This document shows, piece after piece, positions 1 to 64,000 of a stretch of 64,000 nucleotides of DNA. The stretch's first letter is position 1; every line of letters begins with the position of its first letter. The notes below the pieces were generated by a model. That model did not search any database and had not been told where the DNA came from. It saw nothing but the letters and a program-made list of their open reading frames with translations. Origin of the DNA: a bacterium (lineage in GTDB: Bacteria > UBA8248). Position numbers and translations under genes: made by a program. The stretch lies in NCBI GenBank assembly GCA_022828125.1, contig JAJEJD010000020.1, positions 310,001 through 374,000 on the forward strand, in the 5' to 3' direction.

Positions 1-474
1 GCCGCATATCGGGGTGGCGTGATAGCCCTCGGCATGAAACGCCCCCGGCACCGCGCCCCCGATTCTGGCGATGACCTCATAACCCGCCACCATGGCCGCG
101 AGGATATCCCGCCCGCTCGCGCCGGCGGCTTCGCCCGCGGCCAGCGCCGTAGGCACCACGCAGGCGCTCATGTGGGTGATGGAATCCGTATGCGTATCGT
201 CGAAATCGAGCCCGTGCACGTAGCTGCCGTTCACCATGGCGGCGTGAGCGACGGGCAGCCTGTCTCCGTAGCGCCATACGGTGGATTGGGGATTGCCTCC
301 CCAATCGCGCGCCGTTTTCGTCACTGCGTCGGCGTAGGGCTCCCTCGTTGCGGCAAGGCCTATCCCCAGGGCGTCCAAAAGATGGAGCTTCGCCTTTTCG
401 ATTACCTGCCCGGGAATGTCCTCAAAAGATAAGCCGGCGGCGAAACGCGCCAGTTTGTCGCTCATCGTTTCCAT
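1..474 (-). CDS. MmgE/PrpD family protein, N-terminal part (cut by window edge)
   Basis: The reverse strand reads open from 474 to the first base and gives about 158 N-terminal residues of an MmgE/PrpD protein, the family of 2-methylcitrate dehydratase and related hydratases. The family-typical stretches HGLDFDDTH and AMVAGYEV are visible. The start ATG at 474 follows an AGGAG ribosome site six bases upstream; a second in-frame ATG lies three codons in. It sits 32 bases downstream of a second, complete MmgE/PrpD gene on the same strand, so the two are probably co-transcribed. The substrate is unknown and the C-terminal half is outside the window. Confidence 0.85.
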   Translation of the reverse strand, partial: METMSDKLARFAAGLSFEDIPGQVIEKAKLHLLDALGIGLAATREPYADAVTKTARDWGGNPQSTVWRYGDRLPVAHAAMVNGSYVHGLDFDDTHTDSITHMSACVVPTALAAGEAAGASGRDILAAMVAGYEVIARIGGAVPGAFHAEGYHATPICG

Positions 475-506
475 CTTCTTCTCCTGATCCAGAATCCGGC
501 CCGGCC

Positions 507-1871
507 CTAGGCGAGATGCGCCACCAGGGCACCCATCGTTTCCATCTCATCCAGACTCGAGGCGGCCTTTACCAGTTTATCCTGTGTATCAGGCGGAATC
601 ACGCCGCCCGTAATCTGTCTGAATTTCCCCGCCACCATGTCGAAATCCATCGGGTTCTGGGGTGAACCCTTGGGGCCGGCGACGCGGCTATTGAACTCAC
701 GGCCATCATGGGTCCGGATCGCTACTTTCGCCGGAAAAGTTTTGGGATAGAGTTTCTCGATTTCAGGGTCCACTGTGAAGCGCGCCCGCCGCGCCAGCGC
801 CACGAGTTCGGGGTCGGCGATGCGCTCCGTCGTGAACTGTTTCGGTCCCGCCTCCCCGTCGGTGAGCGCGACCGCGGCGCAATACTCGATGTTCATCTGC
901 GCGCGCAGCGAACTCACCGGCTCATAACGCCACGAGCACTGCTGTTTCACCACGCTGTGGTTCATGATCTCCATCTCCTGTACATCATCGGGCGCGACGC
1001 CATGCTCCCTGCGCAAGGCGAGAACGGCGTCGATGGTCGAGTGGGTGCTGCCGCAGCAGCAATAGGGCTTGAAGGAGACACCCTCCGCCTCCCAATGATC
1101 ACCCAAGCCTCTCGTCAGCGGCTCAGGGTCTCCGCAGCCGCTGAACGCCCGAATGAACCCGCCGTCTTCGTACTCGAAAATCTCCTTGGGACCCGTATAG
1201 CCCCCATCTGCCAAAGCGGCGGCCAGGAGGCCGCTCTGGGCCGCGCGGCCCGCATGAAAGCGCTTCGTCTCGGAGCCATCGCACTGAAAGGCCCATGTGC
1301 CCGCTCCCTGGGTTCCCGCGAGACCCAATGCGTTGGCCGTCTGTTCGGGAGTCATTTCCATCAGGTGCGTAGCGGCGGCGACGGCTCCGAATGGACCACA
1401 CAGGCCCGTGAGATGAAAACCCCGCCTGCGCACCTCCAGGCAGTCTGCAGCGATGCTCGCGCGGATCATGGCTTCATAGCCCACGGCGCAAGCGGTCATG
1501 AACGTCCTACCGTCCGCGCCCATCTTCTCGGCAAGCGGATATGCGGCGGCGAAGACCACCGCTCCCGGATGGAGCTTCGCGCCGCTATGGTAATCATCGA
1601 GTTCGAACGCATGCATCCAGGTGCCCAGACAAAGCGCCACGGGCCCCACCGGCCCGCGCCAGGCGTTCTTCCAGAGAGTGGCTTCCGCGCTTCCGCCTTG
1701 TTCCCGGATGAAGCGTGACAGTATGCGTCCCGATTCGGTGGTCGTGCCGTAGAGACCGCAACCGACCGCGTCCAGGAAATACTTGCGCATGCAGGCGCGC
1801 AGGTTATCGGATAAATCACCATAGGACGTCTCGCTGATGAATCGCGCCAGTTCGCGCGTGTGGCCGTTCAT
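507..1871 (-). CDS. MmgE/PrpD family protein (2-methylcitrate dehydratase-like)
   Basis: Full-length 454-residue MmgE/PrpD protein, the usual size for this cytosolic family of 2-methylcitrate or iminodisuccinate/aconitate-type hydro-lyases. The all-helical N-terminal domain includes HAFELDDYHSGAKLHPG (about residues 87-103), matching the family's HxLDxDD..HxHPG active-site stretch, and CCCGSTHSTIDA marks the second domain. The start is preceded by GAGGT. It lies 7 bases after the PrpB-like lyase gene and 32 bases before another MmgE/PrpD gene, so it is the middle gene of a likely operon. No citrate synthase (PrpC) is present here, so a true methylcitrate cycle cannot be claimed. Confidence 0.9.
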   Translation of the reverse strand: MNGHTRELARFISETSYGDLSDNLRACMRKYFLDAVGCGLYGTTTESGRILSRFIREQGGSAEATLWKNAWRGPVGPVALCLGTWMHAFELDDYHSGAKLHPGAVVFAAAYPLAEKMGADGRTFMTACAVGYEAMIRASIAADCLEVRRRGFHLTGLCGPFGAVAAATHLMEMTPEQTANALGLAGTQGAGTWAFQCDGSETKRFHAGRAAQSGLLAAALADGGYTGPKEIFEYEDGGFIRAFSGCGDPEPLTRGLGDHWEAEGVSFKPYCCCGSTHSTIDAVLALRREHGVAPDDVQEMEIMNHSVVKQQCSWRYEPVSSLRAQMNIEYCAAVALTDGEAGPKQFTTERIADPELVALARRARFTVDPEIEKLYPKTFPAKVAIRTHDGREFNSRVAGPKGSPQNPMDFDMVAGKFRQITGGVIPPDTQDKLVKAASSLDEMETMGALVAHLA

Positions 1872-1878
1872 TCTGACC

Positions 1879-2754
1879 TCATTCCCTAGGCAGATATTCT
1901 GCTTCTATCGCGTGATAGGCGTCATAATCCAGGAGTTCGTAAAGTTCTTTGCGCGTCATCATGTTGCCCAGATAATCCGCCATCGTGCCCTTGGCCTTTA
2001 ATTCGTCGAGCAGTAATTCGCCCGCCTTGAGCATCGCGCGCATGATGCTCACCGGAAACAGGACGAGTTTGTAACCCATCTCCCCGAAATCCGCTTTTGA
2101 GACATGAGGCGTCTTGCCGAACTCCGTCATGTTGGCCAGCAGAGGACCCGGACAGCGCTCGGCGTACTCGGCGAATTCATCGCGCGTTTCGAGCGCCTCG
2201 ATGAATATGACGTCCGCCCCGGCTTCGAGGGCCACCTTGCCGCGTTCGACGGCCTCGTCCATCCCGTGGACATATTTGGCGTCGATTCGAGCCATGATAG
2301 CGAAATCCGGATCCGTTCGATGATCCACGGCGGCGCGGATTTTTCCAATAAACTCCTCACGACTTACCACTTGTTTGCCGTCCAGATGGCCGCAGCGTTT
2401 GGGCAGCACCTGATCTTCTATCTGAATGCACGCAACGCCCGCCCTCTCGAAATCACGCACCGTGCGCACGACGTTCACCGCGTTGCCGTAGCCGGTATCC
2501 ACGTCCACCACAAGCGGGATATCCACGGCGTCGGCCATATACCTCGCGTTCATGAGTACTTCGCTGAATGACGCCAACCCGTTATCGGGCAACCCCGCCA
2601 AAGCGTTCACTACGCCTGCTCCCGACATATAGACGGCTTCGAATCCCTTGGAGGCGATGAGTCTGGCCGTCAGCGCGTCGTGCGCACCGGGGATGATCGT
2701 CGCCCCCGGTCGCTCAAGAATTTTTCTGAATTTTTTTCGCACCGAATCAGCCAT
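1879..2754 (-). CDS. Isocitrate lyase/PEP mutase superfamily enzyme (PrpB-like)
   Basis: A 291-residue cytosolic TIM-barrel enzyme of the isocitrate lyase/phosphoenolpyruvate mutase superfamily, which cleaves or forms C-C or C-P bonds next to a carboxylate. DVDTGYG (84-90) and IEDQ (112-115) are the Mg-binding segments. KRCGH (119-123) is the catalytic-cysteine loop found in lyases such as methylisocitrate lyase and 2,3-dimethylmalate lyase. Length fits PrpB-type proteins. It is the first gene of a three-gene minus-strand operon with two MmgE/PrpD genes, which supports a lyase acting after the hydro-lyase. The exact substrate is inferred, not shown. Confidence 0.88.
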   Translation of the reverse strand: MADSVRKKFRKILERPGATIIPGAHDALTARLIASKGFEAVYMSGAGVVNALAGLPDNGLASFSEVLMNARYMADAVDIPLVVDVDTGYGNAVNVVRTVRDFERAGVACIQIEDQVLPKRCGHLDGKQVVSREEFIGKIRAAVDHRTDPDFAIMARIDAKYVHGMDEAVERGKVALEAGADVIFIEALETRDEFAEYAERCPGPLLANMTEFGKTPHVSKADFGEMGYKLVLFPVSIMRAMLKAGELLLDELKAKGTMADYLGNMMTRKELYELLDYDAYHAIEAEYLPRE

Positions 2755-2927
2755 GCGCCCTTCCTTACCAGGAATGCAGATAATTCAAACGATGACTTCC
2801 ATTCTCACCGAAGAGCATCTTCTCCTTGATCTAAAACAACTTATCCGCCGTCCTGACCTCAAAGCAAGCAGCATTTATTCTTTCACATCACCCGGCAGCG
2901 TCGCCAGAGCCCGGACCCGAATTTTCC

Positions 2928-2958
2928 TTGACAACCAACCGAATAAAGGTGGCATAAT
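2928..2958 (+). promoter_or_regulatory. Candidate sigma70 promoter of the TPR gene
   Basis: A perfect TTGACA (2928-2933) is followed by CATAAT (2953-2958). The spacer is 19 bases, longer than optimal, so this is only a candidate. Transcription would start near 2965, which favours the downstream GTG (2999) or a nearly leaderless ATG (2969) for the gene that follows. Confidence 0.4.
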
Positions 2959-2968
2959 TTATACGCCC

Positions 2969-3535
2969 ATGGGGTTTGATTTAGCGGGGGGATTCCGAGT
3001 GCCGGATGAATTCGAAGGCTTGAGTTTTGACGAAAAATATGAAGAGGAAGCAAAGGTGAACTCCGACCTCAAGCGCGCCCTGGATCTTTTGAATCAAGGA
3101 GGCGTCGCCCACGCGAAAGGAGACCTCGACATGGCCATCGAGTTGTACAGAGACTCCATCGCCTATTATCCCACGGCGGACGCACACACTTATCTGGGCT
3201 GGATGTACAGCAAGCAGGGACGTCTCGAGGAAGCCATCGAAGAGTGCCACATGGCCATCGAGGTCGATGATGAGTTCGGTAACCCCTACAACGATATCGG
3301 CTGTTATCTCATGCAGTTGGGCGAACTTGACGAAGCGGCCGAGTGGCTCGAGAAAGCGAAGTCCGCGCCCAGGTACGAACCCCGCCATTTCCCCTACATG
3401 AACCTGGGCCGCATCCACCTTCAAAAAAAAGAGTACGGCAAGGCGCAAGGCGAAATTTACGAAGCCATCAGGCGCGCCCCCGAAGTGGAGGGGCTGAAAA
3501 AGAATTTTCTGGAACTGGTGTCGATGCTCAATTAA
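2969..3535 (+). CDS. Tetratricopeptide repeat protein
   Basis: A soluble 188-residue protein made mostly of TPR helices. Repeats are visible as ALDLLNQGGVAHAKGDLDMA, AHTYLGWMYSKQGRLEEA and NDIGCYLMQLGELDEAAEWL, with a final YMNLGRIHLQKKEYGKAQ unit. TPRs are protein-interaction scaffolds and no catalytic motif is seen. The reading frame is open far upstream into the opposite-strand lyase gene, so the start is uncertain. ATG 2969 has no ribosome site; GTG 2999 has a G-rich stretch six bases before it and sits downstream of the candidate promoter. It stands alone, divergent from the PrpB-like operon and closed by a strong terminator. Confidence 0.85.
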   Translation: MGFDLAGGFRVPDEFEGLSFDEKYEEEAKVNSDLKRALDLLNQGGVAHAKGDLDMAIELYRDSIAYYPTADAHTYLGWMYSKQGRLEEAIEECHMAIEVDDEFGNPYNDIGCYLMQLGELDEAAEWLEKAKSAPRYEPRHFPYMNLGRIHLQKKEYGKAQGEIYEAIRRAPEVEGLKKNFLELVSMLN

Positions 3536-3549
3536 AGATCAGCGCAAGA

Positions 3550-3585
3550 AAAAAGCCGGCCTCATGGGCCGGCTTTTTATTTTTC
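3550..3585 (+). terminator. Rho-independent terminator, probably bidirectional
   Basis: An 11-base stem (AAAAGCCGGCC paired with GGCCGGCTTTT) with a 4-base loop is followed by T-rich sequence. It lies 15 bases after the TPR gene stop. The A-run on the other side means it can also end the converging cupin operon. Confidence 0.9.
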
Positions 3586-3596
3586 CTGCTTAGTGC

Positions 3597-4049
3597 TCAG
3601 CCGGGAATCTTGTCCCTCGTATCCTCTTCCATCCACTCGTTTTCCACATAGATGGTTTTGGCCGCGTCCCGGTTGGGGCAATTGCCATACGTGAAGACCA
3701 GTTCTGCGTCCTCGGTTTCGCTCGGGTTGTAGAGGCCGTGAATCTCGCCGGCCGCGCAATAGACGAACGTACCCGAGGGCACGGTATGCTCTTCCCTCTC
3801 TTCTCCCATCCAGACGATAATCGGGCCCTTAACGATGTAGAACGTCGCGTCGCACACGTGGTAGTGCCTCTGGTTGCGGCCCTTGGGGGGAATGATGGTA
3901 CGCCCCATTGTGATGGTCTGAGTGCCGGTGGCATTGCTGTCCACGCCCCACGCGATGATGAGGGGCGGCTCGTATTTCTTGTCTACGCCGATGGCCGTCG
4001 AATCGATGAGACACCAGCGCTGTTTCGTGGGTGCGGATATAGCTGACAT
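3597..4049 (-). CDS. Cupin domain protein
   Basis: A 150-residue single-domain cupin, a small beta-barrel that usually binds Fe, Mn or Zn. Candidate metal ligands are His62 and His64 (RHYHVCDATFY) in motif 1 and His104 (GEIHGLYN) in motif 2. A good AGGAG site lies before the ATG. It is the last gene of a minus-strand run that includes an alpha/beta hydrolase, a bicupin protein and the glycolate oxidase genes, so it may serve the same catabolic route, for example as a dioxygenase, isomerase or sensor. No substrate can be assigned. Confidence 0.85.
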   Translation of the reverse strand: MSAISAPTKQRWCLIDSTAIGVDKKYEPPLIIAWGVDSNATGTQTITMGRTIIPPKGRNQRHYHVCDATFYIVKGPIIVWMGEEREEHTVPSGTFVYCAAGEIHGLYNPSETEDAELVFTYGNCPNRDAAKTIYVENEWMEEDTRDKIPG

Positions 4050-4160
4050 GGATGCTCCTTTGCATTGGAAACGATATGGAAATTACTGTTCTCTCGAAGG
4101 TGGCCTAATCTAGTCGTTCGCTTCCCGAAGCGCAAGGGCGGAGTCGATGCGGGCGATAAT

Positions 4161-5174
4161 TCACCCCTCCAGGAAGAGTTGCACCTCACTCAACAACTCC
4201 ATTCTGCGCTTTTCCAGTTCCATGAAATGCGTGCCGTCGTTGATGATGACGTAGCGCTTCCCCCGGCTGTTGCTGAGCGCTTTGTACAGACCCCAAGCTT
4301 CCGGGTCGGCCGAGGCGCCGTCTTGATCGCCCCGGATGAGCAGCACGGGACACGTGATCTTGCTCGCGTCATAAAGCGGTATGTTCCTCGCTCTATCGTA
4401 CAGATCAGCCAGGGAACCGTTCGCCAGCCGGAACGCGGGCGTCTTGCGCCCGGCGCCTTGCGCGTCGTAGCGAAGCAGTGCGCGGAAATACGTCTTGAGT
4501 ACTCTGGGTTCGCGCCATTCGTGATGGGCATCCCCCGGTATATGACCCCACCAGCGGTGATGCACGTCTTTTTCCATGCACCAGGACCACGCACCAAGCC
4601 TCGCATCGAATACCCCGGGCTTCCGAGGGTCTTCCATCCGCCTCGCGCGCTGGGGATTGTCATAGGCGTAATATGGCGCATATAGCACGAGCTTTTGCAC
4701 ATGCTTCATATTGTCTGCCGCATAAGCCGGGCTTGTCGTCGTCCCCCACGAGCGGCCCAGAATGCTCAGCTTGTTCACCCCCCGCTGCTCACAGATATAA
4801 TCAACCGCCGCCTTGATGTCCCTCACAGCTACCTTGCCGGGTATCGCGGGAGGCTTTCCCCTGGGGCTTTCGCGCATCTCCTTCGGCCAGGTCGATTCCC
4901 CAAAGCCCCGAACCGAAAGCGCGAACACGTCGAACCCGCGCGAGGCGATGTAATCCATCCATGAATAGCCGGGAACCGGGAGATCGTAGGCCACCGGGCC
5001 GGGCGCCATCCGTCCGTGCACCATGAGGAGCGTGGCCACATCCTCAAATTTTCTCTTGCCCTCGGGGCGTTTTTCTCTCAGATGTAAAGTGATGCCGGGA
5101 TCGAGCGAATCGATGTAGTGATCGATTCGCTCCACTCTTTTCTGAGCCACATTCTTCCGTGGAGAAGCACTCAA
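4161..5174 (-). CDS. Alpha/beta hydrolase
   Basis: A 337-residue alpha/beta-hydrolase-fold enzyme without a signal peptide. The nucleophile elbow GRSWG places the catalytic serine at 142. The acid is in RGDQDG (Asp283 or Asp285) and the histidine is His316 (DGTHFMELE). MVHGRMAPG near residue 51 corresponds to the oxyanion-hole region. A roughly 110-residue cap lies between strand 6 and the acid. It follows the bicupin gene by 12 bases and precedes the cupin gene by 111 bases, so it is likely co-transcribed with both. Esterase, lactonase or C-C hydrolase activity on a small acid derivative is plausible but unproven. Confidence 0.88.
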   Translation of the reverse strand: MSASPRKNVAQKRVERIDHYIDSLDPGITLHLREKRPEGKRKFEDVATLLMVHGRMAPGPVAYDLPVPGYSWMDYIASRGFDVFALSVRGFGESTWPKEMRESPRGKPPAIPGKVAVRDIKAAVDYICEQRGVNKLSILGRSWGTTTSPAYAADNMKHVQKLVLYAPYYAYDNPQRARRMEDPRKPGVFDARLGAWSWCMEKDVHHRWWGHIPGDAHHEWREPRVLKTYFRALLRYDAQGAGRKTPAFRLANGSLADLYDRARNIPLYDASKITCPVLLIRGDQDGASADPEAWGLYKALSNSRGKRYVIINDGTHFMELEKRRMELLSEVQLFLEG

Positions 5175-5186
5175 ATCCCGAAACCC

Positions 5187-6137
5187 TTAATTTTTCAGGT
5201 GCGAATAATCCTGATGATATGCGGGCGGAAGCGCGCCCCCTTGACCCTGGATGACGTGGAGCTTGCCCCACCCCCTGCCTGTATTGCGAAATCCGCGTTG
5301 CACGCCCGCCGGCGCCCAGCACATGTCCCACGGTTCGAGCACTGCCTGATGCGAATCTCCCCTCTCGTCGGTCCAGAACACCGTCCAGTCGCTCTCAAGA
5401 GGAATGAAGGCCTCCTCCAGGTCGGGATGATCGTGCAGCGGAGCGCCGGAACCCACCCGGTTTTCGTTGATGACGAAGGAGAACTCTCCTTCGGACAGAG
5501 ACGGAGGCGGACCAACGCCCTCGAGCTCACCGCCCACGTGTCCTATATAGCGGCGAATCCCCCGCACGCCCTCCGGCAGCGAGGTTTCATGATAGACCTG
5601 ATAATTCTTGGGACAATCATCATAACGCACCACCTGGGTAAAGGGATCGACGAAAGAAGCACTCTCGCTCACCGCGTCCTCCCCATCTCCCTGAAACACA
5701 GGCGGCTCATACGCGCCGCTCCCGTGAATGTAGTAAAGAAATCCATCCTCACCGCCCGAGTTCCTGTAGCCGCGCATGACGCCCGCCGGTATCCGGATGG
5801 CGTCGTAAAGCCCGAGTTCGACGTTTTTTATCCCTCCATCGCGTGGATCGATCCACGAAACTTCGAACCCGCCATGCCACACCATGAAAACTTCCTCGAA
5901 CCCATGGCTGTGCATAGGGGCGCCGTTTCCGGGAGGCGCCATCACGATTCCATTGGCGAACTCCCAGCCGGGGAGCGCCGCTTTGGGTTCTTTGTCGCGA
6001 GGCCCCCCGATATAGCGATAAACGGCGCGGTGGTGCCCCTCCTCGCGGGCATCGGGAGACGTTGCCCAATCGGGCATGATTTCAGCAAAACGGATAATGG
6101 TGGTGGGTACGGCCCTGGAAATATGTCTGGTCATCAT
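5187..6137 (-). CDS. Two-domain cupin (bicupin) protein
   Basis: About 316 residues with two cupin barrels. The first carries APMHSHGFEEVFMVWHGG and the second APLHDHPDLEEAFIPLES, both matching the HxH..E metal motif. Two complete motifs recall bicupins such as gentisate dioxygenase or oxalate decarboxylase, but overall identity is not recognisable. The ATG at 6137 is chosen over the GTG at 6143 because the AGGAG lies six bases before the ATG and directly abuts the GTG. It lies 21 bases after glcF and 12 before the hydrolase, in the same transcription unit. Confidence 0.82.
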   Translation of the reverse strand: MMTRHISRAVPTTIIRFAEIMPDWATSPDAREEGHHRAVYRYIGGPRDKEPKAALPGWEFANGIVMAPPGNGAPMHSHGFEEVFMVWHGGFEVSWIDPRDGGIKNVELGLYDAIRIPAGVMRGYRNSGGEDGFLYYIHGSGAYEPPVFQGDGEDAVSESASFVDPFTQVVRYDDCPKNYQVYHETSLPEGVRGIRRYIGHVGGELEGVGPPPSLSEGEFSFVINENRVGSGAPLHDHPDLEEAFIPLESDWTVFWTDERGDSHQAVLEPWDMCWAPAGVQRGFRNTGRGWGKLHVIQGQGGALPPAYHQDYSHLKN

Positions 6138-6158
6138 TTGCACCTCCTGACTAGAAGG

Positions 6159-7514
6159 TTATGGAAGGGTCGCGTTCCGGTACACGCCCTCCGCCTCATA
6201 CGCCTCGTCGAGCAGGACGACGGGATGCACCACCCGAAGGTCCATGTCCCGCTCGCGGGCGCCGAACGCGATTTGAATCTGACAACCGGGGTTGCCCGTA
6301 CAGACTACAGGCGCTTCGGAGTCTTTCACGTGCCCCATTTTCCTGTCGAGAAGACGCATGGAAATCTCCGTCTGCGTGAGATTGTAGCTGCCGGCGGAGC
6401 CGCAGCACCAATCGCTCTCATTGAGAGGCACCGACTCGACATTGCGGATAGCGGAAAGAACCTCGAGCGGCTCCTTGCGGACCTTGAGCGCGTGAAACAG
6501 ATGGCACGGGTGATGATACGCGATTTTTCGGGGCTCGGGGTGATGCGCCTCTCTGACACCTATTCTCGCGAGAAACACGGTAACGTCCATCGCCTTGTCG
6601 CTGAACGCCTCGGCCCGGCTCGCGTAGACGGGATCCTCCGCGAGTAAATCCTTGTATTCATGCAGCATGGCCCCGCAACCGGAGACGGCCAAGATGACGG
6701 CGTCGAACTCGCCCGCGTCGATGGCGTCTATGTTCTCGCGCGCGAGGATTCTCGCTGCCTCCCTGTCTCCGGCATGGGCCTGCAGCGCGCCGCAGCAGGT
6801 CTGTGAGGCGGGAAACACGACGCGCACCCCGTTCGCCGCCAGGGCACGTATGGCGGCCCGGTTCACGTCGCCGAACAGGGTGGATTGAATGCAACCGCCG
6901 AAAAAGGCGACACGGTATTTTTCCTCGCCAATGGCCGCTACTTCCGCAGGAAGAGCCCTCATCGAGGATACGGGCGGGGCTTCAGGCATCATGGGTTCGA
7001 GTTCGGCCAGTTTTTTGGGCAAAAGACCCAGGCCCCTCACCATGCTTTTCAAAAACGTGGTCTGGTACAGCCGGGTGGCCACACCCGCCAGATTGAGCAA
7101 CACCCTGTTCGGCAACAGCCAGCGGAAGAGAATTCTCCTCAAAATCCGGACCGACAAGGGGCGTTTTCGCACCTTTTCGAGTCCTTCGCGCGCCGCCTCG
7201 ATCAAAGAACCATAGGGTACGCCCGATGGGCACGCCGTCTCGCAGGCGCGGCAGTCCAGGCAGCGATCGAGGTGTTTCATCACCGTCTCATTGGGAGCCA
7301 TCTCGCCGTCCGTCACCATGCGCATTAGATAGATTCTCCCGCGCGGGGAGTCCATCTCGTTGCCGAGCAACGTAAAGGTCGGACAACTCGTACCGCAGAA
7401 TCCGCAATGGATGCAGCGCTGAATCATCTCCCTGTCGGGAGCTTCCGGGCCGACGAAGGGGTTTTCGTATTCGGGAAAAACCTGCGCGAAACCTGCTTTT
7501 TGATCCGTGGCCAC
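6159..7514 (-). CDS. glcF: Glycolate oxidase iron-sulfur subunit GlcF
   Basis: A 451-residue subunit that passes electrons from the flavoprotein subunits of glycolate (2-hydroxyacid) oxidase to the respiratory chain at the inner membrane. Two ferredoxin-type 4Fe-4S motifs are complete: Cys34, 37, 40, 44 and Cys85, 88, 91, 95. Two cysteine-rich CCG-type domains follow, visible as CCGALQAHAGD and CCGSAGSYN. The start is GTG with AGGAGG 11 bases upstream. It is the third gene of glcD-glcE-glcF, with gaps of 7 and 14 bases. Confidence 0.93.
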   Translation of the reverse strand: MATDQKAGFAQVFPEYENPFVGPEAPDREMIQRCIHCGFCGTSCPTFTLLGNEMDSPRGRIYLMRMVTDGEMAPNETVMKHLDRCLDCRACETACPSGVPYGSLIEAAREGLEKVRKRPLSVRILRRILFRWLLPNRVLLNLAGVATRLYQTTFLKSMVRGLGLLPKKLAELEPMMPEAPPVSSMRALPAEVAAIGEEKYRVAFFGGCIQSTLFGDVNRAAIRALAANGVRVVFPASQTCCGALQAHAGDREAARILARENIDAIDAGEFDAVILAVSGCGAMLHEYKDLLAEDPVYASRAEAFSDKAMDVTVFLARIGVREAHHPEPRKIAYHHPCHLFHALKVRKEPLEVLSAIRNVESVPLNESDWCCGSAGSYNLTQTEISMRLLDRKMGHVKDSEAPVVCTGNPGCQIQIAFGARERDMDLRVVHPVVLLDEAYEAEGVYRNATLP

Positions 7515-7528
7515 TTAGGGCTTTCCTC

Positions 7529-8908
7529 CTACATCCGGTCCACGAAGCGTCCGGGACTCAAAATCCCATTGGGGTCATAGGTTTTCTTGATGTTGCGCAT
7601 CACCTGGAGCACCCCGGGTTCGAGCGCGTCCTCACCCCATACGGATATCTGCTCTTTGAGCGAGTCCGGCCCGGAATCAAGGCGCAGGTGAACAGAGCGG
7701 GCTTGCGATTCATCCCTGCCTTCCCTGCAAAGAGAATTGAAAACGCGCCACGCCTCGAGTGGTGAGCATTCTTCACTCTCCGGCGCGAGCCAGCAGCGCA
7801 AAACCCCGCTTCCCGCGTGCGCCGAAATGGCGAAACGGTATTTCCCCGAATCGGCGGCGCGCCTCGCCGCCTCAGCGAAACGGGGCAACTGATCGAGACG
7901 GCCCGAGGCTCTGAGAGCGAGCACTGCGGGATCGGAGAAATCTCCTCCCGGCGGATCGGCCAGGGTGCGGCCCAGGTGCGAAGTTGTCTCATGGTCGAGG
8001 CGCACGATATCGTCTCCGCCCTCTTTCGCGAGGATTTCTTCGAAGCGGACCAGTTGATCGTTCAGCCCTTCTTCGAAATCCCCGAAGGAAGCCACCAGAC
8101 TGACAGGGCCGGGCAAGGCGATGCCGCCGCCCGATGCCAGCGAGGCGATGCGCGCATCGTCCAGCACTTCCGCCCAAATGGGCATAAGGGGCGAGGCCAT
8201 CAGCGCCCTGGCCGTTTTGAACGCGGCGTCTGTGGATGAAAAAGAGGCCGCTCTCGCTCCAGTGTGTTCGGGAGCCTTATAGAGACGAATCGCCAACTCG
8301 GTAACGACCACCAGCGTCCCCCAGCTTCCTGACAAGAGGCGGTTCATGTCGTAGCCGGTGACGTTTTTCACCACCAATGCACCATAGGTGTGGGTCGCGC
8401 CATCGGCCAGCGCTACCTTCATGCGCATTACGCGGTCGCGCGCCTTGCCCCAGCGCACCCGCATTGGGCCCGAGCGATCCGCGATGATGGCTCCCCCCAC
8501 CGTGGAGGTTCCCGGATGCGGGGGGTCGAGACCCGCCGTCTGGCCCTCGGCGCCCGTCAACCTATTGAGATCCTCGACGCTCATACCCGCTTCCACCACG
8601 GCGGTGAGATCGTCTTTCAAAAATTCCACCGCCTTCGACATGCGCTCCAAAGAGAGAGCCACGTCGTACCTCTCGGGCGCGTATCCCGTTCCACGACCCG
8701 TGCCTCCTCCCCAAGGGAATACGGCAAGACCCGCTTCGTTCGCGCGAGAGAGAACTCGGCAAAGAGCTTCGTGATCGGCGGGACTAACCACGACCGAGGG
8801 CGCTTTACCCCCCAGCTTGAAAGACTCCGCCCTCTCATCCGACCACAGAACGGAGTCGCCTAAATCTGTTTCTAAGGATTGGGCGAACGAATCGAGTTTG
8901 AGGGCCAT
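7529..8908 (-). CDS. glcE: Glycolate oxidase FAD-binding subunit GlcE
   Basis: A 459-residue member of the FAD-binding (PCMH-type) oxidase family. The FAD/pyrophosphate loop is FPWGGGTGRGTGYAPE near residue 64, and DPPHPGTSTVGGAI matches the family's second FAD contact. In GlcDEF-type oxidases GlcE and GlcD form the flavoprotein part that oxidises glycolate or lactate to the 2-oxoacid. It is encoded between glcD and glcF on the same strand. At 459 residues it is longer than the E. coli subunit (about 350), a normal size in other lineages. Confidence 0.9.
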   Translation of the reverse strand: MALKLDSFAQSLETDLGDSVLWSDERAESFKLGGKAPSVVVSPADHEALCRVLSRANEAGLAVFPWGGGTGRGTGYAPERYDVALSLERMSKAVEFLKDDLTAVVEAGMSVEDLNRLTGAEGQTAGLDPPHPGTSTVGGAIIADRSGPMRVRWGKARDRVMRMKVALADGATHTYGALVVKNVTGYDMNRLLSGSWGTLVVVTELAIRLYKAPEHTGARAASFSSTDAAFKTARALMASPLMPIWAEVLDDARIASLASGGGIALPGPVSLVASFGDFEEGLNDQLVRFEEILAKEGGDDIVRLDHETTSHLGRTLADPPGGDFSDPAVLALRASGRLDQLPRFAEAARRAADSGKYRFAISAHAGSGVLRCWLAPESEECSPLEAWRVFNSLCREGRDESQARSVHLRLDSGPDSLKEQISVWGEDALEPGVLQVMRNIKKTYDPNGILSPGRFVDRM

Positions 8909-8915
8909 GGATATC

Positions 8916-10361
8916 CTACTTCGTCATTCCCCCGCCCATCCGGGCGATGGCGCCGCCGAGAGCGACCGGGAACACGTTTTCCTCATCGGGTATGAGTTTG
9001 CCGGGGTTCATCAAGCCGTCCTGATCGATAGCGTCGCGCACGCGCTCCATAATCTCGAGAGTGGGTTCGTCGAACTGATCCTTCATCTCTCTGATCTTCT
9101 CGATGCCGATGCCATGCTCGCCCGAGAGTACGCCCCCGGCCCGGATGCAAGCGCGAAGCACCTCCGAGCCGCACTCAATTGCCCGCTCCGTTTCTCCGGG
9201 CACCCGATCGTCGAACAAGACGTTGGGATGCAGGCTCCCGTCTCCGGCATGAAACACGTTGGTGATGCGCAAATTATAGCGGGCGGATATCTCGTCGAAC
9301 TCCTCAAGCACCTGCGCCAGCTTTGAGCGGGGAACCGTACCATCCAGGCAATAGTAGGTAGGCGCGATTACCCCGAAGGCTCCGAACGCCTTTTTCCGGC
9401 CCATCCACAAACCTTCACGCTCTTCTTCTGTCTGTGCGATCCGGAACGAAGAACAATTGTTCTTCTCGCTTATATCGCGAATGAGTGTCTCGAGCGGTTT
9501 AATGGAAGACGGCAGGCCGTCGAGTTCGATCAGCAAGACGGCTTCTGCATCTTTGGGGTAACCCGCCTGAACCACAGTCTCAACGGCCTCGATGGTGTAG
9601 CGATCCATCAACTCCATCGCAGCGGGCACAGCGCCTGCCGCTATGACGTCGCTCACCGTCCGGCAGGCATCCCCCACCTGAGCGAAACAAGCGAGCATGG
9701 TGCGCACGCTCTCGGGGTTCGGCGTGAGCCGCACGATGAGTTCCGTGATGACGGCAAAGGTACCCTCGGAACCAACGAAGAAACCGCGCAGATCCAGACC
9801 CGGTGAATCCTCCCCGTCCGCGCCCAGATGCACCACCTCACCCGTCGGCAAGACGACGGTCATTTCCAAGATGTGGTTCGTCGTCATTCCGTATTTCAGG
9901 CAATGCGCGCCGCCGGCATTTTCCGCCGTGTTGCCGCCGATGGTACAGGCCGCCTGGCTGGAAGGATCGGGCGCGTAATGAAAGCCATGCGGCAGCGTCT
10001 CGCGGGAGAGGTGGAGGTTCACCACACCCGGCTGCACGCGCGCGAGGCGGTTTACATAGTCGAGTTCCAGAATCTTGTTCATCCGCGTGAAAACGATGAG
10101 CACACCACCCGGCAGGGGCGTCGCGCCTCCCGAGAGGCCCGTGCCCGCACCCCTGGCGATCAGCGGTACGCGATACTCACGGCAGATTCCCACGATTCGG
10201 CTGACTTCTTCGGTGGTTTCCGGCAAAACGACGGCCGAGGGGATGCCCTTGTAAATCGTGAGGCCGTCGCAGTCATACGTCCTGAGCGCCACCGGATCGG
10301 TGTGGATGTAATCCTCCCCGACCGCATCCGTCAGCTTTTGAATGAACCCGGCGCTATCCAT
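8916..10361 (-). CDS. glcD: Glycolate oxidase catalytic flavoprotein subunit GlcD
   Basis: A 481-residue FAD-linked oxidase with the FAD loop RGAGTGLSGGATPL at residues 70-83. The C-terminal part shows NVFHAGDGSLHP and SGEHGIGIEK, both characteristic of GlcD/D-lactate dehydrogenase proteins. It is the first gene of the glcDEF operon and is transcribed divergently from the tandem MFS genes across a 97-base gap. The pairing suggests that the transporters import the 2-hydroxyacid the enzyme oxidises. D-lactate or another hydroxyacid cannot be separated from glycolate by sequence. Confidence 0.93.
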   Translation of the reverse strand: MDSAGFIQKLTDAVGEDYIHTDPVALRTYDCDGLTIYKGIPSAVVLPETTEEVSRIVGICREYRVPLIARGAGTGLSGGATPLPGGVLIVFTRMNKILELDYVNRLARVQPGVVNLHLSRETLPHGFHYAPDPSSQAACTIGGNTAENAGGAHCLKYGMTTNHILEMTVVLPTGEVVHLGADGEDSPGLDLRGFFVGSEGTFAVITELIVRLTPNPESVRTMLACFAQVGDACRTVSDVIAAGAVPAAMELMDRYTIEAVETVVQAGYPKDAEAVLLIELDGLPSSIKPLETLIRDISEKNNCSSFRIAQTEEEREGLWMGRKKAFGAFGVIAPTYYCLDGTVPRSKLAQVLEEFDEISARYNLRITNVFHAGDGSLHPNVLFDDRVPGETERAIECGSEVLRACIRAGGVLSGEHGIGIEKIREMKDQFDEPTLEIMERVRDAIDQDGLMNPGKLIPDEENVFPVALGGAIARMGGGMTK

Positions 10362-10458
10362 CTCGATTCCCCATGGCGCTTCCTGAATGAACGAAAACCC
10401 TTTAGAGTAGGGCCATTATACCCATGCTTCAGAAAAAAACGAAGAGAAAGGCGACTTC

Positions 10459-11760
10459 TTGAACAAATCCGGTGGTTCCACTCCGGCTTCGGACCGCTCC
10501 GCCAGGCGCGGGCGAACAGGCGGCCTATATTATGGATGGGTGATCGTCGGCGTATCGTTCACCACCATGGCCTTCCACATGGCGGCAACCTTTTCCTTTT
10601 CCCTGTTTCAGGTTCCACTTATTGAAGAATTCGGCTGGAGCAGAGGCGCCCTCGGCGGCGCATTCGCCTTGAGCATGAGCCTCTACGCCATTTGCAGCCC
10701 AAAGGCGGGCTCTATCCTTGAGCGGAAAGGTCCCAGAGCTTTGATTCCGTGGGGCTCAGTGTCGATCGGAATTGGACTCGTGCTGGGTTTTTTCATTTCC
10801 TCCCTCTGGCACGTGTATGTGTTCATCGGCGTCATGATCGGCGTGGGGATCGCGATGAGCGGTTTCGTAACGCACAGTGCGCTTATGCCGCGATGGTTCT
10901 TTAGAAACAGGGGACTGGCGATGGGCATCGCCCTCTCGGGCATCGGCATCGGCTCATTAATCCTGATGCCCACCATCGAAAGACTCATCGCCCTCTTCGG
11001 CTGGCGCTACGCCTACCTGATTTTCGGCGCCTCGATACTCCTCATCATCCTGCCCCTCAAGCTGCTCCTGCTCAGAAACCACCCCTCCGACGTCGGACAG
11101 AACATCGACGGCGCATCGGACGAAGAAGCCGCCGGGTTTCCAAAACCACCCGCTTCCAGCTCCCAGAAAGTGGGAGAAGTATTCCGGCATGTAATGCGGG
11201 AGAAGAATTTCTGGGCATTGATGATCCTCGTTTTCGTCATCGGCCTCAACAACAACTCCATCTGGAGCCAGCTTCAGATATTCTTCGTCGACGCGAAATT
11301 CAGCACCGCATTCGGCGCTTTCGTTTTCGGGCTAACAGGCGCCATCCGGATCCTGGGCAGCGTGGCCATGGGCTGGGCAGGTGATCGCATGTCGCACAAA
11401 AGGGCCCAGGCCATCGCCCTTTTCCTGTCGGGACTCGGTGTCCTCATCCTGCTTTCCGTGCCGCATACGGGTGACGGCGTCGTCCTCGCCTTTATGTTCG
11501 CCGCTTTCTACGGCTTCGGCGTCGGCGGCATGTCGACCTCTTATGCGGCCATGTGCGCAGACGCCTACGGCGGACGTTCGTTCGGCGTCATCGTCGGGAT
11601 ACTGGAAATCTGTTTCGGTCTCGGGGGATTCATCGGCCCCCCGATGGCGGGTTTTATGTTCGACTACACGGGAAGCTATGTTCTGCCCTTCTGCATCGTG
11701 GTCATTTTCCAGGCGGTTGCGCTCCTCGTCTGTCAATTCGTCTACAGCACCGAGAAATAG
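10459..11760 (+). CDS. MFS transporter, first of a tandem pair
   Basis: A 433-residue integral membrane protein with about 12 hydrophobic segments and a hydrophilic central loop near residues 205-235. It resembles the oxalate:formate antiporter/monocarboxylate branch of the major facilitator superfamily. GLYYGWVIVGVSF opens TM1 and GFIGPPMAGFMFDYTGSY lies in a late helix. The start is a TTG with an AAAGG-like site; no ATG precedes TM1. It is divergent from glcDEF and followed after six bases by a close paralogue with the same landmarks, so the pair probably arose by tandem duplication. Import of a small organic acid is inferred from context. Confidence 0.87.
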   Translation: MNKSGGSTPASDRSARRGRTGGLYYGWVIVGVSFTTMAFHMAATFSFSLFQVPLIEEFGWSRGALGGAFALSMSLYAICSPKAGSILERKGPRALIPWGSVSIGIGLVLGFFISSLWHVYVFIGVMIGVGIAMSGFVTHSALMPRWFFRNRGLAMGIALSGIGIGSLILMPTIERLIALFGWRYAYLIFGASILLIILPLKLLLLRNHPSDVGQNIDGASDEEAAGFPKPPASSSQKVGEVFRHVMREKNFWALMILVFVIGLNNNSIWSQLQIFFVDAKFSTAFGAFVFGLTGAIRILGSVAMGWAGDRMSHKRAQAIALFLSGLGVLILLSVPHTGDGVVLAFMFAAFYGFGVGGMSTSYAAMCADAYGGRSFGVIVGILEICFGLGGFIGPPMAGFMFDYTGSYVLPFCIVVIFQAVALLVCQFVYSTEK

Positions 11761-11766
11761 ACCGCC

Positions 11767-13050
11767 ATGAGAGGAGGAAAAGCCACCCGCCCCTGGATGT
11801 ATTACGGGTGGGTCATCGTCGGTACGTCCTTCACCGCCATGGCGTTTCATCAAACGGCGCGCTTTTCTTTTTCCATCTTTCAGGTTCCGCTGATCCAGGA
11901 ATTCGGCTGGGGGCGCGGCGCCCTGGGCGGGGCATACGCTCTGATGCTGGGCAGTTATGCGCTATTGAGCCCCATCGCGGGAAACCTGTTCGACAAAAAA
12001 GGAGCGCGGGCGGTCATGCCCTGGGGTTCGGTGTTCGTAGGCGCAGGCTTCACCCTGGCCTATTTCATCAGCGACCTATGGCACGTCTACCTGGTTCCTT
12101 GCCTGTTCGTAGGAATCGGAATGGCGCTGAGCGGCTTTGCGATGCACAGCGCTCTCATGCCGCAGTGGTTTCAGAAAAAACGAGGCCTCGCCACGGGGCT
12201 TGCCCTCTCTGGCAGCGGGACGGGAATCCTGCTATTCATCCCCCTTATCGAATGGCTCATCTCCTCTCAGGGCTGGCGACAGACCTATCTGATTTTCGGC
12301 CTGGCCATTCTTTTCATCGTCGTACCCCTGACAGCAGTATTGCTCCGAAGAAGCCCCGAGGAGGTGGGGCAGTGCATTGACGGAGAACCCGAGCCTCCCG
12401 CCCATTCACCTCCCCGGCCAAGGGAAAAATCACCCGGCCCTTCCTTGCTCAAGGTGTTTCGGCAGGTCTGCCGGAAAAAGAATTTCTGGACGCTCCTCAT
12501 CGTCGTCTTCTTCATGGGGTTGAACAATAATTCGATATTGAGCCAGCTCCAGCTTTTTCTGGTCGATGCCGAATACAGCACGGCTCTGGCGGCGTTTTTC
12601 TTCGGGATGCTGGGCGCGATCCGGATGCTCGCCACCTTTTCGATGGGCTGGCTGAGCGATATCATCGGCCGACAGCGCGCCCAGGCGCTTTCGTCTTTAA
12701 TGACAGTTTGCGGAATCGTTATTTTGCTTTCCATCCCTCATGTATCGTTGAAATTTCTGATGGGATGGGTCTTCATATTCGTCTACGGTATGGGCCTTGG
12801 CGGAATGAGCGTATGCTACTCATCCATGTCCGCGGATGCGTTCAGGGGCCCCTCGTTCGGCGCCACCATCGGACTGCTCGAAATTTTCTTTGGGCTGGGG
12901 GGGTTCATCGGCCCCCCGATGGCAGGTTTTATTTTCGACTACACGGGAAGCTACATGATCCCCTTCGCCGGGATAGCGGTGGGCCTGGTGTTCTGCATCT
13001 TCTTGTGCCTGTTCGTCTATGAAACGCCACGCGGAACCTCTGAAGCATAG
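11767..13050 (+). CDS. MFS transporter, second of a tandem pair
   Basis: A 427-residue inner-membrane MFS permease, paralogous to the gene before it. WMYYGWVIVGTSFTAMAF at the start of TM1, VPLIQEFGWGRGALGG, and GFIGPPMAGFIFDYTGSY near the end align without gaps to the neighbour. About 12 membrane segments are separated by a charged central loop (about residues 205-235). The six-base gap means co-transcription. Two similar permeases side by side may have different substrates or work as a heteromer. The gene converges on the MDMPI-type gene with six bases between stops. Confidence 0.87.
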   Translation: MRGGKATRPWMYYGWVIVGTSFTAMAFHQTARFSFSIFQVPLIQEFGWGRGALGGAYALMLGSYALLSPIAGNLFDKKGARAVMPWGSVFVGAGFTLAYFISDLWHVYLVPCLFVGIGMALSGFAMHSALMPQWFQKKRGLATGLALSGSGTGILLFIPLIEWLISSQGWRQTYLIFGLAILFIVVPLTAVLLRRSPEEVGQCIDGEPEPPAHSPPRPREKSPGPSLLKVFRQVCRKKNFWTLLIVVFFMGLNNNSILSQLQLFLVDAEYSTALAAFFFGMLGAIRMLATFSMGWLSDIIGRQRAQALSSLMTVCGIVILLSIPHVSLKFLMGWVFIFVYGMGLGGMSVCYSSMSADAFRGPSFGATIGLLEIFFGLGGFIGPPMAGFIFDYTGSYMIPFAGIAVGLVFCIFLCLFVYETPRGTSEA

Positions 13051-13056
13051 CGGTTG

Positions 13057-13881
13057 TTAAAAGGGCCGGCTCAGTACCTCGAGCACCTTGACAGCCATCG
13101 CCCTGTCGCCCTCGATGTGCAGGCGGCCCATTCTTTCCTTCTCCTCCAGCATAGCCCGACCCGTGGTGAGTAAAACCAGGTCGCTCCCGCCGCATATGAC
13201 GCGCGCGTCGCAAACCCCATCATCAGCAAACAAGATTTCAGAATTCCCCTCTCGGATGCGCAGGGCCCATATCCGTTCAGGTTCGTTCGTTTCAAAGCAA
13301 ATTGTTCCCCTGAAATCTTTATCTCCCCGCGCACCGAAGAAGATGGGAAAACGCTCGGGCAGACAATCCACCGCCACAGGAAGGGACGAGGCACGCAAAT
13401 CGCCATCGGGCTGATTTCGGATGTCCCAGTCATGGAGGATCAGTTCATAGAGCCTTTGTCCGGGAAACGTGCGGATGGGACAGGGTGCGAGCCAATGCCA
13501 GGCTTTTTTATCCAAAGCATCGGGCTGAAGCCCCTCGAAGACTTCCTGCAACCGCCATACGGCTTCGGCGAAGGCGTCTATCCGCTCATCGTCAGAAAGC
13601 GCGACGAGTTCGTCCCCTACTTTTTCACGATACGCCCAGAACGATTTCAAATTTTCCGCACCGAAAGGCATCTCCAGGCGCCCTGCGGCGCCGGCGGGGA
13701 TGACGTGCGCATAAAAACGTGCGCCCAGCGTCATGTGCGCCACCACGTCGGCCACACACCAATCCGGACAAAAGGTGGGTGCGCGCCACTCCTGCTCGCT
13801 CAAATCTCGCAGGGTCTCGATGAACCTGTGGTTTTCCTTCGCCACCCACGATACGGCGCGCGCAAAAAAATCAGCCATCAT
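13057..13881 (-). CDS. Maleylpyruvate isomerase-type (MDMPI/DinB-like) family protein
   Basis: A 274-residue protein. The N-terminal four-helix DinB/MDMPI-type domain contains CPDWCVADVVAHMTLGARF, the typical family stretch with WxVxDVxAHM. The C-terminal third, ending in LHIEGDRAMAVKVLEVLSRPF, resembles the SCP2-like domain that follows it in this family. In actinobacteria these proteins use mycothiol, but here only the fold is supported, because a mycothiol pathway is not visible. It may be a metal-dependent thiol S-transferase or isomerase. It converges on the MFS pair and lies alone on its strand. Confidence 0.75.
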   Translation of the reverse strand: MMADFFARAVSWVAKENHRFIETLRDLSEQEWRAPTFCPDWCVADVVAHMTLGARFYAHVIPAGAAGRLEMPFGAENLKSFWAYREKVGDELVALSDDERIDAFAEAVWRLQEVFEGLQPDALDKKAWHWLAPCPIRTFPGQRLYELILHDWDIRNQPDGDLRASSLPVAVDCLPERFPIFFGARGDKDFRGTICFETNEPERIWALRIREGNSEILFADDGVCDARVICGGSDLVLLTTGRAMLEEKERMGRLHIEGDRAMAVKVLEVLSRPF

Positions 13882-14032
13882 GAAAATCCGCCCTTATGCT
13901 TGGTGATGTGAGACTCCAAGCCTCCACGCAAAAGCGCGAGCGATGAAAAACACCTTCGGTAGACACCAATCCTCGGAATGAAACGATGTGTTCCTGTGTT
14001 GAGTCTTCAGGAGCATGAAGTTGGCATCGGCA

Positions 14033-15085
14033 TCAGACGGGCATCGCCACTTTGAGTTCATCCGAGATTTCCGCCACCTGCTTCCACACGCCATCGCCTA
14101 CCGGGATTCCTTCCCGCAGCCTTCTTTCCTTTTCCCTGAAGCTGCGCTCCCCCGGCACGCGAATCTCCTCGACGCCGGGCGCCCTGCGCGTGTTCTTTAC
14201 CTCGGCGACGTGGAAATCGACCATCTCCCTGAACACCTTAGGATCCCCGAAAGCGGAGGGGTCGATGGCGATGAACAGATCTCCCTTGTCGTAATGTCCC
14301 TCTTGTACCGACCGGCTGAGCGGCTTGCCGACCTTGGCCCCGAGCAAAGGCCCCGCCAGAAGACCGATCAACAGGCAAAGACCATAGCCTTTGTGCCCCC
14401 CGAAAGGCGCAACCGCGCCCGCGGCGGCCGTTTTGGCGTCCGTCGTCGGTTCGCCATCCGGCCCCACGGCCACGCCTTCTGGAATCGGCTCTCCCGTGAC
14501 GCTCGCCTTCAAGATCATCCCATAAGGAATCGCGCTCGTCGCGAAATCGAGGAGTACGGGTTCATCCCCACTCCTTGGAACAGCGATTGAAAAAGGATTC
14601 GTGCCCATCAGGCGCTCCACCCCCCCGAAAGGATGGACCAGCGGCTGCGTGACGCCAGCGACGATTCCCACGCAGCCGGCGCGGGCGATGCGCTCGGCGT
14701 AATAGCCCGTCATACAGATATGGTCGCTGTTCACGACTCCCACGGTGCAGGAGCCGGCCTTTTCCGCTTTCCTGGCCGCAAGGCTTGCGCCATAAGTCGC
14801 GCCCACGGGCCCCATGGCGCGATCGCCCTCCACCAGCGCGGACCCCTCCCGCTCTTGGATGACATGGGGCCTGGCCTTGGCGTTGATCATCCCGCTCTGG
14901 ATTCTTCTGATCATATTGGGCAGGCGGATCAGGCCGTGGGTGGAATACCCCCTGAGATCGGCTTCTATCAATACGTCGGCCGTCGCCATCGATTGCTCGT
15001 GCGAACATCCCGCGGCCACCAGGATGCGCTCCATCAAATCGCGCAGAGCGTCCGCGTTGACGATGCGCTCATCATTTTGACTCAT
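14033..15085 (-). CDS. Ldh-family (malate/L-lactate dehydrogenase type) oxidoreductase
   Basis: A 350-residue NAD(P)-dependent dehydrogenase of the type 2 malate/L-lactate/sulfolactate/ureidoglycolate family, which oxidises 2-hydroxyacids to 2-oxoacids in the cytosol. Landmarks are DLRGYSTHGLIRLP near residue 45, MTGYYAERIAR near 125 and APFGGHKGYGLCLLI in the C-terminal half. The frame continues 22 codons upstream, but the ATG at 15085 fits the family's N-terminus. It sits with a VOC protein on the same strand, near other 2-hydroxyacid genes. Substrate is open. Confidence 0.88.
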   Translation of the reverse strand: MSQNDERIVNADALRDLMERILVAAGCSHEQSMATADVLIEADLRGYSTHGLIRLPNMIRRIQSGMINAKARPHVIQEREGSALVEGDRAMGPVGATYGASLAARKAEKAGSCTVGVVNSDHICMTGYYAERIARAGCVGIVAGVTQPLVHPFGGVERLMGTNPFSIAVPRSGDEPVLLDFATSAIPYGMILKASVTGEPIPEGVAVGPDGEPTTDAKTAAAGAVAPFGGHKGYGLCLLIGLLAGPLLGAKVGKPLSRSVQEGHYDKGDLFIAIDPSAFGDPKVFREMVDFHVAEVKNTRRAPGVEEIRVPGERSFREKERRLREGIPVGDGVWKQVAEISDELKVAMPV

Positions 15086-15107
15086 GTGCGAAAAAACCTT
15101 TCTGTAT

Positions 15108-15617
15108 CTAAAGATCGGGGTTGGGAGCGGAAACGCTCGGCTTGGTGACACGCATCATCCAGCAATAGATTTCTATCCGGTTGCCGTCGGGGTCGAGAAA
15201 GTAGAACGCATGGCTCCCGCTTCCACCGATGAATCCGTTCTCATCCAAGCCCTCATGCGCGTGAACGTACGGACCCGAGACGAACTCGACGCCACGGGAT
15301 TTCACGTGTTCCTGGGCGAGAAGCCAATTTTCACGGTCATCCACTTCGAAAGCGATATGGTGGAGTCCCACGTCCGTTCGATGTTCCGAGTCGGTCGTCG
15401 TCAGGCCCGCTTTCACGGCGTCTTCGGGTAACTCGAAAAGGACCAGGGTGTGGTGTTTTTCCGCGCAGCGCATAAAACAAATCGGACGAAAGAAATCCGG
15501 CGGACCCCACTTGCCCGTCAGCTTCAGCCCCACCACGTCACGATAGAACTTGATGGAGCGCTCCACGTCACTTACGTGAATTCCCATGTGACCAAGCCGT
15601 GCAACATTACAACCCAT
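15108..15617 (-). CDS. VOC family (glyoxalase/extradiol dioxygenase fold) protein
   Basis: A 169-residue vicinal-oxygen-chelate protein with paired beta-alpha-beta-beta-beta modules. LGHMGIHVSDVERSIKFY opens module one (metal-ligand His at residue 10), GLHHIAFEVDD opens module two, and DPDGNRIEIY carries the terminal Glu ligand. The start at 15617 has an excellent GGAGGG site; an apparent upstream extension of the frame overlaps the opposite-strand dsbA-like gene and is rejected. It is followed after 22 bases by the Ldh-family gene, so the two may act on one substrate. Confidence 0.87.
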   Translation of the reverse strand: MGCNVARLGHMGIHVSDVERSIKFYRDVVGLKLTGKWGPPDFFRPICFMRCAEKHHTLVLFELPEDAVKAGLTTTDSEHRTDVGLHHIAFEVDDRENWLLAQEHVKSRGVEFVSGPYVHAHEGLDENGFIGGSGSHAFYFLDPDGNRIEIYCWMMRVTKPSVSAPNPDL

Positions 15618-15762
15618 TCCTATCCCTCCAAAAGCGTATGCAGAGCAGAAATAATACGTTTGCCTAAAATGGTGCGGCATCATAACATGCGCGCGCGTGG
15701 TTGGCGCACGCGAGTCCAGTTTGTATATCAGCCGCTTCATACCCCAATGAAAGGGGATTCGA

Positions 15763-16590
15763 ATGTCGAAAAAAACGGGTTTAATCACCATATTACTTGC
15801 TTGTGTCGTGCTCTTCTCCGGCGTTTTCCTGCTTCCATCCGCGAACAGCCAAAAAGATAAAAACCACGCAGTCACACTCACCCCTTCGGATGCGAAGCCG
15901 AAAGCAGCGCCCGCCCCCACACTCGTGGCGCAAAGCCTCGACAAAAAGCGCATTGAGAAAATTATCAGAGAATATCTCATCAACAACCCCGAAGTGCTCG
16001 AAGAAGCCATACGAGCCCTGCAGGCAAAGCGGGAAGCAATGCGCCTGGCTGCGGCCCGGACCTCCATTCAGAAAAACAGGAAACAAATTTATTCGGACCC
16101 CGAAGACCCCGTGGGCGGGAACCCTAACGGGGACGTGACGATTGTGGAGTTTTTCGATTACCGATGTGGATATTGCAAGCGGGTGGCCCCTGTTGTGGAG
16201 GCTGCGCTCGCGAAAGACAAGAAAATCCGCCTCGTCTACAAGGAATTCCCTGTCCTGGGGCCCAATTCCGTATTGGCGGCCCGGGCGGCGCTTGCCTCGC
16301 GCGCGCAGGGCAAATATCTGGTTTTTCACAAGGCTCTTATGAAGGCCAAAATCTCTTATGATGAAGCGAGCATCATGAAAATCGCCGCGTCGGTAGGCAT
16401 CGACACGGCCCGTCTGAAAAAAGACATGCAAGAACCCGGCATCCAGGCTCAGGTAGCCAAGAACCACGCTTTGGCGCGCTCTTTGGGAATACGCGGCACA
16501 CCCGCCTTTGTTATTGGCGAACAAATGTTCCCGGGCGCGCTCACCTCGGCACAACTTGCCCGCATGATTCAACAGGCGAGAAAGAAATAA
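15763..16590 (+). CDS. DsbA-family thiol:disulfide oxidoreductase (Com1/ScsC type)
   Basis: A 275-residue exported protein. Residues 7-30 form a signal peptide or membrane anchor. A helical segment (about 60-105) resembles the ScsC/Com1 N-terminal oligomerisation region, and a DsbA-like thioredoxin fold follows. The active site is Cys135-Gly-Tyr-Cys138, and the cis-proline loop is Thr246-Pro247 (RGTPAFV). It would form or isomerise disulfides in the periplasm. AAGGGGA precedes the ATG, and a strong terminator follows the gene, so it is probably monocistronic. Confidence 0.9.
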   Translation: MSKKTGLITILLACVVLFSGVFLLPSANSQKDKNHAVTLTPSDAKPKAAPAPTLVAQSLDKKRIEKIIREYLINNPEVLEEAIRALQAKREAMRLAAARTSIQKNRKQIYSDPEDPVGGNPNGDVTIVEFFDYRCGYCKRVAPVVEAALAKDKKIRLVYKEFPVLGPNSVLAARAALASRAQGKYLVFHKALMKAKISYDEASIMKIAASVGIDTARLKKDMQEPGIQAQVAKNHALARSLGIRGTPAFVIGEQMFPGALTSAQLARMIQQARKK

Positions 16591-16596
16591 ACCGAA

Positions 16597-16631
16597 AAAA
16601 AGCCCCGGAGAGTAATCTCCGGGGCTTTCCA
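16597..16631 (+). terminator. Rho-independent terminator after the DsbA-like gene
   Basis: A 13-base perfect stem (16599-16611 with 16616-16628) around a GTAA loop. It has A-rich sequence before and TTT after, and lies between two converging genes. Confidence 0.9.
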
Positions 16632-16644
16632 AAGACCAGCAAAT

Positions 16645-17097
16645 TCAGTCCACCGTCACCGAGCCCATCAACATCCTGCGGTAATCCCACCATTTCCACT
16701 TCTTGGGCACCATGGTGATGCGCACGCGTATTTTTTGCGCGATGGGCGTATTGACGTAATTCGCCCACATTTCCGGCCCGAAAAAATGATCCACCACGCT
16801 TTTCAGCCCCTCGTGGTCCGTTCCCATCGTCTCGGAAACCTGCGCTTCCCCTTCCACGACTACAGCGCGAAACGGAGCATTCTCATCATCGATGCAAATG
16901 GCAAAGGCCGGATTGCGCTTTAAGTTTCTCACCGAAACCGAATCTTCACCCGTGCTGATGAAGAAACTCGCATCCTCGGGATTAAACAGATATAAAAGCG
17001 GGACAACGTGCGGCGAGCCATCCGCATTCGTGGTGGCGATTCTCGCCATGTGGGGTTCTTGTAAAAATTCATCCATCTCTTTCGGGCGCTCGGCCAT
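16645..17097 (-). CDS. Pyridoxamine 5'-phosphate oxidase-fold (PPOX) family protein
   Basis: A 150-residue split-barrel flavin-binding protein of the PPOX/F420-reductase family. The N-terminal MARIATTNADGSPHVVPL is the usual first strand pair, and FFISTGEDSVSVRNLKRNP carries the conserved phosphate-contact region. GAGGAG precedes the ATG. It starts 76 bases after leuS ends, on the same strand. Candidate roles are FMN- or F420-dependent reduction of small molecules; the biosynthetic PdxH role is unlikely at this length. Confidence 0.82.
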   Translation of the reverse strand: MAERPKEMDEFLQEPHMARIATTNADGSPHVVPLLYLFNPEDASFFISTGEDSVSVRNLKRNPAFAICIDDENAPFRAVVVEGEAQVSETMGTDHEGLKSVVDHFFGPEMWANYVNTPIAQKIRVRITMVPKKWKWWDYRRMLMGSVTVD

Positions 17098-17173
17098 TTT
17101 CCATCTCCTCTCGAAAAACCATGATTTTATAAATCATTCCCGTTTGATTGCTCCAGAATGATACTGGAGTTAT

Positions 17174-19786
17174 CTACCCCTTCACAATGATGTTCACCAG
17201 ACGCCCCGGTACGACGATGTGCTTCACGATCTCTTTATCGCCTATGTAACTGGCCGTTACGGCTTCCGCTTTTTCCCTCAGTTCCTCTTCGGGCGCATCC
17301 GGCAGCGCCATGAACGTGCGCCTCGTCTTTCCGTTTACTTGTACGGCAAATTCCTTCTCCTCGGCGGCAATGGCTGCCTCGTTCACCTCCGGCCATGTTT
17401 CACGGAAAATACTCGCCTCCCCCCCACTCGTGCCCAGGACCTGCCAGAGTTCCTCTGCAACGTGGGGCGCCATGGGCGCCATGCAACACAGGAGAATTTC
17501 GGCCGCTTCGCGCTGCACCGCATTTTCGGCACCAGCCTCCGCGCGAAGCGATGTGGCCAGTTCCATGATGCGCGCCACCGCTGTGTTGAAAGAGAAGGAG
17601 TGTTCATAAACTTCCGTCACAGCCTTCAAGGTGACGTGGGCGTCCCGCCTGAGTTTTCTCCCTGAAGCGGACAGTCCATCCCCATTCCCTGAATAGGCCT
17701 CCGTTTCCCTCCAGCCTTCGAGCCGCTCGGAGAACGTGATCCAAAGCCTTTGCAGGAAGCGATGCACGCCTATCAGGCCGTCATCGCGCCATTCCTTCGA
17801 GCGCTCCGGGGGTCCGATGAACAGCGTGTATAACCGACCCGCATCCGCCCCGTATTTTCCGGTGCATTCTTCAATCGAGACTCCGTTCATCTTCGATTTG
17901 CTCATCGAGGCCATTTCGGTGAGCACCTTCTGCCCGGCCTCGTAGCCGCTGCCGCTTGGGCCATCCGCCGTAACGACTAGAGATTCCTCGTCCACATCCT
18001 GATAAGGCACCCAGACGCGGCCACGCGCATCGGCCACATAGTAGGCCATCCTGCACACCATTCCCTGGGTGAACAGATTCTCAAAGGGCTCCTCGAAAGA
18101 GACGAGGCCCAGGTCGTAGAGCACTTTTGTGAAAAACCGCGAGTACAGCAGGTGCATGACGGCGTGTTCCGCACCCCCGATGTACTGCGTCACCGGCAGC
18201 CAGCGGTTCACGTTTTCCGACTGGAATACGGCGTCATCATCACGGGGGCTGACGTAGCGCAGGTAATACCAGGATGAATCCACAAAAGTGTCCATCGTGT
18301 CCGTCTCACGGCGGGCGGGCCTGCCGGTCTTCGGGCTGATGACGTTCACGAAATCCTCGCTCTGGTCCAGGGGATTCCCCCCCCGACCCGTGAACTCGAC
18401 ATCGCGCGGGTGCATGACGGGCAGATGATCGTCCGGCACCGGGGTGATGCTGCCGTCCTCCTCATAAATAACGGGTATCGGCACGCCCCAATAGCGCTGA
18501 CGCGAAATGAGCCAGTCTCTCAGCCGCCAGTTGATGGTTTTGTCGCCAAAACCATTATCTGCGAAATAATCGATCATCCTGGGATACGCTTCGCGGTTCG
18601 GCTGCCCGTCGAATGGACCGGAGTTCTCCATGACGCCGTCTTCGATGTATGCCTCCTCCATCGTGTTGCCATCGAGTCCACCCTCGGGATGCTGGATGAC
18701 CACCTTGACGGGGATGCCGTATTTTCTGGCAAAGAGGAAATCGCGCTGATCGTGCGCGGGCACGCCCATGACGATGCCCGTCCCGTATTCCATCAGCGCG
18801 TAATCGGCTACGAGCAAGGGTACGCGGTCTCCATTGACGGGGTTGATGATGAAATGACCCGTGTCGATGCCCGTCTTCTCACTCTCTTCGCTCATGCGTT
18901 CTGCGGCGCTTTGGGCCTGCATGGCTTCCACGGCCTCGCGGATGGAATCCGCACGCGGATTGTTCTCCAGCAATTGATCGATCAGGGGATGCTCGGGCGC
19001 GCAGACCATGAAGGTGACGCCGTATACCGTATCCGGCCTGGTGGTGAACACGGAGAGCGTCTCGCCTGTCGATTCGAGTTTGAAATCGATTCGCGCACCC
19101 TCGCTACGCCCCAGCCAGTTTCTTTGTTGCTGCTTGACGTGCTCGGGCCAGCCGACGAGGCCATCCAAATCGTCGAGCAAGCGCTGCGCATAGTCGGTAA
19201 TCTTCAAGAACCACTGGCTGAGCCAGCGTTTTTCCACTTTAGCCCCGCTGCGCCAAGCGATGCCGTCGTGAATCTGCTCGTTCGCGAGAACCGTACCATC
19301 CACCGGGTCCCAGTTGACGAGGGCTTCTCGCTTATATGCCAAGCCGTTCTCGAGCATTTTGAGGAAAATCCACTGCGTCCACTTGTAATAGCCCGGATGC
19401 GCGGTGGAAATCTCTCGCGGCCAGTCATAGGCGAGACCCGCCATGCGAAGCTGGCGTCTCATGTTGTCGATATTCCTTTTCGTCCACTCGGCGGGATGCG
19501 CACCGGCATTGATGGCGGCGTTCTCCGCAGGCAACCCCAGGGCGTCCCAGCCCATGGGGTGTAAAACCTCGAAGCCGCGCATCTTCCGGTAACGGCTGAT
19601 GGCGTCGCCCATCGTGTAGTTGCACGCATGACCCATGTGCAGATCACCCGACGGATAGGGAAACATCATCAGTGAATAATAGGTGGGCTTCTCACCGGGA
19701 TGATCGGAGGTTTCGAAAATCTTCTCCTGTGCCCAATGGTTCTGCCATTTTTCCTCGTAACTTGATGGACTATATTCGCCGAGCAT
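17174..19786 (-). CDS. leuS: Leucyl-tRNA synthetase
   Basis: An 870-residue class I aminoacyl-tRNA synthetase that charges tRNA-Leu in the cytosol. The HIGH motif is HMGH at residues 50-53 and the KMSKS motif is MSKSK near residue 630. The inserted editing domain (about 220-420) is present, with TTRPDTVYGVTF as its threonine-rich hydrolytic pocket. The ATG at 19786 is preferred over an upstream in-frame TTG because GAGGAA lies four bases before it. It is downstream of the thioesterase and mgtE genes on the same strand. Length is normal. Confidence 0.97.
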   Translation of the reverse strand: MLGEYSPSSYEEKWQNHWAQEKIFETSDHPGEKPTYYSLMMFPYPSGDLHMGHACNYTMGDAISRYRKMRGFEVLHPMGWDALGLPAENAAINAGAHPAEWTKRNIDNMRRQLRMAGLAYDWPREISTAHPGYYKWTQWIFLKMLENGLAYKREALVNWDPVDGTVLANEQIHDGIAWRSGAKVEKRWLSQWFLKITDYAQRLLDDLDGLVGWPEHVKQQQRNWLGRSEGARIDFKLESTGETLSVFTTRPDTVYGVTFMVCAPEHPLIDQLLENNPRADSIREAVEAMQAQSAAERMSEESEKTGIDTGHFIINPVNGDRVPLLVADYALMEYGTGIVMGVPAHDQRDFLFARKYGIPVKVVIQHPEGGLDGNTMEEAYIEDGVMENSGPFDGQPNREAYPRMIDYFADNGFGDKTINWRLRDWLISRQRYWGVPIPVIYEEDGSITPVPDDHLPVMHPRDVEFTGRGGNPLDQSEDFVNVISPKTGRPARRETDTMDTFVDSSWYYLRYVSPRDDDAVFQSENVNRWLPVTQYIGGAEHAVMHLLYSRFFTKVLYDLGLVSFEEPFENLFTQGMVCRMAYYVADARGRVWVPYQDVDEESLVVTADGPSGSGYEAGQKVLTEMASMSKSKMNGVSIEECTGKYGADAGRLYTLFIGPPERSKEWRDDGLIGVHRFLQRLWITFSERLEGWRETEAYSGNGDGLSASGRKLRRDAHVTLKAVTEVYEHSFSFNTAVARIMELATSLRAEAGAENAVQREAAEILLCCMAPMAPHVAEELWQVLGTSGGEASIFRETWPEVNEAAIAAEEKEFAVQVNGKTRRTFMALPDAPEEELREKAEAVTASYIGDKEIVKHIVVPGRLVNIIVKG

Positions 19787-19860
19787 GAATTTCCTCAATT
19801 ATTCGGTATATGTCTCTTGAATTCTTATACAGGCACTGCGGCTGTTTCAAAATACTTGCG

Positions 19861-20286
19861 CTACTTTAGATACGGCCCCTCTGTGATGGGCGCGGCCTCC
19901 TCCGTTATCTTTTTGAGAATTTCAGGAGGAATGCGTCTTGGTTTTCCGCCCGCATCGGTTCTCGCATGAAGCGTATAGCCTTTCACCAAAACTTGCCCCT
20001 CTTGCTCCACCAGATAATCGATCCGGACCCGGATGCCTTCGGGTTCTCTGAACCAGCCGGTGACCCTCACCTCGCCATCATACCGGGCGCCTTCCTTGTA
20101 CTCGCAACGGCTCTCCACGACGGGAAAGAAGATGCCCCGTTCTTCAAGCTCTCCGTAGGGAAATCCGATATTACGAAAATACTCCGTTCTCAACTGCTCG
20201 AACCATACATAATAGACCGCGTGGTGCACCACGCCCATCTGGTCGGTTTCTGCATACCTTACACGGAAATCAATGGACAGAGCCAA
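19861..20286 (-). CDS. Acyl-CoA thioesterase, YbgC/4HBT hotdog family
   Basis: A 141-residue hotdog-fold thioesterase that hydrolyses short-chain or hydroxybenzoyl-CoA-type thioesters. VRYAETDQMGVVHHAVYYVW is the 4-hydroxybenzoyl-CoA thioesterase signature, with catalytic Asp in ETDQMG. It begins 21 bases after mgtE ends, on the same strand, and leuS follows 74 bases later. In many proteobacteria the ybgC homologue belongs with tol-pal; those genes are absent here, so the functional link is open. Confidence 0.88.
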   Translation of the reverse strand: MALSIDFRVRYAETDQMGVVHHAVYYVWFEQLRTEYFRNIGFPYGELEERGIFFPVVESRCEYKEGARYDGEVRVTGWFREPEGIRVRIDYLVEQEGQVLVKGYTLHARTDAGGKPRRIPPEILKKITEEAAPITEGPYLK

Positions 20287-20307
20287 GCCGGATAAACCTA
20301 TGAGCGG

Positions 20308-21675
20308 TTATGAAAAAAGAAACAAACGAGCGATGTTAAAGTAAATCAAAAGCCCCAATACATCGACACCAGTCGTGACAAAAGGCCCCGTCGCCACGGC
20401 CGGATCCACCCGAAAACGATGAAGCAGCAACGGCAAAAACGATGCCAGAAGGGCAGAGAACATCATCACCACACAAATCGCAAGCCCCACAACGAAACCC
20501 AACCATGCGACGGAGGCGAATTGGTAGGTTGCCAACAACCCCAACAATAAGCCATAGCAAATGCCCAGAAGCGTCCCGACGGCCACCTCTTTCGAGATGA
20601 CGCGAATCCATGACTTGGGATCGATGCGTCCTGTCGCCAAGCCACGCACCACGATGGTGGCGCTTTGTGTGCCCACGTTGCCCGCCATGCCGATAATCAC
20701 AGGCATGAACGCGGCGAGAGCCACGATTTTGCTCAGTTGATCGGAATACTGATGGATCAACTGAGCGGCGAGAATACCACCCAGCCAACTGAAAAACAGC
20801 CAGGGTAAACGTATCCACGCAAGGCGCCTTGCCGAAAGCGATGTCACCTCATCCTGATAGGAGTGCGTCCCCGCCATTTTCAGGATGTCCTCGGTCGCTT
20901 CTTCTCTGATGACGTCGAGCACGTCATCCACCGTGATGATTCCGACCAAGACGTTGTCGTCATCCACAACGGGTATGGCCAAAATGTTGTAGCGAGAGAC
21001 GACGCGTGCGACGTGCTCCTGGTCGGCATGTACGTTTTCGCTCCAGACATTGGTGGTCATGATTTCGGACAAGCTTTTGGACGGGTCCGCCAGCAAGAGT
21101 TGCCGCAGAGTAATCACCCCTCTCAGGCAACCATTGGAGTCTATGACGTACACATAGAAAATGTAGTCCACCTCGCTGGCTTTCCGTACCTGGGAGATGG
21201 CTTCATTCACCGTGAGTTCCTCGGGAAGAGCCACATAGGAATCCGTCATGATGGCGCCTGCGGTTTCCGGCAGATACGCCATCATGTCCTGTATCGCCTC
21301 GGTTTCCGGCGCATCGAGGAGCGCAACGATTTCCTGGGAACGCTCCTCGGGCAGGGTCTCCAGAATATATCTCGCGTCGTCGCTGTCTAATTCCTTGATC
21401 AGCGGAACGACGTCCTCGTTCGACACCGGCTCCAGGAGTTCACGTACGATGTGGGAATCCGATTCCGTCAGTATGGAGGCGCGGTGCTCACGGTTTCGGA
21501 CGAGGGAAAACGCTTCCTGGCGTTCTTCGGGCAGAAAATGCTGAAAAATCTGCGCCACTTCGGCCGCGTGCATTTTTTCCAGCGCATTGGAAAGGTTGGC
21601 GTCGGCCTTATGCCTTAAAAGCCGACGCACCATGTCTTCTACGCGAAGAAGTCTCGGATCACGCTCGTTCACCAT
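20308..21675 (-). CDS. mgtE: Magnesium transporter MgtE
   Basis: A 455-residue Mg2+ channel of the inner membrane. The N-terminal cytosolic superhelical domain (about 1-120) holds the EVAQIFQHFLPEER-type repeats. Two CBS domains (about 125-250), including VVDDDNVLVGIITVDDVLDVI, gate the pore according to Mg2+. Five hydrophobic segments follow, with MAGNVGTQSATIVVRGLA as the family signature. The frame is open 21 codons further upstream, but the ATG at 21675 begins the family-typical sequence. A good promoter lies upstream (21723-21751). It heads the run mgtE, thioesterase, leuS. Confidence 0.94.
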   Translation of the reverse strand: MVNERDPRLLRVEDMVRRLLRHKADANLSNALEKMHAAEVAQIFQHFLPEERQEAFSLVRNREHRASILTESDSHIVRELLEPVSNEDVVPLIKELDSDDARYILETLPEERSQEIVALLDAPETEAIQDMMAYLPETAGAIMTDSYVALPEELTVNEAISQVRKASEVDYIFYVYVIDSNGCLRGVITLRQLLLADPSKSLSEIMTTNVWSENVHADQEHVARVVSRYNILAIPVVDDDNVLVGIITVDDVLDVIREEATEDILKMAGTHSYQDEVTSLSARRLAWIRLPWLFFSWLGGILAAQLIHQYSDQLSKIVALAAFMPVIIGMAGNVGTQSATIVVRGLATGRIDPKSWIRVISKEVAVGTLLGICYGLLLGLLATYQFASVAWLGFVVGLAICVVMMFSALLASFLPLLLHRFRVDPAVATGPFVTTGVDVLGLLIYFNIARLFLFS

Positions 21676-21722
21676 GGCTGATCCCCAAATTATCAAGCAA
21701 ACATGGCGTCCAAAGGGCGTAG

Positions 21723-21751
21723 AGTCTATTGAACCCAATAGGGAGTGTCAA
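21723..21751 (-). promoter_or_regulatory. Candidate promoter of mgtE
   Basis: On the reverse strand a perfect TTGACA (21751-21746) is separated by 17 bases from TAGACT (21728-21723, four of six matches). Transcription would begin about 40 bases before the mgtE start codon. Confidence 0.55.
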
Positions 21752-21916
21752 TCATCTTGTGTTAGGGGCAAACTTAGCATATCTTGGTGGCAGATTGTCG
21801 TTTACGCTATGGGGGAAATCGCCGGCGCAGTTCCTTCATTTTCGCCCATTTGATTTGGGGAGTGCCTTACCATCGCTAGACTTCACGGTCGCCTCACCGG
21901 GCTGAAGCCTAAGCAA

Positions 21917-23587
21917 ATGAAAGTTTTGGAAAGGCTTTACCGCCGCAAAATTCCACCCAGTCAATTCATTCATTTAGAGCTTGGCCGCGAACTGGCATTT
22001 TTATCTCATGAAATCTCGCGCCAAATCGGTTTGCTTATCGATCGGCTCGGCGTCGTGCGCTATGTGATCATCGGTGATGCGCGAGGAATCGAAATCCCGG
22101 AGCTGGGCCGCGCACGGGCCGGAACAGCCAGACTCAGAGGCCTCCGGTGCGTGCACACCCATTTAAACACCTCCCCGTTATCCCAGGAAGACCTGACGGA
22201 TATGGCCCTCCTTCGCCTCGACGCCATGGGAGTCATTGAAGTCGTGGATGACGGGAATACGGGCCGCTTCCAATTCGCCCACATTACACCCCGGCTTCCT
22301 GATGAGAGTGGACAAGCCAACGGCCACTCTATCTTAGGGGAGAATCGCGCTCCATGGGAAATCCAGTCGTTCCCCAATCTCGAATCGACCCGGGTCGACA
22401 TCGAGGCCCTTATCAACTCTCTTGAGAGTGAGTTCGCCCGACTGCAGAAAACATCCATTGAACTCGAAGAGGGTGAGCGCGCCATATTGGTGCATCTCGA
22501 TACCGGGCAGAACTCGAACCGCTCCCCTGAGACCGAGTTCGAGGAATTGTCCCTCCTCACACGTGAGGCCGGCTTCATCCCCTGCGGACAAATACTGCAG
22601 CGCCGCAAGAAGCCGGATCCTCGCTTCGTCATCGGCAAAGGCCGGCTGGCTGAGGTCCTCATGAACTCGATGCAGATGGGGGCCGAGGCATTGTTTTTCT
22701 CCAACGAATTGACACCCTCGCAAATCAAGAATTTATCCGAATTCACCGATCTGAAAATCCTCGACCGGACGCAAATCATCCTCGATATTTTCGCCCAAAG
22801 AGCAAAGAGCCGCGTGGGAAAACTTCAAGTGGAGTTGGCGTTGTTGCGATATACGCTGCCCCGAATCTCCTCCCAACACACGGCCTTGAGCAGACTCACC
22901 GGCGGCATCGGCGGCAGAGGACCTGGCGAAACGAAGCTGGAAATTCACCGCCGCCGCGCGTTTGAGCGCATTCGCAGGGTGGAGAAAGAGCTCGGAAACT
23001 TGCAGAAAAAACGCTCTCAGGGCAGACGGCTCCGCCAGCGCCGCGAAGTGCCGGTTCTCTCCTTGGTGGGCTACACCAACGCGGGGAAATCCACATTATT
23101 GAACGCTTTAACGAACAGCGAGGTAATGGCCGAGGATCGACTTTTCGCCACCCTGGACACATCGAGCCGGAGACTCAGGCTCCCGCGCGAGCAGGAAGTC
23201 ATCATTACGGACACCGTCGGCTTCATTCACGACCTCCCCCAGGAGTTGATAGGAGCGTTCCGTTCGACATTGGAGGAACTGAGCGAAGCGGACCTCCTCC
23301 TTCACGTAATCGACGCTTCTTCTCAGCATTGTGAGGACAACCTTCTTGCCGTGGAGAAAATCCTGGATGAGATTGGGTTGAAAGGCACGCCTCTCATTCG
23401 GGTCTTCAACAAAATGGACCAGACAGATGACATCCGCCTGGCCAATCTGTGTCGTCGATTCAACGGTATCCCCGTAAGCGGCATAGACAACGAAAGCCTT
23501 ATTCCTCTCGTGGAGGAGGCCGCCCACCACCTAATGAACATGGACAAACAAGATGAAACGCCTGAATTCAAACAAATCGCAAACTGA
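21917..23587 (+). CDS. hflX: GTPase HflX (true start probably upstream of the first ATG)
   Basis: At least 556 residues of the ribosome-associated GTPase HflX, which splits or rescues stalled ribosomes. From the ATG at 21917 the glycine-rich linker GGRGPGETKLE lies before the G domain. G1 is GYTNAGKS near residue 385, G3 is DTVGF near 431 and G4 is NKMD near 497. Conserved N-terminal sequence (HGRLTGLKPKQ) continues in frame upstream of this ATG for 15 codons from 21872, yet there is no ATG, GTG or TTG before the stop at 21851. The real start may be an unusual codon or hide a one-base error. It is divergent from mgtE. Confidence 0.92.
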   Translation: MKVLERLYRRKIPPSQFIHLELGRELAFLSHEISRQIGLLIDRLGVVRYVIIGDARGIEIPELGRARAGTARLRGLRCVHTHLNTSPLSQEDLTDMALLRLDAMGVIEVVDDGNTGRFQFAHITPRLPDESGQANGHSILGENRAPWEIQSFPNLESTRVDIEALINSLESEFARLQKTSIELEEGERAILVHLDTGQNSNRSPETEFEELSLLTREAGFIPCGQILQRRKKPDPRFVIGKGRLAEVLMNSMQMGAEALFFSNELTPSQIKNLSEFTDLKILDRTQIILDIFAQRAKSRVGKLQVELALLRYTLPRISSQHTALSRLTGGIGGRGPGETKLEIHRRRAFERIRRVEKELGNLQKKRSQGRRLRQRREVPVLSLVGYTNAGKSTLLNALTNSEVMAEDRLFATLDTSSRRLRLPREQEVIITDTVGFIHDLPQELIGAFRSTLEELSEADLLLHVIDASSQHCEDNLLAVEKILDEIGLKGTPLIRVFNKMDQTDDIRLANLCRRFNGIPVSGIDNESLIPLVEEAAHHLMNMDKQDETPEFKQIAN

Positions 23588-24245
23588 TTACTATTCTGCA
23601 AGAAAACTTATTCTCTTATCCGCCGTGTTGCTTAGCTTTCTGGCCGGGGGTTGTACCGGAAACAACTATTCTTCACAAGAAATTTGGGAGAAGACGAAAT
23701 CCACTGCTCGGTCCGCATATTTCAAGACTCAGCGAGCTGTTACGAATACGCTGATCACGATCGGGAACTACCAGCGAGACTACGCATACGGACGAAATGA
23801 CGCCGAAGGAAAACAACCTACAATCGATAAAAGTACTGAAGACAAAAAAAGTCCCGCAGTCCGTCTTCCTGAAGCGCCACGCTCGCAGGACCGGTTCCCG
23901 TCCAGATCTTCTGCTGCGATGGAAGAAAATTTAAGGCCCGGTCAAGCCCGGCAAACAAGCAGGGAAATTACGCGAAATACAACCTCAAAAGAAATGCCTT
24001 TGCGGCCACGTACAACGATGACTCTCGAAGAATTGCGACAACGCATTCGAGACATCGAACGAGAGAGAACTCGCTCAAAAAATCCTGCGGACAGGCGCAG
24101 GCTGGCTGCCGAAGTGAGAAAATTGGAGCGAACGCTGCCCACTTACCAAAAAGAAGAAAACATCATCGAGGAAATGACTCAATTGCGCCGCCGGTTGAAA
24201 AAACTTCAAGAAGATTTGCTTGAGATTGAACAAACCAATCGCTAG
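23553..24245 (+). CDS. Coiled-coil lipoprotein of unknown function
   Basis: A 230-residue protein not matched to a named family. Residues 18-34 form a lipoprotein signal ending in LAGGC, so Cys34 would be lipidated. A low-complexity charged middle (about 75-150) leads to a strongly predicted coiled coil (about 155-230, rich in R, E, K and L in heptads). It overlaps the end of hflX by 35 bases, so translation may be coupled. Base composition is more A-rich than its neighbours. The stop lies 9 bases from the stop of the opposing M16 gene. Confidence 0.75.
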   Translation: MKRLNSNKSQTDYYSARKLILLSAVLLSFLAGGCTGNNYSSQEIWEKTKSTARSAYFKTQRAVTNTLITIGNYQRDYAYGRNDAEGKQPTIDKSTEDKKSPAVRLPEAPRSQDRFPSRSSAAMEENLRPGQARQTSREITRNTTSKEMPLRPRTTMTLEELRQRIRDIERERTRSKNPADRRRLAAEVRKLERTLPTYQKEENIIEEMTQLRRRLKKLQEDLLEIEQTNR

Positions 24246-24254
24246 AGGGTTGGA

Positions 24255-27002
24255 CTAGTTCAAAGAATTGCCCGATACTATCACCAAACATTCTTTGCTC
24301 GGCTTCATAAAATGACGCGCGGCCTCTCTTACGGAATCCATATCCACTTGTTCAATTTGCCGCTTTGTTTCTTCAAGCGATTCCCATCCTAATCCATGAA
24401 CGAATCTACCCGCCAAGTCGGCTGCCCTCACGTAGGCCCTCTGATAACTGCGATGTAATCCGCCGACGATATAAGCCTTCGCTCGCTGGAATTCCTCTTC
24501 ACCAAGTCCCTCAGCGCTTACGCGGGCAATTTCTTGCCGCATGAGATCAACAACGAGCTTTTCCTTGCCCGCAGGCGTGGCCGCATACATCGAAACCGGA
24601 CCCGGGTCCAGAGACTCGTGCGAAGAAACGCTCACATCATAGGCAAGCCCGCGCTTTTCTCGCAGTTCCAGAAAAAGCCCTCCGCCCTGACTCCCCAATG
24701 CAGCTGTTATAATGGCTAGCGCATGTCTGACCGGATCATGAAAAGTCGTTCCCAAAAATGACATATGAATATGGCTTTGCGAAGCTCCTTCGAGCATGTA
24801 TGAACGAAACCGTTTTCTGGAGGGAGTTCGAGGCGGTGCAGACTGAGGAACGAGTGTTTCCCCGGGAGCGCTTGCGGCCCAAGGCTTTAGCATGTTGGGG
24901 AGACGTTCTTCCAGATACGAAACATCAAAGTTGCCAGCCATCGCGATGACAAGAGCCGCAGGCGATGTCCTTTTGCGCCATTCTCGTCTCAACGCCCTCT
25001 GGTTAAAGGCGGCCATCGTCTTGGTGGTTCCAAGTGGATGACGGCCCAATGGATGTTTGCCATACAAGAGTTGATATCCCTTGAGCCGACACCATTGCCC
25101 CAAGTCATCGAGTTCGCTGTCGCGCTCCGCATTGAGTTCCGTGCGAGAGAATTCAACATCTTCCTCATGAAAAGCGGGGGCAGACAAGAGCTCCACGAAT
25201 TTTTCCATTACTTCGGGTAAAACCGCGCTGAGGCCGGAAGCCGTCAGCCCAAAAGTATTTCGCCCCGAAAATCCATCCATACTCGCGCCCAAACCTTCCA
25301 CTTCTTTGGCATGAATGAACGATGGACATCTCTCCGTCGCCATGGGAGCGACGGACATCATCAGGGCGTGAAGTCCTGCTAGACGGGCGGGTTCATTCCT
25401 TTGCCCTCCCGGGAATACGGCGCGTAAAGAGAAAACATGAGGGCCGCTGTCGGGTAGCATAATCAACCGCCCACCACCTGGAAGCTTTGTCTCTATCGGT
25501 GTGCTTTTGGTTTTCGAGTGCCTTGCATTTTCAAGGTAGTTGCTTTTTTCTGACGAGGAACGGATACGCCCTGATGCGGCTGATTTTTCCGCCGCGTTCT
25601 GATTCCGGTTTGTGTTTACCTGTTTTTTCTGAAGGCCATTTTCGAATCCATCCAATATCGCTTTTCGAATTTTTCGCACGCCGATTCGCGGCGCTTCTTC
25701 CTTGGGGAAGAATACGCCCGCTGTCAATCTTGGTGGTGACAGATAACGCCTCGCTACGTCCGATACGTCATTCGCGTCTACCTCCATCACCTTCTTCATG
25801 TACTTGAAATGATAATTCGGATCTCCGGCAATGAGTTCGGAATAGCCCGCCACACGGGCGCGACCTGTCATGCTCTCGCGTCGAAACTCAAGACCAGTCA
25901 GATAATTCATGCGCACTCTATCCAATTCATCCGGGCTTACGGTCTTCTCCTCGAAAATTTGTTTCGCCACCTGGAGGATTTGCTCGGCGGCCTTCTCGAT
26001 GTTTCCCGGCGCCGCGTATCCGCCCAGAAAAAACAGGCCCGGCCCACCGGAAAGATAGACATCGGTAGAAACGTCGAACATCAGCGACGTGTTCATGCAA
26101 AGATGCTCATACAAACGGGAGCTTTCGCCCGCTCCGAGAACGATGCCGAGCACTTCCAGCGCGGGAGCATCCCGGTTCGTCAGAGGAGGAATTTCAAAGG
26201 CGAGTTCCAGGTGCGCCGTACCCGCGCGGCCTCGCCGCACAAAGATGCGCGGCCCCGCTTTGAGAGGAGCCGGCCGCGGAACTTTCGGCATTTTCCTTCC
26301 CTGAAGTTTCGGCCATTTGGCGAGAAAATTTTTTCGCCTCTTTCTCAAAATTGATTTTACCCGGGGGACGTCGAAAGCTCCGGCAAACACCAGTACGGCG
26401 GATGAGGGCGCATAGAATTGCTTGTGATAATTCTTCAACTCTACTGCACCAATATTCTTCAGTGTCCGCCGGCTACCCAAAATGGCGCGTCCGTAAGGAT
26501 GCCGGGGGCCGTATGCCTCACGATAGAGGTGATACTGTAGCAATTGATCGGGTTGTTCATACGTGCGATTCCATTCGGACAGAATGACCTGCCTTTCCTG
26601 GCGAACTTCGCCCTCCTCGAATCGCGGCCACCAAAGTGCATCCAGGAGCGCTTCCAGGCACCTTTCATATCTATCCGGCATCGATATCAGATCATAATGC
26701 GTAGTTTCGTTCGTCGTATAAGCATTGATGTCCCCGCCGGAAGACTCGGCGAGAGAAGCGAGTTCCCCTACTTCCAGATTTTCCGAACCCTTGAATATCA
26801 TGTGCTCCAGAAAATGGGAGATGCCCTCGAGCGGATCCGTTTCCGTGAGACTGCCGACACGAAACCATGCCTGCACGCTAACGGCGGGAGCGGTGGAGTC
26901 CGGCAGGAAAAGACAGGTGGGGCCACCCTTCATCCGGTAGACGAGAGGTTTTTTGTCTTCGGAAAACGCTTCACTCGCGTCGTTTGGAAATTTGTTGAAC
27001 AT
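24255..27002 (-). CDS. M16 family zinc metalloprotease, fused two-domain form
   Basis: About 915 residues holding two M16 (insulinase/mitochondrial processing peptidase-like) halves. The first has the inverted zinc motif His63-Phe-Leu-Glu66-His67 and a downstream Glu in EGEVRQERQVILSEW. The second half (from about residue 505) lacks HxxEH, reading GLHALMMSV at that point, but keeps the RGLAY substrate-binding motif. It therefore behaves as an active subunit fused to an inactive partner. No signal peptide is obvious. The ATG at 27002 lacks a clear ribosome site, and an in-frame TTG at 27038 is an alternative. Confidence 0.88.
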   Translation of the reverse strand: MFNKFPNDASEAFSEDKKPLVYRMKGGPTCLFLPDSTAPAVSVQAWFRVGSLTETDPLEGISHFLEHMIFKGSENLEVGELASLAESSGGDINAYTTNETTHYDLISMPDRYERCLEALLDALWWPRFEEGEVRQERQVILSEWNRTYEQPDQLLQYHLYREAYGPRHPYGRAILGSRRTLKNIGAVELKNYHKQFYAPSSAVLVFAGAFDVPRVKSILRKRRKNFLAKWPKLQGRKMPKVPRPAPLKAGPRIFVRRGRAGTAHLELAFEIPPLTNRDAPALEVLGIVLGAGESSRLYEHLCMNTSLMFDVSTDVYLSGGPGLFFLGGYAAPGNIEKAAEQILQVAKQIFEEKTVSPDELDRVRMNYLTGLEFRRESMTGRARVAGYSELIAGDPNYHFKYMKKVMEVDANDVSDVARRYLSPPRLTAGVFFPKEEAPRIGVRKIRKAILDGFENGLQKKQVNTNRNQNAAEKSAASGRIRSSSEKSNYLENARHSKTKSTPIETKLPGGGRLIMLPDSGPHVFSLRAVFPGGQRNEPARLAGLHALMMSVAPMATERCPSFIHAKEVEGLGASMDGFSGRNTFGLTASGLSAVLPEVMEKFVELLSAPAFHEEDVEFSRTELNAERDSELDDLGQWCRLKGYQLLYGKHPLGRHPLGTTKTMAAFNQRALRREWRKRTSPAALVIAMAGNFDVSYLEERLPNMLKPWAASAPGETLVPQSAPPRTPSRKRFRSYMLEGASQSHIHMSFLGTTFHDPVRHALAIITAALGSQGGGLFLELREKRGLAYDVSVSSHESLDPGPVSMYAATPAGKEKLVVDLMRQEIARVSAEGLGEEEFQRAKAYIVGGLHRSYQRAYVRAADLAGRFVHGLGWESLEETKRQIEQVDMDSVREAARHFMKPSKECLVIVSGNSLN

Positions 27003-27201
27003 TATCGAAACAGGCTCACTCCCGGCCAAGACGATCAATCCGACGTGCAGTCAATCTGGAAGCATCGAATCCCTTGACTTCTAGTGAGCGGAGCGTATCA
27101 TCCTCCTTAGGCAAAGTCATTCAGGGATGATGTTGGAAGATTCTGAAACCTCGCTCTGAGAAATTCCAAAAGAAACCACCATATTCGAAAAGAGGATAAT
27201 T

Positions 27202-27543
27202 GTGGAACATATCAAAAGACACGTTTTCGTCTGCATCAATCAACGCCCGCCGACTCACCCGATGGGCTGTTGTCAGAGCAAGGGCAGCATCGAAGTCGCA
27301 CAAGCGATAACGGAGGCGATTGGCTCGAATGACGAGCTCGCTGCAGATACGGCCATGGCCGGCGCCACTTGCCTGGGTCCGTGTACGATGGGCCCCACCC
27401 TGGTTGTCTACCCCGAGGGTGTCTGGTACACGGGTGTGAAAGTGGAGGACGTTCCCGAACTCATCGAAGAACACCTGAAAAACGGCCGTCCCGTCGAGCG
27501 GCTGCGTTTGAGGCTCCCCGGAAATGTCGGCAGCGAAGACTAG
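27202..27543 (+). CDS. Thioredoxin-like [2Fe-2S] ferredoxin domain protein
   Basis: A 113-residue protein of the thioredoxin-fold 2Fe-2S ferredoxin family, a soluble electron carrier. Ligand spacing is visible: Cys11 and Cys23 (C-x11-C) and Cys57 and Cys61 (C-x3-C in ATCLGPCTMGP), with an extra Cys24. It starts with GTG preceded by AGAGGA. The next gene, the small UxaA-type subunit, begins 21 bases downstream on the same strand, so it may deliver electrons to, or help mature, the dehydratase. Confidence 0.87.
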   Translation: MEHIKRHVFVCINQRPPTHPMGCCQSKGSIEVAQAITEAIGSNDELAADTAMAGATCLGPCTMGPTLVVYPEGVWYTGVKVEDVPELIEEHLKNGRPVERLRLRLPGNVGSED

Positions 27544-27564
27544 ACACGCCACGGAGAATACCCG

Positions 27565-27837
27565 ATGAGCCGAGCGCTGGTGATGCACCCGAAAGACAAC
27601 GTGGCCACGGTGCTCGAGGACGTCTCACCAGAACAAAGTGTAGAAATAGAAGGCGGTGATAAGACCCTTACGCTTTCCGCAAAGCAAGCGATTCCATTTG
27701 GACACAAAATCGCTCTGAGAAAAATCCGCCTAAGCGCGAAAGTGCTCAAATACGGCGAGGTTATCGGCACTGCGACACAAGAGATATCCGCCGGCAGTCA
27801 CGTTCACGTCCATAACATCAAGAGCACCAGAGGCTAG
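27565..27837 (+). CDS. UxaA family hydrolyase, small (SAF-domain) subunit
   Basis: A 90-residue protein equal to the N-terminal SAF domain of altronate/galactarate dehydratases, which exists as a separate subunit in some enzymes such as sulfolactate sulfo-lyase. PFGHKIALRKI and YGEVIGTATQEISAGSHVHVHN are the family's core strands, with His in the last motif a likely metal ligand. It ends two bases before the large subunit starts, implying translational coupling, and follows the 2Fe-2S gene. Confidence 0.87.
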   Translation: MSRALVMHPKDNVATVLEDVSPEQSVEIEGGDKTLTLSAKQAIPFGHKIALRKIRLSAKVLKYGEVIGTATQEISAGSHVHVHNIKSTRG

Positions 27838-27839
27838 GC

Positions 27840-29018
27840 ATGGCCCAGGGAAAAGCCACTCCCACTTTCCGGGGCTACAGGAGACCTGAAGGTCCTCCCG
27901 GCGGCCGGAACCACCTCGCCATCGTCAGCGGAATGGACAATTCCAACCCGATTGTTCGTAGAATCGGCTCCCTGGTGCGAGACGCCACACCCGTGAACAC
28001 TTCGTTCGGCCGCGCCCTGATGGGTGAGGACGAGGCGCAACACTGGCGGGTGATGGGGCACACCGCCGCTCACCCGAACGTAGGGGCTGCCATTATCGTG
28101 AGCCTTGAGCCTAAAAGCGCCAACGCCATCGCGGAAGTAGCCGCAAGAACGTCTCCCTGGATGCCAATCGAGGCCGTGAACATCCAGGAAATCGGAGGCA
28201 CGCTCAGCACCACTTCGCATGTCGTGGAGCTCGCCACGAAACTCTCCGCCCATCTCGCATCCGCCAAGCGTGTCCGCTGTGAATTGGGCGAACTCACCAT
28301 CGGGGCCGAATGCGGAGGCTCGGATACGACCAGCGGCGTCATCTCGAACCCTGTGACGGGAATGGTCGCCGACAGGATCGTGGAAGCGGGAGGTTCGGTC
28401 ATCTTTTCCGAAACCCTGGAAATCGTAGGCGCCGAACATCTTCTCGCCCGCCGAGCCGCGGACAGGAAAACAGCGCGGAGAATCATCGATTCCGCAAGGC
28501 GCGCCGTCGATTATGCCGAAAGCATCGGCGTCGATTTCATCGGATCGAACCCGGCGCCCGATAATATCCGGGGAGGTCTGTCGTCCATCGAGGAAAAAAG
28601 CCTGGGAGCCATCAAAAAAGCGGGGAGCCACCCCATCGTCGAAGTCGTCGGCGTGGGTGAACGCCCCAAGAAAAAAGGCACCATCTTCGCCGACGCGCCC
28701 TGCGCAGGCGTGGAGAACATATCCTCCCTGGCGGCCAGCGGGGCGCAGGCGATTGTTTTCTCGACCGGAATCGGCAATCCCATAGGGCATCCCATCTCTC
28801 CCACCATCAAGGTGACGGGAAATCCCCGAACCGCGCGGACGATGGCCGAGAACATCGACGTGGACATCAGCGGCGTTATGGAGGGAACAATGCGCATCGA
28901 CGAGGCGAGGGATTTGCTCGAAAACGAACTGATTGCCGTGATGAGCGGAAAACTCACGACATCGGAGCTATTGGGAGAAACCGAACTCACGGTCAGCCGG
29001 GCCGCGTTAAGTCTATAA
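27840..29018 (+). CDS. UxaA family hydrolyase, large subunit (altronate dehydratase/sulfolactate sulfo-lyase-like)
   Basis: A 392-residue catalytic subunit of the UxaA/GarD/SuyB family of iron-dependent lyases acting on sugar acids or sulfolactate. Residues 157-166 read ECGGSDTTSG, the family's conserved loop, and GGLSSIEEKSLGAI matches the second signature. GNPIGHPISPTIKVTGN lies near the C-terminus. Together with the separate SAF subunit and a 2Fe-2S carrier it forms a three-gene unit. The split architecture fits SuyAB as well as altronate-type enzymes, so the substrate is not settled. Confidence 0.88.
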   Translation: MAQGKATPTFRGYRRPEGPPGGRNHLAIVSGMDNSNPIVRRIGSLVRDATPVNTSFGRALMGEDEAQHWRVMGHTAAHPNVGAAIIVSLEPKSANAIAEVAARTSPWMPIEAVNIQEIGGTLSTTSHVVELATKLSAHLASAKRVRCELGELTIGAECGGSDTTSGVISNPVTGMVADRIVEAGGSVIFSETLEIVGAEHLLARRAADRKTARRIIDSARRAVDYAESIGVDFIGSNPAPDNIRGGLSSIEEKSLGAIKKAGSHPIVEVVGVGERPKKKGTIFADAPCAGVENISSLAASGAQAIVFSTGIGNPIGHPISPTIKVTGNPRTARTMAENIDVDISGVMEGTMRIDEARDLLENELIAVMSGKLTTSELLGETELTVSRAALSL

Positions 29019-29065
29019 CGCTTACGTTCTCAGCGGACCCAGCTGAGAAGAAATAGTCCTTGGAA

Positions 29066-29578
29066 TTAAAAACCCATTCCCACGATGAGCCGATTCCAGG
29101 TGTTGATAAGCGCGATGGCGCCGAGGAGCTCCACTATCTGCGCTTCCGAGTAGTGCGTCTTCAACGCTTCGAACGTTTCGTCTGAAACGCTCACCCCCTG
29201 CGTACTTTCCTCACAAAGGCGAAGCGCCGCTTTTTCCTTCTCATCGAAGACATCGCTTGCAGAGCCCTCCTGCGCGGCTTTTGTCTTCTCGTCCCCCACC
29301 TTATGCATTTTCGCCATGTTGGAATGCATGTTGGCGCAAAAATGACACCCGTTTAGCACCGATGCGCGAATGTTCAAGATTTCCTTGAAGCCGACGTCGA
29401 TTTCCCCCGGGCCATCCGCCACCGTGGTCAGGCTTAGCAAGGAGCGCAAAAAATCCGGTTTGTGGGCCAGGGCCTTCACCGGCGGAATCACGACACCAAA
29501 CTGCTTTTTCAAATTCTCCATGATGCGTTTCGCGGACGCTTCCGCCTGCTCGGGTTCTAACAAGGAAATTCGTGGCAT
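29066..29578 (-). CDS. AhpD-like/carboxymuconolactone decarboxylase family protein
   Basis: A 170-residue all-helical protein of the AhpD/CMD family. The redox motif NGCHFCANMHSNMAK supplies the CxxC pair and the following His of alkylhydroperoxidase-type proteins. A typical peroxidase-related extension (LRLCEESTQGVSVSDE) follows. The ATG at 29578 has a strong AGGAG site; an upstream in-frame methionine does not. It stands alone between the UxaA genes and the CoA-transferase genes, on the opposite strand. Peroxide detoxification is the usual role, but members can also be decarboxylases. Confidence 0.85.
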   Translation of the reverse strand: MPRISLLEPEQAEASAKRIMENLKKQFGVVIPPVKALAHKPDFLRSLLSLTTVADGPGEIDVGFKEILNIRASVLNGCHFCANMHSNMAKMHKVGDEKTKAAQEGSASDVFDEKEKAALRLCEESTQGVSVSDETFEALKTHYSEAQIVELLGAIALINTWNRLIVGMGF

Positions 29579-29812
29579 TCCATGCTCCTTTGATTGATTC
29601 GTCTGGATGTATGCCGGCACATTATAGAAAGTGTCATTTCACCGATATTTACGCCACACCGAGGCCGTTGGTCAATGAATGCGTCGAAATCACCTTTCTG
29701 CCTGCAAAAAGGCGTATGGGAACAAGCACATAACATCTACTTTTGCTAAACTATGCCCCATGGTTTCTTGTTTCTGTTGCATACGCCCTAAACAAAGGGA
29801 TGAAAATTGCCC

Positions 29813-30640
29813 ATGAGCAAGCAAATTTCCTTACGAGAAGCCGCTTCTCTCATCGAAGAAGGAGACGCGATCAGTCCCGGCGGCACCCTTCTGCACAGAA
29901 CGCCCGCAGCTCTCATCCGCGAAATTGCGCGCGCGGGCCTTCGAGACCTTACGCTCATCAAGCCGTCGCCTGGTTACGACGCGGACCTCCTTTGCGCCGC
30001 AGGTGCCTTGAAAAGAATCGTCAGCGGCATCGTCACATTCGAAGCAGAATTCGGACTGGCACCTCACTATCGAAAGGCGATAGAGAAAGGAATGGCAGGC
30101 CTCACCGAACACGCCTGAGCCAGCGTTCTTGCTGGGCTGCGGGCCGCAGCCTACGGCGTTCCTTTCCAACCCATTCGCGGATTCGATGGGAGTGACATCC
30201 CGGAGCAAAGCGGCATCTTTACGATTGAAGACCCCTACACCAAAGAAGAACTCTATGCGATTCCCGCACTCAAGCCGGACTGGGCATTGATCCACGTCCA
30301 GAAATCAGACGCGCAGGGAAACGCCCAAATCCTGGGCAACCAGCAATTCGACGTTGAAATGACGCGCGCGGCCCAAAAAGGCGTCATTCTCACTACCGAG
30401 AAAATCGTAGACCCCGAAGAGATCGCAGCAGAGCCGGAGAGAACCACCATTCCGGGTTTTCTCGTCAAAGCTGTCGTGGAAACGCCGGGCGGAGCGTCTC
30501 CATGCAGTTGCCATCCATTTTACGGTGTCGACAAAACAGAAATGAGACGCTACATGGCCTTGACCCAAAGCCAAGACGGTCTTCGGGAATATCTGGCAAG
30601 CACCGATAGAACACACGCACAAGATGCGGTGACAAAATAA
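29813..30640 (+). pseudogene. CoA transferase family I, subunit A, interrupted by an in-frame TGA
   Basis: The frame encodes a 275-codon glutaconate/oxoacid-type CoA-transferase A subunit but is broken by a TGA at 30116-30118 (codon 102). Both sides are in the same frame and retain family sequence. Before it are DAISPGGTLLHRTP and FGLAPHYRKAIEKG; after it are GLRAAAYGVPFQPIRG, a GSDIPE stretch and TSCHP-like SPCSCHPFYGVD. There is no other lesion. The B subunit follows after two bases. Explanations are a recent nonsense mutation, a base error (TGA differs by one base from Cys and Trp codons), or genuine decoding of UGA. A hairpin 14 bases downstream is described among the findings. The ATG is at 29813, with a GGGATG-like site 10 bases before it. 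Confidence 0.8.
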
Positions 30641-30642
30641 CG

Positions 30643-31395
30643 ATGGGCAACCGCCTTACCTCGTTGCCCGAGCATGTGATCCACGCCGGAAACCAGATGG
30701 CCGTCACGCTCTCGCGCCTCATCGAAGACGGCGAGAATGTGTTTCACGGGGTCAATTCCCCACTTCCTATGGTCGCGATCTTCCTGGCCAAGAAACGACA
30801 TGCCCCCAACTGCTCGCTCATAGAAGTCGCGGGTTCGGTGGACCCCAAACCACGCTTTATGCCAAACAGCACGGCCGACCCCGAACTCTGCCACGGCGCG
30901 GCATCCATGTTCTACAACCCGGATATGTACGATCTTTTTGCGCGCGGCGGGGTGGACATGGCTTTTCTGGGAGCCGCCCAGCTCGACAAGCAGGGACGAG
31001 CCAACTTGAGCTATATAGGCGATCCGTTCCACCCGAAAGTGAGACTCCCCGGCGGCGGGGGAGGCGCCGTCATCATGCCTCAGGTGAAACGAACCGTCAT
31101 ATGGCGAACAGTTCACGACAAACGGTTTCTCGTACCCCGGGTCGATTTCTCGACGCAGTCGGGCAATTTGAGCCACGTCGTGACACCCATCGCCTCGTTC
31201 GAGAAAAAACCCACCGGGCTCGAAATCGCCAGCGTTCACCCTGGCCACTCGTTGGATGAAGTGATCGAGAAAACAGGCTTCGACCTCAAGCGCCCGAGCA
31301 TTGTGGCGCAAACTCCTGCGCCAAGCGCCGAAGAGCTGAGCGCCCTGGAGGAATTCGATCCGGATGGTGTGCGATTTTCGGAATTTCGTGTATAA
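30643..31395 (+). CDS. CoA transferase family I, subunit B
   Basis: A 250-residue beta subunit of a family I CoA transferase, which moves CoA between a thioester and a free carboxylate. Family landmarks are FHGVNSPLPMVAIFLAKK near the start, the turn DMAFLGAAQLDKQGRANLSYIG, and PGGGGGAVIMPQ, a glycine-rich loop near the acyl-CoA pocket. It is intact and starts two bases after the interrupted A subunit, so selection seems to have kept the B gene. An RraA-like gene follows 85 bases later on the same strand. Confidence 0.88.
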   Translation: MGNRLTSLPEHVIHAGNQMAVTLSRLIEDGENVFHGVNSPLPMVAIFLAKKRHAPNCSLIEVAGSVDPKPRFMPNSTADPELCHGAASMFYNPDMYDLFARGGVDMAFLGAAQLDKQGRANLSYIGDPFHPKVRLPGGGGGAVIMPQVKRTVIWRTVHDKRFLVPRVDFSTQSGNLSHVVTPIASFEKKPTGLEIASVHPGHSLDEVIEKTGFDLKRPSIVAQTPAPSAEELSALEEFDPDGVRFSEFRV

Positions 31396-31480
31396 ATCGC
31401 AGGCTTCTAAAGAGAATATGAGCATTCCATTCGCCACATGACGCCGACGTCTTTGGAGACAACGGATTGCGGAGAATTTC

Positions 31481-32122
31481 ATGAGCAACGAATTGTTGAA
31501 TCGGTTGGGAAGCTATTCTACCTGTCAGGCGGCGGACGCTTTCGACAAACTGAAAATCAGAGGCCACATGCCCGACATCATACTGTTGTCGCCCGACCCG
31601 GATTACCGGATGGTGGGAGAGGCCCATACCGTTCGAATGGTTCCGGCCGGTGGCGGCCCCCTGCCCAAGCGCGAGGTGCACCACATCGACGCGGCGCCCG
31701 AGGGGAGCATCGTCGTCATCAACATCCCTCCCGGGGTCACGACGGCCAACTGGGGCGGGATGATGACCACACGGGCGAAGGTGATGAACCTCGGCGGAGT
31801 CGTTCTCGACGGCAGAGCCAGAGATATTGAAGAGCACCGCCAGATGGGATTTCCCGTGTTCGCCAGAGGGGTATCGGTTCACGGCAGCGGCGGGTATACG
31901 ATTCCCATTGCTGTGGGGGAACCAATTAATTGCGGGAGCGTCACGGTAAGGCAGGGAGACGTCATTCTGGGCGATGTCAACGGCGTGGTCGTCATCCCCA
32001 GAGAAAGACTCGGGGAAGTCATCGACAAGATGGATGAACTGGCGAAAATCGAAGAGAAAATCACTGCTGAACTTGAAAAAGGCACGAGCATCGGCGAGGC
32101 TTTCGCCAAGTATCGAAGCTAG
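31481..32122 (+). CDS. RraA-like / HMG aldolase family protein
   Basis: A 213-residue protein of the RraA/class II HMG-CHA aldolase superfamily. The signature LDGRARD (about 109-115) supplies the Arg and Asp used by pyruvate aldolases for metal and oxyanion binding, and GDVNGVVVIP (about 161-170) is the conserved C-terminal strand. Members include 4-hydroxy-4-methyl-2-oxoglutarate aldolase, oxaloacetate decarboxylase and the RNase E inhibitor RraA. The catabolic setting (CoA transferase before it) favours an aldolase or decarboxylase. GCGGAG lies before the ATG. Confidence 0.85.
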   Translation: MSNELLNRLGSYSTCQAADAFDKLKIRGHMPDIILLSPDPDYRMVGEAHTVRMVPAGGGPLPKREVHHIDAAPEGSIVVINIPPGVTTANWGGMMTTRAKVMNLGGVVLDGRARDIEEHRQMGFPVFARGVSVHGSGGYTIPIAVGEPINCGSVTVRQGDVILGDVNGVVVIPRERLGEVIDKMDELAKIEEKITAELEKGTSIGEAFAKYRS

Positions 32123-32158
32123 GCAAAATCACGATAACCACTTAAATTTCATAGCCAT

Positions 32159-32187
32159 CTGGCAACGCCAGGCCAATTTGGTATAAT
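32159..32187 (+). promoter_or_regulatory. Candidate promoter of the RlpA gene
   Basis: A perfect -10 TATAAT (32182-32187) follows a weak -35 CTGGCA (32159-32164) at 17 bases. It lies 39 bases before the rlpA start codon. Confidence 0.55.
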
Positions 32188-32226
32188 AGATTCGTCTTCT
32201 ACGAAATCCGCCCCCGATATGTCCCG

Positions 32227-32889
32227 ATGAACTTAAAAACCAACCCCTCATATGCAGTCCCCTTGCGTGGTCTTATCATTTGTCTCGCATTCCCCTTACT
32301 CTTGAGTGGGTGCAGCTTCTTTCCCGCCCCAGCGAAACATTATTTCCAGGATAATGATTTACACGGCGTCGCCTCCTGGTATGGAAATCCCTACCACGGG
32401 CGCAAAACGGCGAACGGCGAAATCTACGACATGCACGCGCTCACGGCCGCGCACCGCACCTTGCCTTTTGGCTCCATCGTCCAAGTACGCAGAAGCGACG
32501 ATGGGCGGGAAGTGCGAGTTCGAATCAACGATCGGGGTCCCTTTTTCATAAACCGCGTCATCGACCTCTCCCGAGAGGCGGCCAACAGAATCGGCATGTT
32601 GCGCAGCGGCACCACCGAGGTTTACGTCGAGCCTATTTATATTCCCCGGGAACCGAATCCGAAATGGATGATCCTGGTAGGCGGATTTATGGGAAAACCA
32701 GAGGCGCAAGAATTCGCCGATTACTTTTCTAGAAACGGGACGATTTCGGAGATCCGGCCCGGTTGGCACGGAAACTACGAACACTACCACGTGCAGATCA
32801 AAGGGTTAGTCAGCGAAAGCAAAGCAGAGCGATTGGCGGAAAGGCTCCAGCGCAACGGGTACGGGGCATTCATCGTGCGGGCGAAATAA
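32227..32889 (+). CDS. rlpA: RlpA family septal ring lytic transglycosylase lipoprotein with SPOR domain
   Basis: A 220-residue outer-membrane lipoprotein. The signal ends in LLSGC, so Cys29 is lipidated. A double-psi beta-barrel (about 43-135) contains GVASWYGNPYHGRKTANGE and the catalytic-type Asp in RINDRGPF; in RlpA this domain cleaves denuded glycan strands at the septum. The C-terminal 75 residues, with MILVGGFMGKPEAQEFADYF, form a SPOR domain for binding such strands. Own promoter upstream. It ends 5 bases from the opposing yyaL stop. Confidence 0.92.
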   Translation: MNLKTNPSYAVPLRGLIICLAFPLLLSGCSFFPAPAKHYFQDNDLHGVASWYGNPYHGRKTANGEIYDMHALTAAHRTLPFGSIVQVRRSDDGREVRVRINDRGPFFINRVIDLSREAANRIGMLRSGTTEVYVEPIYIPREPNPKWMILVGGFMGKPEAQEFADYFSRNGTISEIRPGWHGNYEHYHVQIKGLVSESKAERLAERLQRNGYGAFIVRAK

Positions 32890-32894
32890 ACGAC

Positions 32895-34967
32895 TTAACT
32901 ACTATCGAGCGCTTTTCCAATCTTTCCCAAGTCCGTGAGTGGTTCCCTGCATGTGAAATTTTCGCAAAGATACACAGTAGCTTGCCCATCCACCATGGAT
33001 TTCCCATCAAGCAGGGGAACTGCGGCGTCTGTTTCTTCGTCAGATGATTCGGACTTGTAAGCCAAAACCTTGTTGGGAATGAAGCGGGATTCGACAGCCC
33101 TGAAAACCGCGCGTGTATCATCTGCGTTTCTCTCACCGACAATCGCCACTTCCACCGGGGAATCGAGATGAAAATCCAGCGCCACGAGCATCATGTGGAA
33201 AGCGGCCGGCACACGCCCCAGATATTCGCCGAACGATCGCAAAACGTCCTCGCCGCGTTCTGCGAATTCCGCCTCACCCGAGAGTTTCGCCAGCTTCAAT
33301 AAACCCAGCGCCGCCATCGAGTTCCCGCTCGGAACGGCGCCGTCTTGCGTCATCTTCTTTCGCACGATGAGTTGTTCATGGTCGTGAGCCGTAAAGAAGA
33401 ATCCGCCTCCTTCATCATCCCAGTAGCGTGATACCATCTCCCGCGCCAAATCCGAGGCCGCTCGAATCCACCGGGGCTCGAAACTCGCCTCGTACAAATC
33501 CACCAGACCCACGATCAGAAAAGCATAATCATCCAGATACGCGTTGAACTTGCTTACGCCTTCCCGGTGGCTTCTCAGCAAACCGCGCTCATCGCGCATG
33601 TTGTTCAAAATAAAATCCGCCGCCTTGCTCGCTTCTTCCACATAGGGGCGGTGCTCCAGAATCCTGCCCGTCAAAGCCATCGAACCGATCATGAGCCCAT
33701 TCCAACTCGTGAGAATTTTATCGTCGAGACCCGGCTTCACGCGCCGCTCGCGCTCGGCAAAAAGTTTTGCACGGCCCCTCTGTAATACTTCAAAGAGCTT
33801 TTCTTCGGTGATTCCCAATTCTTCGGCGAAAACGCGGGGCGGCTTCTGAATGAACAAGGCGGAGGTGTTGCCCTCGAAGTTCCCCTCTTCCGTCACGCTG
33901 TAGAACCGGGAGAATATGTCGGCTTCTTCTTTGCCGAGAACCTCTTCTATCTCCTCAGGACGCCAAACGAAGAACTTGCCCTCCTCCCCCTCGCTGTCAG
34001 CATCCTGCGCGGAATAAAATCCTCCGCCCGGGCTGGTCATCTCCCTCAAAACGTAATCGAGCGTATCCGCCACCACAGAGCGGTAAAACGCGCTTCCCGT
34101 CGCCTGATATGCTTCGAGATAAACCCTGGATAGAAGAGCGTTGTCGTAAAGCATTTTCTCGAAGTGCGGGATAAGCCAGTAAGCATCCACGCTGTAGCGG
34201 TGGAAACCTCCACCGAGTTGATCATACATACCGCCCAGCGCCATTCTTTGCAGCGTTACCTCGACCATCTTCAGTAATTCCTGATCCGGGGACCGCTTCC
34301 ACTTTCTCAACAGCAGCATCAATGCCATCGAGGGCGGGAATTTGGGAGCGCTTCCGAAGCCACCCCATGTCGAGTCGAATCGCTCTTTGAGTTCCTGGGC
34401 GGCCTGGTCGATCCATTCCGATTTCAAATCACTCGTTGCGGACGTAACAACTCCCATTTGCTGCAGATTCGCCGTGATGCTCTCCGCATTATCGTGCAAA
34501 TCCTCCTGTCTCGTCTGGTAAACTTCGGCCAGCCTCAAGAGCACGTTCTTGAAGCCGGGCCTCCCCCATTTGTCATCCGGCGGAAAGTAAGTGCCGCCGA
34601 AGAAGGGCCTCAAATCCGGGAGCAGGAAAACACTCATGGGCCAACCACCCTGGCCCGTCATCATCTGCACCGCTTCCATGTAGATGCCGTCGATATCGGG
34701 GCGTTCTTCCCGATCCACCTTGATGGACACGAAATGCTCGTTCAGGATTTCGGCGATTCCCTCATCCTCGAAGCTCTCATGCTCCATCACATGGCACCAA
34801 TGGCAAGCGGAATAGCCGACGGACAAGAAAATGGGCTTGTTTTCTTCTCTTGATTTGCGAAGCGCATCCTCGCCCCAGGGATACCACTGCACCGGATTGT
34901 ATTGATGCTGCAAGAGATAAGGGCTCGTCTCCTGTGCGAGGCGGTTCTGCTGACGGGGTTGATTCAT
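32895..34967 (-). CDS. YyaL/SSP411 family thioredoxin-domain protein
   Basis: A 690-residue protein of the conserved YyaL (spermatogenesis-associated protein 20) family. The N-terminal thioredoxin-like domain carries Cys55-His-Trp-Cys58 in [16 protein letters not shown], and [12 protein letters not shown] follows. An (alpha/alpha)6-barrel of glycosidase type occupies the rest, with [12 protein letters not shown] and [13 protein letters not shown] as family stretches. Function is not firmly known; a redox or carbohydrate role is suggested by the domains. Converges with rlpA. Length is normal. Confidence 0.92.
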
Positions 34968-35039
34968 GAATTCCTCAGATGAATGGATGAATGTCCGTTG
35001 GCTACGAAAAGCGCCTACCGACAGGGTATGTAAGAACGA

Positions 35040-35543
35040 TCAACAAAACAATTCCGGCTGGGGGGAGATTTGCGCGTGTGTCTCCACGCGCCCGTCCCCG
35101 CGAATATGCGAGATATTTTCATCACAACTCTCCGCCCAAGCCGCTGAGATCAGATGCAGGCGATGGCAGTTTCTCGGGTTCTCCTCCGCGCAAAGAACCG
35201 CTGAGGGTTCCTTTTCTACTTGCGCTCTCAAACGCTCCATCGCAAGGATGAAACTCTTGTCGCGCCTTACTCTCATCCAGTCGATGCGTCCCTTGGTGTC
35301 GAAAAGTTCAGGATTTATTCTGGGGTCGCGTTTTCCGCCCAATGCCTCTCCTTCCCAGACGTATGCAATGTCTCGCGACAAGAGGCTTTTGCTTATACTT
35401 TCTCTGTTGAATTGAGGGTTTCTCCTGCTGCAGGGAATGCTTCGCACATCCACCACGCATGCGATGCCGTGGCGGCTCAGCAGGTCCAGGAATTTCTCCG
35501 TGCTGTGGTTGCTGTGGCCTATCGTCCAGAGCGGGTGCTTCAA
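35040..35543 (-). CDS. DUF488 family protein
   Basis: A roughly 167-residue DUF488 protein. LWTIGHSNHSTEKFLDLL near the N-terminus and VVDVRSIPCSRRNPQFN are the family's defining stretches, and LCAEENPRNCHRLHLI is the conserved C-terminal cysteine region. The family's activity is unknown, though fold comparisons suggest a nucleic-acid or sulfur-transfer role. The TTG at 35543 overlaps the M20 stop codon and has a G-rich site before it, so translation is probably coupled. An ATG at 35579, inside the M20 gene, is an alternative start. Confidence 0.82.
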   Translation of the reverse strand: MKHPLWTIGHSNHSTEKFLDLLSRHGIACVVDVRSIPCSRRNPQFNRESISKSLLSRDIAYVWEGEALGGKRDPRINPELFDTKGRIDWMRVRRDKSFILAMERLRAQVEKEPSAVLCAEENPRNCHRLHLISAAWAESCDENISHIRGDGRVETHAQISPQPELFC

Positions 35544-36880
35544 GCGAGACCCCCCATGAGAGTCGCCGCAATCTCGCATCCACGATGAAATATCTCCACG
35601 TCGATATTCTCATCCGGGGCATGGGCGTTCGAATCGGCATTGGCGAGCGGGAACCAGACGGACGGGAGCCCCAAGTCTCTCGTGAACATGCTGTCGGGCA
35701 CGCTGCCGCCGAAGTTCGGGTAGATGACGGGCTCGTCCCCATACCCGGCGACGGCCTGGATCACCTTTTGTACATAGGGGTTGTCCGCCGGCGTTTTGCT
35801 GGCATCGAACGTGGCCATCTTGCGCACCTCGATGTCATCGAAACCTTCTGCTTTCAAAAACGAACACACATCATCAAACAGCTTGTCCGGGTCCTGCTCC
35901 ACTACGAGGCGGAAATCCAGCTTGGCGCGCGCGGAACCCGGCAATATAGTTTTCATACCATCGTTGGAATATCCCCCTTGGAATCCACAAATATTCAGGT
36001 TCGGCTGTGTGAGAACTTTCTTATAAAAGGCTGGAAGTTCCGGTATCTGAGAAACGCCTTCTCCGATCACGGCCTGAAGCTCCGTCTCCGGGTCGGGAAT
36101 TCCCTCAAGCGCATCCTGGTCCGCCTCACCCACTGGGAGCACGGACTCATAAAATCCTGGCACGCGCACCCTGCCCTCACCGTCGCGCAGGCATTGCACG
36201 GCCTCCATGAGGCGCCAGAACGGATTCGGGGCCGCTCCACCATAAGACCCGGAATGAAGGTCTTTCCCGACGCCGTGCGAGACAAGTTCGATATAGAGCA
36301 ATCCCCTGCACCCCAATGAGAGCGTCGGCCTGCCCGACGGGTGTAACGAGCCGTCGGATGAGCAGGCGATATCCGCTGTCAACAATTCCTTGTTCGATTG
36401 GATGAATTTCCTCAAGCTGGGGGAACCCATCTCTTCTTCCCCCTCTATCAAAAACTTGAGGTTAATGGGCACTTTCATGTTTGTCTGGTGGTAGGCCTCG
36501 ACCGCCTTGATTTGCGCGAAATGCTGGCCCTTGTTGTCTCCCGACCCACGTGCGTAGAGGCGGCCATCTCGCACCTGGGGCTCGAATGGCTCTGAGTTCC
36601 AACCCTCGGAGATATCGGCCGGTTGAACGTCATAGTGGCCATATATCAGCATGGTAGGAGCATCCGGAGGCCCCTTCACTTCCCCGTATACGAGAGAAAT
36701 GCCCTCGGTCGGCAGAATTTGCGCCTCAATGCCCGCGACGTCCATCAATCCCGCCAGATGCCCTGCCGCTTCCTCGACGCCGATGCCCAACGTGCTAATG
36801 GAGGGTATTTCGAGGTATTCGATGAGTTCCGCCAAGTTTTGCTCTCTTCTCGACCGCAGAAAATCAATCACCGCCATCAT
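35540..36880 (-). CDS. M20 family metallopeptidase (dipeptidase)
   Basis: A 446-residue cytosolic zinc exopeptidase of the M20 family, close to CNDP-type dipeptidases. YGHYDVQPAD (near residue 80) carries the first metal ligand and catalytic Asp. ARGSGDNKGQ supplies the bridging Asp, and EGEEEMGSPSL the general base and third ligand Glu pair. The lid domain in the middle is intact. It overlaps the DUF488 gene at its stop. No signal peptide. Expected activity is hydrolysis of dipeptides or N-acyl amino acids. Confidence 0.92.
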   Translation of the reverse strand: MMAVIDFLRSRREQNLAELIEYLEIPSISTLGIGVEEAAGHLAGLMDVAGIEAQILPTEGISLVYGEVKGPPDAPTMLIYGHYDVQPADISEGWNSEPFEPQVRDGRLYARGSGDNKGQHFAQIKAVEAYHQTNMKVPINLKFLIEGEEEMGSPSLRKFIQSNKELLTADIACSSDGSLHPSGRPTLSLGCRGLLYIELVSHGVGKDLHSGSYGGAAPNPFWRLMEAVQCLRDGEGRVRVPGFYESVLPVGEADQDALEGIPDPETELQAVIGEGVSQIPELPAFYKKVLTQPNLNICGFQGGYSNDGMKTILPGSARAKLDFRLVVEQDPDKLFDDVCSFLKAEGFDDIEVRKMATFDASKTPADNPYVQKVIQAVAGYGDEPVIYPNFGGSVPDSMFTRDLGLPSVWFPLANADSNAHAPDENIDVEIFHRGCEIAATLMGGLA

Positions 36881-37006
36881 TCCAACTCTCCTTCACTATA
36901 ATTTCGATGCGCCAGGATGTTGCCGAAATCGTTCCCCCGGATTATTCTCAATAATAGTGTGAACCCGCCGAATTCTTTTTGCCGCCGAGCAAAAACTGGA
37001 TTTCGC

Positions 37007-38017
37007 ATGATTCGATTTGTTCTTAGCATAATTCATCGCTTCTTCAAGATCATCCGCATAAGATCCCTCTTGCTTTTCATCTTCGCTATGCTGATGGTGA
37101 CAAGCTGCGCCCGGCCCCGAACCTTGAACCTGGCTCCTGCTCCCACCGGAAACTACGATCACCAGGAGGACTACGTTGAACTGCCATCGAGCATCGAAAA
37201 CGCCTCAATGACGGGATACCTGGTACGTCCCTCGAAAGATGGGAGATACCCTTGCGTCGTATTGCTTCACGGTAAAGGCGGCTGGTGGCGGGCATACATC
37301 CGTTACGCCCGAAAACTCGCGAGCCATGGATTCTCATCCTTGGTCATCAATTATTACTCGGTGCACCAGGTGGACCTTGAGGGCCTTAGAACACCTTTCA
37401 TTCAACGAAAGTCGAATTTCGAGCGCCAGAATGAAGACATCAACCAAGCCATTTCCGCCTTTGCGAATAGCGTGCATTGCCTGCAAGACAAGGTCGGTCT
37501 CATCGGATTCTCGCTCGGCGCAGACAAGGCATTTCGCGCGGCCGCGTCGCTTCCGGTCGTAAAGGCCGTGGTAGCTTATTATGGCCCCTATGATTATGAG
37601 GCTCTCATAAAAAAACGCATCAGTTCCGTAGTTCTCGCGTTGGCGACAGAGGATCTGCTTCGCTGGAAAGAATATCTGGAACTTCACAGTCCCGCCAACA
37701 AGATACAAAACTCAAAAGCCTCTACGTTGATGTTTCACGGTGTTACGGATAGGCTGATTCCCGTCCAGCAATCATTCACTATGATGAGAAAGCTGCGAGC
37801 AAGAAAGTCAGGCCACGCTCAATTGAAACTTTACGAGGGCACCGGCCACAATTTTGTTCTCAGAAGAAGAACTCCCCGGGAAAGAGAAGACTCGATTCGG
37901 CTCGCGCTGATATTCCTCAAAAAACACTTGCCTCAAACCATTGAACCATCCAAAGCACAAAAAGTGAGTAAAAAACGAGCCAATCTTCATTCTTATTCCG
38001 ACAAACAAAACAGTTGA
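37007..38017 (+). CDS. Dienelactone hydrolase-like lipoprotein
   Basis: A 336-residue exported alpha/beta hydrolase. The hydrophobic N-terminus ends in MVTSC, making Cys34 the likely lipidation site. VVLLHGKGGWW is the oxyanion-hole strand, GFSLG places a serine nucleophile at 169 (dienelactone hydrolases normally have Cys), FHGVTDRLIP holds the acid and GTGHNF the histidine. A lysine-rich tail follows. The frame is open upstream to 36917, but ATG 37007 begins at the signal peptide. The DUF3604 gene starts six bases after its stop. Confidence 0.82.
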   Translation: MIRFVLSIIHRFFKIIRIRSLLLFIFAMLMVTSCARPRTLNLAPAPTGNYDHQEDYVELPSSIENASMTGYLVRPSKDGRYPCVVLLHGKGGWWRAYIRYARKLASHGFSSLVINYYSVHQVDLEGLRTPFIQRKSNFERQNEDINQAISAFANSVHCLQDKVGLIGFSLGADKAFRAAASLPVVKAVVAYYGPYDYEALIKKRISSVVLALATEDLLRWKEYLELHSPANKIQNSKASTLMFHGVTDRLIPVQQSFTMMRKLRARKSGHAQLKLYEGTGHNFVLRRRTPREREDSIRLALIFLKKHLPQTIEPSKAQKVSKKRANLHSYSDKQNS

Positions 38018-38023
38018 CACGTA

Positions 38024-40249
38024 ATGGATACGACACCAGACGGCAGACACGGCAAGAACGAATCCTGGGTTCGCGAATGGGTGGGTTGGAGTGAACTCGC
38101 TCCCGCCGGGAACGTGGAGGCGGGCGCTTGGGGTACTTGGGAACTCACTTACCACGTTGGCAGATACGGCGTGGACGATGGGGGAACGATTGTGCTCTCA
38201 CGTCGCTTTGCCAGCGATTGGGCCAAGCCGCAAACCGACGCGCCCGGCGAACCTCACTATGCGAGCGTGACTACGAGCGGAAGCGCCTCCCTCAGGGTAA
38301 GATGGGATCCCAAATCGAACATCAGACCCTGGCAGCAAGGGCTGGCCATTGATGTATTTGATAGCTATCTGGCGGAAGGAGATACGGTAACCATCGTTCT
38401 GGGAGACCGAAGCAGGGGCGGGGCTGGAACCCGTGCTCAAACCTTTTGCGAAAAAAATTTCCGCTTTCGGCTCTTCGTCGATTGCTTCGGCTCGAATCGT
38501 TTCATTGAAGCAGCCGATACGCCCGCCTTCTCCATTGTTCCAGGAAAACCCGCCCGCCTCGTCATCCATGGCGCGACTGAACAGGCAATAGATGAGACTT
38601 CCTGGATGCAAGTGAAACTCGAGGATATTTGGGGGAATCCATGTCACGGCATAGATGCGCAAGTCTCGCTCACTGCCGAAGGGGGAATCTGTGAGGGGCT
38701 GCCCGGAACCGTTCAGTTCGAGTGCGATGAGCCCGCCGTCGCCCGCCTGGAGAATTTACGTTGGGAATCGGGGAAATGGGGACGAATTCGAGGCGACGCC
38801 GAGGGCGACATCCCTCCTGCATACAGCAATTACGTTTATGCCATGGAGAAAACCCATCAATGGCAGCCATTCTGGGGCGACCTCCACGGCCAGAGCGAAG
38901 AGACGGTAGGCACGAATACCGCAGACGATTATTTCGCCTTCGCCCGCGACATGGCGGGGGCGCAATTCTCCTGTCATCAGGGAAATGATTTTCAGGTCAC
39001 CAAAGATACCTGGAGCGCCATTCGCGCGGCCACGAAGAAATACAACGATCCGGGGCGCTTCGTCACGTTCCTGGGAGTCGAATGGTCCGCCGTGACGGGC
39101 ATGGGCGGGGACAGAAACGTCATGTATCTCGGCGACGACGGCCCTCTGCACAGAACCAGCCACTGGCAGCTGGATGACTGGACTGATCAGGATACGGACA
39201 GATACCCCCTCGATGAGCTTTACGGCGCAATGGAAGGGCGTAGCGACGTCACTTTGATCCCCCACATCGGAGGGCGGCGAGCGAGCCTGGACTATCACCA
39301 CGCAGGGCTTGAGCGCGTCATGGAGATATATTCTTCCTGGGGACGATTCGAATGGTTCGTGGAGGAAGCTCTGGAAAAAGGTTGGCGCGTGGGCATCACG
39401 GCGGGGAGCGATGGACACAAGGGCCGACCAGGAGCCAGCTACCCGGGAGCAGCCATTTTCGGGGTCTATGGCGGTTACGTCTGCATATTTGCAACAGAAC
39501 TCACGCGCGAGAGCCTTTGGGAAGCGATTCAGGCCAGACGCGTCTACGCGACCACGGGAAAGAAGATTCATCTATCCTTCTCGGCTGGAAACCATTTCAT
39601 CGGAGAGGAATTTGAATCCTCCACCCCCCCTGTGTTCAAGGTCCGGGCCATGGGTGAATGCGGCATCGAGTCGATAGAACTGAAGCGCGCTTCAAAAACC
39701 ATCTGCTCCTATCGCCCCAAAGATGCAATTGCCCGGAATTCAGATTGGTTTCGTGTCTCGTGGAGCGGCGCCCGAATACACCAGCGCAACCGCCAGACTC
39801 ACTGGCACGGCGGTTTGCGGGTCGATAAAGGGAGAATTGAAGAGCCAAGAAACTGGCAAGTGGATAACCTGGAAGAAGGCATTCAATCGGTCGATGAGCG
39901 AAGTATTCAGTGGCTGAGCCGAACGACCGGGGATGCGGACGGCGTCGAATTCCGCCATACAGGCGGAGACGATACAACGCTCTTTTTCGAAACCGAAGTC
40001 GTTTCCTTTGAGGTAAAACTCGATGATATCAACGCCGTTCCGTATGTGATAGAAGCCGGCGGCGTTCGTCAACAGGTGGAAGTGCAGCGCATCAGTCCTA
40101 CAACTGGAAACCCTTATGCGAACGTCACGTTCAACGTCGATAAAAGCGATTTTCACGATGGCTGGAACCCCTATTTCGTCAGGTTGATGCAAGAAGACGG
40201 TGCCTTGGCCTGGAGCAGTCCTATTTTTGCAAAAAGGGTGAAAAAATGA
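38024..40249 (+). CDS. DUF3604-type (PHP-like) protein
   Basis: A 741-residue protein whose central part matches DUF3604, a family related to PHP metal-dependent phosphoesterases. FWGDLHGQSEET (near residue 285), HQGNDFQVT, LIPHIGGR and TAGSDGHKGRPGA contain His/Asp residues placed like PHP metal ligands. The first 270 residues look like beta-sandwich sequence, and no signal peptide is present. It overlaps the PIG-L gene by an ATGA, and the DLH lipoprotein gene lies six bases upstream, so the three form one transcription unit. No substrate is known for the family. Confidence 0.82.
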   Translation: MDTTPDGRHGKNESWVREWVGWSELAPAGNVEAGAWGTWELTYHVGRYGVDDGGTIVLSRRFASDWAKPQTDAPGEPHYASVTTSGSASLRVRWDPKSNIRPWQQGLAIDVFDSYLAEGDTVTIVLGDRSRGGAGTRAQTFCEKNFRFRLFVDCFGSNRFIEAADTPAFSIVPGKPARLVIHGATEQAIDETSWMQVKLEDIWGNPCHGIDAQVSLTAEGGICEGLPGTVQFECDEPAVARLENLRWESGKWGRIRGDAEGDIPPAYSNYVYAMEKTHQWQPFWGDLHGQSEETVGTNTADDYFAFARDMAGAQFSCHQGNDFQVTKDTWSAIRAATKKYNDPGRFVTFLGVEWSAVTGMGGDRNVMYLGDDGPLHRTSHWQLDDWTDQDTDRYPLDELYGAMEGRSDVTLIPHIGGRRASLDYHHAGLERVMEIYSSWGRFEWFVEEALEKGWRVGITAGSDGHKGRPGASYPGAAIFGVYGGYVCIFATELTRESLWEAIQARRVYATTGKKIHLSFSAGNHFIGEEFESSTPPVFKVRAMGECGIESIELKRASKTICSYRPKDAIARNSDWFRVSWSGARIHQRNRQTHWHGGLRVDKGRIEEPRNWQVDNLEEGIQSVDERSIQWLSRTTGDADGVEFRHTGGDDTTLFFETEVVSFEVKLDDINAVPYVIEAGGVRQQVEVQRISPTTGNPYANVTFNVDKSDFHDGWNPYFVRLMQEDGALAWSSPIFAKRVKK

Positions 40250-40971
40250 CGACGGACAAATTACCCACTCTCGATGAAAATTGGCAGCGGGCGCTGGCCA
40301 TCGTGGCGCATCCGGATGACATGGAATTCGGTGCGTCAAGCGCAGTCGCGAGGTGGACGGCCCAAGGCAAGGAAATCTCTTATATCCTCATGACGAGTGG
40401 TGAAGCGGGCATCGACGGAATGTCGCCGGAAGAAGCCGGTCCCGTGAGAGAGGAAGAAGAAATAAAAAGCGCCGCCATCGTCGGCGTCGAAAAAGTGGAA
40501 TTCCTGGGCTATACGGATGGGATCATCGAGTACAATCTGGCTCTAAGGCGCGACCTCACCCGGAAAATCAGAGCTTATCGCCCCGAAATCGTGATTACCC
40601 TTTCCCACCATCTCACCTGGCCGGGGGGTCCTTTGAATATGGCGGACCACCGCTGGCTCGCCTATGGCGTGATGGATGCGAGCCGTGATGCAGGAAATCG
40701 CTGGATTTTTCCAGAGTTGTTGGATGAAGGTCTGAATCCTTGGGCGGGCATTCGCATGGTGTTGCTCAGCGGCTCTCCTGAACCTACATATGCCGTTGAC
40801 GTAAGCGGGTACCTCGAGAAAGGAATTGAATCTTTGCAAGCGCACAGACTCTATATCGACAATCTCGCACAAGGGTTCGACCCCGTCGGTTTCCTTACCC
40901 AAGCGGCCGCCGAAACAGGGAAACAAGCCGGATTTCAACATGCAGTATCATTCGAGGCGATCTTGATATAA
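40246..40971 (+). CDS. PIG-L/LmbE family deacetylase
   Basis: A 241-residue zinc-dependent N-deacetylase of the LmbE fold. AHPDDMEFG (21-29) is the diagnostic metal and catalytic motif, and MADHR (about 134-138) supplies the third ligand. Family members remove acetyl groups from GlcNAc conjugates such as GlcNAc-PI, mycothiol and bacillithiol precursors. Its start overlaps the DUF3604 stop (ATGA), suggesting the two proteins act on one substrate. Confidence 0.9.
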   Translation: MTTDKLPTLDENWQRALAIVAHPDDMEFGASSAVARWTAQGKEISYILMTSGEAGIDGMSPEEAGPVREEEEIKSAAIVGVEKVEFLGYTDGIIEYNLALRRDLTRKIRAYRPEIVITLSHHLTWPGGPLNMADHRWLAYGVMDASRDAGNRWIFPELLDEGLNPWAGIRMVLLSGSPEPTYAVDVSGYLEKGIESLQAHRLYIDNLAQGFDPVGFLTQAAAETGKQAGFQHAVSFEAILI

Positions 40972-41090
40972 ATATCTGAAAAAATCCCCGTTCAAGGCTA
41001 TATATTCTCAAGCGAATTGGGTAGTATTCGCCTGCGGTTGGGCTGTATTGCACATAGTTATATAGATTCATATATTCGATGAGGGAATGA

Positions 41091-42035
41091 ATGCTTGATG
41101 ATGCAACAAAACAAGAATTAAGAGAAAAACATTACAACGCCACTGTCGCAGATATCGTCTGGCAGCATGAGACGCTTGCATGTTTTCGGGTAAAACCCGA
41201 TTTCGACTTTCCCGAATACAAATCAGGGCAATACACGACACTTGGTCTGGGCAACTGGGAGCCTCGCCACGAAGACGCCGTCCAGGAGAAAGTACTCGAC
41301 GAAAAAAGAATTCGGCGATTGGGCAGGCGCGCCTATTCTGTGTCTCACCCGGTTGTCAACGGAGCGGGAGAATTATTTCCGCCGGAAGACCTGGATTTTC
41401 TTGAATTCTACATCGTCATGGTCATCGGCGAGGAAGGCGAACCTGCGCCCCTGCTCACCCCGAGACTTTTCCTCCTGAAATCCGGCGACCGTATCCACAT
41501 GGGTCAAAAATTTACTGGTGAATACACGCTCGACTGCATGAATGATATTCGGGGTGACGAAAACTCTCTCGTCGTTTTCGCAGGCACGGGGACAGGAGAA
41601 GGCCCCCACAACCATATGATATGGGAATTACTTCGTACCGGCTACAAAGGCCAAATCGCCAGCATCAACGTCGTGCGCTACAATAACGACCTCGCATACG
41701 AAGCCATCTATAGAGAACTTGAGAAGAAATATCCCCAACTCACATATCACGCGCTCACCACGCGCGAGGCGGATACCATTAACAACAAGGTCTATGTGCA
41801 GGATTATCTCGCAACGGGCATGTTTGAGGAAAACCTCGGTCGCAAGATGGACCCTGCGAACACGCATCTGTTCTTGTGCGGAAATCCCGACATGATCGGC
41901 ATCCCGAAAGTACGTGAAGGCGAGAAGATATGGCCCGAAGGCGCGCCGGGCGTTATCCAGATCATGGAAGATCGCGGCTTCACGATGGACTACGGCCGGA
42001 CGAAGGGAAACATCCACTACGAGAAATATTGGTAA
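41091..42035 (+). CDS. Ferredoxin--NADP+ reductase-like flavoprotein
   Basis: A 314-residue FAD/NAD(P)-binding oxidoreductase. RAYSVSHPV is the RxYS FAD-isoalloxazine motif. VVFAGTGTGEGPHNHMI is the pyridine-nucleotide loop, and LFLCGNPDMIGIP is the C-terminal NAD(P) motif. It shuttles electrons between NAD(P)H and ferredoxin or flavodoxin. A GAGGGA site precedes the ATG. The enoyl-CoA hydratase gene starts 56 bases later, and the downstream ferredoxin-dependent AOR makes a shared ferredoxin pool plausible. Confidence 0.87.
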   Translation: MLDDATKQELREKHYNATVADIVWQHETLACFRVKPDFDFPEYKSGQYTTLGLGNWEPRHEDAVQEKVLDEKRIRRLGRRAYSVSHPVVNGAGELFPPEDLDFLEFYIVMVIGEEGEPAPLLTPRLFLLKSGDRIHMGQKFTGEYTLDCMNDIRGDENSLVVFAGTGTGEGPHNHMIWELLRTGYKGQIASINVVRYNNDLAYEAIYRELEKKYPQLTYHALTTREADTINNKVYVQDYLATGMFEENLGRKMDPANTHLFLCGNPDMIGIPKVREGEKIWPEGAPGVIQIMEDRGFTMDYGRTKGNIHYEKYW

Positions 42036-42091
42036 CACCTGTATTTCAGACCTCACCTCGGCGTAAGTAGGCATTACCCGCAGGAGGCCCT

Positions 42092-42871
42092 ATGCCCGAT
42101 CTTATTCATCAAGCCGAGGGCGCACTCTCCATCCTGAAGTTCAACAGAAAAGACGTTCGTAACGCCATCAACGAAGAAATCATGCAGGGTCTCACCGAGG
42201 TCCTGGATACCCTTGAAACTTCGAACGAACTGAGAGCCGTTATCCTCACGGGTGCAGGCGAGGAGGCGTTCTGCTCGGGTGGCGACTTGAAATGGCTACA
42301 ATCTTTTGAAACACACGAAGAAGGGATGGGCATGAGCAGACGGATGCAGGAAATTATGGGGCGTCTGTCCGCACTGCCGGTACCCGTCATAGCCATTTTG
42401 AACGGATACGCCTTGGGCGGTGGAACCGAAATCGCCATGGCCTGTGACATGCGGATCATCGAGGAGCACGCCTACATGAGTTTCAAGCAAGCTCGCGTGG
42501 GTCTCATGACGGGCTGGGGAGGCGGGGGGCGTCTCCTCCGCACAATCGGCTACGGGCGAGCGTTGGAACTTTTGACCACATGCAAAGAACTGAGCCCAGA
42601 AGATGCGCTCAAGATGGGACTTGCAAACGCCGTAGTGCCCAAAGGGGACGGACTTCGCGTCGCCAAGGCGATGGTAGAAGAAATTTCTAAAAGCGCTCCG
42701 GGAGCCATCCGCTCATTGAAGGCGTTGCTCTTGTTCGGATTAGAAAATACACTGGAAAAAACGACAAGTTGGGAATCGTCCCTATTTGCAGATCTTTGGG
42801 TATCAGAAGATCATGATGAAGCGGTAAATGCGTTTTTTGAAAAGCGAAGCCCCGTATTCAAGGGGAGATGA
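42092..42871 (+). CDS. Enoyl-CoA hydratase/isomerase family protein
   Basis: A 259-residue crotonase-fold protein acting on acyl-CoA thioesters. NAINEEIMQGL and CSGGDLKWLQ form the first oxyanion-hole region, and GYALGGGTEIAMACDMR the second. The usual hydratase catalytic Glu pair is only partly evident, so a decarboxylase or isomerase role (for example ethyl- or methylmalonyl-CoA decarboxylase) is possible. That alternative suits its position directly before the methylmalonyl-CoA mutase gene. The spacing of seven bases indicates one operon. Confidence 0.87.
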   Translation: MPDLIHQAEGALSILKFNRKDVRNAINEEIMQGLTEVLDTLETSNELRAVILTGAGEEAFCSGGDLKWLQSFETHEEGMGMSRRMQEIMGRLSALPVPVIAILNGYALGGGTEIAMACDMRIIEEHAYMSFKQARVGLMTGWGGGGRLLRTIGYGRALELLTTCKELSPEDALKMGLANAVVPKGDGLRVAKAMVEEISKSAPGAIRSLKALLLFGLENTLEKTTSWESSLFADLWVSEDHDEAVNAFFEKRSPVFKGR

Positions 42872-42878
42872 CCCCGAA

Positions 42879-44465
42879 ATGACAAACGATGACCCACAGG
42901 TAAAAACACGTTCAGGCCTCGCTGCAGAAAACACTTACGGCCCTGGGGATATGCCTCAGAGCTATGAACCGGGTAAACCCGGTGAATATCCTCTCACACG
43001 CGGCATTCATCCTGAGATGTACAGAAAACGCCTGTGGACGATGCGCCAGTATTCGGGTTTCGGAACCGCTGAGGATACGAACCAGCGATACCGCTTTTTA
43101 CTTGACGAGGGAAACACCGGGCTTTCTGTTGCCCTCGATCTTCCGACACAACTGGGACTCGACAGCGACAATGAGAAATCAGCCGGTGAAGTCGGCAAAG
43201 TAGGTGTAGCCATCGACTCACTGGCGGATATGGAAACCATTTTTCAAGGCATTCCGCTCGACAAGATCAGCACGTCCTTCACCATTAACTCAACGGCCGC
43301 CATCCTTTATGCCATGTACGTCGCGGTCGGCAAGAAACAAGGCGTTTCGCCCGCTCAGCTTACCGGCACCATCCAGAACGACATCCTGAAAGAATACGTT
43401 TCCCGCGGTACTTGGATTTTTCCGCCCGAGCCTTCACTACGGCTGATCGTCGATACGGTTGAATACGGCGTGAAAAACACCCCCAGGTTCAACACCATCA
43501 GCGCTGCGGGCGCTCATTTCAGGGACGCCGGCGCAACCGCCGTCCAGGAAGGCGGCTTTACCCTCGCTGACGCGATTGTTTATGTGGAAAGATGCCTGGA
43601 GCGTGGGCTTGATATCGACGAGTTCGCTCCCAGACTCAGCTTTTATTTTTACACCCACATGGATTTTTTCGAAGAAATCGCCAAGTACAGAGCCATGCGG
43701 ACGCTTTGGGCCAAACTCATGCGGGAGCGTTTTGGCGCCAAAAACGAGAGAAGTTGGCTCTTCCGCTTCGGCGTCGTTTGCGGCGGCAGCACACTCACAG
43801 CGCAAGAACCCGAGAATAATATCGTCCGCGTAACATATGAGGCTCTCTCCGCTGTGCTCGGCGGCGCTCAAACCATTTTTACTTGCGCTTACGACGAAGC
43901 GCTCGCGTTGCCGACCGAAGAAAGCGCCCTACTCGCCCTGCGCACCCAGCATATCATCGCCCATGAGAGCGGCGTACCCGACGTGGCGGATCCTTTTGGT
44001 GGTTCATATTATTTGGAAAATTTGACTGCCCGCATGGAAGGTGAGATGGCGCAGATTATCGAAGATGTGGAAGAGCGCGGCGGTATGGTCGAGTGCATCC
44101 AAAGAGGCGTAGTGCAAAAGTGGGTAGCAGAGAGCGCGTTCCGCTGGCAAAAAGCAGTGGATGCCCAGGAACAAACTATCGTCGGCGTGAATAAATATGC
44201 GCGGGAGGAGCCTCCCTCACAAGAGATATTCACGATCGACCCTGAACTTGAAGAACGCCAGAAGAAACAACTGAAGAAATTGAAGAAAGAACGAGACTCT
44301 TCGCAGACGGAACAAAGCCTAAAGCGCCTCGAAGAGGCCGCCAGAAGCGATGAGAATCTCATGGAACCTATATCCGAGGCGGTGGAGGCTTATGCCACCA
44401 TCGGGGAGATAACGGATGTGATGCGCGGCGTTTTCGGAGAGTTTCAAGAGCCTGTAGCTTTCTAG
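42879..44465 (+). CDS. Methylmalonyl-CoA mutase, large (catalytic) subunit
   Basis: A 528-residue TIM-barrel subunit of adenosylcobalamin-dependent methylmalonyl-CoA mutase, interconverting methylmalonyl- and succinyl-CoA. RQYSGFGTAEDTNQRY, DLPTQLGLDSDN and TIQNDILKEY are family signatures. Tyr in RQYSGF, Arg in SRGTWIFPPEP and His in SAAGAHFRDAGA match the methylmalonyl-type rather than isobutyryl-type pocket. The B12-binding domain (DxHxxG) is absent, so a separate small subunit must be encoded elsewhere. The tail is lysine/glutamate-rich. The ATG at 42879 follows the hydratase stop. Confidence 0.9.
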   Translation: MTNDDPQVKTRSGLAAENTYGPGDMPQSYEPGKPGEYPLTRGIHPEMYRKRLWTMRQYSGFGTAEDTNQRYRFLLDEGNTGLSVALDLPTQLGLDSDNEKSAGEVGKVGVAIDSLADMETIFQGIPLDKISTSFTINSTAAILYAMYVAVGKKQGVSPAQLTGTIQNDILKEYVSRGTWIFPPEPSLRLIVDTVEYGVKNTPRFNTISAAGAHFRDAGATAVQEGGFTLADAIVYVERCLERGLDIDEFAPRLSFYFYTHMDFFEEIAKYRAMRTLWAKLMRERFGAKNERSWLFRFGVVCGGSTLTAQEPENNIVRVTYEALSAVLGGAQTIFTCAYDEALALPTEESALLALRTQHIIAHESGVPDVADPFGGSYYLENLTARMEGEMAQIIEDVEERGGMVECIQRGVVQKWVAESAFRWQKAVDAQEQTIVGVNKYAREEPPSQEIFTIDPELEERQKKQLKKLKKERDSSQTEQSLKRLEEAARSDENLMEPISEAVEAYATIGEITDVMRGVFGEFQEPVAF

Positions 44466-44536
44466 CGGCTTTACCTCGTCTTACCGCTTGCCCAAGCGGC
44501 TAAAACGCGGAATAATCACTTGCTAACGAGAAATCA

Positions 44537-44554
44537 CTAAATTTCTAAATTTAG
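44537..44554. promoter_or_regulatory. Perfect palindrome upstream of the AOR gene (possible operator)
   Basis: CTAAATTT and AAATTTAG form a perfect 8-2-8 inverted repeat 40 bases before the AOR start codon, in an AT-rich leader. Its size and position fit an operator for a dimeric regulator; an RNA hairpin is also possible. A second, GC-rich hairpin (44484-44499) lies just after the mutase stop. Confidence 0.4.
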
Positions 44555-44593
44555 AATCCTATACGGCATATTCATAGGAGGTGGCAATAAAAA

Positions 44594-46462
44594 ATGTGGA
44601 CAGACGCCAAAAACGGGAACAACTCGGCAACTGATTACAAGTACAAAAGCGCTACCGTTGATCTGAATAGTGGAAGCATCACGATCGTGGATAAATCCTG
44701 TGCGGATTTGGAAGATTTTCTGGGCGGGATCGGCAGGCTTTTCAAAATCCTCGCCCACTACGATGTATCGGACCCTTACGCCCCCTCCTCCCCTCTCGTC
44801 ATGGAGCTTGGCTGCTTTTCGGGCACGAATCTGATGACAGGGCTCAGAACTTTTTTTGGAGGCTACAGCCCGTTAAAGAGTACGCTGGCCGGTGCGCCAT
44901 CGGCCATGTACTCGGCAGGCTCCGGCAAATTCGGCACCAAGGTGGCCTGCGCGGGCATCGATGAAATCATCTTTACCGGCAGGAGTGACAAGCCCGTCAC
45001 GCTGGTCATCAAGAGCGATACCCTGGGCGGACCCCCGAGCCTGGAACTCGTGGACGCCTCACCTCTCCTGGGATTGGATTCTCACGAAAAAACGATGGCG
45101 CTTGCCGATGAATACGACGACGCGCATTTCGCCGTCATCGGCCCGCCGGGGGAGAACTTTGAGACGAACCGCATGGCATCCATCGTCCTGAGCACGGAAA
45201 ACCAGCTCAAAACGCGAGAATGCAAGCCAAGATTCTGCGGACGCGGCGGTTTCGGCGGCGTGATGGGCTCCAAAAACCTCATCGCCATCGTCGCGCAGGC
45301 TCCCGATGACAAATCCGCCGTTACAAACGTCGTCAAAGAGGCGAACAAGGTCATCTCCCGGGGCGCCGGCTCCAAAAACTACCGCGACGCCCATAAGGCC
45401 GATGGCGGCGGCGGCACCTGGCGGAATATCGCGGGATTGCACCCCATGGGCTGTCTACCCGAGAGGAACTTCTGGGCACCGGGGAATGATGACGCCGTTC
45501 AGCTATACCGCGGCAGCTTTGAAGAACCCTACGTCATCAAAGACGAGTCCTGCTTCAAATGCGGCATCGCGTGCCACAAAAACATCTACGACAGGCCCGA
45601 GGGGGAGACGGCCGAGGGAAGAAAAGCGAAAAAAGGAAAATTCAGGGTTAAATTCGACTATGAGCCGCTCGACCTCATTACGGCGAACTGCGGAGTCTAT
45701 GACGCAGAAGAATCGCTCGAACTCGTGGAACTCGGTGACCGGATGGGTTATGACGCCATCAGTCTGGGCGCCACCATCAGCTACGCCATGGAGTGGAACG
45801 AGCGAAACCCCGACAAGCCAGTACTCGATGACATCCGCTTCGGCGATGCCAAAAAGATGGAGGAATTGATCCGCAAAGCGGCGGCGGGAGAGTGCGAGGA
45901 ACTGGCGCAAGGCACCATGCGTCTGGCCCAGCAATGCGGCGACCTCTCCTTCGCCATGCAGGGCAAGGGCCTCGAATACCCCGCCTATCTGCCTGAAACC
46001 AACCCCGGCTACCCCTGGGCGCTGGCCGGCGGACACATGAGCATGCGCACGTTCTTGCTTCTCATCCTCGACGGCCAGCAAACGGACATCGATTACTGGG
46101 AAAACGCCATCCTGAACGGCATCTACTATACGAGGGATGATCTCATCGGCACCTGCAAATTCGCAGGCGCGCCCAACGAGAATATCGTCGACAGCCTGAA
46201 CGACATGTTCGGCATGTCGTTGACCGAAGAAGACGTAAACCAGGCTATCAGGCGCTCGTACCTGAGAGGACGTCTACTGGAGAAAAAGGTGGGCTATACC
46301 GATGAGGAATATGACGTTCCAGCCCGTGTGTATGAGAGGGTGAACGAGAACGTCAAAATGCCCAGTTTCATCACGCGTGAGTTCATGGATGAGCTCAAAA
46401 AACGAACCGAGGCGAATTGGGACAGACTCACGGAGGAAGAGGGAATCGCTCTTCCGGCCTAA
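44594..46462 (+). CDS. Aldehyde ferredoxin oxidoreductase family (tungsten/molybdopterin) protein
   Basis: A 622-residue member of the AOR family, which oxidises aldehydes, or reduces acids, with ferredoxin using a bis-pyranopterin tungsten or molybdenum centre and one 4Fe-4S cluster. The cluster ligands are visible as Cys320, Cys323 and Cys327 (CFKCGIACHK) with Cys521 (GTCKFAG). The N-terminal pterin-binding domain includes CGRGGFGGVMGSKNL. A strong AGGAGGT site precedes the ATG. It lies 128 bases after the mutase gene and is closed by a strong terminator. Confidence 0.92.
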   Translation: MWTDAKNGNNSATDYKYKSATVDLNSGSITIVDKSCADLEDFLGGIGRLFKILAHYDVSDPYAPSSPLVMELGCFSGTNLMTGLRTFFGGYSPLKSTLAGAPSAMYSAGSGKFGTKVACAGIDEIIFTGRSDKPVTLVIKSDTLGGPPSLELVDASPLLGLDSHEKTMALADEYDDAHFAVIGPPGENFETNRMASIVLSTENQLKTRECKPRFCGRGGFGGVMGSKNLIAIVAQAPDDKSAVTNVVKEANKVISRGAGSKNYRDAHKADGGGGTWRNIAGLHPMGCLPERNFWAPGNDDAVQLYRGSFEEPYVIKDESCFKCGIACHKNIYDRPEGETAEGRKAKKGKFRVKFDYEPLDLITANCGVYDAEESLELVELGDRMGYDAISLGATISYAMEWNERNPDKPVLDDIRFGDAKKMEELIRKAAAGECEELAQGTMRLAQQCGDLSFAMQGKGLEYPAYLPETNPGYPWALAGGHMSMRTFLLLILDGQQTDIDYWENAILNGIYYTRDDLIGTCKFAGAPNENIVDSLNDMFGMSLTEEDVNQAIRRSYLRGRLLEKKVGYTDEEYDVPARVYERVNENVKMPSFITREFMDELKKRTEANWDRLTEEEGIALPA

Positions 46463-46479
46463 GTTCCTGAGCTAAATCT

Positions 46480-46518
46480 AAAACCCCCTCCGGGTGCCAC
46501 CGGAGGGGGTTTTCTTTT
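46480..46518 (+). terminator. Strong bidirectional rho-independent terminator
   Basis: A 14-base perfect stem (46480-46493 with 46500-46513) encloses a six-base loop and ends in a T-rich run. The opposite strand also ends in T's, so it can serve both the AOR gene and the converging queE gene. Confidence 0.92.
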
Positions 46519-46552
46519 CCTCGAACACCATGGAATTCCCTGTAGCCTGAAG

Positions 46553-47254
46553 CTATACCCCGCGCTTGTCCCCCCACAGTATGACGTGAAGCCTGGGTGT
46601 GAATCGATAGCCGCGCTCCATGGAAACCTCCGCCAGGGAGAGCAATCTGTGTTCCATCTGCGCGCGCGTTTTGCCTCCAGGCGAAATGATGATACGGCTT
46701 CGCGGAAAATCACCAAGACCGTATTTATCGAGAACTGCTTCAATTTCATCGAGTTCATCCGCGCGGTGAACCACGAACTTGAGGTAGGGTTCCTTTGCGC
46801 GGCGCAGCCAGTCGAGGGTTACAGGCTGTTTTTCCTCTGAAATTTGGGCCGACTGTAGTTTGGGCGAGACATTCCACTGGTCCACCCGTTCGAGAACGTC
46901 TTCAGACGGCGGAAGATGGCCCGCCGTTTCCACCTCCACTCTCAAACCCGCAGCATGAAGCGCCTCGATAAGCGTTGGAAACTGCGGGGATTCGAGCGGC
47001 TCTCCTCCCGTCACCACCACCTGGGCACCTTCGTGTTCCCGACAAAAATCCAGAATTTCCGCGATCGTAACCTCTTCCACCGGGGGCCCGGACCAGGAAT
47101 ACTTCGTATCGCACCAGACGCAGCCCACCGAACAGCCCATAAGGCGAATGAAGACGGACGGGCGGCCGATGGTCGCGCCCTCTCCCTGCAACGAGAAAAA
47201 AAGCGGATCCGCGAGCGATACCCGGAAATCCGCTTTTCCCTTGAGTTGAATCAT
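46553..47254 (-). CDS. queE: 7-carboxy-7-deazaguanine synthase QueE
   Basis: A 233-residue radical SAM enzyme that contracts 6-carboxytetrahydropterin to 7-carboxy-7-deazaguanine in queuosine biosynthesis. The cluster motif is Cys41-x3-Cys45-x2-Cys48 in GCSVGCVWCDTKYSW. FFSLQGEGATIGRPSVFIRL is the QueE N-terminal signature and VVTGGEP the SAM-binding strand. An in-frame GTG at 47278 would add eight residues; neither start has a good ribosome site. No other queuosine genes are near. Confidence 0.92.
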   Translation of the reverse strand: MIQLKGKADFRVSLADPLFFSLQGEGATIGRPSVFIRLMGCSVGCVWCDTKYSWSGPPVEEVTIAEILDFCREHEGAQVVVTGGEPLESPQFPTLIEALHAAGLRVEVETAGHLPPSEDVLERVDQWNVSPKLQSAQISEEKQPVTLDWLRRAKEPYLKFVVHRADELDEIEAVLDKYGLGDFPRSRIIISPGGKTRAQMEHRLLSLAEVSMERGYRFTPRLHVILWGDKRGV

Positions 47255-47323
47255 CACGTCAGGCCCGCTTTTGCACACATGGTCTCAGGCTCTCGACGAA
47301 AACGCCGAAATACTAATCCCCAA

Positions 47324-47605
47324 TTAGGCCAACGCCGCCGCGACGATGAGCGCCACGCCGATGAAAATCGCACCCACGACGATTCCGACCGCCCTGTTCT
47401 GATCCTTCGACAGAGCATCGTTCACCGAGAACGGCGTAATCCACTCGAAAATCTTGTAGCCGATCATCAGCAAAGCGATGCCGACCAGACCATAGACTAT
47501 CGAAAGCAAGAGCCCCGTGCCGACGCCCATACGAGGCATCCCCTGAGCGAACGCCAAAGTTGGCGTCATCAGACTTAAAACGGCTGCAATCGCGATTTTT
47601 TTCAT
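47324..47605 (-). CDS. DUF350 family small membrane protein
   Basis: A 93-residue protein with a cleavable-looking signal peptide (residues 1-21, ending AFA-Q) and two membrane segments. YGLVGIALLMIGYKIFEWITPF and AVGIVVGAIFIGVALIVAAA match DUF350/YjfL. The family often accompanies polyamine- or ATP-grasp-related membrane gene sets, but its function is unknown. The Gly/Arg-rich gene starts upstream on the same strand, 31 bases away. Confidence 0.82.
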   Translation of the reverse strand: MKKIAIAAVLSLMTPTLAFAQGMPRMGVGTGLLLSIVYGLVGIALLMIGYKIFEWITPFSVNDALSKDQNRAVGIVVGAIFIGVALIVAAALA

Positions 47606-47636
47606 GAGAAAACTCCTTGTCGAGTAAAAGTAGTAT

Positions 47637-48068
47637 TCAACGTCGAGACATCATTCTCAAAATGAAGAGCAAGAGGAGCGGAAAGAGCAGCATCCGTCCC
47701 AGCCCGAAAAGACCGAGCCCACCGAATCCCCATCCTCCGAGCATTCCCAAACCCATTCCCATGCCGAATCCGCCCAAACCGCGTCGGCCCGCGAACCCTC
47801 GGCTGTAGCCCCGGCCATAACTTCGCCTCGAAAATGAACGCGCGCCGAAGGACCGCATGCGCCCAAACCCGCCGAACGAACGGCCCCCGCCGAAACGTCT
47901 GGCTTCCGCAATGGTTGGACTCAAAACGAGGGCGGCGGTGATGGCAGAAGCTCCCACCGCGCCGCGGGCGACGGGCGTAAACGAAGCGGGGGCAAGCACA
48001 ATGAATGCGCCTGCAAAAACGACCGAGAGGCAATAGACGGGGCGAAACAAATATGACGCTGTTTTCAA
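47637..48068 (-). CDS. Gly/Arg-rich membrane protein of unknown function
   Basis: A 143-residue protein with an N-terminal hydrophobic region (about 10-55, one or two segments), a Gly/Phe/Arg/Ser-rich linker (about 57-105) and a C-terminal hydrophobic segment (about 105-138) ending in basic residues. This layout resembles the N-terminal half of bacterial Tim44-like proteins without the Tim44 domain. I do not recognise a defined family. Codon use is normal and the frame is uninterrupted; it probably shares an operon with the DUF350 gene. Confidence 0.6.
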   Translation of the reverse strand: MKTASYLFRPVYCLSVVFAGAFIVLAPASFTPVARGAVGASAITAALVLSPTIAEARRFGGGRSFGGFGRMRSFGARSFSRRSYGRGYSRGFAGRRGLGGFGMGMGLGMLGGWGFGGLGLFGLGRMLLFPLLLLFILRMMSRR

Positions 48069-48145
48069 TGCGGCCTCGAAGCAGGGGCGGTCGAAACTAC
48101 AGAAACAGCCTAGCAGGGCGTGCTCATTATCTCAATCTCTCGTTT

Positions 48146-48925
48146 TCAGTCCCATCTCCTGCCCGGCATGTGGTTGTATACGCTGTTCAGGATGCCTCCG
48201 TCGATGTCGAGGCGCGAAGCCGTGATCCAGTCTGATTCCTCGGACAGCAGGAACAAGATGCCGTGCGCGATATCCACCGGCTGGCCCACGCGGCCGAGAG
48301 GCGTCACGTCGCTTCTGCCCTTTTTAATTTCAGGGTCTTGTAAGTAAGCAGTCAGCGGCGTTTCTGTATGGCCGGGGCATACGGCGTTCACGCGAATTCC
48401 CTTGCGCGCCCATTCGATGCCCAACTGCTTGGAGAGCATGATGATGCCCGCCTTCACCGTGCTGTACGCGCCCGACATCCCGTAAGGCTGAACCCCCGCG
48501 TTCGAAGACAGATTCACCATGACGCCGGGCCTTTCGTTCTCTATCAGCCAGCGGCCAGCCGCCTGGCACATCAGGAACATGCCGGTAAGACCCACGTCCA
48601 CCACCATTTTCCAGCTCGCCAGAGGCAGATCGACCAGCGGGGCCGGGTCCATCTTGATGGCGCAGTTTACGAGGTGGTCCAGACCGCCGAACTCGCCCAC
48701 AGCGCGCTCCACCGCCGCCTGGCAGGAGCCTTCATCCGTCACGTCGAGCCGCTGATACACCGCTTTATCCTTGCCGAGCCTGGCTTCCAGCTCGACGCCC
48801 AGTTCATCATTCACGTCGCCGATAAGCACTCGGCCGCCTTGTTCCACGTACATTTCACACGTCTTGGCGCCGATGCCCCGGGCGCCCCCGGCAACGATGC
48901 ACACATTTCCATCGAAACGGCTCAT
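48146..48925 (-). CDS. Short-chain dehydrogenase/reductase (SDR), second of a tandem pair
   Basis: A 259-residue classical SDR using NAD(P)H. VAGGARGIGAKTCE is the GxxxGIG dinucleotide loop. The catalytic Ser is in VNLSSNAG, and Tyr and Lys are in YSTVKAG. It starts 15 bases after the neighbouring SDR gene, and both proteins end in a similar tail (HMPGRRWD here, HTPGRNWG there), so they are tandem duplicates. Substrate unknown. Confidence 0.9.
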   Translation of the reverse strand: MSRFDGNVCIVAGGARGIGAKTCEMYVEQGGRVLIGDVNDELGVELEARLGKDKAVYQRLDVTDEGSCQAAVERAVGEFGGLDHLVNCAIKMDPAPLVDLPLASWKMVVDVGLTGMFLMCQAAGRWLIENERPGVMVNLSSNAGVQPYGMSGAYSTVKAGIIMLSKQLGIEWARKGIRVNAVCPGHTETPLTAYLQDPEIKKGRSDVTPLGRVGQPVDIAHGILFLLSEESDWITASRLDIDGGILNSVYNHMPGRRWD

Positions 48926-48940
48926 GCGGAACCTCCTCTC

Positions 48941-49747
48941 TCAAGTCGTCTTATACTCTATTTTCCTGCCGCCCCAGTTTCTGCCGGGCGTATGAATCAT
49001 CTTGCTCTCCACCTGCCCGCCGTCGATCGGCAGATTCGCCGCCGTGATGTACCTCGCCCGGTCCGAGAGCAGGAACACGCATCCCTCCGCGATGTCCTCA
49101 GGCGTGGCCACGCGGCCCATCGGCACGACGGCGGCTCGACCCGCCGCGATCTCGGGGTCCTGGAACATGGCCTCGGTCATCGGGGTGCGCACCTGACCCG
49201 GGGAGACGGTGTTCGCGCGAACGCCGCGATCGCCCCACTCCACGCCGAAGAGCTTGCTGAGCATGATCGCCCCCGACTTGCATATGCTGTATGCGCCCGC
49301 GAGGGGATAGGTCTGCATCCCGCCGATGGAGGAGACGAAGACGATGGAGCCTGCGCCCTTCTCCAGCATCACCCTTCCCGCCGCCTGGGCGCAGAGAAAA
49401 TAGCCCTTGAGCCCGATGTCCATCACCATGTCCCAGTCGGCCTCGGGCAAATCCTCCAGTTTTCCCGGCACGAGCTTGATCGCGCAGCAGACGAGTCCGT
49501 CAATCGTCCCGAAGGCGTCCAGGGCTTCCGCCGCCATGCGCTCCGCGTCCGCTTTTTTCGAGGTGTCCATCTCGATCAGGATCGCCTTAACGCCTTGTTT
49601 TTCAACCATCGAGACCGTCTCGGCGGCCGTTTCGGGGTTTATATCGGCGACGGCGACGTCGGCGCCCTCGGCGGCGGCGAGAACGCACGTGGCGCGGCCG
49701 ATGCCGCTGCCGCCTCCCGTTACGATGACCTTCTTGCCTTCGAGCAT
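48941..49747 (-). CDS. Short-chain dehydrogenase/reductase (SDR), first of a tandem pair
   Basis: A 268-residue classical SDR. VTGGGSGIGRATCV binds the dinucleotide, VFVSSIGG carries the catalytic Ser, and YSICKSG the Tyr and Lys. An acidic residue after strand 2 (VADINPETA) favours NAD. Paralogous to the SDR gene 15 bases downstream and likely co-transcribed. Only an AT-rich repeat-filled stretch lies upstream. Confidence 0.9.
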   Translation of the reverse strand: MLEGKKVIVTGGGSGIGRATCVLAAAEGADVAVADINPETAAETVSMVEKQGVKAILIEMDTSKKADAERMAAEALDAFGTIDGLVCCAIKLVPGKLEDLPEADWDMVMDIGLKGYFLCAQAAGRVMLEKGAGSIVFVSSIGGMQTYPLAGAYSICKSGAIMLSKLFGVEWGDRGVRANTVSPGQVRTPMTEAMFQDPEIAAGRAAVVPMGRVATPEDIAEGCVFLLSDRARYITAANLPIDGGQVESKMIHTPGRNWGGRKIEYKTT

Positions 49748-50243
49748 GGCGCGCGATCCTCCAAAGAGTTATTATTCAACACGTTATGGCGCATGAAAAC
49801 CCTGTGAACCACATTTTACGCGAGAGCCGCCCCGCGGGCCAGCGCCTTACGTTCCAGATAAATACGATTCTTACAACATATTACATTACAACAAATTATA
49901 TGCGATACCTGATTTCGTTTCGAGACGCGCAAAGTGCGCGCATTAATTTCCGGAAATTTATCGAAAAACCCCGTGAATTTATCGTATTTTATCGTATTTT
50001 TCGGAAATTCCGAAGGTGGGTATTGCGGGTCCCGGAGAGGCCGGCCCGCTCCCGGGCACCTCGGAAGGCCAGCACCGCATCCGCCCTCAGATGGCGGGTG
50101 CAGTCCCGGGTCGCCGAGACGTTCATACGCCCCACGCGGGCGGAGGAATCCTGCCATACGCCGGGGTCCCCTCGATGACGCCAAATGCGGGCAAATGCGC
50201 ACTACGGGCGCGAGCCTCCATTCACGCCTCCTTGCAATCGAGC
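49748..50243. other. Gene-free stretch with AT-rich palindrome cluster
   Basis: No convincing gene. It contains two direct TTACAACA copies 15 bases apart (49871-49878, 49886-49893) and a reverse-strand TATAAT (49900-49895) without a good -35. Further on are a CGCGCA/TGCGCG hairpin (49926-49940), a perfect 14-base palindrome (49945-49958), a tandem 10-mer ATCGTATTTT (49981-50000) and a 7-1-7 inverted repeat (50000-50014). The rest (50030-50243) is GC-rich and featureless. Confidence 0.6.
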
Positions 50244-50681
50244 CTACTTCCCCGGCAGCACCTTGATGGAGATGGTCGCCGCCCACCTCTTCCCGAAGGA
50301 GCGGTGCAGGCCGTCTGCGAACTGCATCGTGAGCTTGTAGTCGCCCGGCGCCAGCTTGATGGAGGCCTCCGTCTGCCCCTTTCCGTAGTGCAAGTGAATT
50401 TTGTCGGTGGGGATCACCTTGCCCTTGCGCATGGGCCCCTGGTTCAGGAGGATGTGGTGATGCCCGGTTCCCTTCACCACCTTGCCCGAGGCCTTGATGG
50501 TCATGCCCTTCATGCCCATCACGACCTTGACGGGGCTCGTCACCTGCGCGCCGTCCTTGGGCTCGATGAACCAGACGCCGTCTTTCATCATCTTCTTCTC
50601 GGCCCCCTGCGCATATCCCGCAAACGCCAGAGACGCCGCCAACCCCAAGACGAACAATCCATAAAACACTCCTCTGCTCAT
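50244..50681 (-). CDS. DUF4399 domain protein, exported
   Basis: A 145-residue protein with a signal peptide (about residues 1-27, ending near AQGAEK) and a DUF4399 beta-sandwich. FIEPKDGAQVTSPVKVVMGMKG begins the domain, and GTGHHHILLN and ADGLHRSFGKRWAATISI are its conserved His-containing strands. It is presumably periplasmic; function unknown. The ATG at 50681 has a clear AAGGAG; an upstream in-frame ATG does not. Confidence 0.85.
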   Translation of the reverse strand: MSRGVFYGLFVLGLAASLAFAGYAQGAEKKMMKDGVWFIEPKDGAQVTSPVKVVMGMKGMTIKASGKVVKGTGHHHILLNQGPMRKGKVIPTDKIHLHYGKGQTEASIKLAPGDYKLTMQFADGLHRSFGKRWAATISIKVLPGK

Positions 50682-51001
50682 TTGGGACTCCTTTCCGGCT
50701 CCCATCGGAGAGCCTGCAAGCGATACTTGATGGGCTCGTCGCCCGGAAATGATTCGAGCAATTCCAGATCAGTATAACGCAAGGAGGGTTAGAGTCCACG
50801 AAAAATGCGGGTTGCTTGAGGGTTATTGCCGACCGATGAAGTTGCAGGGACAGGTCGCGGCCTGTCCCTCGCCCTGAAAACCACCCCCCCATCGAGACCG
50901 GCTCCGTCACCGGAATGACGGCGGGGCGGGCGGCCTCGGCCCATGCGGGAGAAGAACCGCCCTCATCCGGATGAATCGGCGCGCCCCGGATGCCGTCGAG
51001 A
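50682..51001. other. Gene-free stretch with one hairpin
   Basis: No gene is supported. The only structure is a perfect 9-base stem (50846-50854 with 50861-50869) around a six-base loop, without a T-run. It could end transcription of the lipoprotein gene upstream on the reverse strand. Confidence 0.5.
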
Positions 51002-51994
51002 TTACGGGGAGCCGCTCGACACGGGGTCGTCGGGATTGCCAGGCGCCGCCTCAGGCTCGACGGCGGCGCTGAATGCGCCCAGGAGCGAGACGCTCCCGTC
51101 GTCCGCGGCGAAGCCGAACGTCCCGCCCATCGTCCGGCCCTTGCCGTCGGACCAGCGCGCGCCCCACTTGCCGCCGCCCGGTATGCCGCCGCCTGCGTCC
51201 GAGGCCGTCGTATCCCCGCCGAACGGCTCGCCTTGCGGCGAAAAAGGGGCCGCGCCGAGGCTCACCGAAAAGCCCTCGATCGCCTTCCCGGCGAGGGAGC
51301 GGAACTTCTCCACCCGGCCGTTCACCGTGTTCGCGCCGAAGTCGGCGACCATCTCCACGTCGGCCACGAACTTCGCCGCCGCCCCGTTCGCGGCGCGCAG
51401 GCCCACCGCGTCGCCCTCGTAGGTGGCCGTGCCGGTCGGGGACGTGGCGTCGAAAGCCGCCGCCGGTATCTCCGGGCTCCGGCTCCAGAACGCGCCGGCC
51501 TCGTCCGCCGTGGCCCACACGCCGAGCAGTTCGTGCGGGTAGCTCGACAGGTCCGGCTCGATGCCGGGTATCAGGTCGGTGAACAGGGCGAGGCGGATGT
51601 CCTGATCCGGCGTTTTGGGCACGCTCGCGACGAGGCGGTCTTCGTCGTCCCTCACCTCGTAGACGAGGCTTCCGCCCTCGTCGCGAACCACGCTCACCGA
51701 CATCTCGTCGGCCGTCCGCCCGTTCTCGACCGAAGAGGATTGAGAGGCGCCGTTCGGGACCGCCCGCGCCGCGCGGGCCAGCGCTTCGGCGACCTCCGGG
51801 CCGAAGTCGGCTTCCGCTCCGATAATCGGCGACAGGTTGGACGACTCCAGGCGCGGGCCGGGCGTCGGCTCGCCGCCGGACGCGGGAGGCGTCGGTTCCA
51901 TGCGGGCGCCGCCTCCTCCCCCGCCGCAGCCGGACAGCGCCAGGGCGAGGCACAAGGCCGCCGCGAGCGCCATGATTCGAATGTCTCTGGGCAT
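51002..51994 (-). CDS. TbpB-like surface lipoprotein, copy A
   Basis: A 330-residue lipoprotein. The signal ends in LALSGC with lipidated Cys23, followed at once by a polyglycine run. Polyglycine after the lipid cysteine is typical of surface-exposed TbpB/fHbp-type lipoproteins. A C-terminal beta-barrel with GTATYEGDAVGL, FGANTVNGRVEKF and GGTFGFAADDGSVSLLGAF matches the TbpB-type handle/barrel repeats. AAGGAG precedes the ATG. Two further members lie at the right end of the window. The ligand is unknown; no TbpA receptor or Slam translocon gene is visible here. Confidence 0.8.
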   Translation of the reverse strand: MPRDIRIMALAAALCLALALSGCGGGGGGARMEPTPPASGGEPTPGPRLESSNLSPIIGAEADFGPEVAEALARAARAVPNGASQSSSVENGRTADEMSVSVVRDEGGSLVYEVRDDEDRLVASVPKTPDQDIRLALFTDLIPGIEPDLSSYPHELLGVWATADEAGAFWSRSPEIPAAAFDATSPTGTATYEGDAVGLRAANGAAAKFVADVEMVADFGANTVNGRVEKFRSLAGKAIEGFSVSLGAAPFSPQGEPFGGDTTASDAGGGIPGGGKWGARWSDGKGRTMGGTFGFAADDGSVSLLGAFSAAVEPEAAPGNPDDPVSSGSP

Positions 51995-52043
51995 CGTTCG
52001 TCTCCTTCTCCCGATATCACTGAAAGGCGCCGGCGAAAGGGTG

Positions 52044-52217
52044 TCACGCCCATCGCCGGGTTCGCGTCCGTGGATGCCCCTGAAATGTGAAAAGTCCGCT
52101 ATCGAAAAGCAACTTTTTTAACGCTCGCGCTCCCGCCGCGTCGTGAAGCGGGGCGACGAGGGTTGGGGAGGCGTAGAGGCAGGCGATGAGAGCGATAAAG
52201 GTCAAGCGGTGGAGCAT
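52044..52217 (-). pseudogene. Truncated remnant of an ankyrin-repeat protein gene
   Basis: A 57-codon frame starts with an intact GGAGG site and a signal peptide (FIALIACLYASPTLVAPLHDAA) that closely copies the neighbouring ankyrin gene's start (FIALALCLYASPAVAAPLHDAA). After LHDAA the similarity ends within about ten residues and unrelated sequence runs to a stop. It is best read as a tandem copy that lost nearly all its repeats. Transcription and export of a tiny peptide remain possible. Confidence 0.7.
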
Positions 52218-52248
52218 GAAGTGTCCTCCGCATCCAGGAATTGGGCCA

Positions 52249-53013
52249 TCATTCATGCGCGCCGCGGGCTTTCAGCACCTCGACCACCTCATGAAACGGC
52301 GCCTTGTTCCCGCCGGGCGCCTTGAGGCGGAACCGGGCCGCTCTGAGCGGCGTCTGGTCGCGCCCGTCTTTCGCGTTCACGTCGGCGCCCGCATCGAGCA
52401 GAACCCGGGCGGCCTCCGCACTTCCTCCAAAAACCGCCCAGTGGAGCGGGGTCTTCCAGTGCTTCGCGTCTCTGGCCTCGAGCCTTGCGCCGCCTTTGAG
52501 GAGAAGTTTCACCACCTGCGCCCGCCCGTTCCCCGCCGCCACGTGCAGCGGCGTCAGCCCGTTCGCGCCCGCCGCGTTCACGTCCGCACCGCCTTTGAGG
52601 AGCGCGCGGACTCCCGCCGCGCTCCCTTTCATCGCCGCGCCGTGCAGCGCCGTCAGGCCCGCCTTGTCCCGCCCGTCCGGCTTCGCGCCCCCGCGAATCA
52701 GCGCGGCCACCGCCGCCCCGTGCCCCCGGAACGCCGCCCAGTCGAGCGGCGCCTTTCCGATCTTGTCCCTCGCGTTCACGTCCGCCCCGCCCGAGATGAG
52801 GGCTTCGATTCCCGCCGCGTCTCCTTTTATCGCCGCATAAAAAAGCGGCGTCATGCCCAGGCGGTCCCGCTCGTTCGCGTCCGCCCCGCCTTTGAGCAGC
52901 GCCTTGATCCGCGCCGCTTCGCCCTTTATCGCCGCATCGTGAAGTGGCGCGGCGACGGCGGGAGAGGCGTACAGGCAGAGCGCAAGAGCGATAAAGATCA
53001 TTCGGCGGAGCAT
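52249..53013 (-). CDS. Exported ankyrin-repeat protein
   Basis: A 254-residue protein with a signal peptide (about 1-20, cleavage after AVAA) and seven consecutive ankyrin repeats, for example GMTPLFYAAIKGDAAGIEAL and GLTPLHVAAGNGRAQVVKLL. The final repeat has a short insertion (RLKAPGGNK) before its second helix. It would act as a periplasmic or secreted binding protein. AGGAG lies seven bases before ATG 53013; an earlier in-frame start is not supported. A decayed paralogue lies 31 bases downstream. Confidence 0.9.
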   Translation of the reverse strand: MLRRMIFIALALCLYASPAVAAPLHDAAIKGEAARIKALLKGGADANERDRLGMTPLFYAAIKGDAAGIEALISGGADVNARDKIGKAPLDWAAFRGHGAAVAALIRGGAKPDGRDKAGLTALHGAAMKGSAAGVRALLKGGADVNAAGANGLTPLHVAAGNGRAQVVKLLLKGGARLEARDAKHWKTPLHWAVFGGSAEAARVLLDAGADVNAKDGRDQTPLRAARFRLKAPGGNKAPFHEVVEVLKARGAHE

Positions 53014-53111
53014 GGGGTGTCTCCTATCTAAAGCGCGGAGGTGTGATTCGCAATTCACGCGCGCCGTGGGTTTTCAATATCTAGGTGATTTGCAGGATAC
53101 AACGATTCAAA

Positions 53112-53140
53112 TTGACAATCATCACCCACCGTCTCATAAA
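53112..53140 (+). promoter_or_regulatory. Candidate promoter of the Mrr gene
   Basis: A perfect TTGACA (53112-53117), a 17-base spacer, and CATAAA (53135-53140, four of six matches). Transcription would start about 25 bases before the chosen start codon. Confidence 0.55.
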
Positions 53141-53172
53141 CGATGGAGACAAAAACGACGAGGAGGGGGAAA

Positions 53173-54123
53173 ATGGCGATACCGGATTTAGACTCACTTA
53201 TGCACGCGACGCTCAAAGCGCTTTCCGGAGGCGCTGAAATCCATATATCCAAAGTGCATGATTTCGTGGCCAAAGAACATGATGTTACGCCGGAGGAGCG
53301 TCAAGAAACATCTGCGAACGGTAAAACCCTAATCTTCGCAAATCGAGTGAATTGGGCGACTGCAGACCTCAAAGGGGCGGGATTGCTGGAAAGGCCAAGC
53401 CGAGGTTTTTGCCGCATCACGGCGGAGGGCGAAAAGGTGTTGGCCGATCCGCCATCCCGTATCGACAGAAAATTCCTTAAAACACTTCCTGTCTATATCG
53501 AATGGGCAAAAAAGTTGGCTGCAAGGAAAGAAGCGAGACCAAATGACGTCGAAGAGTTGGAACACAAGCTGGATATAGACATTAAATTGGGGACACCCGA
53601 AGAAATAGCGGAGCAAGCTGCACTGAAAATCAAAACCGCGCTGGAAACCGAACTGCTAGAGAGAGTCCACCAAGCGCCTCCCGAGTTTCTCGAAAGACTA
53701 ATTATCGATCTCTTGGGAAAGATGGGATACGGCGGTGGGGACTCAAAGATGGGGCGCGTAACCGGAAAAACCGGAGACGGGGGTATTGACGGAAAGATCA
53801 AAGAAGATGCGCTCGGTCTCGATGAAGTTTATGTCCAGGCGAAAAGATACGATCCTGATAAAGGAGTGGGGGCGGGCGATCTGCGCAATTTTGTGGGGGC
53901 AATTGACGGTGAGGGAGTAAGCAAGGGCGTGTTCGTCACCACCGCAAAATTCAATTCAAACGCCAAAGATTTTGCCCGCAAGACCTCAAAACGCATCATT
54001 TTGATAGATGGCGAAGAACTGGCCCGGCTTATGGTGGAAAACGACGTCGGAGTTCGAGAGAAAACGACCATCGAGATAAAGCGCATTGATGAGGATTATT
54101 TCGATTTGGAGGGCGGTTCGTAG
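53173..54123 (+). CDS. Mrr-type restriction endonuclease
   Basis: A 316-residue protein with an N-terminal winged-helix Mrr_N domain (about 1-95) for DNA binding and a C-terminal Mrr catalytic domain (about 165-290) of the PD-(D/E)xK fold. FLERLIIDLLGKMGYGG opens it, GDGGIDG (near 201-207) supplies the catalytic Asp, and VQAKRY (near 222) the QxK pair. Mrr enzymes cut methylated foreign DNA. A strong GGAGGGGG site precedes this ATG; the ATG ten codons earlier lacks one. No methyltransferase accompanies it, as expected for a type IV enzyme. Confidence 0.9.
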   Translation: MAIPDLDSLMHATLKALSGGAEIHISKVHDFVAKEHDVTPEERQETSANGKTLIFANRVNWATADLKGAGLLERPSRGFCRITAEGEKVLADPPSRIDRKFLKTLPVYIEWAKKLAARKEARPNDVEELEHKLDIDIKLGTPEEIAEQAALKIKTALETELLERVHQAPPEFLERLIIDLLGKMGYGGGDSKMGRVTGKTGDGGIDGKIKEDALGLDEVYVQAKRYDPDKGVGAGDLRNFVGAIDGEGVSKGVFVTTAKFNSNAKDFARKTSKRIILIDGEELARLMVENDVGVREKTTIEIKRIDEDYFDLEGGS

Positions 54124-54185
54124 AGGCACCAACGAGTTTTGCGTGGTCGGTTATGTTATGGAATCACACATCGAGCATCCTTAAA

Positions 54186-54350
54186 TCACTCCCCCCTTGA
54201 GGGGGAGTCGAAGAGGCCGAGCGGTTTGTGCGAAGGCTGAATCGGTGGGGGGTAAAATACGTTTTATCACCATTCCGGATTATACCCCCCACCGAATCGC
54301 TTGCGGGCTTACGCCCTTAGCTCTTCGACTCCCCCTCAAGGGGGGAGTGA
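54186..54350. repeat. Palindromic repeat element A with 30-bp perfect inverted ends
   Basis: Bases 54186-54215 are the exact reverse complement of 54321-54350. Each arm is also self-complementary (ACTCCCC..GGGGAGT around CTTGA). A second nested inverted pair (GGTGGGGGGTA 54244-54254, TACCCCCCACC 54283-54293) lies inside the 105-base interior. It looks like a MITE-like or REP-type extragenic element between the Mrr and cupin genes. It has no coding capacity. Confidence 0.85.
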
Positions 54351-54393
54351 ACAAACCTTCTTCCGTGACGGGGAACACGCATCCCCCCTCCCC

Positions 54394-54768
54394 TCACACC
54401 GGAATATACGCTCCCCGAAACTCCAGCAGGTCATCGCGACGGGGGCTGAAGATCTGGAGGTCCTGGGAGCCGTCCTCGAGCGCCTTCAGCCAGTGCTCGA
54501 CGTTCGACTTGCACACCACCACCTCGCCCGCGCCCACCTCGCGCTCCTCCTCGCCCTCCACGCGGAACAGAAAGCGCCCGCGCTGGATGAAGGACATCTG
54601 CTCGTGGGGGTGTTTGTGGGCGGCGACTTCCGAGCCTTCCGAAAACGTCCAGAGCGCGAGCGTCTGCTTCTCGCCCACGATCATCTGGAGTTCGATGACG
54701 CTCTCGGGCGGGATGTTCTCGTGGATGATGCGCATCCTAGGAATGTCGTCCCACTTCTGAAAGATCAT
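54394..54768 (-). CDS. Small cupin protein
   Basis: A 124-residue single cupin barrel. AAHKHPHEQMSFIQRGRFLF gives the HxH..E metal ligands of motif 1, and VVCKSNVEHWLKAL holds the His of motif 2. It follows the family III CoA transferase by 46 bases on the same strand, so the two may be co-transcribed. Function unknown. Confidence 0.85.
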   Translation of the reverse strand: MIFQKWDDIPRMRIIHENIPPESVIELQMIVGEKQTLALWTFSEGSEVAAHKHPHEQMSFIQRGRFLFRVEGEEEREVGAGEVVVCKSNVEHWLKALEDGSQDLQIFSPRRDDLLEFRGAYIPV

Positions 54769-54814
54769 GGCTCCCTCCTTTGGGTTGAAACGGCCCGTGA
54801 GCCGAAATCTACCT

Positions 54815-56020
54815 CTACCGCACTCCCTCCCCCGCCATGAAGCGCGCCACCTCCTCCTCCGGCCAGCCGAGCCACTCTCTCAACACCTCCGCCGTGTGCT
54901 GGCCGAGCAGGGGCGGCGGCTTCACATCAGCTTGCGCGCCGCTCATGATCCAGGGCGCGCCCACCACGCGAATCTCGCCCGAGACGGGGTGCTCGACGCG
55001 CTTGATGAGGCCGCGGTGCGCGACCTGGGGGTCCGATAGAGCGCGCTCGTAGTCGTTCACCGGGGAAAAACCCACGCGCTCGGCTTCGAGGCGCCGCTCC
55101 CATTCGGCCATCGTGCGCGAGGCGAAAATCGCAGACACCCGCTCGTTGATGGCGCCCCGGTTCGCGACGCGCGCCCGCGCGGTCGAGAAGCGCTCGTCCT
55201 CCAGCCAGTCTTCGATTTCCAGCGCGCGGCAAAAGCCCGGCCAGAAACCGTCGTGCTGCACGATGACGGTCACGTACTCCCCGTCGCTCGTGCGGTAGGT
55301 GTTCGCGGGCACGCGCATGGGGTTCTCGTTGCCGTGCCGGCCCGGCGACACGCCCGCCTGGAGCGTCTCGCCCATCCGGGGGCCGAGAGCGGCCACCATG
55401 GCGTCCTGCATGCTCACGTCGATATGGCGGCCCTCCCCCTCGCGGCCCGCGGCGTGGAGCGCGCTCACGATGGCGTAGGCCGAGAACATGCCCGCCAGCA
55501 CGTCGGCGAGCGGTGCGCCTATCTGGGTGGGGTCTTCGTTCCCCGTCACGCTCATGACGCCCGAGACGGCCTGTAGAATCGGGTCGAGCCCCACGCGGTC
55601 GCGGTAGGGGCCGCTCTGGCCGAAGCCCGAGAGCGAGCAGTAGACGATTCGCGGGTTCGCCGCGCGGGCGTCCTCCCAGCCCAGGCCGAGTTCGGCGAGT
55701 TTTCCGGGCGCCATGTTCTCGATGAGGGCGTCTGCCTCCCCCGCCAGGGCGCGCACGGCGGCGCGGCCGGCGTCCGTCTTCATGTTGACGGCGAAGCTCT
55801 TTTTCGAACGGTTGTTCGCATAAAAATAATCTTCGTGTTCCTCGCGGTCCTTGTAGCGGGTGATGCGGCGCGTATCGTCGCCGAAGCCGGGGCGTTCTAT
55901 CTTCACCACCTCGGCCCCCATGTCGGCCAGCATGGCGGCGCAGAAAGGCCCCGCGACGACTTGGGTGAAATCCAGCACCCGGAAACCGCTCAAGGGCGCT
56001 TTGGCTTGCGATTCGGACAT
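54815..56020 (-). CDS. CaiB/BaiF (family III) CoA transferase
   Basis: A 401-residue family III CoA transferase, which moves CoA between carboxylic acids through an aspartyl-CoA intermediate. The nucleophile is Asp146 in VGLDPILQAVSG. The N-terminal strand RVLDFTQVVAGPFCAAMLADMGAEV and NNRSKKSF are typical. It forms an interlocked dimer in the cytosol. It begins 116 bases from the end of the putative tRNA-Leu island and is probably the last core gene before it. Substrate not predictable. Confidence 0.92.
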   Translation of the reverse strand: MSESQAKAPLSGFRVLDFTQVVAGPFCAAMLADMGAEVVKIERPGFGDDTRRITRYKDREEHEDYFYANNRSKKSFAVNMKTDAGRAAVRALAGEADALIENMAPGKLAELGLGWEDARAANPRIVYCSLSGFGQSGPYRDRVGLDPILQAVSGVMSVTGNEDPTQIGAPLADVLAGMFSAYAIVSALHAAGREGEGRHIDVSMQDAMVAALGPRMGETLQAGVSPGRHGNENPMRVPANTYRTSDGEYVTVIVQHDGFWPGFCRALEIEDWLEDERFSTARARVANRGAINERVSAIFASRTMAEWERRLEAERVGFSPVNDYERALSDPQVAHRGLIKRVEHPVSGEIRVVGAPWIMSGAQADVKPPPLLGQHTAEVLREWLGWPEEEVARFMAGEGVR

Positions 56021-56461
56021 CTCTCCCTCAACGGATGGAACCGGCGCGATGAAGAGCGGAACGCCTCACCGCACAGGCTGTTTCAAAGACAGATGAATAT
56101 AAAAAATTTATTTTCAAATACTTAGCGTTCACTCATGGTACCCGGGGCTGGCATGAAACCATAGCCATAAATTACTGATTTTATTTATATTTCATATCCA
56201 GCTATTCATGTTTTCCCACTTTTTTCCCATTTCTTAAGCGGGAAAGCATGGGAATCTTCGCTCGTGAGGATGCCAGCAACCTTGAACGTGATGGGCCAAG
56301 ATTATCAGGAAGAAATGGAAATTTCCAAGCAGCGGGCAACATCTAGAGGAATCTTCAGGAAATCTTAATACGAAAGAGACCTATGTCCTTTTGAGACTCC
56401 CAAAAATCCATAAATTCAAGTGGATTGCGTAGTTATGGCTTGTTTTCTTAAAGTGAAACAT
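56021..56461. other. AT-rich gene-free stretch at the island edge
   Basis: No gene is supported. It contains the partial tRNA-Leu 3'-end copy (56136-56160). Between 56160 and 56460 base composition is clearly more AT-rich than flanking genes, with several short broken frames and no motif I can name. Confidence 0.6.
56136..56160. repeat. Partial direct repeat of tRNA-Leu 3' end (att-like)
   Basis: TGGTACCCGGGGC here is identical to 58248-58260, the CCA end and acceptor stem of tRNA-Leu. Matching continues imperfectly for 12 more bases (about 20 of 25 overall). It lies in the same orientation, 2112 bases from the tRNA copy, as expected for attachment-site duplication by an integrative element. 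Confidence 0.65.
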
Positions 56462-56671
56462 TCAATATATCCTGCCTTTCTTCAGTTTTGATTTGACATA
56501 ACGAGTCCACGGCTTCTTGCTATTCTGCTCCAAGCATTTACGAAGAAGGGGAAACTGAGCGGGACCGATTTCACAACCGATAGTACCAAAAGGCAGCGTT
56601 TCTCCGAAAGTTTCCTCCCATTGCTTCCCGATTTCAATCATCTCCTGGAATTCTTCGAATGTCATACTCAT
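56462..56671 (-). CDS. Small hypothetical protein in putative island
   Basis: A 69-residue protein with a good GAGGGG ribosome site seven bases before its ATG. It opens with an amphipathic acidic helix (TFEEFQEMIEIGKQWEETFG) and ends with a basic tail (YVKSKLKKGRIY). No family is recognised. It is the last gene on the reverse strand of the putative island, 48 bases after the 337-residue gene, and may belong to the same transcript. Confidence 0.6.
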   Translation of the reverse strand: MSMTFEEFQEMIEIGKQWEETFGETLPFGTIGCEIGPAQFPLLRKCLEQNSKKPWTRYVKSKLKKGRIY

Positions 56672-56719
56672 AATTCACCCCTCATAGCTACGGCATTGAT
56701 CGATTTCTTCTAATTCACA

Positions 56720-57733
56720 TCACGAATCAACAGCTTCACCAGCGGCATACTCCCGCACCTCGCGTGCTCTCGTGTCCCCCAGACTGATGACCCGTGTCAC
56801 CTCGATCGATTCGTTCTTCGGCAGTGGCGCTTCCCCTTTCTCCTCGCCGGTCTGCTTTACACTCTTCAGGGTCTTCAGAACGTCACTCCCTGAAACGGCC
56901 TTTACTTCGGCATCATAATAATCGAACCACGGGAGACCGGCATCGGTGTAGTCCCTGGCTGTGGGCGGCTCAATCGGCGGCCGCTCGCCCGTGATCGCCA
57001 TCCACTGGGCGGAATTGGCGATGGTGACGAAACACCGGCTGGGATGCCGCTGATCCCAGGCATCCAGGCCATAGGGGTCCTCATAGATTTCCTGCTTCAT
57101 CCGGCCGCCCGGGGCCAGACCCATGGCTATCTCGTCGGGGCTTTCCAGAACGATACCCTGTGCAGCCTCGTCTCTGATCATTTCTTCATAACGCTCACGC
57201 TTCATGGGATAGGCCACGATCTGCAAGCCCCCATGCTGCGCGGCGCCCCGTAACTGCTCCTCGGCCGTGTAGCCCTCACCCAGGGGCATGGCCACGAACT
57301 GGCGGACTATCCCTTTTTCGACGCAGTAGCCGTCTAGCCAGGGCTGCTCGGGCAACACGAGGTAGTCCTGCGGATCGGTGTTCAGGTGCTCCACCCAGTT
57401 CTCGCCGGTGAGCGCGCAGATTTTTCCGGTCGCGATCTTGATCGCAAACGGATAGGAGAAATGGCCGCTGTATCCCGCATCGAAATCCATCCACAGGGCC
57501 TCGGCCTGGAACATCGGCATAATCACGCCGCCTCGGCGGAGCCACTCCCCGGGCAGGCGCGCTGCGTAGTCGTCCAGATGACGAAGGGGAAAGCGACCCA
57601 GACCCGGGGGCAGGAAGTAATCTTCCCCATCGTCCGGGATGCGAAGGGTGCGCTGGAACTCGATCGAGCACCGGGCGTGGTCATGAACCTCCGGGCACCG
57701 GATATCCAGGCAATCGTTCTCAAGAATGATCAT
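56720..57733 (-). CDS. Unrecognised 337-residue protein paired with an XRE regulator
   Basis: A soluble protein without signal peptide or membrane segments. I do not recognise its family. Visible features are an N-terminal Cys-containing segment (ENDCLDIRCPEVHDHARC), a compact middle with several Trp and Tyr (QAEALWMDFDAGYSGHFSYPF, LVLPEQPWLDGY), and a charged C-terminal tail. A very strong AAAGGAGG site lies before the ATG. It starts 12 bases after the XRE gene, so both are one operon. No catalytic motif is obvious. Confidence 0.8.
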   Translation of the reverse strand: MIILENDCLDIRCPEVHDHARCSIEFQRTLRIPDDGEDYFLPPGLGRFPLRHLDDYAARLPGEWLRRGGVIMPMFQAEALWMDFDAGYSGHFSYPFAIKIATGKICALTGENWVEHLNTDPQDYLVLPEQPWLDGYCVEKGIVRQFVAMPLGEGYTAEEQLRGAAQHGGLQIVAYPMKRERYEEMIRDEAAQGIVLESPDEIAMGLAPGGRMKQEIYEDPYGLDAWDQRHPSRCFVTIANSAQWMAITGERPPIEPPTARDYTDAGLPWFDYYDAEVKAVSGSDVLKTLKSVKQTGEEKGEAPLPKNESIEVTRVISLGDTRAREVREYAAGEAVDS

Positions 57734-57745
57734 CAGAATCCTCCT

Positions 57746-58099
57746 TTACCAGTCTCCGTCCCGCACCTCGCGCACCACCCGGAGGATGGCGTCATCGGGC
57801 GCCTCTCTCATCTGGCGGATCAGCTCCGCGAACAGTTTCGGCCTTTTGCGGATAATCTGCTGCAGGTCGCTCGATACTTTCCCCGCCAGGGCCAGCAGCA
57901 CATCCGGGTCCTCGCCCAGTTCGCGCGCCAGCTTTATCGTCGTGGCCTCAGAAGGCGGCGCCACGTCGCCGCGCTCGATCTTGCTCAGGTAGGCCGGCTC
58001 GACGCCTATCCGCTGCGCCACCTGGCGCAGAGAAAAGCGCCGGTCTTCTCGTCTGAGGCTTTCACGTTGGGTTCGGATGGTACTTCCAAAATGTGTCAT
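57746..58099 (-). CDS. XRE family helix-turn-helix regulator
   Basis: A 117-residue DNA-binding protein. The Cro/C1-type HTH spans about residues 8-62, with FSLRQVAQRIGVEPAYLSKIERG as helices 2-3. The C-terminal part (DLQQIIRKRPKLFAELIRQM) is a helical dimerisation-like extension ending in REVRDGDW. It has no ribosome site; its ATG coincides with the predicted transcription start of a TTGACA promoter, so a leaderless mRNA is likely. First gene of the putative island operon and probably autoregulated. Confidence 0.88.
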   Translation of the reverse strand: MTHFGSTIRTQRESLRREDRRFSLRQVAQRIGVEPAYLSKIERGDVAPPSEATTIKLARELGEDPDVLLALAGKVSSDLQQIIRKRPKLFAELIRQMREAPDDAILRVVREVRDGDW

Positions 58100-58105
58100 A
58101 TATAG

Positions 58106-58134
58106 AACATAGTATACATATCGTTTTTTGTCAA
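58106..58134 (-). promoter_or_regulatory. Promoter of the XRE operon
   Basis: On the reverse strand a perfect TTGACA (58134-58129), a 17-base spacer containing the palindrome GTATAC, and TATGTT (58111-58106). The start point is predicted at or within a base or two of the XRE ATG (58099). The AT-rich spacer and -10 region would be the natural place for an autoregulatory operator. Confidence 0.65.
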
Positions 58135-58247
58135 GTTTTTTATGTCTCCAGCGGGGAAAACCGAAAATAAAGACCCGGCAAGTCTCATATTTTCAATTAT
58201 TTATGATGGGTATTCGGATATTCGCGGAACATCAGAAAAAGTGTGTC

Positions 58248-58333
58248 TGGTACCCGGGGCCGGACTCGAACCGGCACGGCCTCTCGGCCAAGGGATTTTA
58301 AGTCCCTAGTGTCTACCATTCCACCACCCGGGC
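58248..58333 (-). tRNA. tRNA-Leu (anticodon UAA)
   Basis: On the reverse strand the acceptor stem GCCCGGG (from 58333) pairs with CCCGGGT, including the G1-U72 pair known from E. coli tRNA-Leu(UAA). The anticodon loop CTTAAAA gives UAA at 58300-58298. The long variable arm of class II tRNAs is present, the T loop is GGTTCGAGTCC, and CCA is encoded (58250-58248). It forms one boundary of the putative island. Confidence 0.97.
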
Positions 58334-58637
58334 AGGTGCGGGGAGAATACCCCACCCGGCGGCGTTTCCGCCAGTTTCATAATTCTTGGGAGGGGGAAAA
58401 CCAACAAGGGAGCGGGAGGAGCAGCTTACGGGGATTTTCAGGGGTAGAGGAGACGCCCCCCTCGGCTTGAAAACCAACCCCCCCTACCCCCCCTTGACAG
58501 GGGGGTATGAAAAGGCGACGCCCGCCGCCGGTAGAGGGGCTTTTGTTTTTTCTTGCCCCCCTGTCAAGGGGGGGTAGGGGGGGTTGCCTTTATCCTCTGA
58601 GGAGGGAGGCTTTTCGGGCGGCTCCGGCCCTGAAACC
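58334..58637. other. Gene-free stretch holding palindromic element B
   Basis: No gene is supported between the tRNA and the LVIVD-repeat gene. A GGCGG/CCGCC hairpin lies just upstream of the tRNA, and the large inverted repeat at 58476-58585 fills the middle. Poly-C and poly-G runs dominate the composition. Confidence 0.6.
58476..58585. repeat. Palindromic repeat element B with 30-bp perfect inverted ends
   Basis: Bases 58476-58505 are the exact reverse complement of 58556-58585, around a 50-base interior. Each arm can also fold on itself (poly-C, TTGACA, poly-G). The arm core CCCCCCTTGA is shared with element A, so they belong to the same class of extragenic palindrome. It has no coding capacity. 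Confidence 0.85.
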
Positions 58638-59912
58638 CTAGCCCGTGTACTCCATGATGTGCAGACCCAGCCCCCAGCGGTCGGCCATGTAGATGAGGCC
58701 CGTGTCCTTGTCCACCTGCACGTCGTTGCTCTGCGGGCAGCAGCGCTCCTTGGTGCCGGCGGGGATGTAGTAGCCCACCTCCTTGGGACGGAAGGGGTTC
58801 GACCAGTCCACCACGCGGAGTCCTGCGTTGAACCAGGTGATGTACATGAGGTCGTCCTTCGTCATGTCGAGCCAGATGTTGTGCGCGCCGTGGCGCGAGC
58901 CCGTCTTGTTCCATTTGTCATCGAGGGGCCGCATCTCGATCGGGTCGATCTCATAGGGCATGAACGTGCTCACCGGCAGCGGCTCGTGGATGTTCCGCAA
59001 GTCATAAAAAGTCACGAAAGCAGGGGGATCGTCGCAGTTCACCGTGGTGGTCTCCTGCGTCACGATGCCGAACTCGGAACCCTCCGGCACGATGAAGCTG
59101 TGGTAGCAGCCCGCCCAGCCGTGCGTCTCGTGCGGGTTGTGGCGCCACATGAGTTCGGGCTTCGCCGGGTCGGTGAGGTCGAAGAGCGCGATGCCGGCGT
59201 CCCAATAGCCCGCCGTCACGTAGTTCCCCCAGGGGTTGCCCTCGTGAATCCAGCCCCCGTCGCCCACGATCTCCGGGTCCCAGGAGGGCTCCTCGCCGTC
59301 CTTCTGGCCGGGGACGTGGCCCATGCCGATGAACTCGGGCGCCCAGGGGTCCTTCATGTCGTGGACCAGGAGCACCTTGCCCGCGTAGCCGTCCTTGAAG
59401 CCCGAGCTGTAGAGGAGCTGGCGCTTCCGGTCATAGATCGGGCGGTGGATGCCGAAGCCGTCCGTCTCCACGTAGTTCACGAATTTGGGGTGGAACGGGT
59501 CGCGGTTGTCGAAGATTCGCAGGCCGCCGATGGCGTCGGGGTACTGATCGCGCAGGGCGGGCCTGAGTTCTGAGTTCGTGAGGAGCACCTCGTCGTTGAT
59601 GCGGAGCACCTTGTGGGTGCGCGCGGCGGGGCTGTCGACGAGCTGGTTGATGATCTTGGGGTTCGCAGGATCCTTGACGTCCAGGATCGTCATGCCGTCG
59701 TGGCCGTTCACGCCCGAGGCCGCGACGTAGCAGATGCCGCCGCCCACCTGGATCTGGAAGGCGTCGCCCCAGCCGTTCAGGTCCGAGTGGGCGACGAGGC
59801 GGACGTTGTGCGCCTCCTCCTCCCAGGGTTCGGTGAGCACGTGGTCCACGCCGGTGTAGGCGTCGTTGCCGCCGCCGCGAATGGGGTTGGGATGATATGA
59901 GGGTCTGGGCAT
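58638..59912 (-). CDS. LVIVD-repeat beta-propeller protein
   Basis: A 424-residue protein built of LVIVD-type repeats, which form a beta-propeller. Repeat cores are visible as MTILDVKDPANPKIINQL, LRIFDNRDPFHPKFVNYV, VLLVHDMKDPWAPEFIGM, IALFDLTDPAKPELMWRH and LRVVDWSNPFRPKEVGYY. No signal peptide is seen, unlike many relatives. Function is unknown; propellers of this family are thought to bind proteins or small ligands. It precedes no close partner on its strand; the AKR gene ends 114 bases upstream. Confidence 0.88.
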   Translation of the reverse strand: MPRPSYHPNPIRGGGNDAYTGVDHVLTEPWEEEAHNVRLVAHSDLNGWGDAFQIQVGGGICYVAASGVNGHDGMTILDVKDPANPKIINQLVDSPAARTHKVLRINDEVLLTNSELRPALRDQYPDAIGGLRIFDNRDPFHPKFVNYVETDGFGIHRPIYDRKRQLLYSSGFKDGYAGKVLLVHDMKDPWAPEFIGMGHVPGQKDGEEPSWDPEIVGDGGWIHEGNPWGNYVTAGYWDAGIALFDLTDPAKPELMWRHNPHETHGWAGCYHSFIVPEGSEFGIVTQETTTVNCDDPPAFVTFYDLRNIHEPLPVSTFMPYEIDPIEMRPLDDKWNKTGSRHGAHNIWLDMTKDDLMYITWFNAGLRVVDWSNPFRPKEVGYYIPAGTKERCCPQSNDVQVDKDTGLIYMADRWGLGLHIMEYTG

Positions 59913-60026
59913 GTTTCCTCCATCTGGAATGAATGATGTCGAGAAGCGAACTGTCGAGATTCGCCGCGCATTCTATGGGAAGAGCACAGGCGGGGAAAAG
60001 CGCCGAAGGGCGTTTTTTTCCTGAAA

Positions 60027-61148
60027 CTATTCTTCGCGGAACAGGCGGATGAAATCCTCGAAGGGAGCGGGAGGCGTCCTGGCGACTTCCATGTTCTCGG
60101 CGACGTGGGCCATCTGGCGCATGCCCACCAGGGCGACGGCCACGCCGGGCGCGCTGCGCGTGAACTGGATAGCGCGCTGCCCGTCGGTGGCGAACCCCGG
60201 GAATACCTCCCCGATCACGGGGGGAAGGCCCTGTGCGGCGCGCCCCTGGAGTATCGATCCGCTCGTCATGACGGTAATGCCGTTCTTGGCCGCTGCGGCG
60301 AGAAAACAGGTCGTCTCGTCGCCCAGGCTCTGGTTCGGCTTGGAGAAGGCCTCGGGCATCCCCAGGTTGAGCGGCAGTTGCACGACCCGGAAGTGGTGGT
60401 CCTCCCCGCCCGCGGCTCTTGCCGCGCCCAGGACCTCCTCCAGCGAGAGATACTCCCCCTCGCCCGGCGACATGCGGTAGCCGTTCCAGGTGGCCGTGCC
60501 GTAGCTCCTGATCTTCCCCTCCGCCACGGCGGCTTCCAGCGTCTCGAATGCTTCTTTCAGCCTGCTCAGGAAAACCTCGCGCGAGACCTCCTGTAGCTGC
60601 GTCTCGGGGTTGTGGACGTAATAGACGTCGACCGTCTCGAGGCCAAGGTTCTCGAGGCTCGCGTCGAGTTCGTGCCGGATGTAGGCGGGCGTCATGCAGT
60701 GGCAGTTCGCGACGATGTCCCCGGGCGCGCAAACGCCGGGCTCGAAATAGGTTTTCCTCATGTACTCGGTGAAATCCGCCTGACCCTGCGGCGGATGGGT
60801 GTCGAAGGGGATGAACCCGCCCTTGGTGGAGATGACCAGCGCCTCGCGGCTCGCCTCACCCGCCGCGAACAGATCATCCAGCGCGGCGCGGATGCTCCTC
60901 TCGCTGCGCTGGAAGCGGTAGTTCACCGCCGTGTCGATGACGTTGCACCCGCCGCGGACGGCGGCGGCCACGGATTCGCGGTAGGCGGCGTCGGTCGCCT
61001 CGTCCGCCTCTCCGAGATAGGTGCCGATGCCGATGGAGGAGAGCCGGAGGCCGTCCAGTTGCCTGTAATGCTCTGGATGACAGACGGACGAATGGGCCTC
61101 GGCGTAGCCTTGCGTGCCTTCCGTGGTGGCGAAACCTGCGTGGGCCAT
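60027..61148 (-). CDS. Aldo/keto reductase
   Basis: A roughly 373-residue NADPH-dependent aldo/keto reductase with the (beta/alpha)8 fold. The catalytic tetrad is visible: Asp and Tyr in NVIDTAVNYRFQRSER, Lys in VISTKGGF and His in VYYVHNPE. MTSGSILQGR and ALVGMRQMAHVAENM belong to the C-terminal cofactor region. The insert after strand 3 (about residues 105-150) is longer than usual. ATG 61148 is preferred because AGGA lies seven bases before it; ATG 61154 overlaps that site. Confidence 0.87.
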   Translation of the reverse strand: MAHAGFATTEGTQGYAEAHSSVCHPEHYRQLDGLRLSSIGIGTYLGEADEATDAAYRESVAAAVRGGCNVIDTAVNYRFQRSERSIRAALDDLFAAGEASREALVISTKGGFIPFDTHPPQGQADFTEYMRKTYFEPGVCAPGDIVANCHCMTPAYIRHELDASLENLGLETVDVYYVHNPETQLQEVSREVFLSRLKEAFETLEAAVAEGKIRSYGTATWNGYRMSPGEGEYLSLEEVLGAARAAGGEDHHFRVVQLPLNLGMPEAFSKPNQSLGDETTCFLAAAAKNGITVMTSGSILQGRAAQGLPPVIGEVFPGFATDGQRAIQFTRSAPGVAVALVGMRQMAHVAENMEVARTPPAPFEDFIRLFREE

Positions 61149-61220
61149 TTTCATATCCTGTTCAGGTGGCGAGATGGAGCCATCCTACACGCATTCGCGC
61201 CGAAAGGCGATTGGGCGGCG

Positions 61221-61285
61221 CCGTCAAGTTCCTATTCGATACCGCTGCCACACATATTGACGGAATAAGGGTTCCGGCATATATT
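61221..61285 (+). promoter_or_regulatory. Promoter with overlapping inverted repeat, lipoprotein copy B
   Basis: TTGACG (61257-61262), a 17-base spacer and TATATT (61280-61285) form a near-consensus promoter. CCGTCAA at 61221-61227 is the inverted partner of TTGACGG at 61257-61263, so the -35 box lies in one arm of a 7-base inverted repeat. The same arrangement recurs before copy C. Confidence 0.7.
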
Positions 61286-61352
61286 CCATTTTGAACGATT
61301 ATTCAAGTTTCCATCATCCACAAATTCGCATCATCCAAAGGAGACGTGAAGG

Positions 61353-62597
61353 ATGTATACGGATTCCTGTAAGTCGCAAAGTGTGTTCGCCGAGACGAAT
61401 CGCGAGGCGGCCAGACGGCATAGCGGGCCTGGACGGCGGGGGCGGTTTTCTCCATCTTCCGCCCCGATCACGAAGATGCTGACGAACTTCGTCCTGCTGA
61501 GCGTTTTTTTATGCGTTGCGCTTGCCGGTTGCGGGGGAGGAGGGTCCGGCCAGGGCGCTTCGGAGATGACGAGAGCCGCCCTCCCCGGCCCCCACCTGTA
61601 CCGGGACCTGCAAAAAACCCTCCCCGAGGTTCTTGGCGAGCAGGCGGCGTCTCCCGAGGGGGGAGTGGTCCGCGAGTTTACCGTCACCCGGTCGTTTCTT
61701 CTTCTGCCTCCGAACACCTTCACCCGTCCGCACCCGCCGACCTGGAGGGTGGACGACGACTCTACCCTGGATTCCGACGTGTATCTGTGGCCCGGCGTGG
61801 GCGGCGGCCACGTCATGCACATACGGGGCCGGGCCGGGCTTCGCGGAAGCTATCCCTTCACCGAAGCGGCGGCGGACTGGGGCGCTCCGGGCGCCGGGCT
61901 GACCTGGCCGACGCTGTATGCGGGTCGCCACCCCTCGGACGTCGGCATCGAGCACGACATTCTTCTCGCCTATGCCGATTCCCGGGGAGGCGGCGAAGCC
62001 CTGGCGTACACCGCCTACGGCTGGTGGGCGATGGCCCCGGTGGTCGGCGGCGGCGCTTCGGACACCACCCGGACGCTCAGCGCCCACGCCGGCATGAGCT
62101 TCGGGCTGGAGACCTTCCCTCGGGACATGCCGGGCTCCCCCGCCGCCCCGCTCACGGCGACGTGGAGCGGCCGCGCCACCGGTCACGCCCAGGATGCGGC
62201 CGGCCGCTGGGTGCTGGAGGGCGACGCCGTGCTGGAGGCGCGGCTGGAGGGTCCCTCCGGCGCCGTCACGGGCGGCGAGATCCGGAACATGCGCATCGCG
62301 CCCTTAGACCCGCGGAGCCTGCAAGTCGATATAAGCCGGGCGGGCGCGTGGCACACGATCGAGTTGCTTGCGGCTTCGGTGGAGGGAAACGGCTACCGGG
62401 GCCGGATTTCCGTCCGGGGTTCGCCTGAAGCCGGCCCCCGGTTCGTCACGCCGGCAGGCAGGTACGAGGGCGCGTTCTACGGCCCGGAAGCGGTGGAAAC
62501 GGCGGGCCAGTGGTGGTTAATCGAAGCCTATCCCGATCCTTCCATGGGAGAGATGGTCGTAGTCGGCGGCTTCGGCGCCAAAAGGGAGCGGCCATGA
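61353..62597 (+). CDS. TbpB-like surface lipoprotein, copy B
   Basis: A 414-residue lipoprotein. It starts 9 bases after AAGGAG with a roughly 41-residue hydrophilic presequence (DSCKSQSVFAETNREAA), then a hydrophobic signal (about 43-59) ending in VALAGC. Cys60 is followed by a Gly-rich run. Beta-strand repeats such as WSGRATGHAQ, VLEGDAVLEARLEG and the C-terminal GRYEGAFYGPEA resemble the TbpB C-lobe barrel. An ATG at 61476 could start a conventional signal peptide, but the presequence is conserved in copy C. Ligand unknown. Confidence 0.78.
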   Translation: MYTDSCKSQSVFAETNREAARRHSGPGRRGRFSPSSAPITKMLTNFVLLSVFLCVALAGCGGGGSGQGASEMTRAALPGPHLYRDLQKTLPEVLGEQAASPEGGVVREFTVTRSFLLLPPNTFTRPHPPTWRVDDDSTLDSDVYLWPGVGGGHVMHIRGRAGLRGSYPFTEAAADWGAPGAGLTWPTLYAGRHPSDVGIEHDILLAYADSRGGGEALAYTAYGWWAMAPVVGGGASDTTRTLSAHAGMSFGLETFPRDMPGSPAAPLTATWSGRATGHAQDAAGRWVLEGDAVLEARLEGPSGAVTGGEIRNMRIAPLDPRSLQVDISRAGAWHTIELLAASVEGNGYRGRISVRGSPEAGPRFVTPAGRYEGAFYGPEAVETAGQWWLIEAYPDPSMGEMVVVGGFGAKRERP

Positions 62598-62616
62598 GGC
62601 ACTGTCTTCGGCGGCG

Positions 62617-62681
62617 CCGTCAAGTGCGATTTCTGCGCCGCGGCCACGCATGTTGACGGAATGAGGAGGCCGGCATATATT
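62617..62681 (+). promoter_or_regulatory. Promoter with overlapping inverted repeat, lipoprotein copy C
   Basis: TTGACG (62653-62658), a 17-base spacer and TATATT (62676-62681). CCGTCAA (62617-62623) pairs with TTGACGG (62653-62659), with the same 36-base offset as before copy B. It is clearly a duplicate of that promoter. Confidence 0.7.
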
Positions 62682-62732
62682 CCATTTTTGAACGATAATT
62701 CAAATTTACATCATCCAAAGGAGATGTGAAGG

Positions 62733-63944
62733 ATGCATCCGGATTCCTGTGGGTCGCAAAGTGTGTTCGCCGGGGAGAACCGGGAGGCGGCCCGCCCGAC
62801 GAAGGGATGGTTCATGCCGTTTCGGCGCCAGCCCGGAGGCTCGACCGAATCACCACGCGGCCGGCGGCGCCGCATCCGCTCATCACTGCGAACCTTCGCT
62901 GCGGCGTCCTTGATCGCGTGTTCCCTGATCCTGCACGGATGCGGCGGTGGCGGCCGCGCCCCGGTCGCCACGCCGGAAGGAGAAGGGCCCGCCGTGATGC
63001 TTCCTCCGACCCCGATGCCACCGCCGGATCCGACGCCCTCACCGGATCCGACTCCGCAGACGCCCCAGCCGCCTCCTCCGACCCCGGCGGTTTCGACGCC
63101 CCCGCCGGTTTCAACGCCACCTCCTCCGTCGTCGGCTCCGCCGTCGCCTCCGGCGCCCCCGCCGCCTGATGCGGCCAGGTTCGGCATCCAATCCAGCGAC
63201 GACTTCGATGCGATCGAGCGGATTCTCAAGTCCATCGACGCCGATGACAACCTCAAGCCGTACCTCGGAGGGCACGTGTTGTCGTACGCCATATACCCCA
63301 GGGCCGTAGCCGCCAATCCGCCTCCGATCAGGGAGCGGCACGGGCTTCCCGCCACGGGCTCGGACTTTATGGACGCCTCGGGGCTGGCGGCGGTGTTCTT
63401 GGGCGAATCCTTCAGGAATAGCTTCCGCAGGGATGCGGGAAGAGGGGATGGAGCGGGATGGTATTTTGCGGCGGACGTATTCACTTATTCGAACTGGGTC
63501 GATGGCGTATTTTTTGGAACCTCGCTCGTATTAGGCACGAGAGAAATCACGCCATTCGTCCTCGGCGTTCCGTCGGGGGTCAATCCTGCGGGCGCGGCGG
63601 GGACGGCCGTCTGGACCGGCTCCGTGACAGGCAGAGAAGTCGGCTCGGTGGTCAACCATCTTGATGGAAGGGCCACGCTGACCTACGATTTCGAGGCCGC
63701 GAACCTCGACGTCGTGTTCGACCAGTTTCGCCAGTACTTCGGAGGTGATGCGTCAGCGCAAGTCGTAAGCGACATCACCTGGGAGGGTCTCTCCGTCTCG
63801 GACGGGAGTTTCGGCGACTGTTCGGGAAGCGGAAACTGCATCCGGGGCCGGTTTTTCGACGACAACGAGGGGAATGCGGCGGAATCGGTCGGGGGCGTGT
63901 TCCGGCACGACAGTCTGAGAGGCGCCTTCGGCGCCGGGCGCTGA
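62733..63944 (+). CDS. TbpB-like surface lipoprotein, copy C
   Basis: A 403-residue lipoprotein whose first 20 residues (DSCGSQSVFAGENREAA) copy the presequence of copy B. The signal helix (about 54-69) ends in LILHGC, with Cys70 and a Gly run. A proline-rich linker (about 88-146) precedes the ligand-binding part. The C-terminal barrel shows WTGSVTGREVGSVVNHLDG, DITWEGLSVSDGSF and SVGGVFRHDSLRGAFGAGR, the closest match to the TbpB barrel end among the three copies. AAGGAG lies before the ATG. It ends the window's annotated content. Confidence 0.82.
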   Translation: MHPDSCGSQSVFAGENREAARPTKGWFMPFRRQPGGSTESPRGRRRRIRSSLRTFAAASLIACSLILHGCGGGGRAPVATPEGEGPAVMLPPTPMPPPDPTPSPDPTPQTPQPPPPTPAVSTPPPVSTPPPPSSAPPSPPAPPPPDAARFGIQSSDDFDAIERILKSIDADDNLKPYLGGHVLSYAIYPRAVAANPPPIRERHGLPATGSDFMDASGLAAVFLGESFRNSFRRDAGRGDGAGWYFAADVFTYSNWVDGVFFGTSLVLGTREITPFVLGVPSGVNPAGAAGTAVWTGSVTGREVGSVVNHLDGRATLTYDFEAANLDVVFDQFRQYFGGDASAQVVSDITWEGLSVSDGSFGDCSGSGNCIRGRFFDDNEGNAAESVGGVFRHDSLRGAFGAGR

Positions 63945-64000
63945 TGAACGCCCGAACCGCCCGGCGCGCTCGGCGTCAGGGCGGTAACCGGGCGAGCCGC

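Follow-up and report, generated by a model that had tools for sequence, protein, structure and literature searches.

The window analysed here, the whole 64,000-nt stretch of contig JAJEJD010000020.1 (GCA_022828125.1, lineage Bacteria; UBA8248; forward strand, 310,001-374,000), carries a tRNA-Leu(UAA) gene and, on its 3′ side, a partial copy of that gene's 3′ end. Does this copy mark the far end of an element inserted into the tRNA gene? If so, how was the element inserted, does it still move, and what does it carry?

The tRNA-Leu(UAA) repeat and the interval it bounds

ARAGORN and Rfam (RF00005, E 7e-11) identified an intact tRNA-Leu(UAA) gene with an encoded CCA on the minus strand at 58248-58333, its 3′ end lying at 58248. 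A same-orientation copy of the last 25 nt of this gene (58248-58272) lies at 56136-56160 and agrees at 20 of 25 positions, the first 13 all included, confirming the partial copy proposed in an earlier sequence-only reading of this DNA. Apart from the tRNA itself, this was the best match to the 25-mer in the whole window (runner-up, 17/25), and 2000 Markov shuffles of 3 kb never produced a 20/25 match. The 13-mer proved not to be frequent: it occurs at only two places in the 3.9-Mb genome, both at this locus. The unique 13-mer, the weaker runner-up and the shuffle control together indicate that the repeat is real and above chance. That it arose by chance or tRNA decay beside native genes could be argued from the mere 13 exact bases in the window's own genome; besides the 13-mer uniqueness and the shuffle control, a perfect 19-mer in one relative (G005) and an empty site in another (G001) speak against this reading. 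Unless the G001 contig is faulty, its junction has already refuted it, and we give it next to no probability.

We assigned the tRNA-proximal att core CCGGCCCCGGGTACCA to 58248-58263 (minus strand), 16 bp that are identical to the G001 attB and to the distal copy in G005, where the core extends to 19 bp. The distal core copy (56136-56151, minus strand), at which the G001 empty site joins, has one mismatch to the tRNA 16-mer. Between the att copies lies a 2112-bp cassette with three ORFs only, encoding an XRE regulator, a 337-aa protein and a 69-aa protein at the lengths first reported. Its AT-rich parts are two non-coding arms, with 38% GC on the left (56152-56461) and 35% on the right (58100-58247), as against 57.7% for the window. 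The first ~57 bp of the left arm are conserved in G005, and the arm recurs at 74% after a joint in G002; the right arm, beside the tRNA 3′ end, is conserved in G002, G003 and G005. As previously read, the interval lacks an integrase: neither integrase nor relaxase was found there among the ORFs or by Pfam and PHROGs, PF00589 also being absent, and Rfam detected no family in it besides the tRNA. The native chromosomal flank (56021-56135) lies beyond the distal copy, and in G001 it directly adjoins the tRNA.

Other features of the window were also recorded. C-rich inverted repeats at 58470-58591 (44 nt, 91%) and 54186-54350 (30 nt, 100%) look like short dispersed palindromic elements; the former is also present in loci L033 and L034. 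An Mrr-type restriction endonuclease gene (PF04471; PADLOC type IV) lies at 53143-54123, ~2 kb from the island, and G005 has one too.

Forms of the locus and their history

We compared seven genomes of the genus, G000 (the window's genome) to G006; the locus was not obtained from G004 or G006, and all sequences compared are draft genomes, several of them MAGs. In G001, homologues of 54815-56151 and 58248-58396 are joined directly and share nothing but the core. The resulting sequence, GTTCGAGTCCGGCCCCGGGTACCATGCGCAAACGCTAAG, reads from an intact tRNA into native flank, so the empty site that the sequence-only reading had said should join 56135 straight to the tRNA does exist in a relative. Both ends are present in G005, where the repeat is a perfect 19-mer, CCGGCCCCGGGTACCATGC. 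The XRE and 337-aa genes of G003 sit right beside the tRNA, with the left end missing and 56080 joined to ~56690, and G002 has the same left joint (56080|56690). The distal att site carries a mutation in G000 and has been lost by deletion in G002 and G003.

Finding these genes beside the tRNA where its copy is missing had been named in advance as evidence against an insertion. Such an arrangement does occur in G003 and at the left end in G002, and is accounted for by a deletion: the loss took 56081-56135 with it, 55 bp of native flank that G000, G001 and G005 retain, so that the left end of these two genomes is a deletion and not the ancestral state.

G002 also contains a second junction, which reads on the tRNA strand TTCCATA-CCGGCCCCGGGGCGCCATGC-CGCCGTTTTCCG, that is, right arm, core and left arm in succession. 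This is the form expected of an attP or circular form, or of two tandem elements; unequal crossing-over or an assembly fault could also have produced it. The joint is followed by a moved liv transporter block and then by native-type flank beside the tRNA. We considered the 9.5-kb block in G002 as a normal second element and rejected it, as it consists mostly of an 8.6-kb liv block found elsewhere in G000 and G003. This liv-type ABC transporter block (L032:6860-15439; L203; L204) lies at a different genomic position in each of G000, G003 and G002, and its ends are nearly identical in all three.

The G001 empty site, the G005 19-mer and the attP-like joint of G002 strongly support the attL/attR geometry of site-specific insertion into a tRNA gene. 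The G001 site could alternatively stem from slippage between short repeats or from replacement by an empty allele. We consider it probable that the locus holds a 2112-bp, att-flanked cassette that was inserted site-specifically into the 3′ end of tRNA-Leu(UAA), lacks an integrase and is now mostly resident. In this proposal, the cassette would have entered through a crossover in the 16-19-bp core that left the tRNA intact and a core copy at the far end. The enzyme would have been a site-specific recombinase, most likely a tyrosine integrase, which either came from another element or has been lost since. The insertion would date from around the diversification of the genus; afterwards the cassette would have lost its left end in G002 and G003, formed the tandem or circular joint in G002, been exchanged with its locus by homologous recombination and disappeared cleanly from G001.

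Divergence of the cassette bears on this timing. Its dS among G000, G002, G003 and G005 (0.19-0.36) equals that of two flanking genes (0.18-0.43), suggesting that its residence at this place goes back roughly to the time when the genus began to diverge. Within the genus, dN/dS was 0.07-0.16 for the XRE gene and 0.21-0.32 for the 337-aa gene. Both genes are under purifying selection and the cassette is not visibly decaying; the "decayed element" suggested at first does not fit a cargo with ratios of 0.07-0.32.

The other suggestion was a minimal satellite mobilised in trans. It would still be mobile, with a helper integrase of the same tRNA-Leu specificity driving excision and integration. G005 retains an intact att pair (a perfect 19 bp) and G000 a nearly intact one, and both the attP-like joint and the clean absence in G001 would suit such movement, as would the many tyrosine recombinases of the genus and, in G014, an integrase fragment beside this tRNA. 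Against it, the divergence of the cassette matches that of its flanks, its arms were found in the genus only at the tRNA-Leu locus, no genus member examined has an integrase at this tRNA, and the distal att site is damaged or lost in three genomes. We therefore regard a currently mobile satellite as improbable.

Presence of the cassette differs even between closest relatives. Genome-wide markers gave the sister pairs G001 + G003 and G005 + G006, of which G001 lacks the cassette and G003 has it. At the tRNA-Leu locus, G003 is nearest to G000 (94% in the CoA-transferase) and not to its genome-wide sister, and for this reason we propose that the locus was probably exchanged by homologous recombination. 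One could go further and assume a single ancient insertion, after which the cassette moved only by homologous recombination across its flanks, the G001 empty site being an imported allele. The local proximity of G003 and G000 agrees with this, as does the 56080|56690 deletion joint common to the non-sisters G002 and G003. Homologous exchange alone, however, leaves the att repeat and the G002 joint unexplained, and it overlaps with cassette insertion rather than excluding it; we rate it as a real possibility, somewhat short of an even chance. The att-flanked cassette thus appears to be an old insertion, mostly resident and cleanly lost from one lineage, and not a satellite that jumps freely. 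The simplest account of its absence from G001 is a loss, for which recombination between the two core copies and the import of an empty allele fit the data equally well.

In G014, which belongs to another genus of the family, a tyrosine integrase is represented by a C-terminal fragment directly at the tRNA-Leu(UAA) 3′ end (L239:4082-4495), indicating that an integrase once sat at this site in the family; relatives 45-61% identical to it occur in G016, G007 and G011. On a contig of G010 (C246, L237:3931-6075), a YeiH-like exporter gene (PF03601) is flanked by two partial tRNA-Leu(UAA) 3′ ends at a distance of 2.1 kb, possibly marking another integrase-less cassette of the same site. Repeated use of this site within the family is probable. 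Any of the many other tyrosine recombinases of the genus could be the source of the enzyme. Many tyrosine recombinase genes in G000 (C2, C9, C19 and C22) and its relatives lie in adjacent pairs ~1.2 kb apart, like multi-recombinase elements.

The XRE-337 gene pair

All three cassette genes lie on the minus strand. The XRE/HTH regulator gene (57746-58099; 117 aa; Pfam HTH_31, E 5e-11) is the first of a pair, and its product is 83-97% identical in the nearest loci. The second gene (56720-57733) encodes the 337-aa protein, which database and structure searches placed in an uncharacterised, widespread family. The 69-aa gene (56462-56671) evolves fast: a 45% identical ORF is present in G005, and no counterpart was found in G002 or G003.

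Searches of Pfam, PADLOC, NCBIfam and the PDB sequences with the 337-aa protein were negative, PHROGs gave no more than an insignificant fragment, and none of its 80 aligned relatives matched NCBIfam. An AlphaFold2 model built with 80 sequences (pLDDT 85, pTM 0.84) gave no Foldseek match in the PDB at E < 0.001. Among predicted viral proteins, its best matches were uncharacterised giant-virus proteins (Harvfovirus, E 4e-21, TM 0.65-0.71), hinting at a family that crosses domains. The predicted fold also matches uncharacterised Hyperionvirus proteins. As the largest, family-less protein of the element, the 337-aa protein might itself be the recombinase. Its relatives mostly lie away from tRNAs and without att repeats, and neither a recombinase fold (Foldseek) nor a recombinase family was matched, which makes this hardly credible; the model supports an old fold of uncharacterised function and argues against a known recombinase.

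A promoter-like TTGACA-17-TATGTT motif lies upstream of the XRE gene (58106-58134, minus strand), overlapped by a degenerate (13/18) copy of a palindromic operator, GTGTACTATGTAGTACAC. Of 58 loci, 55 match at least 13 of the 18 palindrome positions at the start of the XRE gene, compared with 8 of 1160 control stretches, and a TTGACA box often lies upstream. Across loci, the HTH gene thus has a conserved operator at its promoter, as in an autoregulated unit, the window's copy being degenerate. The layout is that of an autorepressed operon with a predicted operator: the XRE protein would probably bind across its own promoter and start codon, thereby controlling how much of the 337-aa effector is made.

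One scan of representative genomes yielded 80 relatives of the 337-aa protein from many phyla, with a homologous XRE gene upstream in the same orientation in about 60 of the 80 loci. Fifteen further copies came from viral contigs, one phage and one plasmid, with XRE present in nine, and the pair was found on large-phage contigs. In the 337 tree, the genus groups with loci labelled Latescibacterota and Gemmatimonadota (73-74% identity), and starred branches part it from G017, a genome of the same family. On the basis of this placement, the cassette most likely came horizontally from outside the bacterial family, the closest relatives of the pair beyond the genus being members of other phyla. 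The nearest named genomes are labelled Nitrospinota MAGs. No family was shared among the neighbours of the pair in 41 loci, so that context gives no function.

A search for the same genes at other tRNA loci had been suggested as a check. The pair does lie near some tRNAs (L040-L043, tRNA-Arg; L058, tRNA-Met; L060, tRNA-Leu), but none of these loci has convincing att repeats, and the association with tRNAs is therefore not general. The closest relatives outside the genus (L040:7014-7138, L041-L043) lie 50 bp-1.4 kb from the 3′ end of tRNA-Arg(UCU) without an att repeat, a link that is only suggestive. A tRNA-Arg(TCG) remnant in L040 and L043 was rejected as an island end, being a local deletion of the 5′ part of the tRNA.

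We tentatively suggest, as a reading that may well prove wrong, that XRE-337 is an unrecognised, self-contained and autoregulated mobile pair (a new toxin-antitoxin, defence or host-takeover system) spreading between phyla, plasmids and large phages, and that in this family, along with other small cargo such as the YeiH-like exporter, it travels in integrase-free cassettes bounded by tRNA-Leu(UAA).

Comparison with known systems

XRE-controlled two-gene units of the toxin-antitoxin or CapH/C-protein type have the HTH gene first, the effector second and an operator over the promoter, and they spread horizontally. The XRE-337 pair has the same order, a predicted operator over its promoter and horizontal spread, and PADLOC gave a weak CapH hit; it differs in that the putative 337-aa effector belongs to no known family and has no PADLOC match. 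We regard this pair as the more interesting part of the element. The cargo points to a conserved, uncharacterised gene pair across many phyla and large phages that is now directly testable.

Phage satellites of the PICI type have an integrase plus replication or packaging-interference genes, none of which Pfam or PHROGs detected in the cassette. The tRNA-targeting islands of the Islander type (PMC4383910) resemble it in that a regenerated target and a displaced fragment mark the ends and that a precise empty site exists, but the cassette is without a tyrosine integrase of its own. Island finders that require an integrase would miss such cassettes. Similarly, the ssrA-linked tandem islands of Dehalococcoides are bounded by ~20-bp repeats of one RNA gene's 3′ end; sixteen of them carry a serine-recombinase integration module (PMC3146451), whereas none is known for the cassette.

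A CIME (cis-mobilizable element) retains att sites and lacks integration and transfer genes (PMC5704250). Likewise, the cassette keeps attL and attR without such genes and sits at the 3′ end of a tRNA gene, and tandem accretion, a known behaviour of CIMEs, would explain the G002 joint. By contrast, the cassette is small (2.1 kb), its cargo is under selection and no parent ICE or IME is known, the only candidate trace of one being the G014 integrase fragment, which lies beside this tRNA but in another genus. The cassette fits the structural definition of a CIME and would work like an att-bounded passenger, with current mobility possible. Taken together, the occupied, empty and joint forms within one genus indicate that precise insertion and long-term retention are possible for a 2-kb element lacking an integrase.
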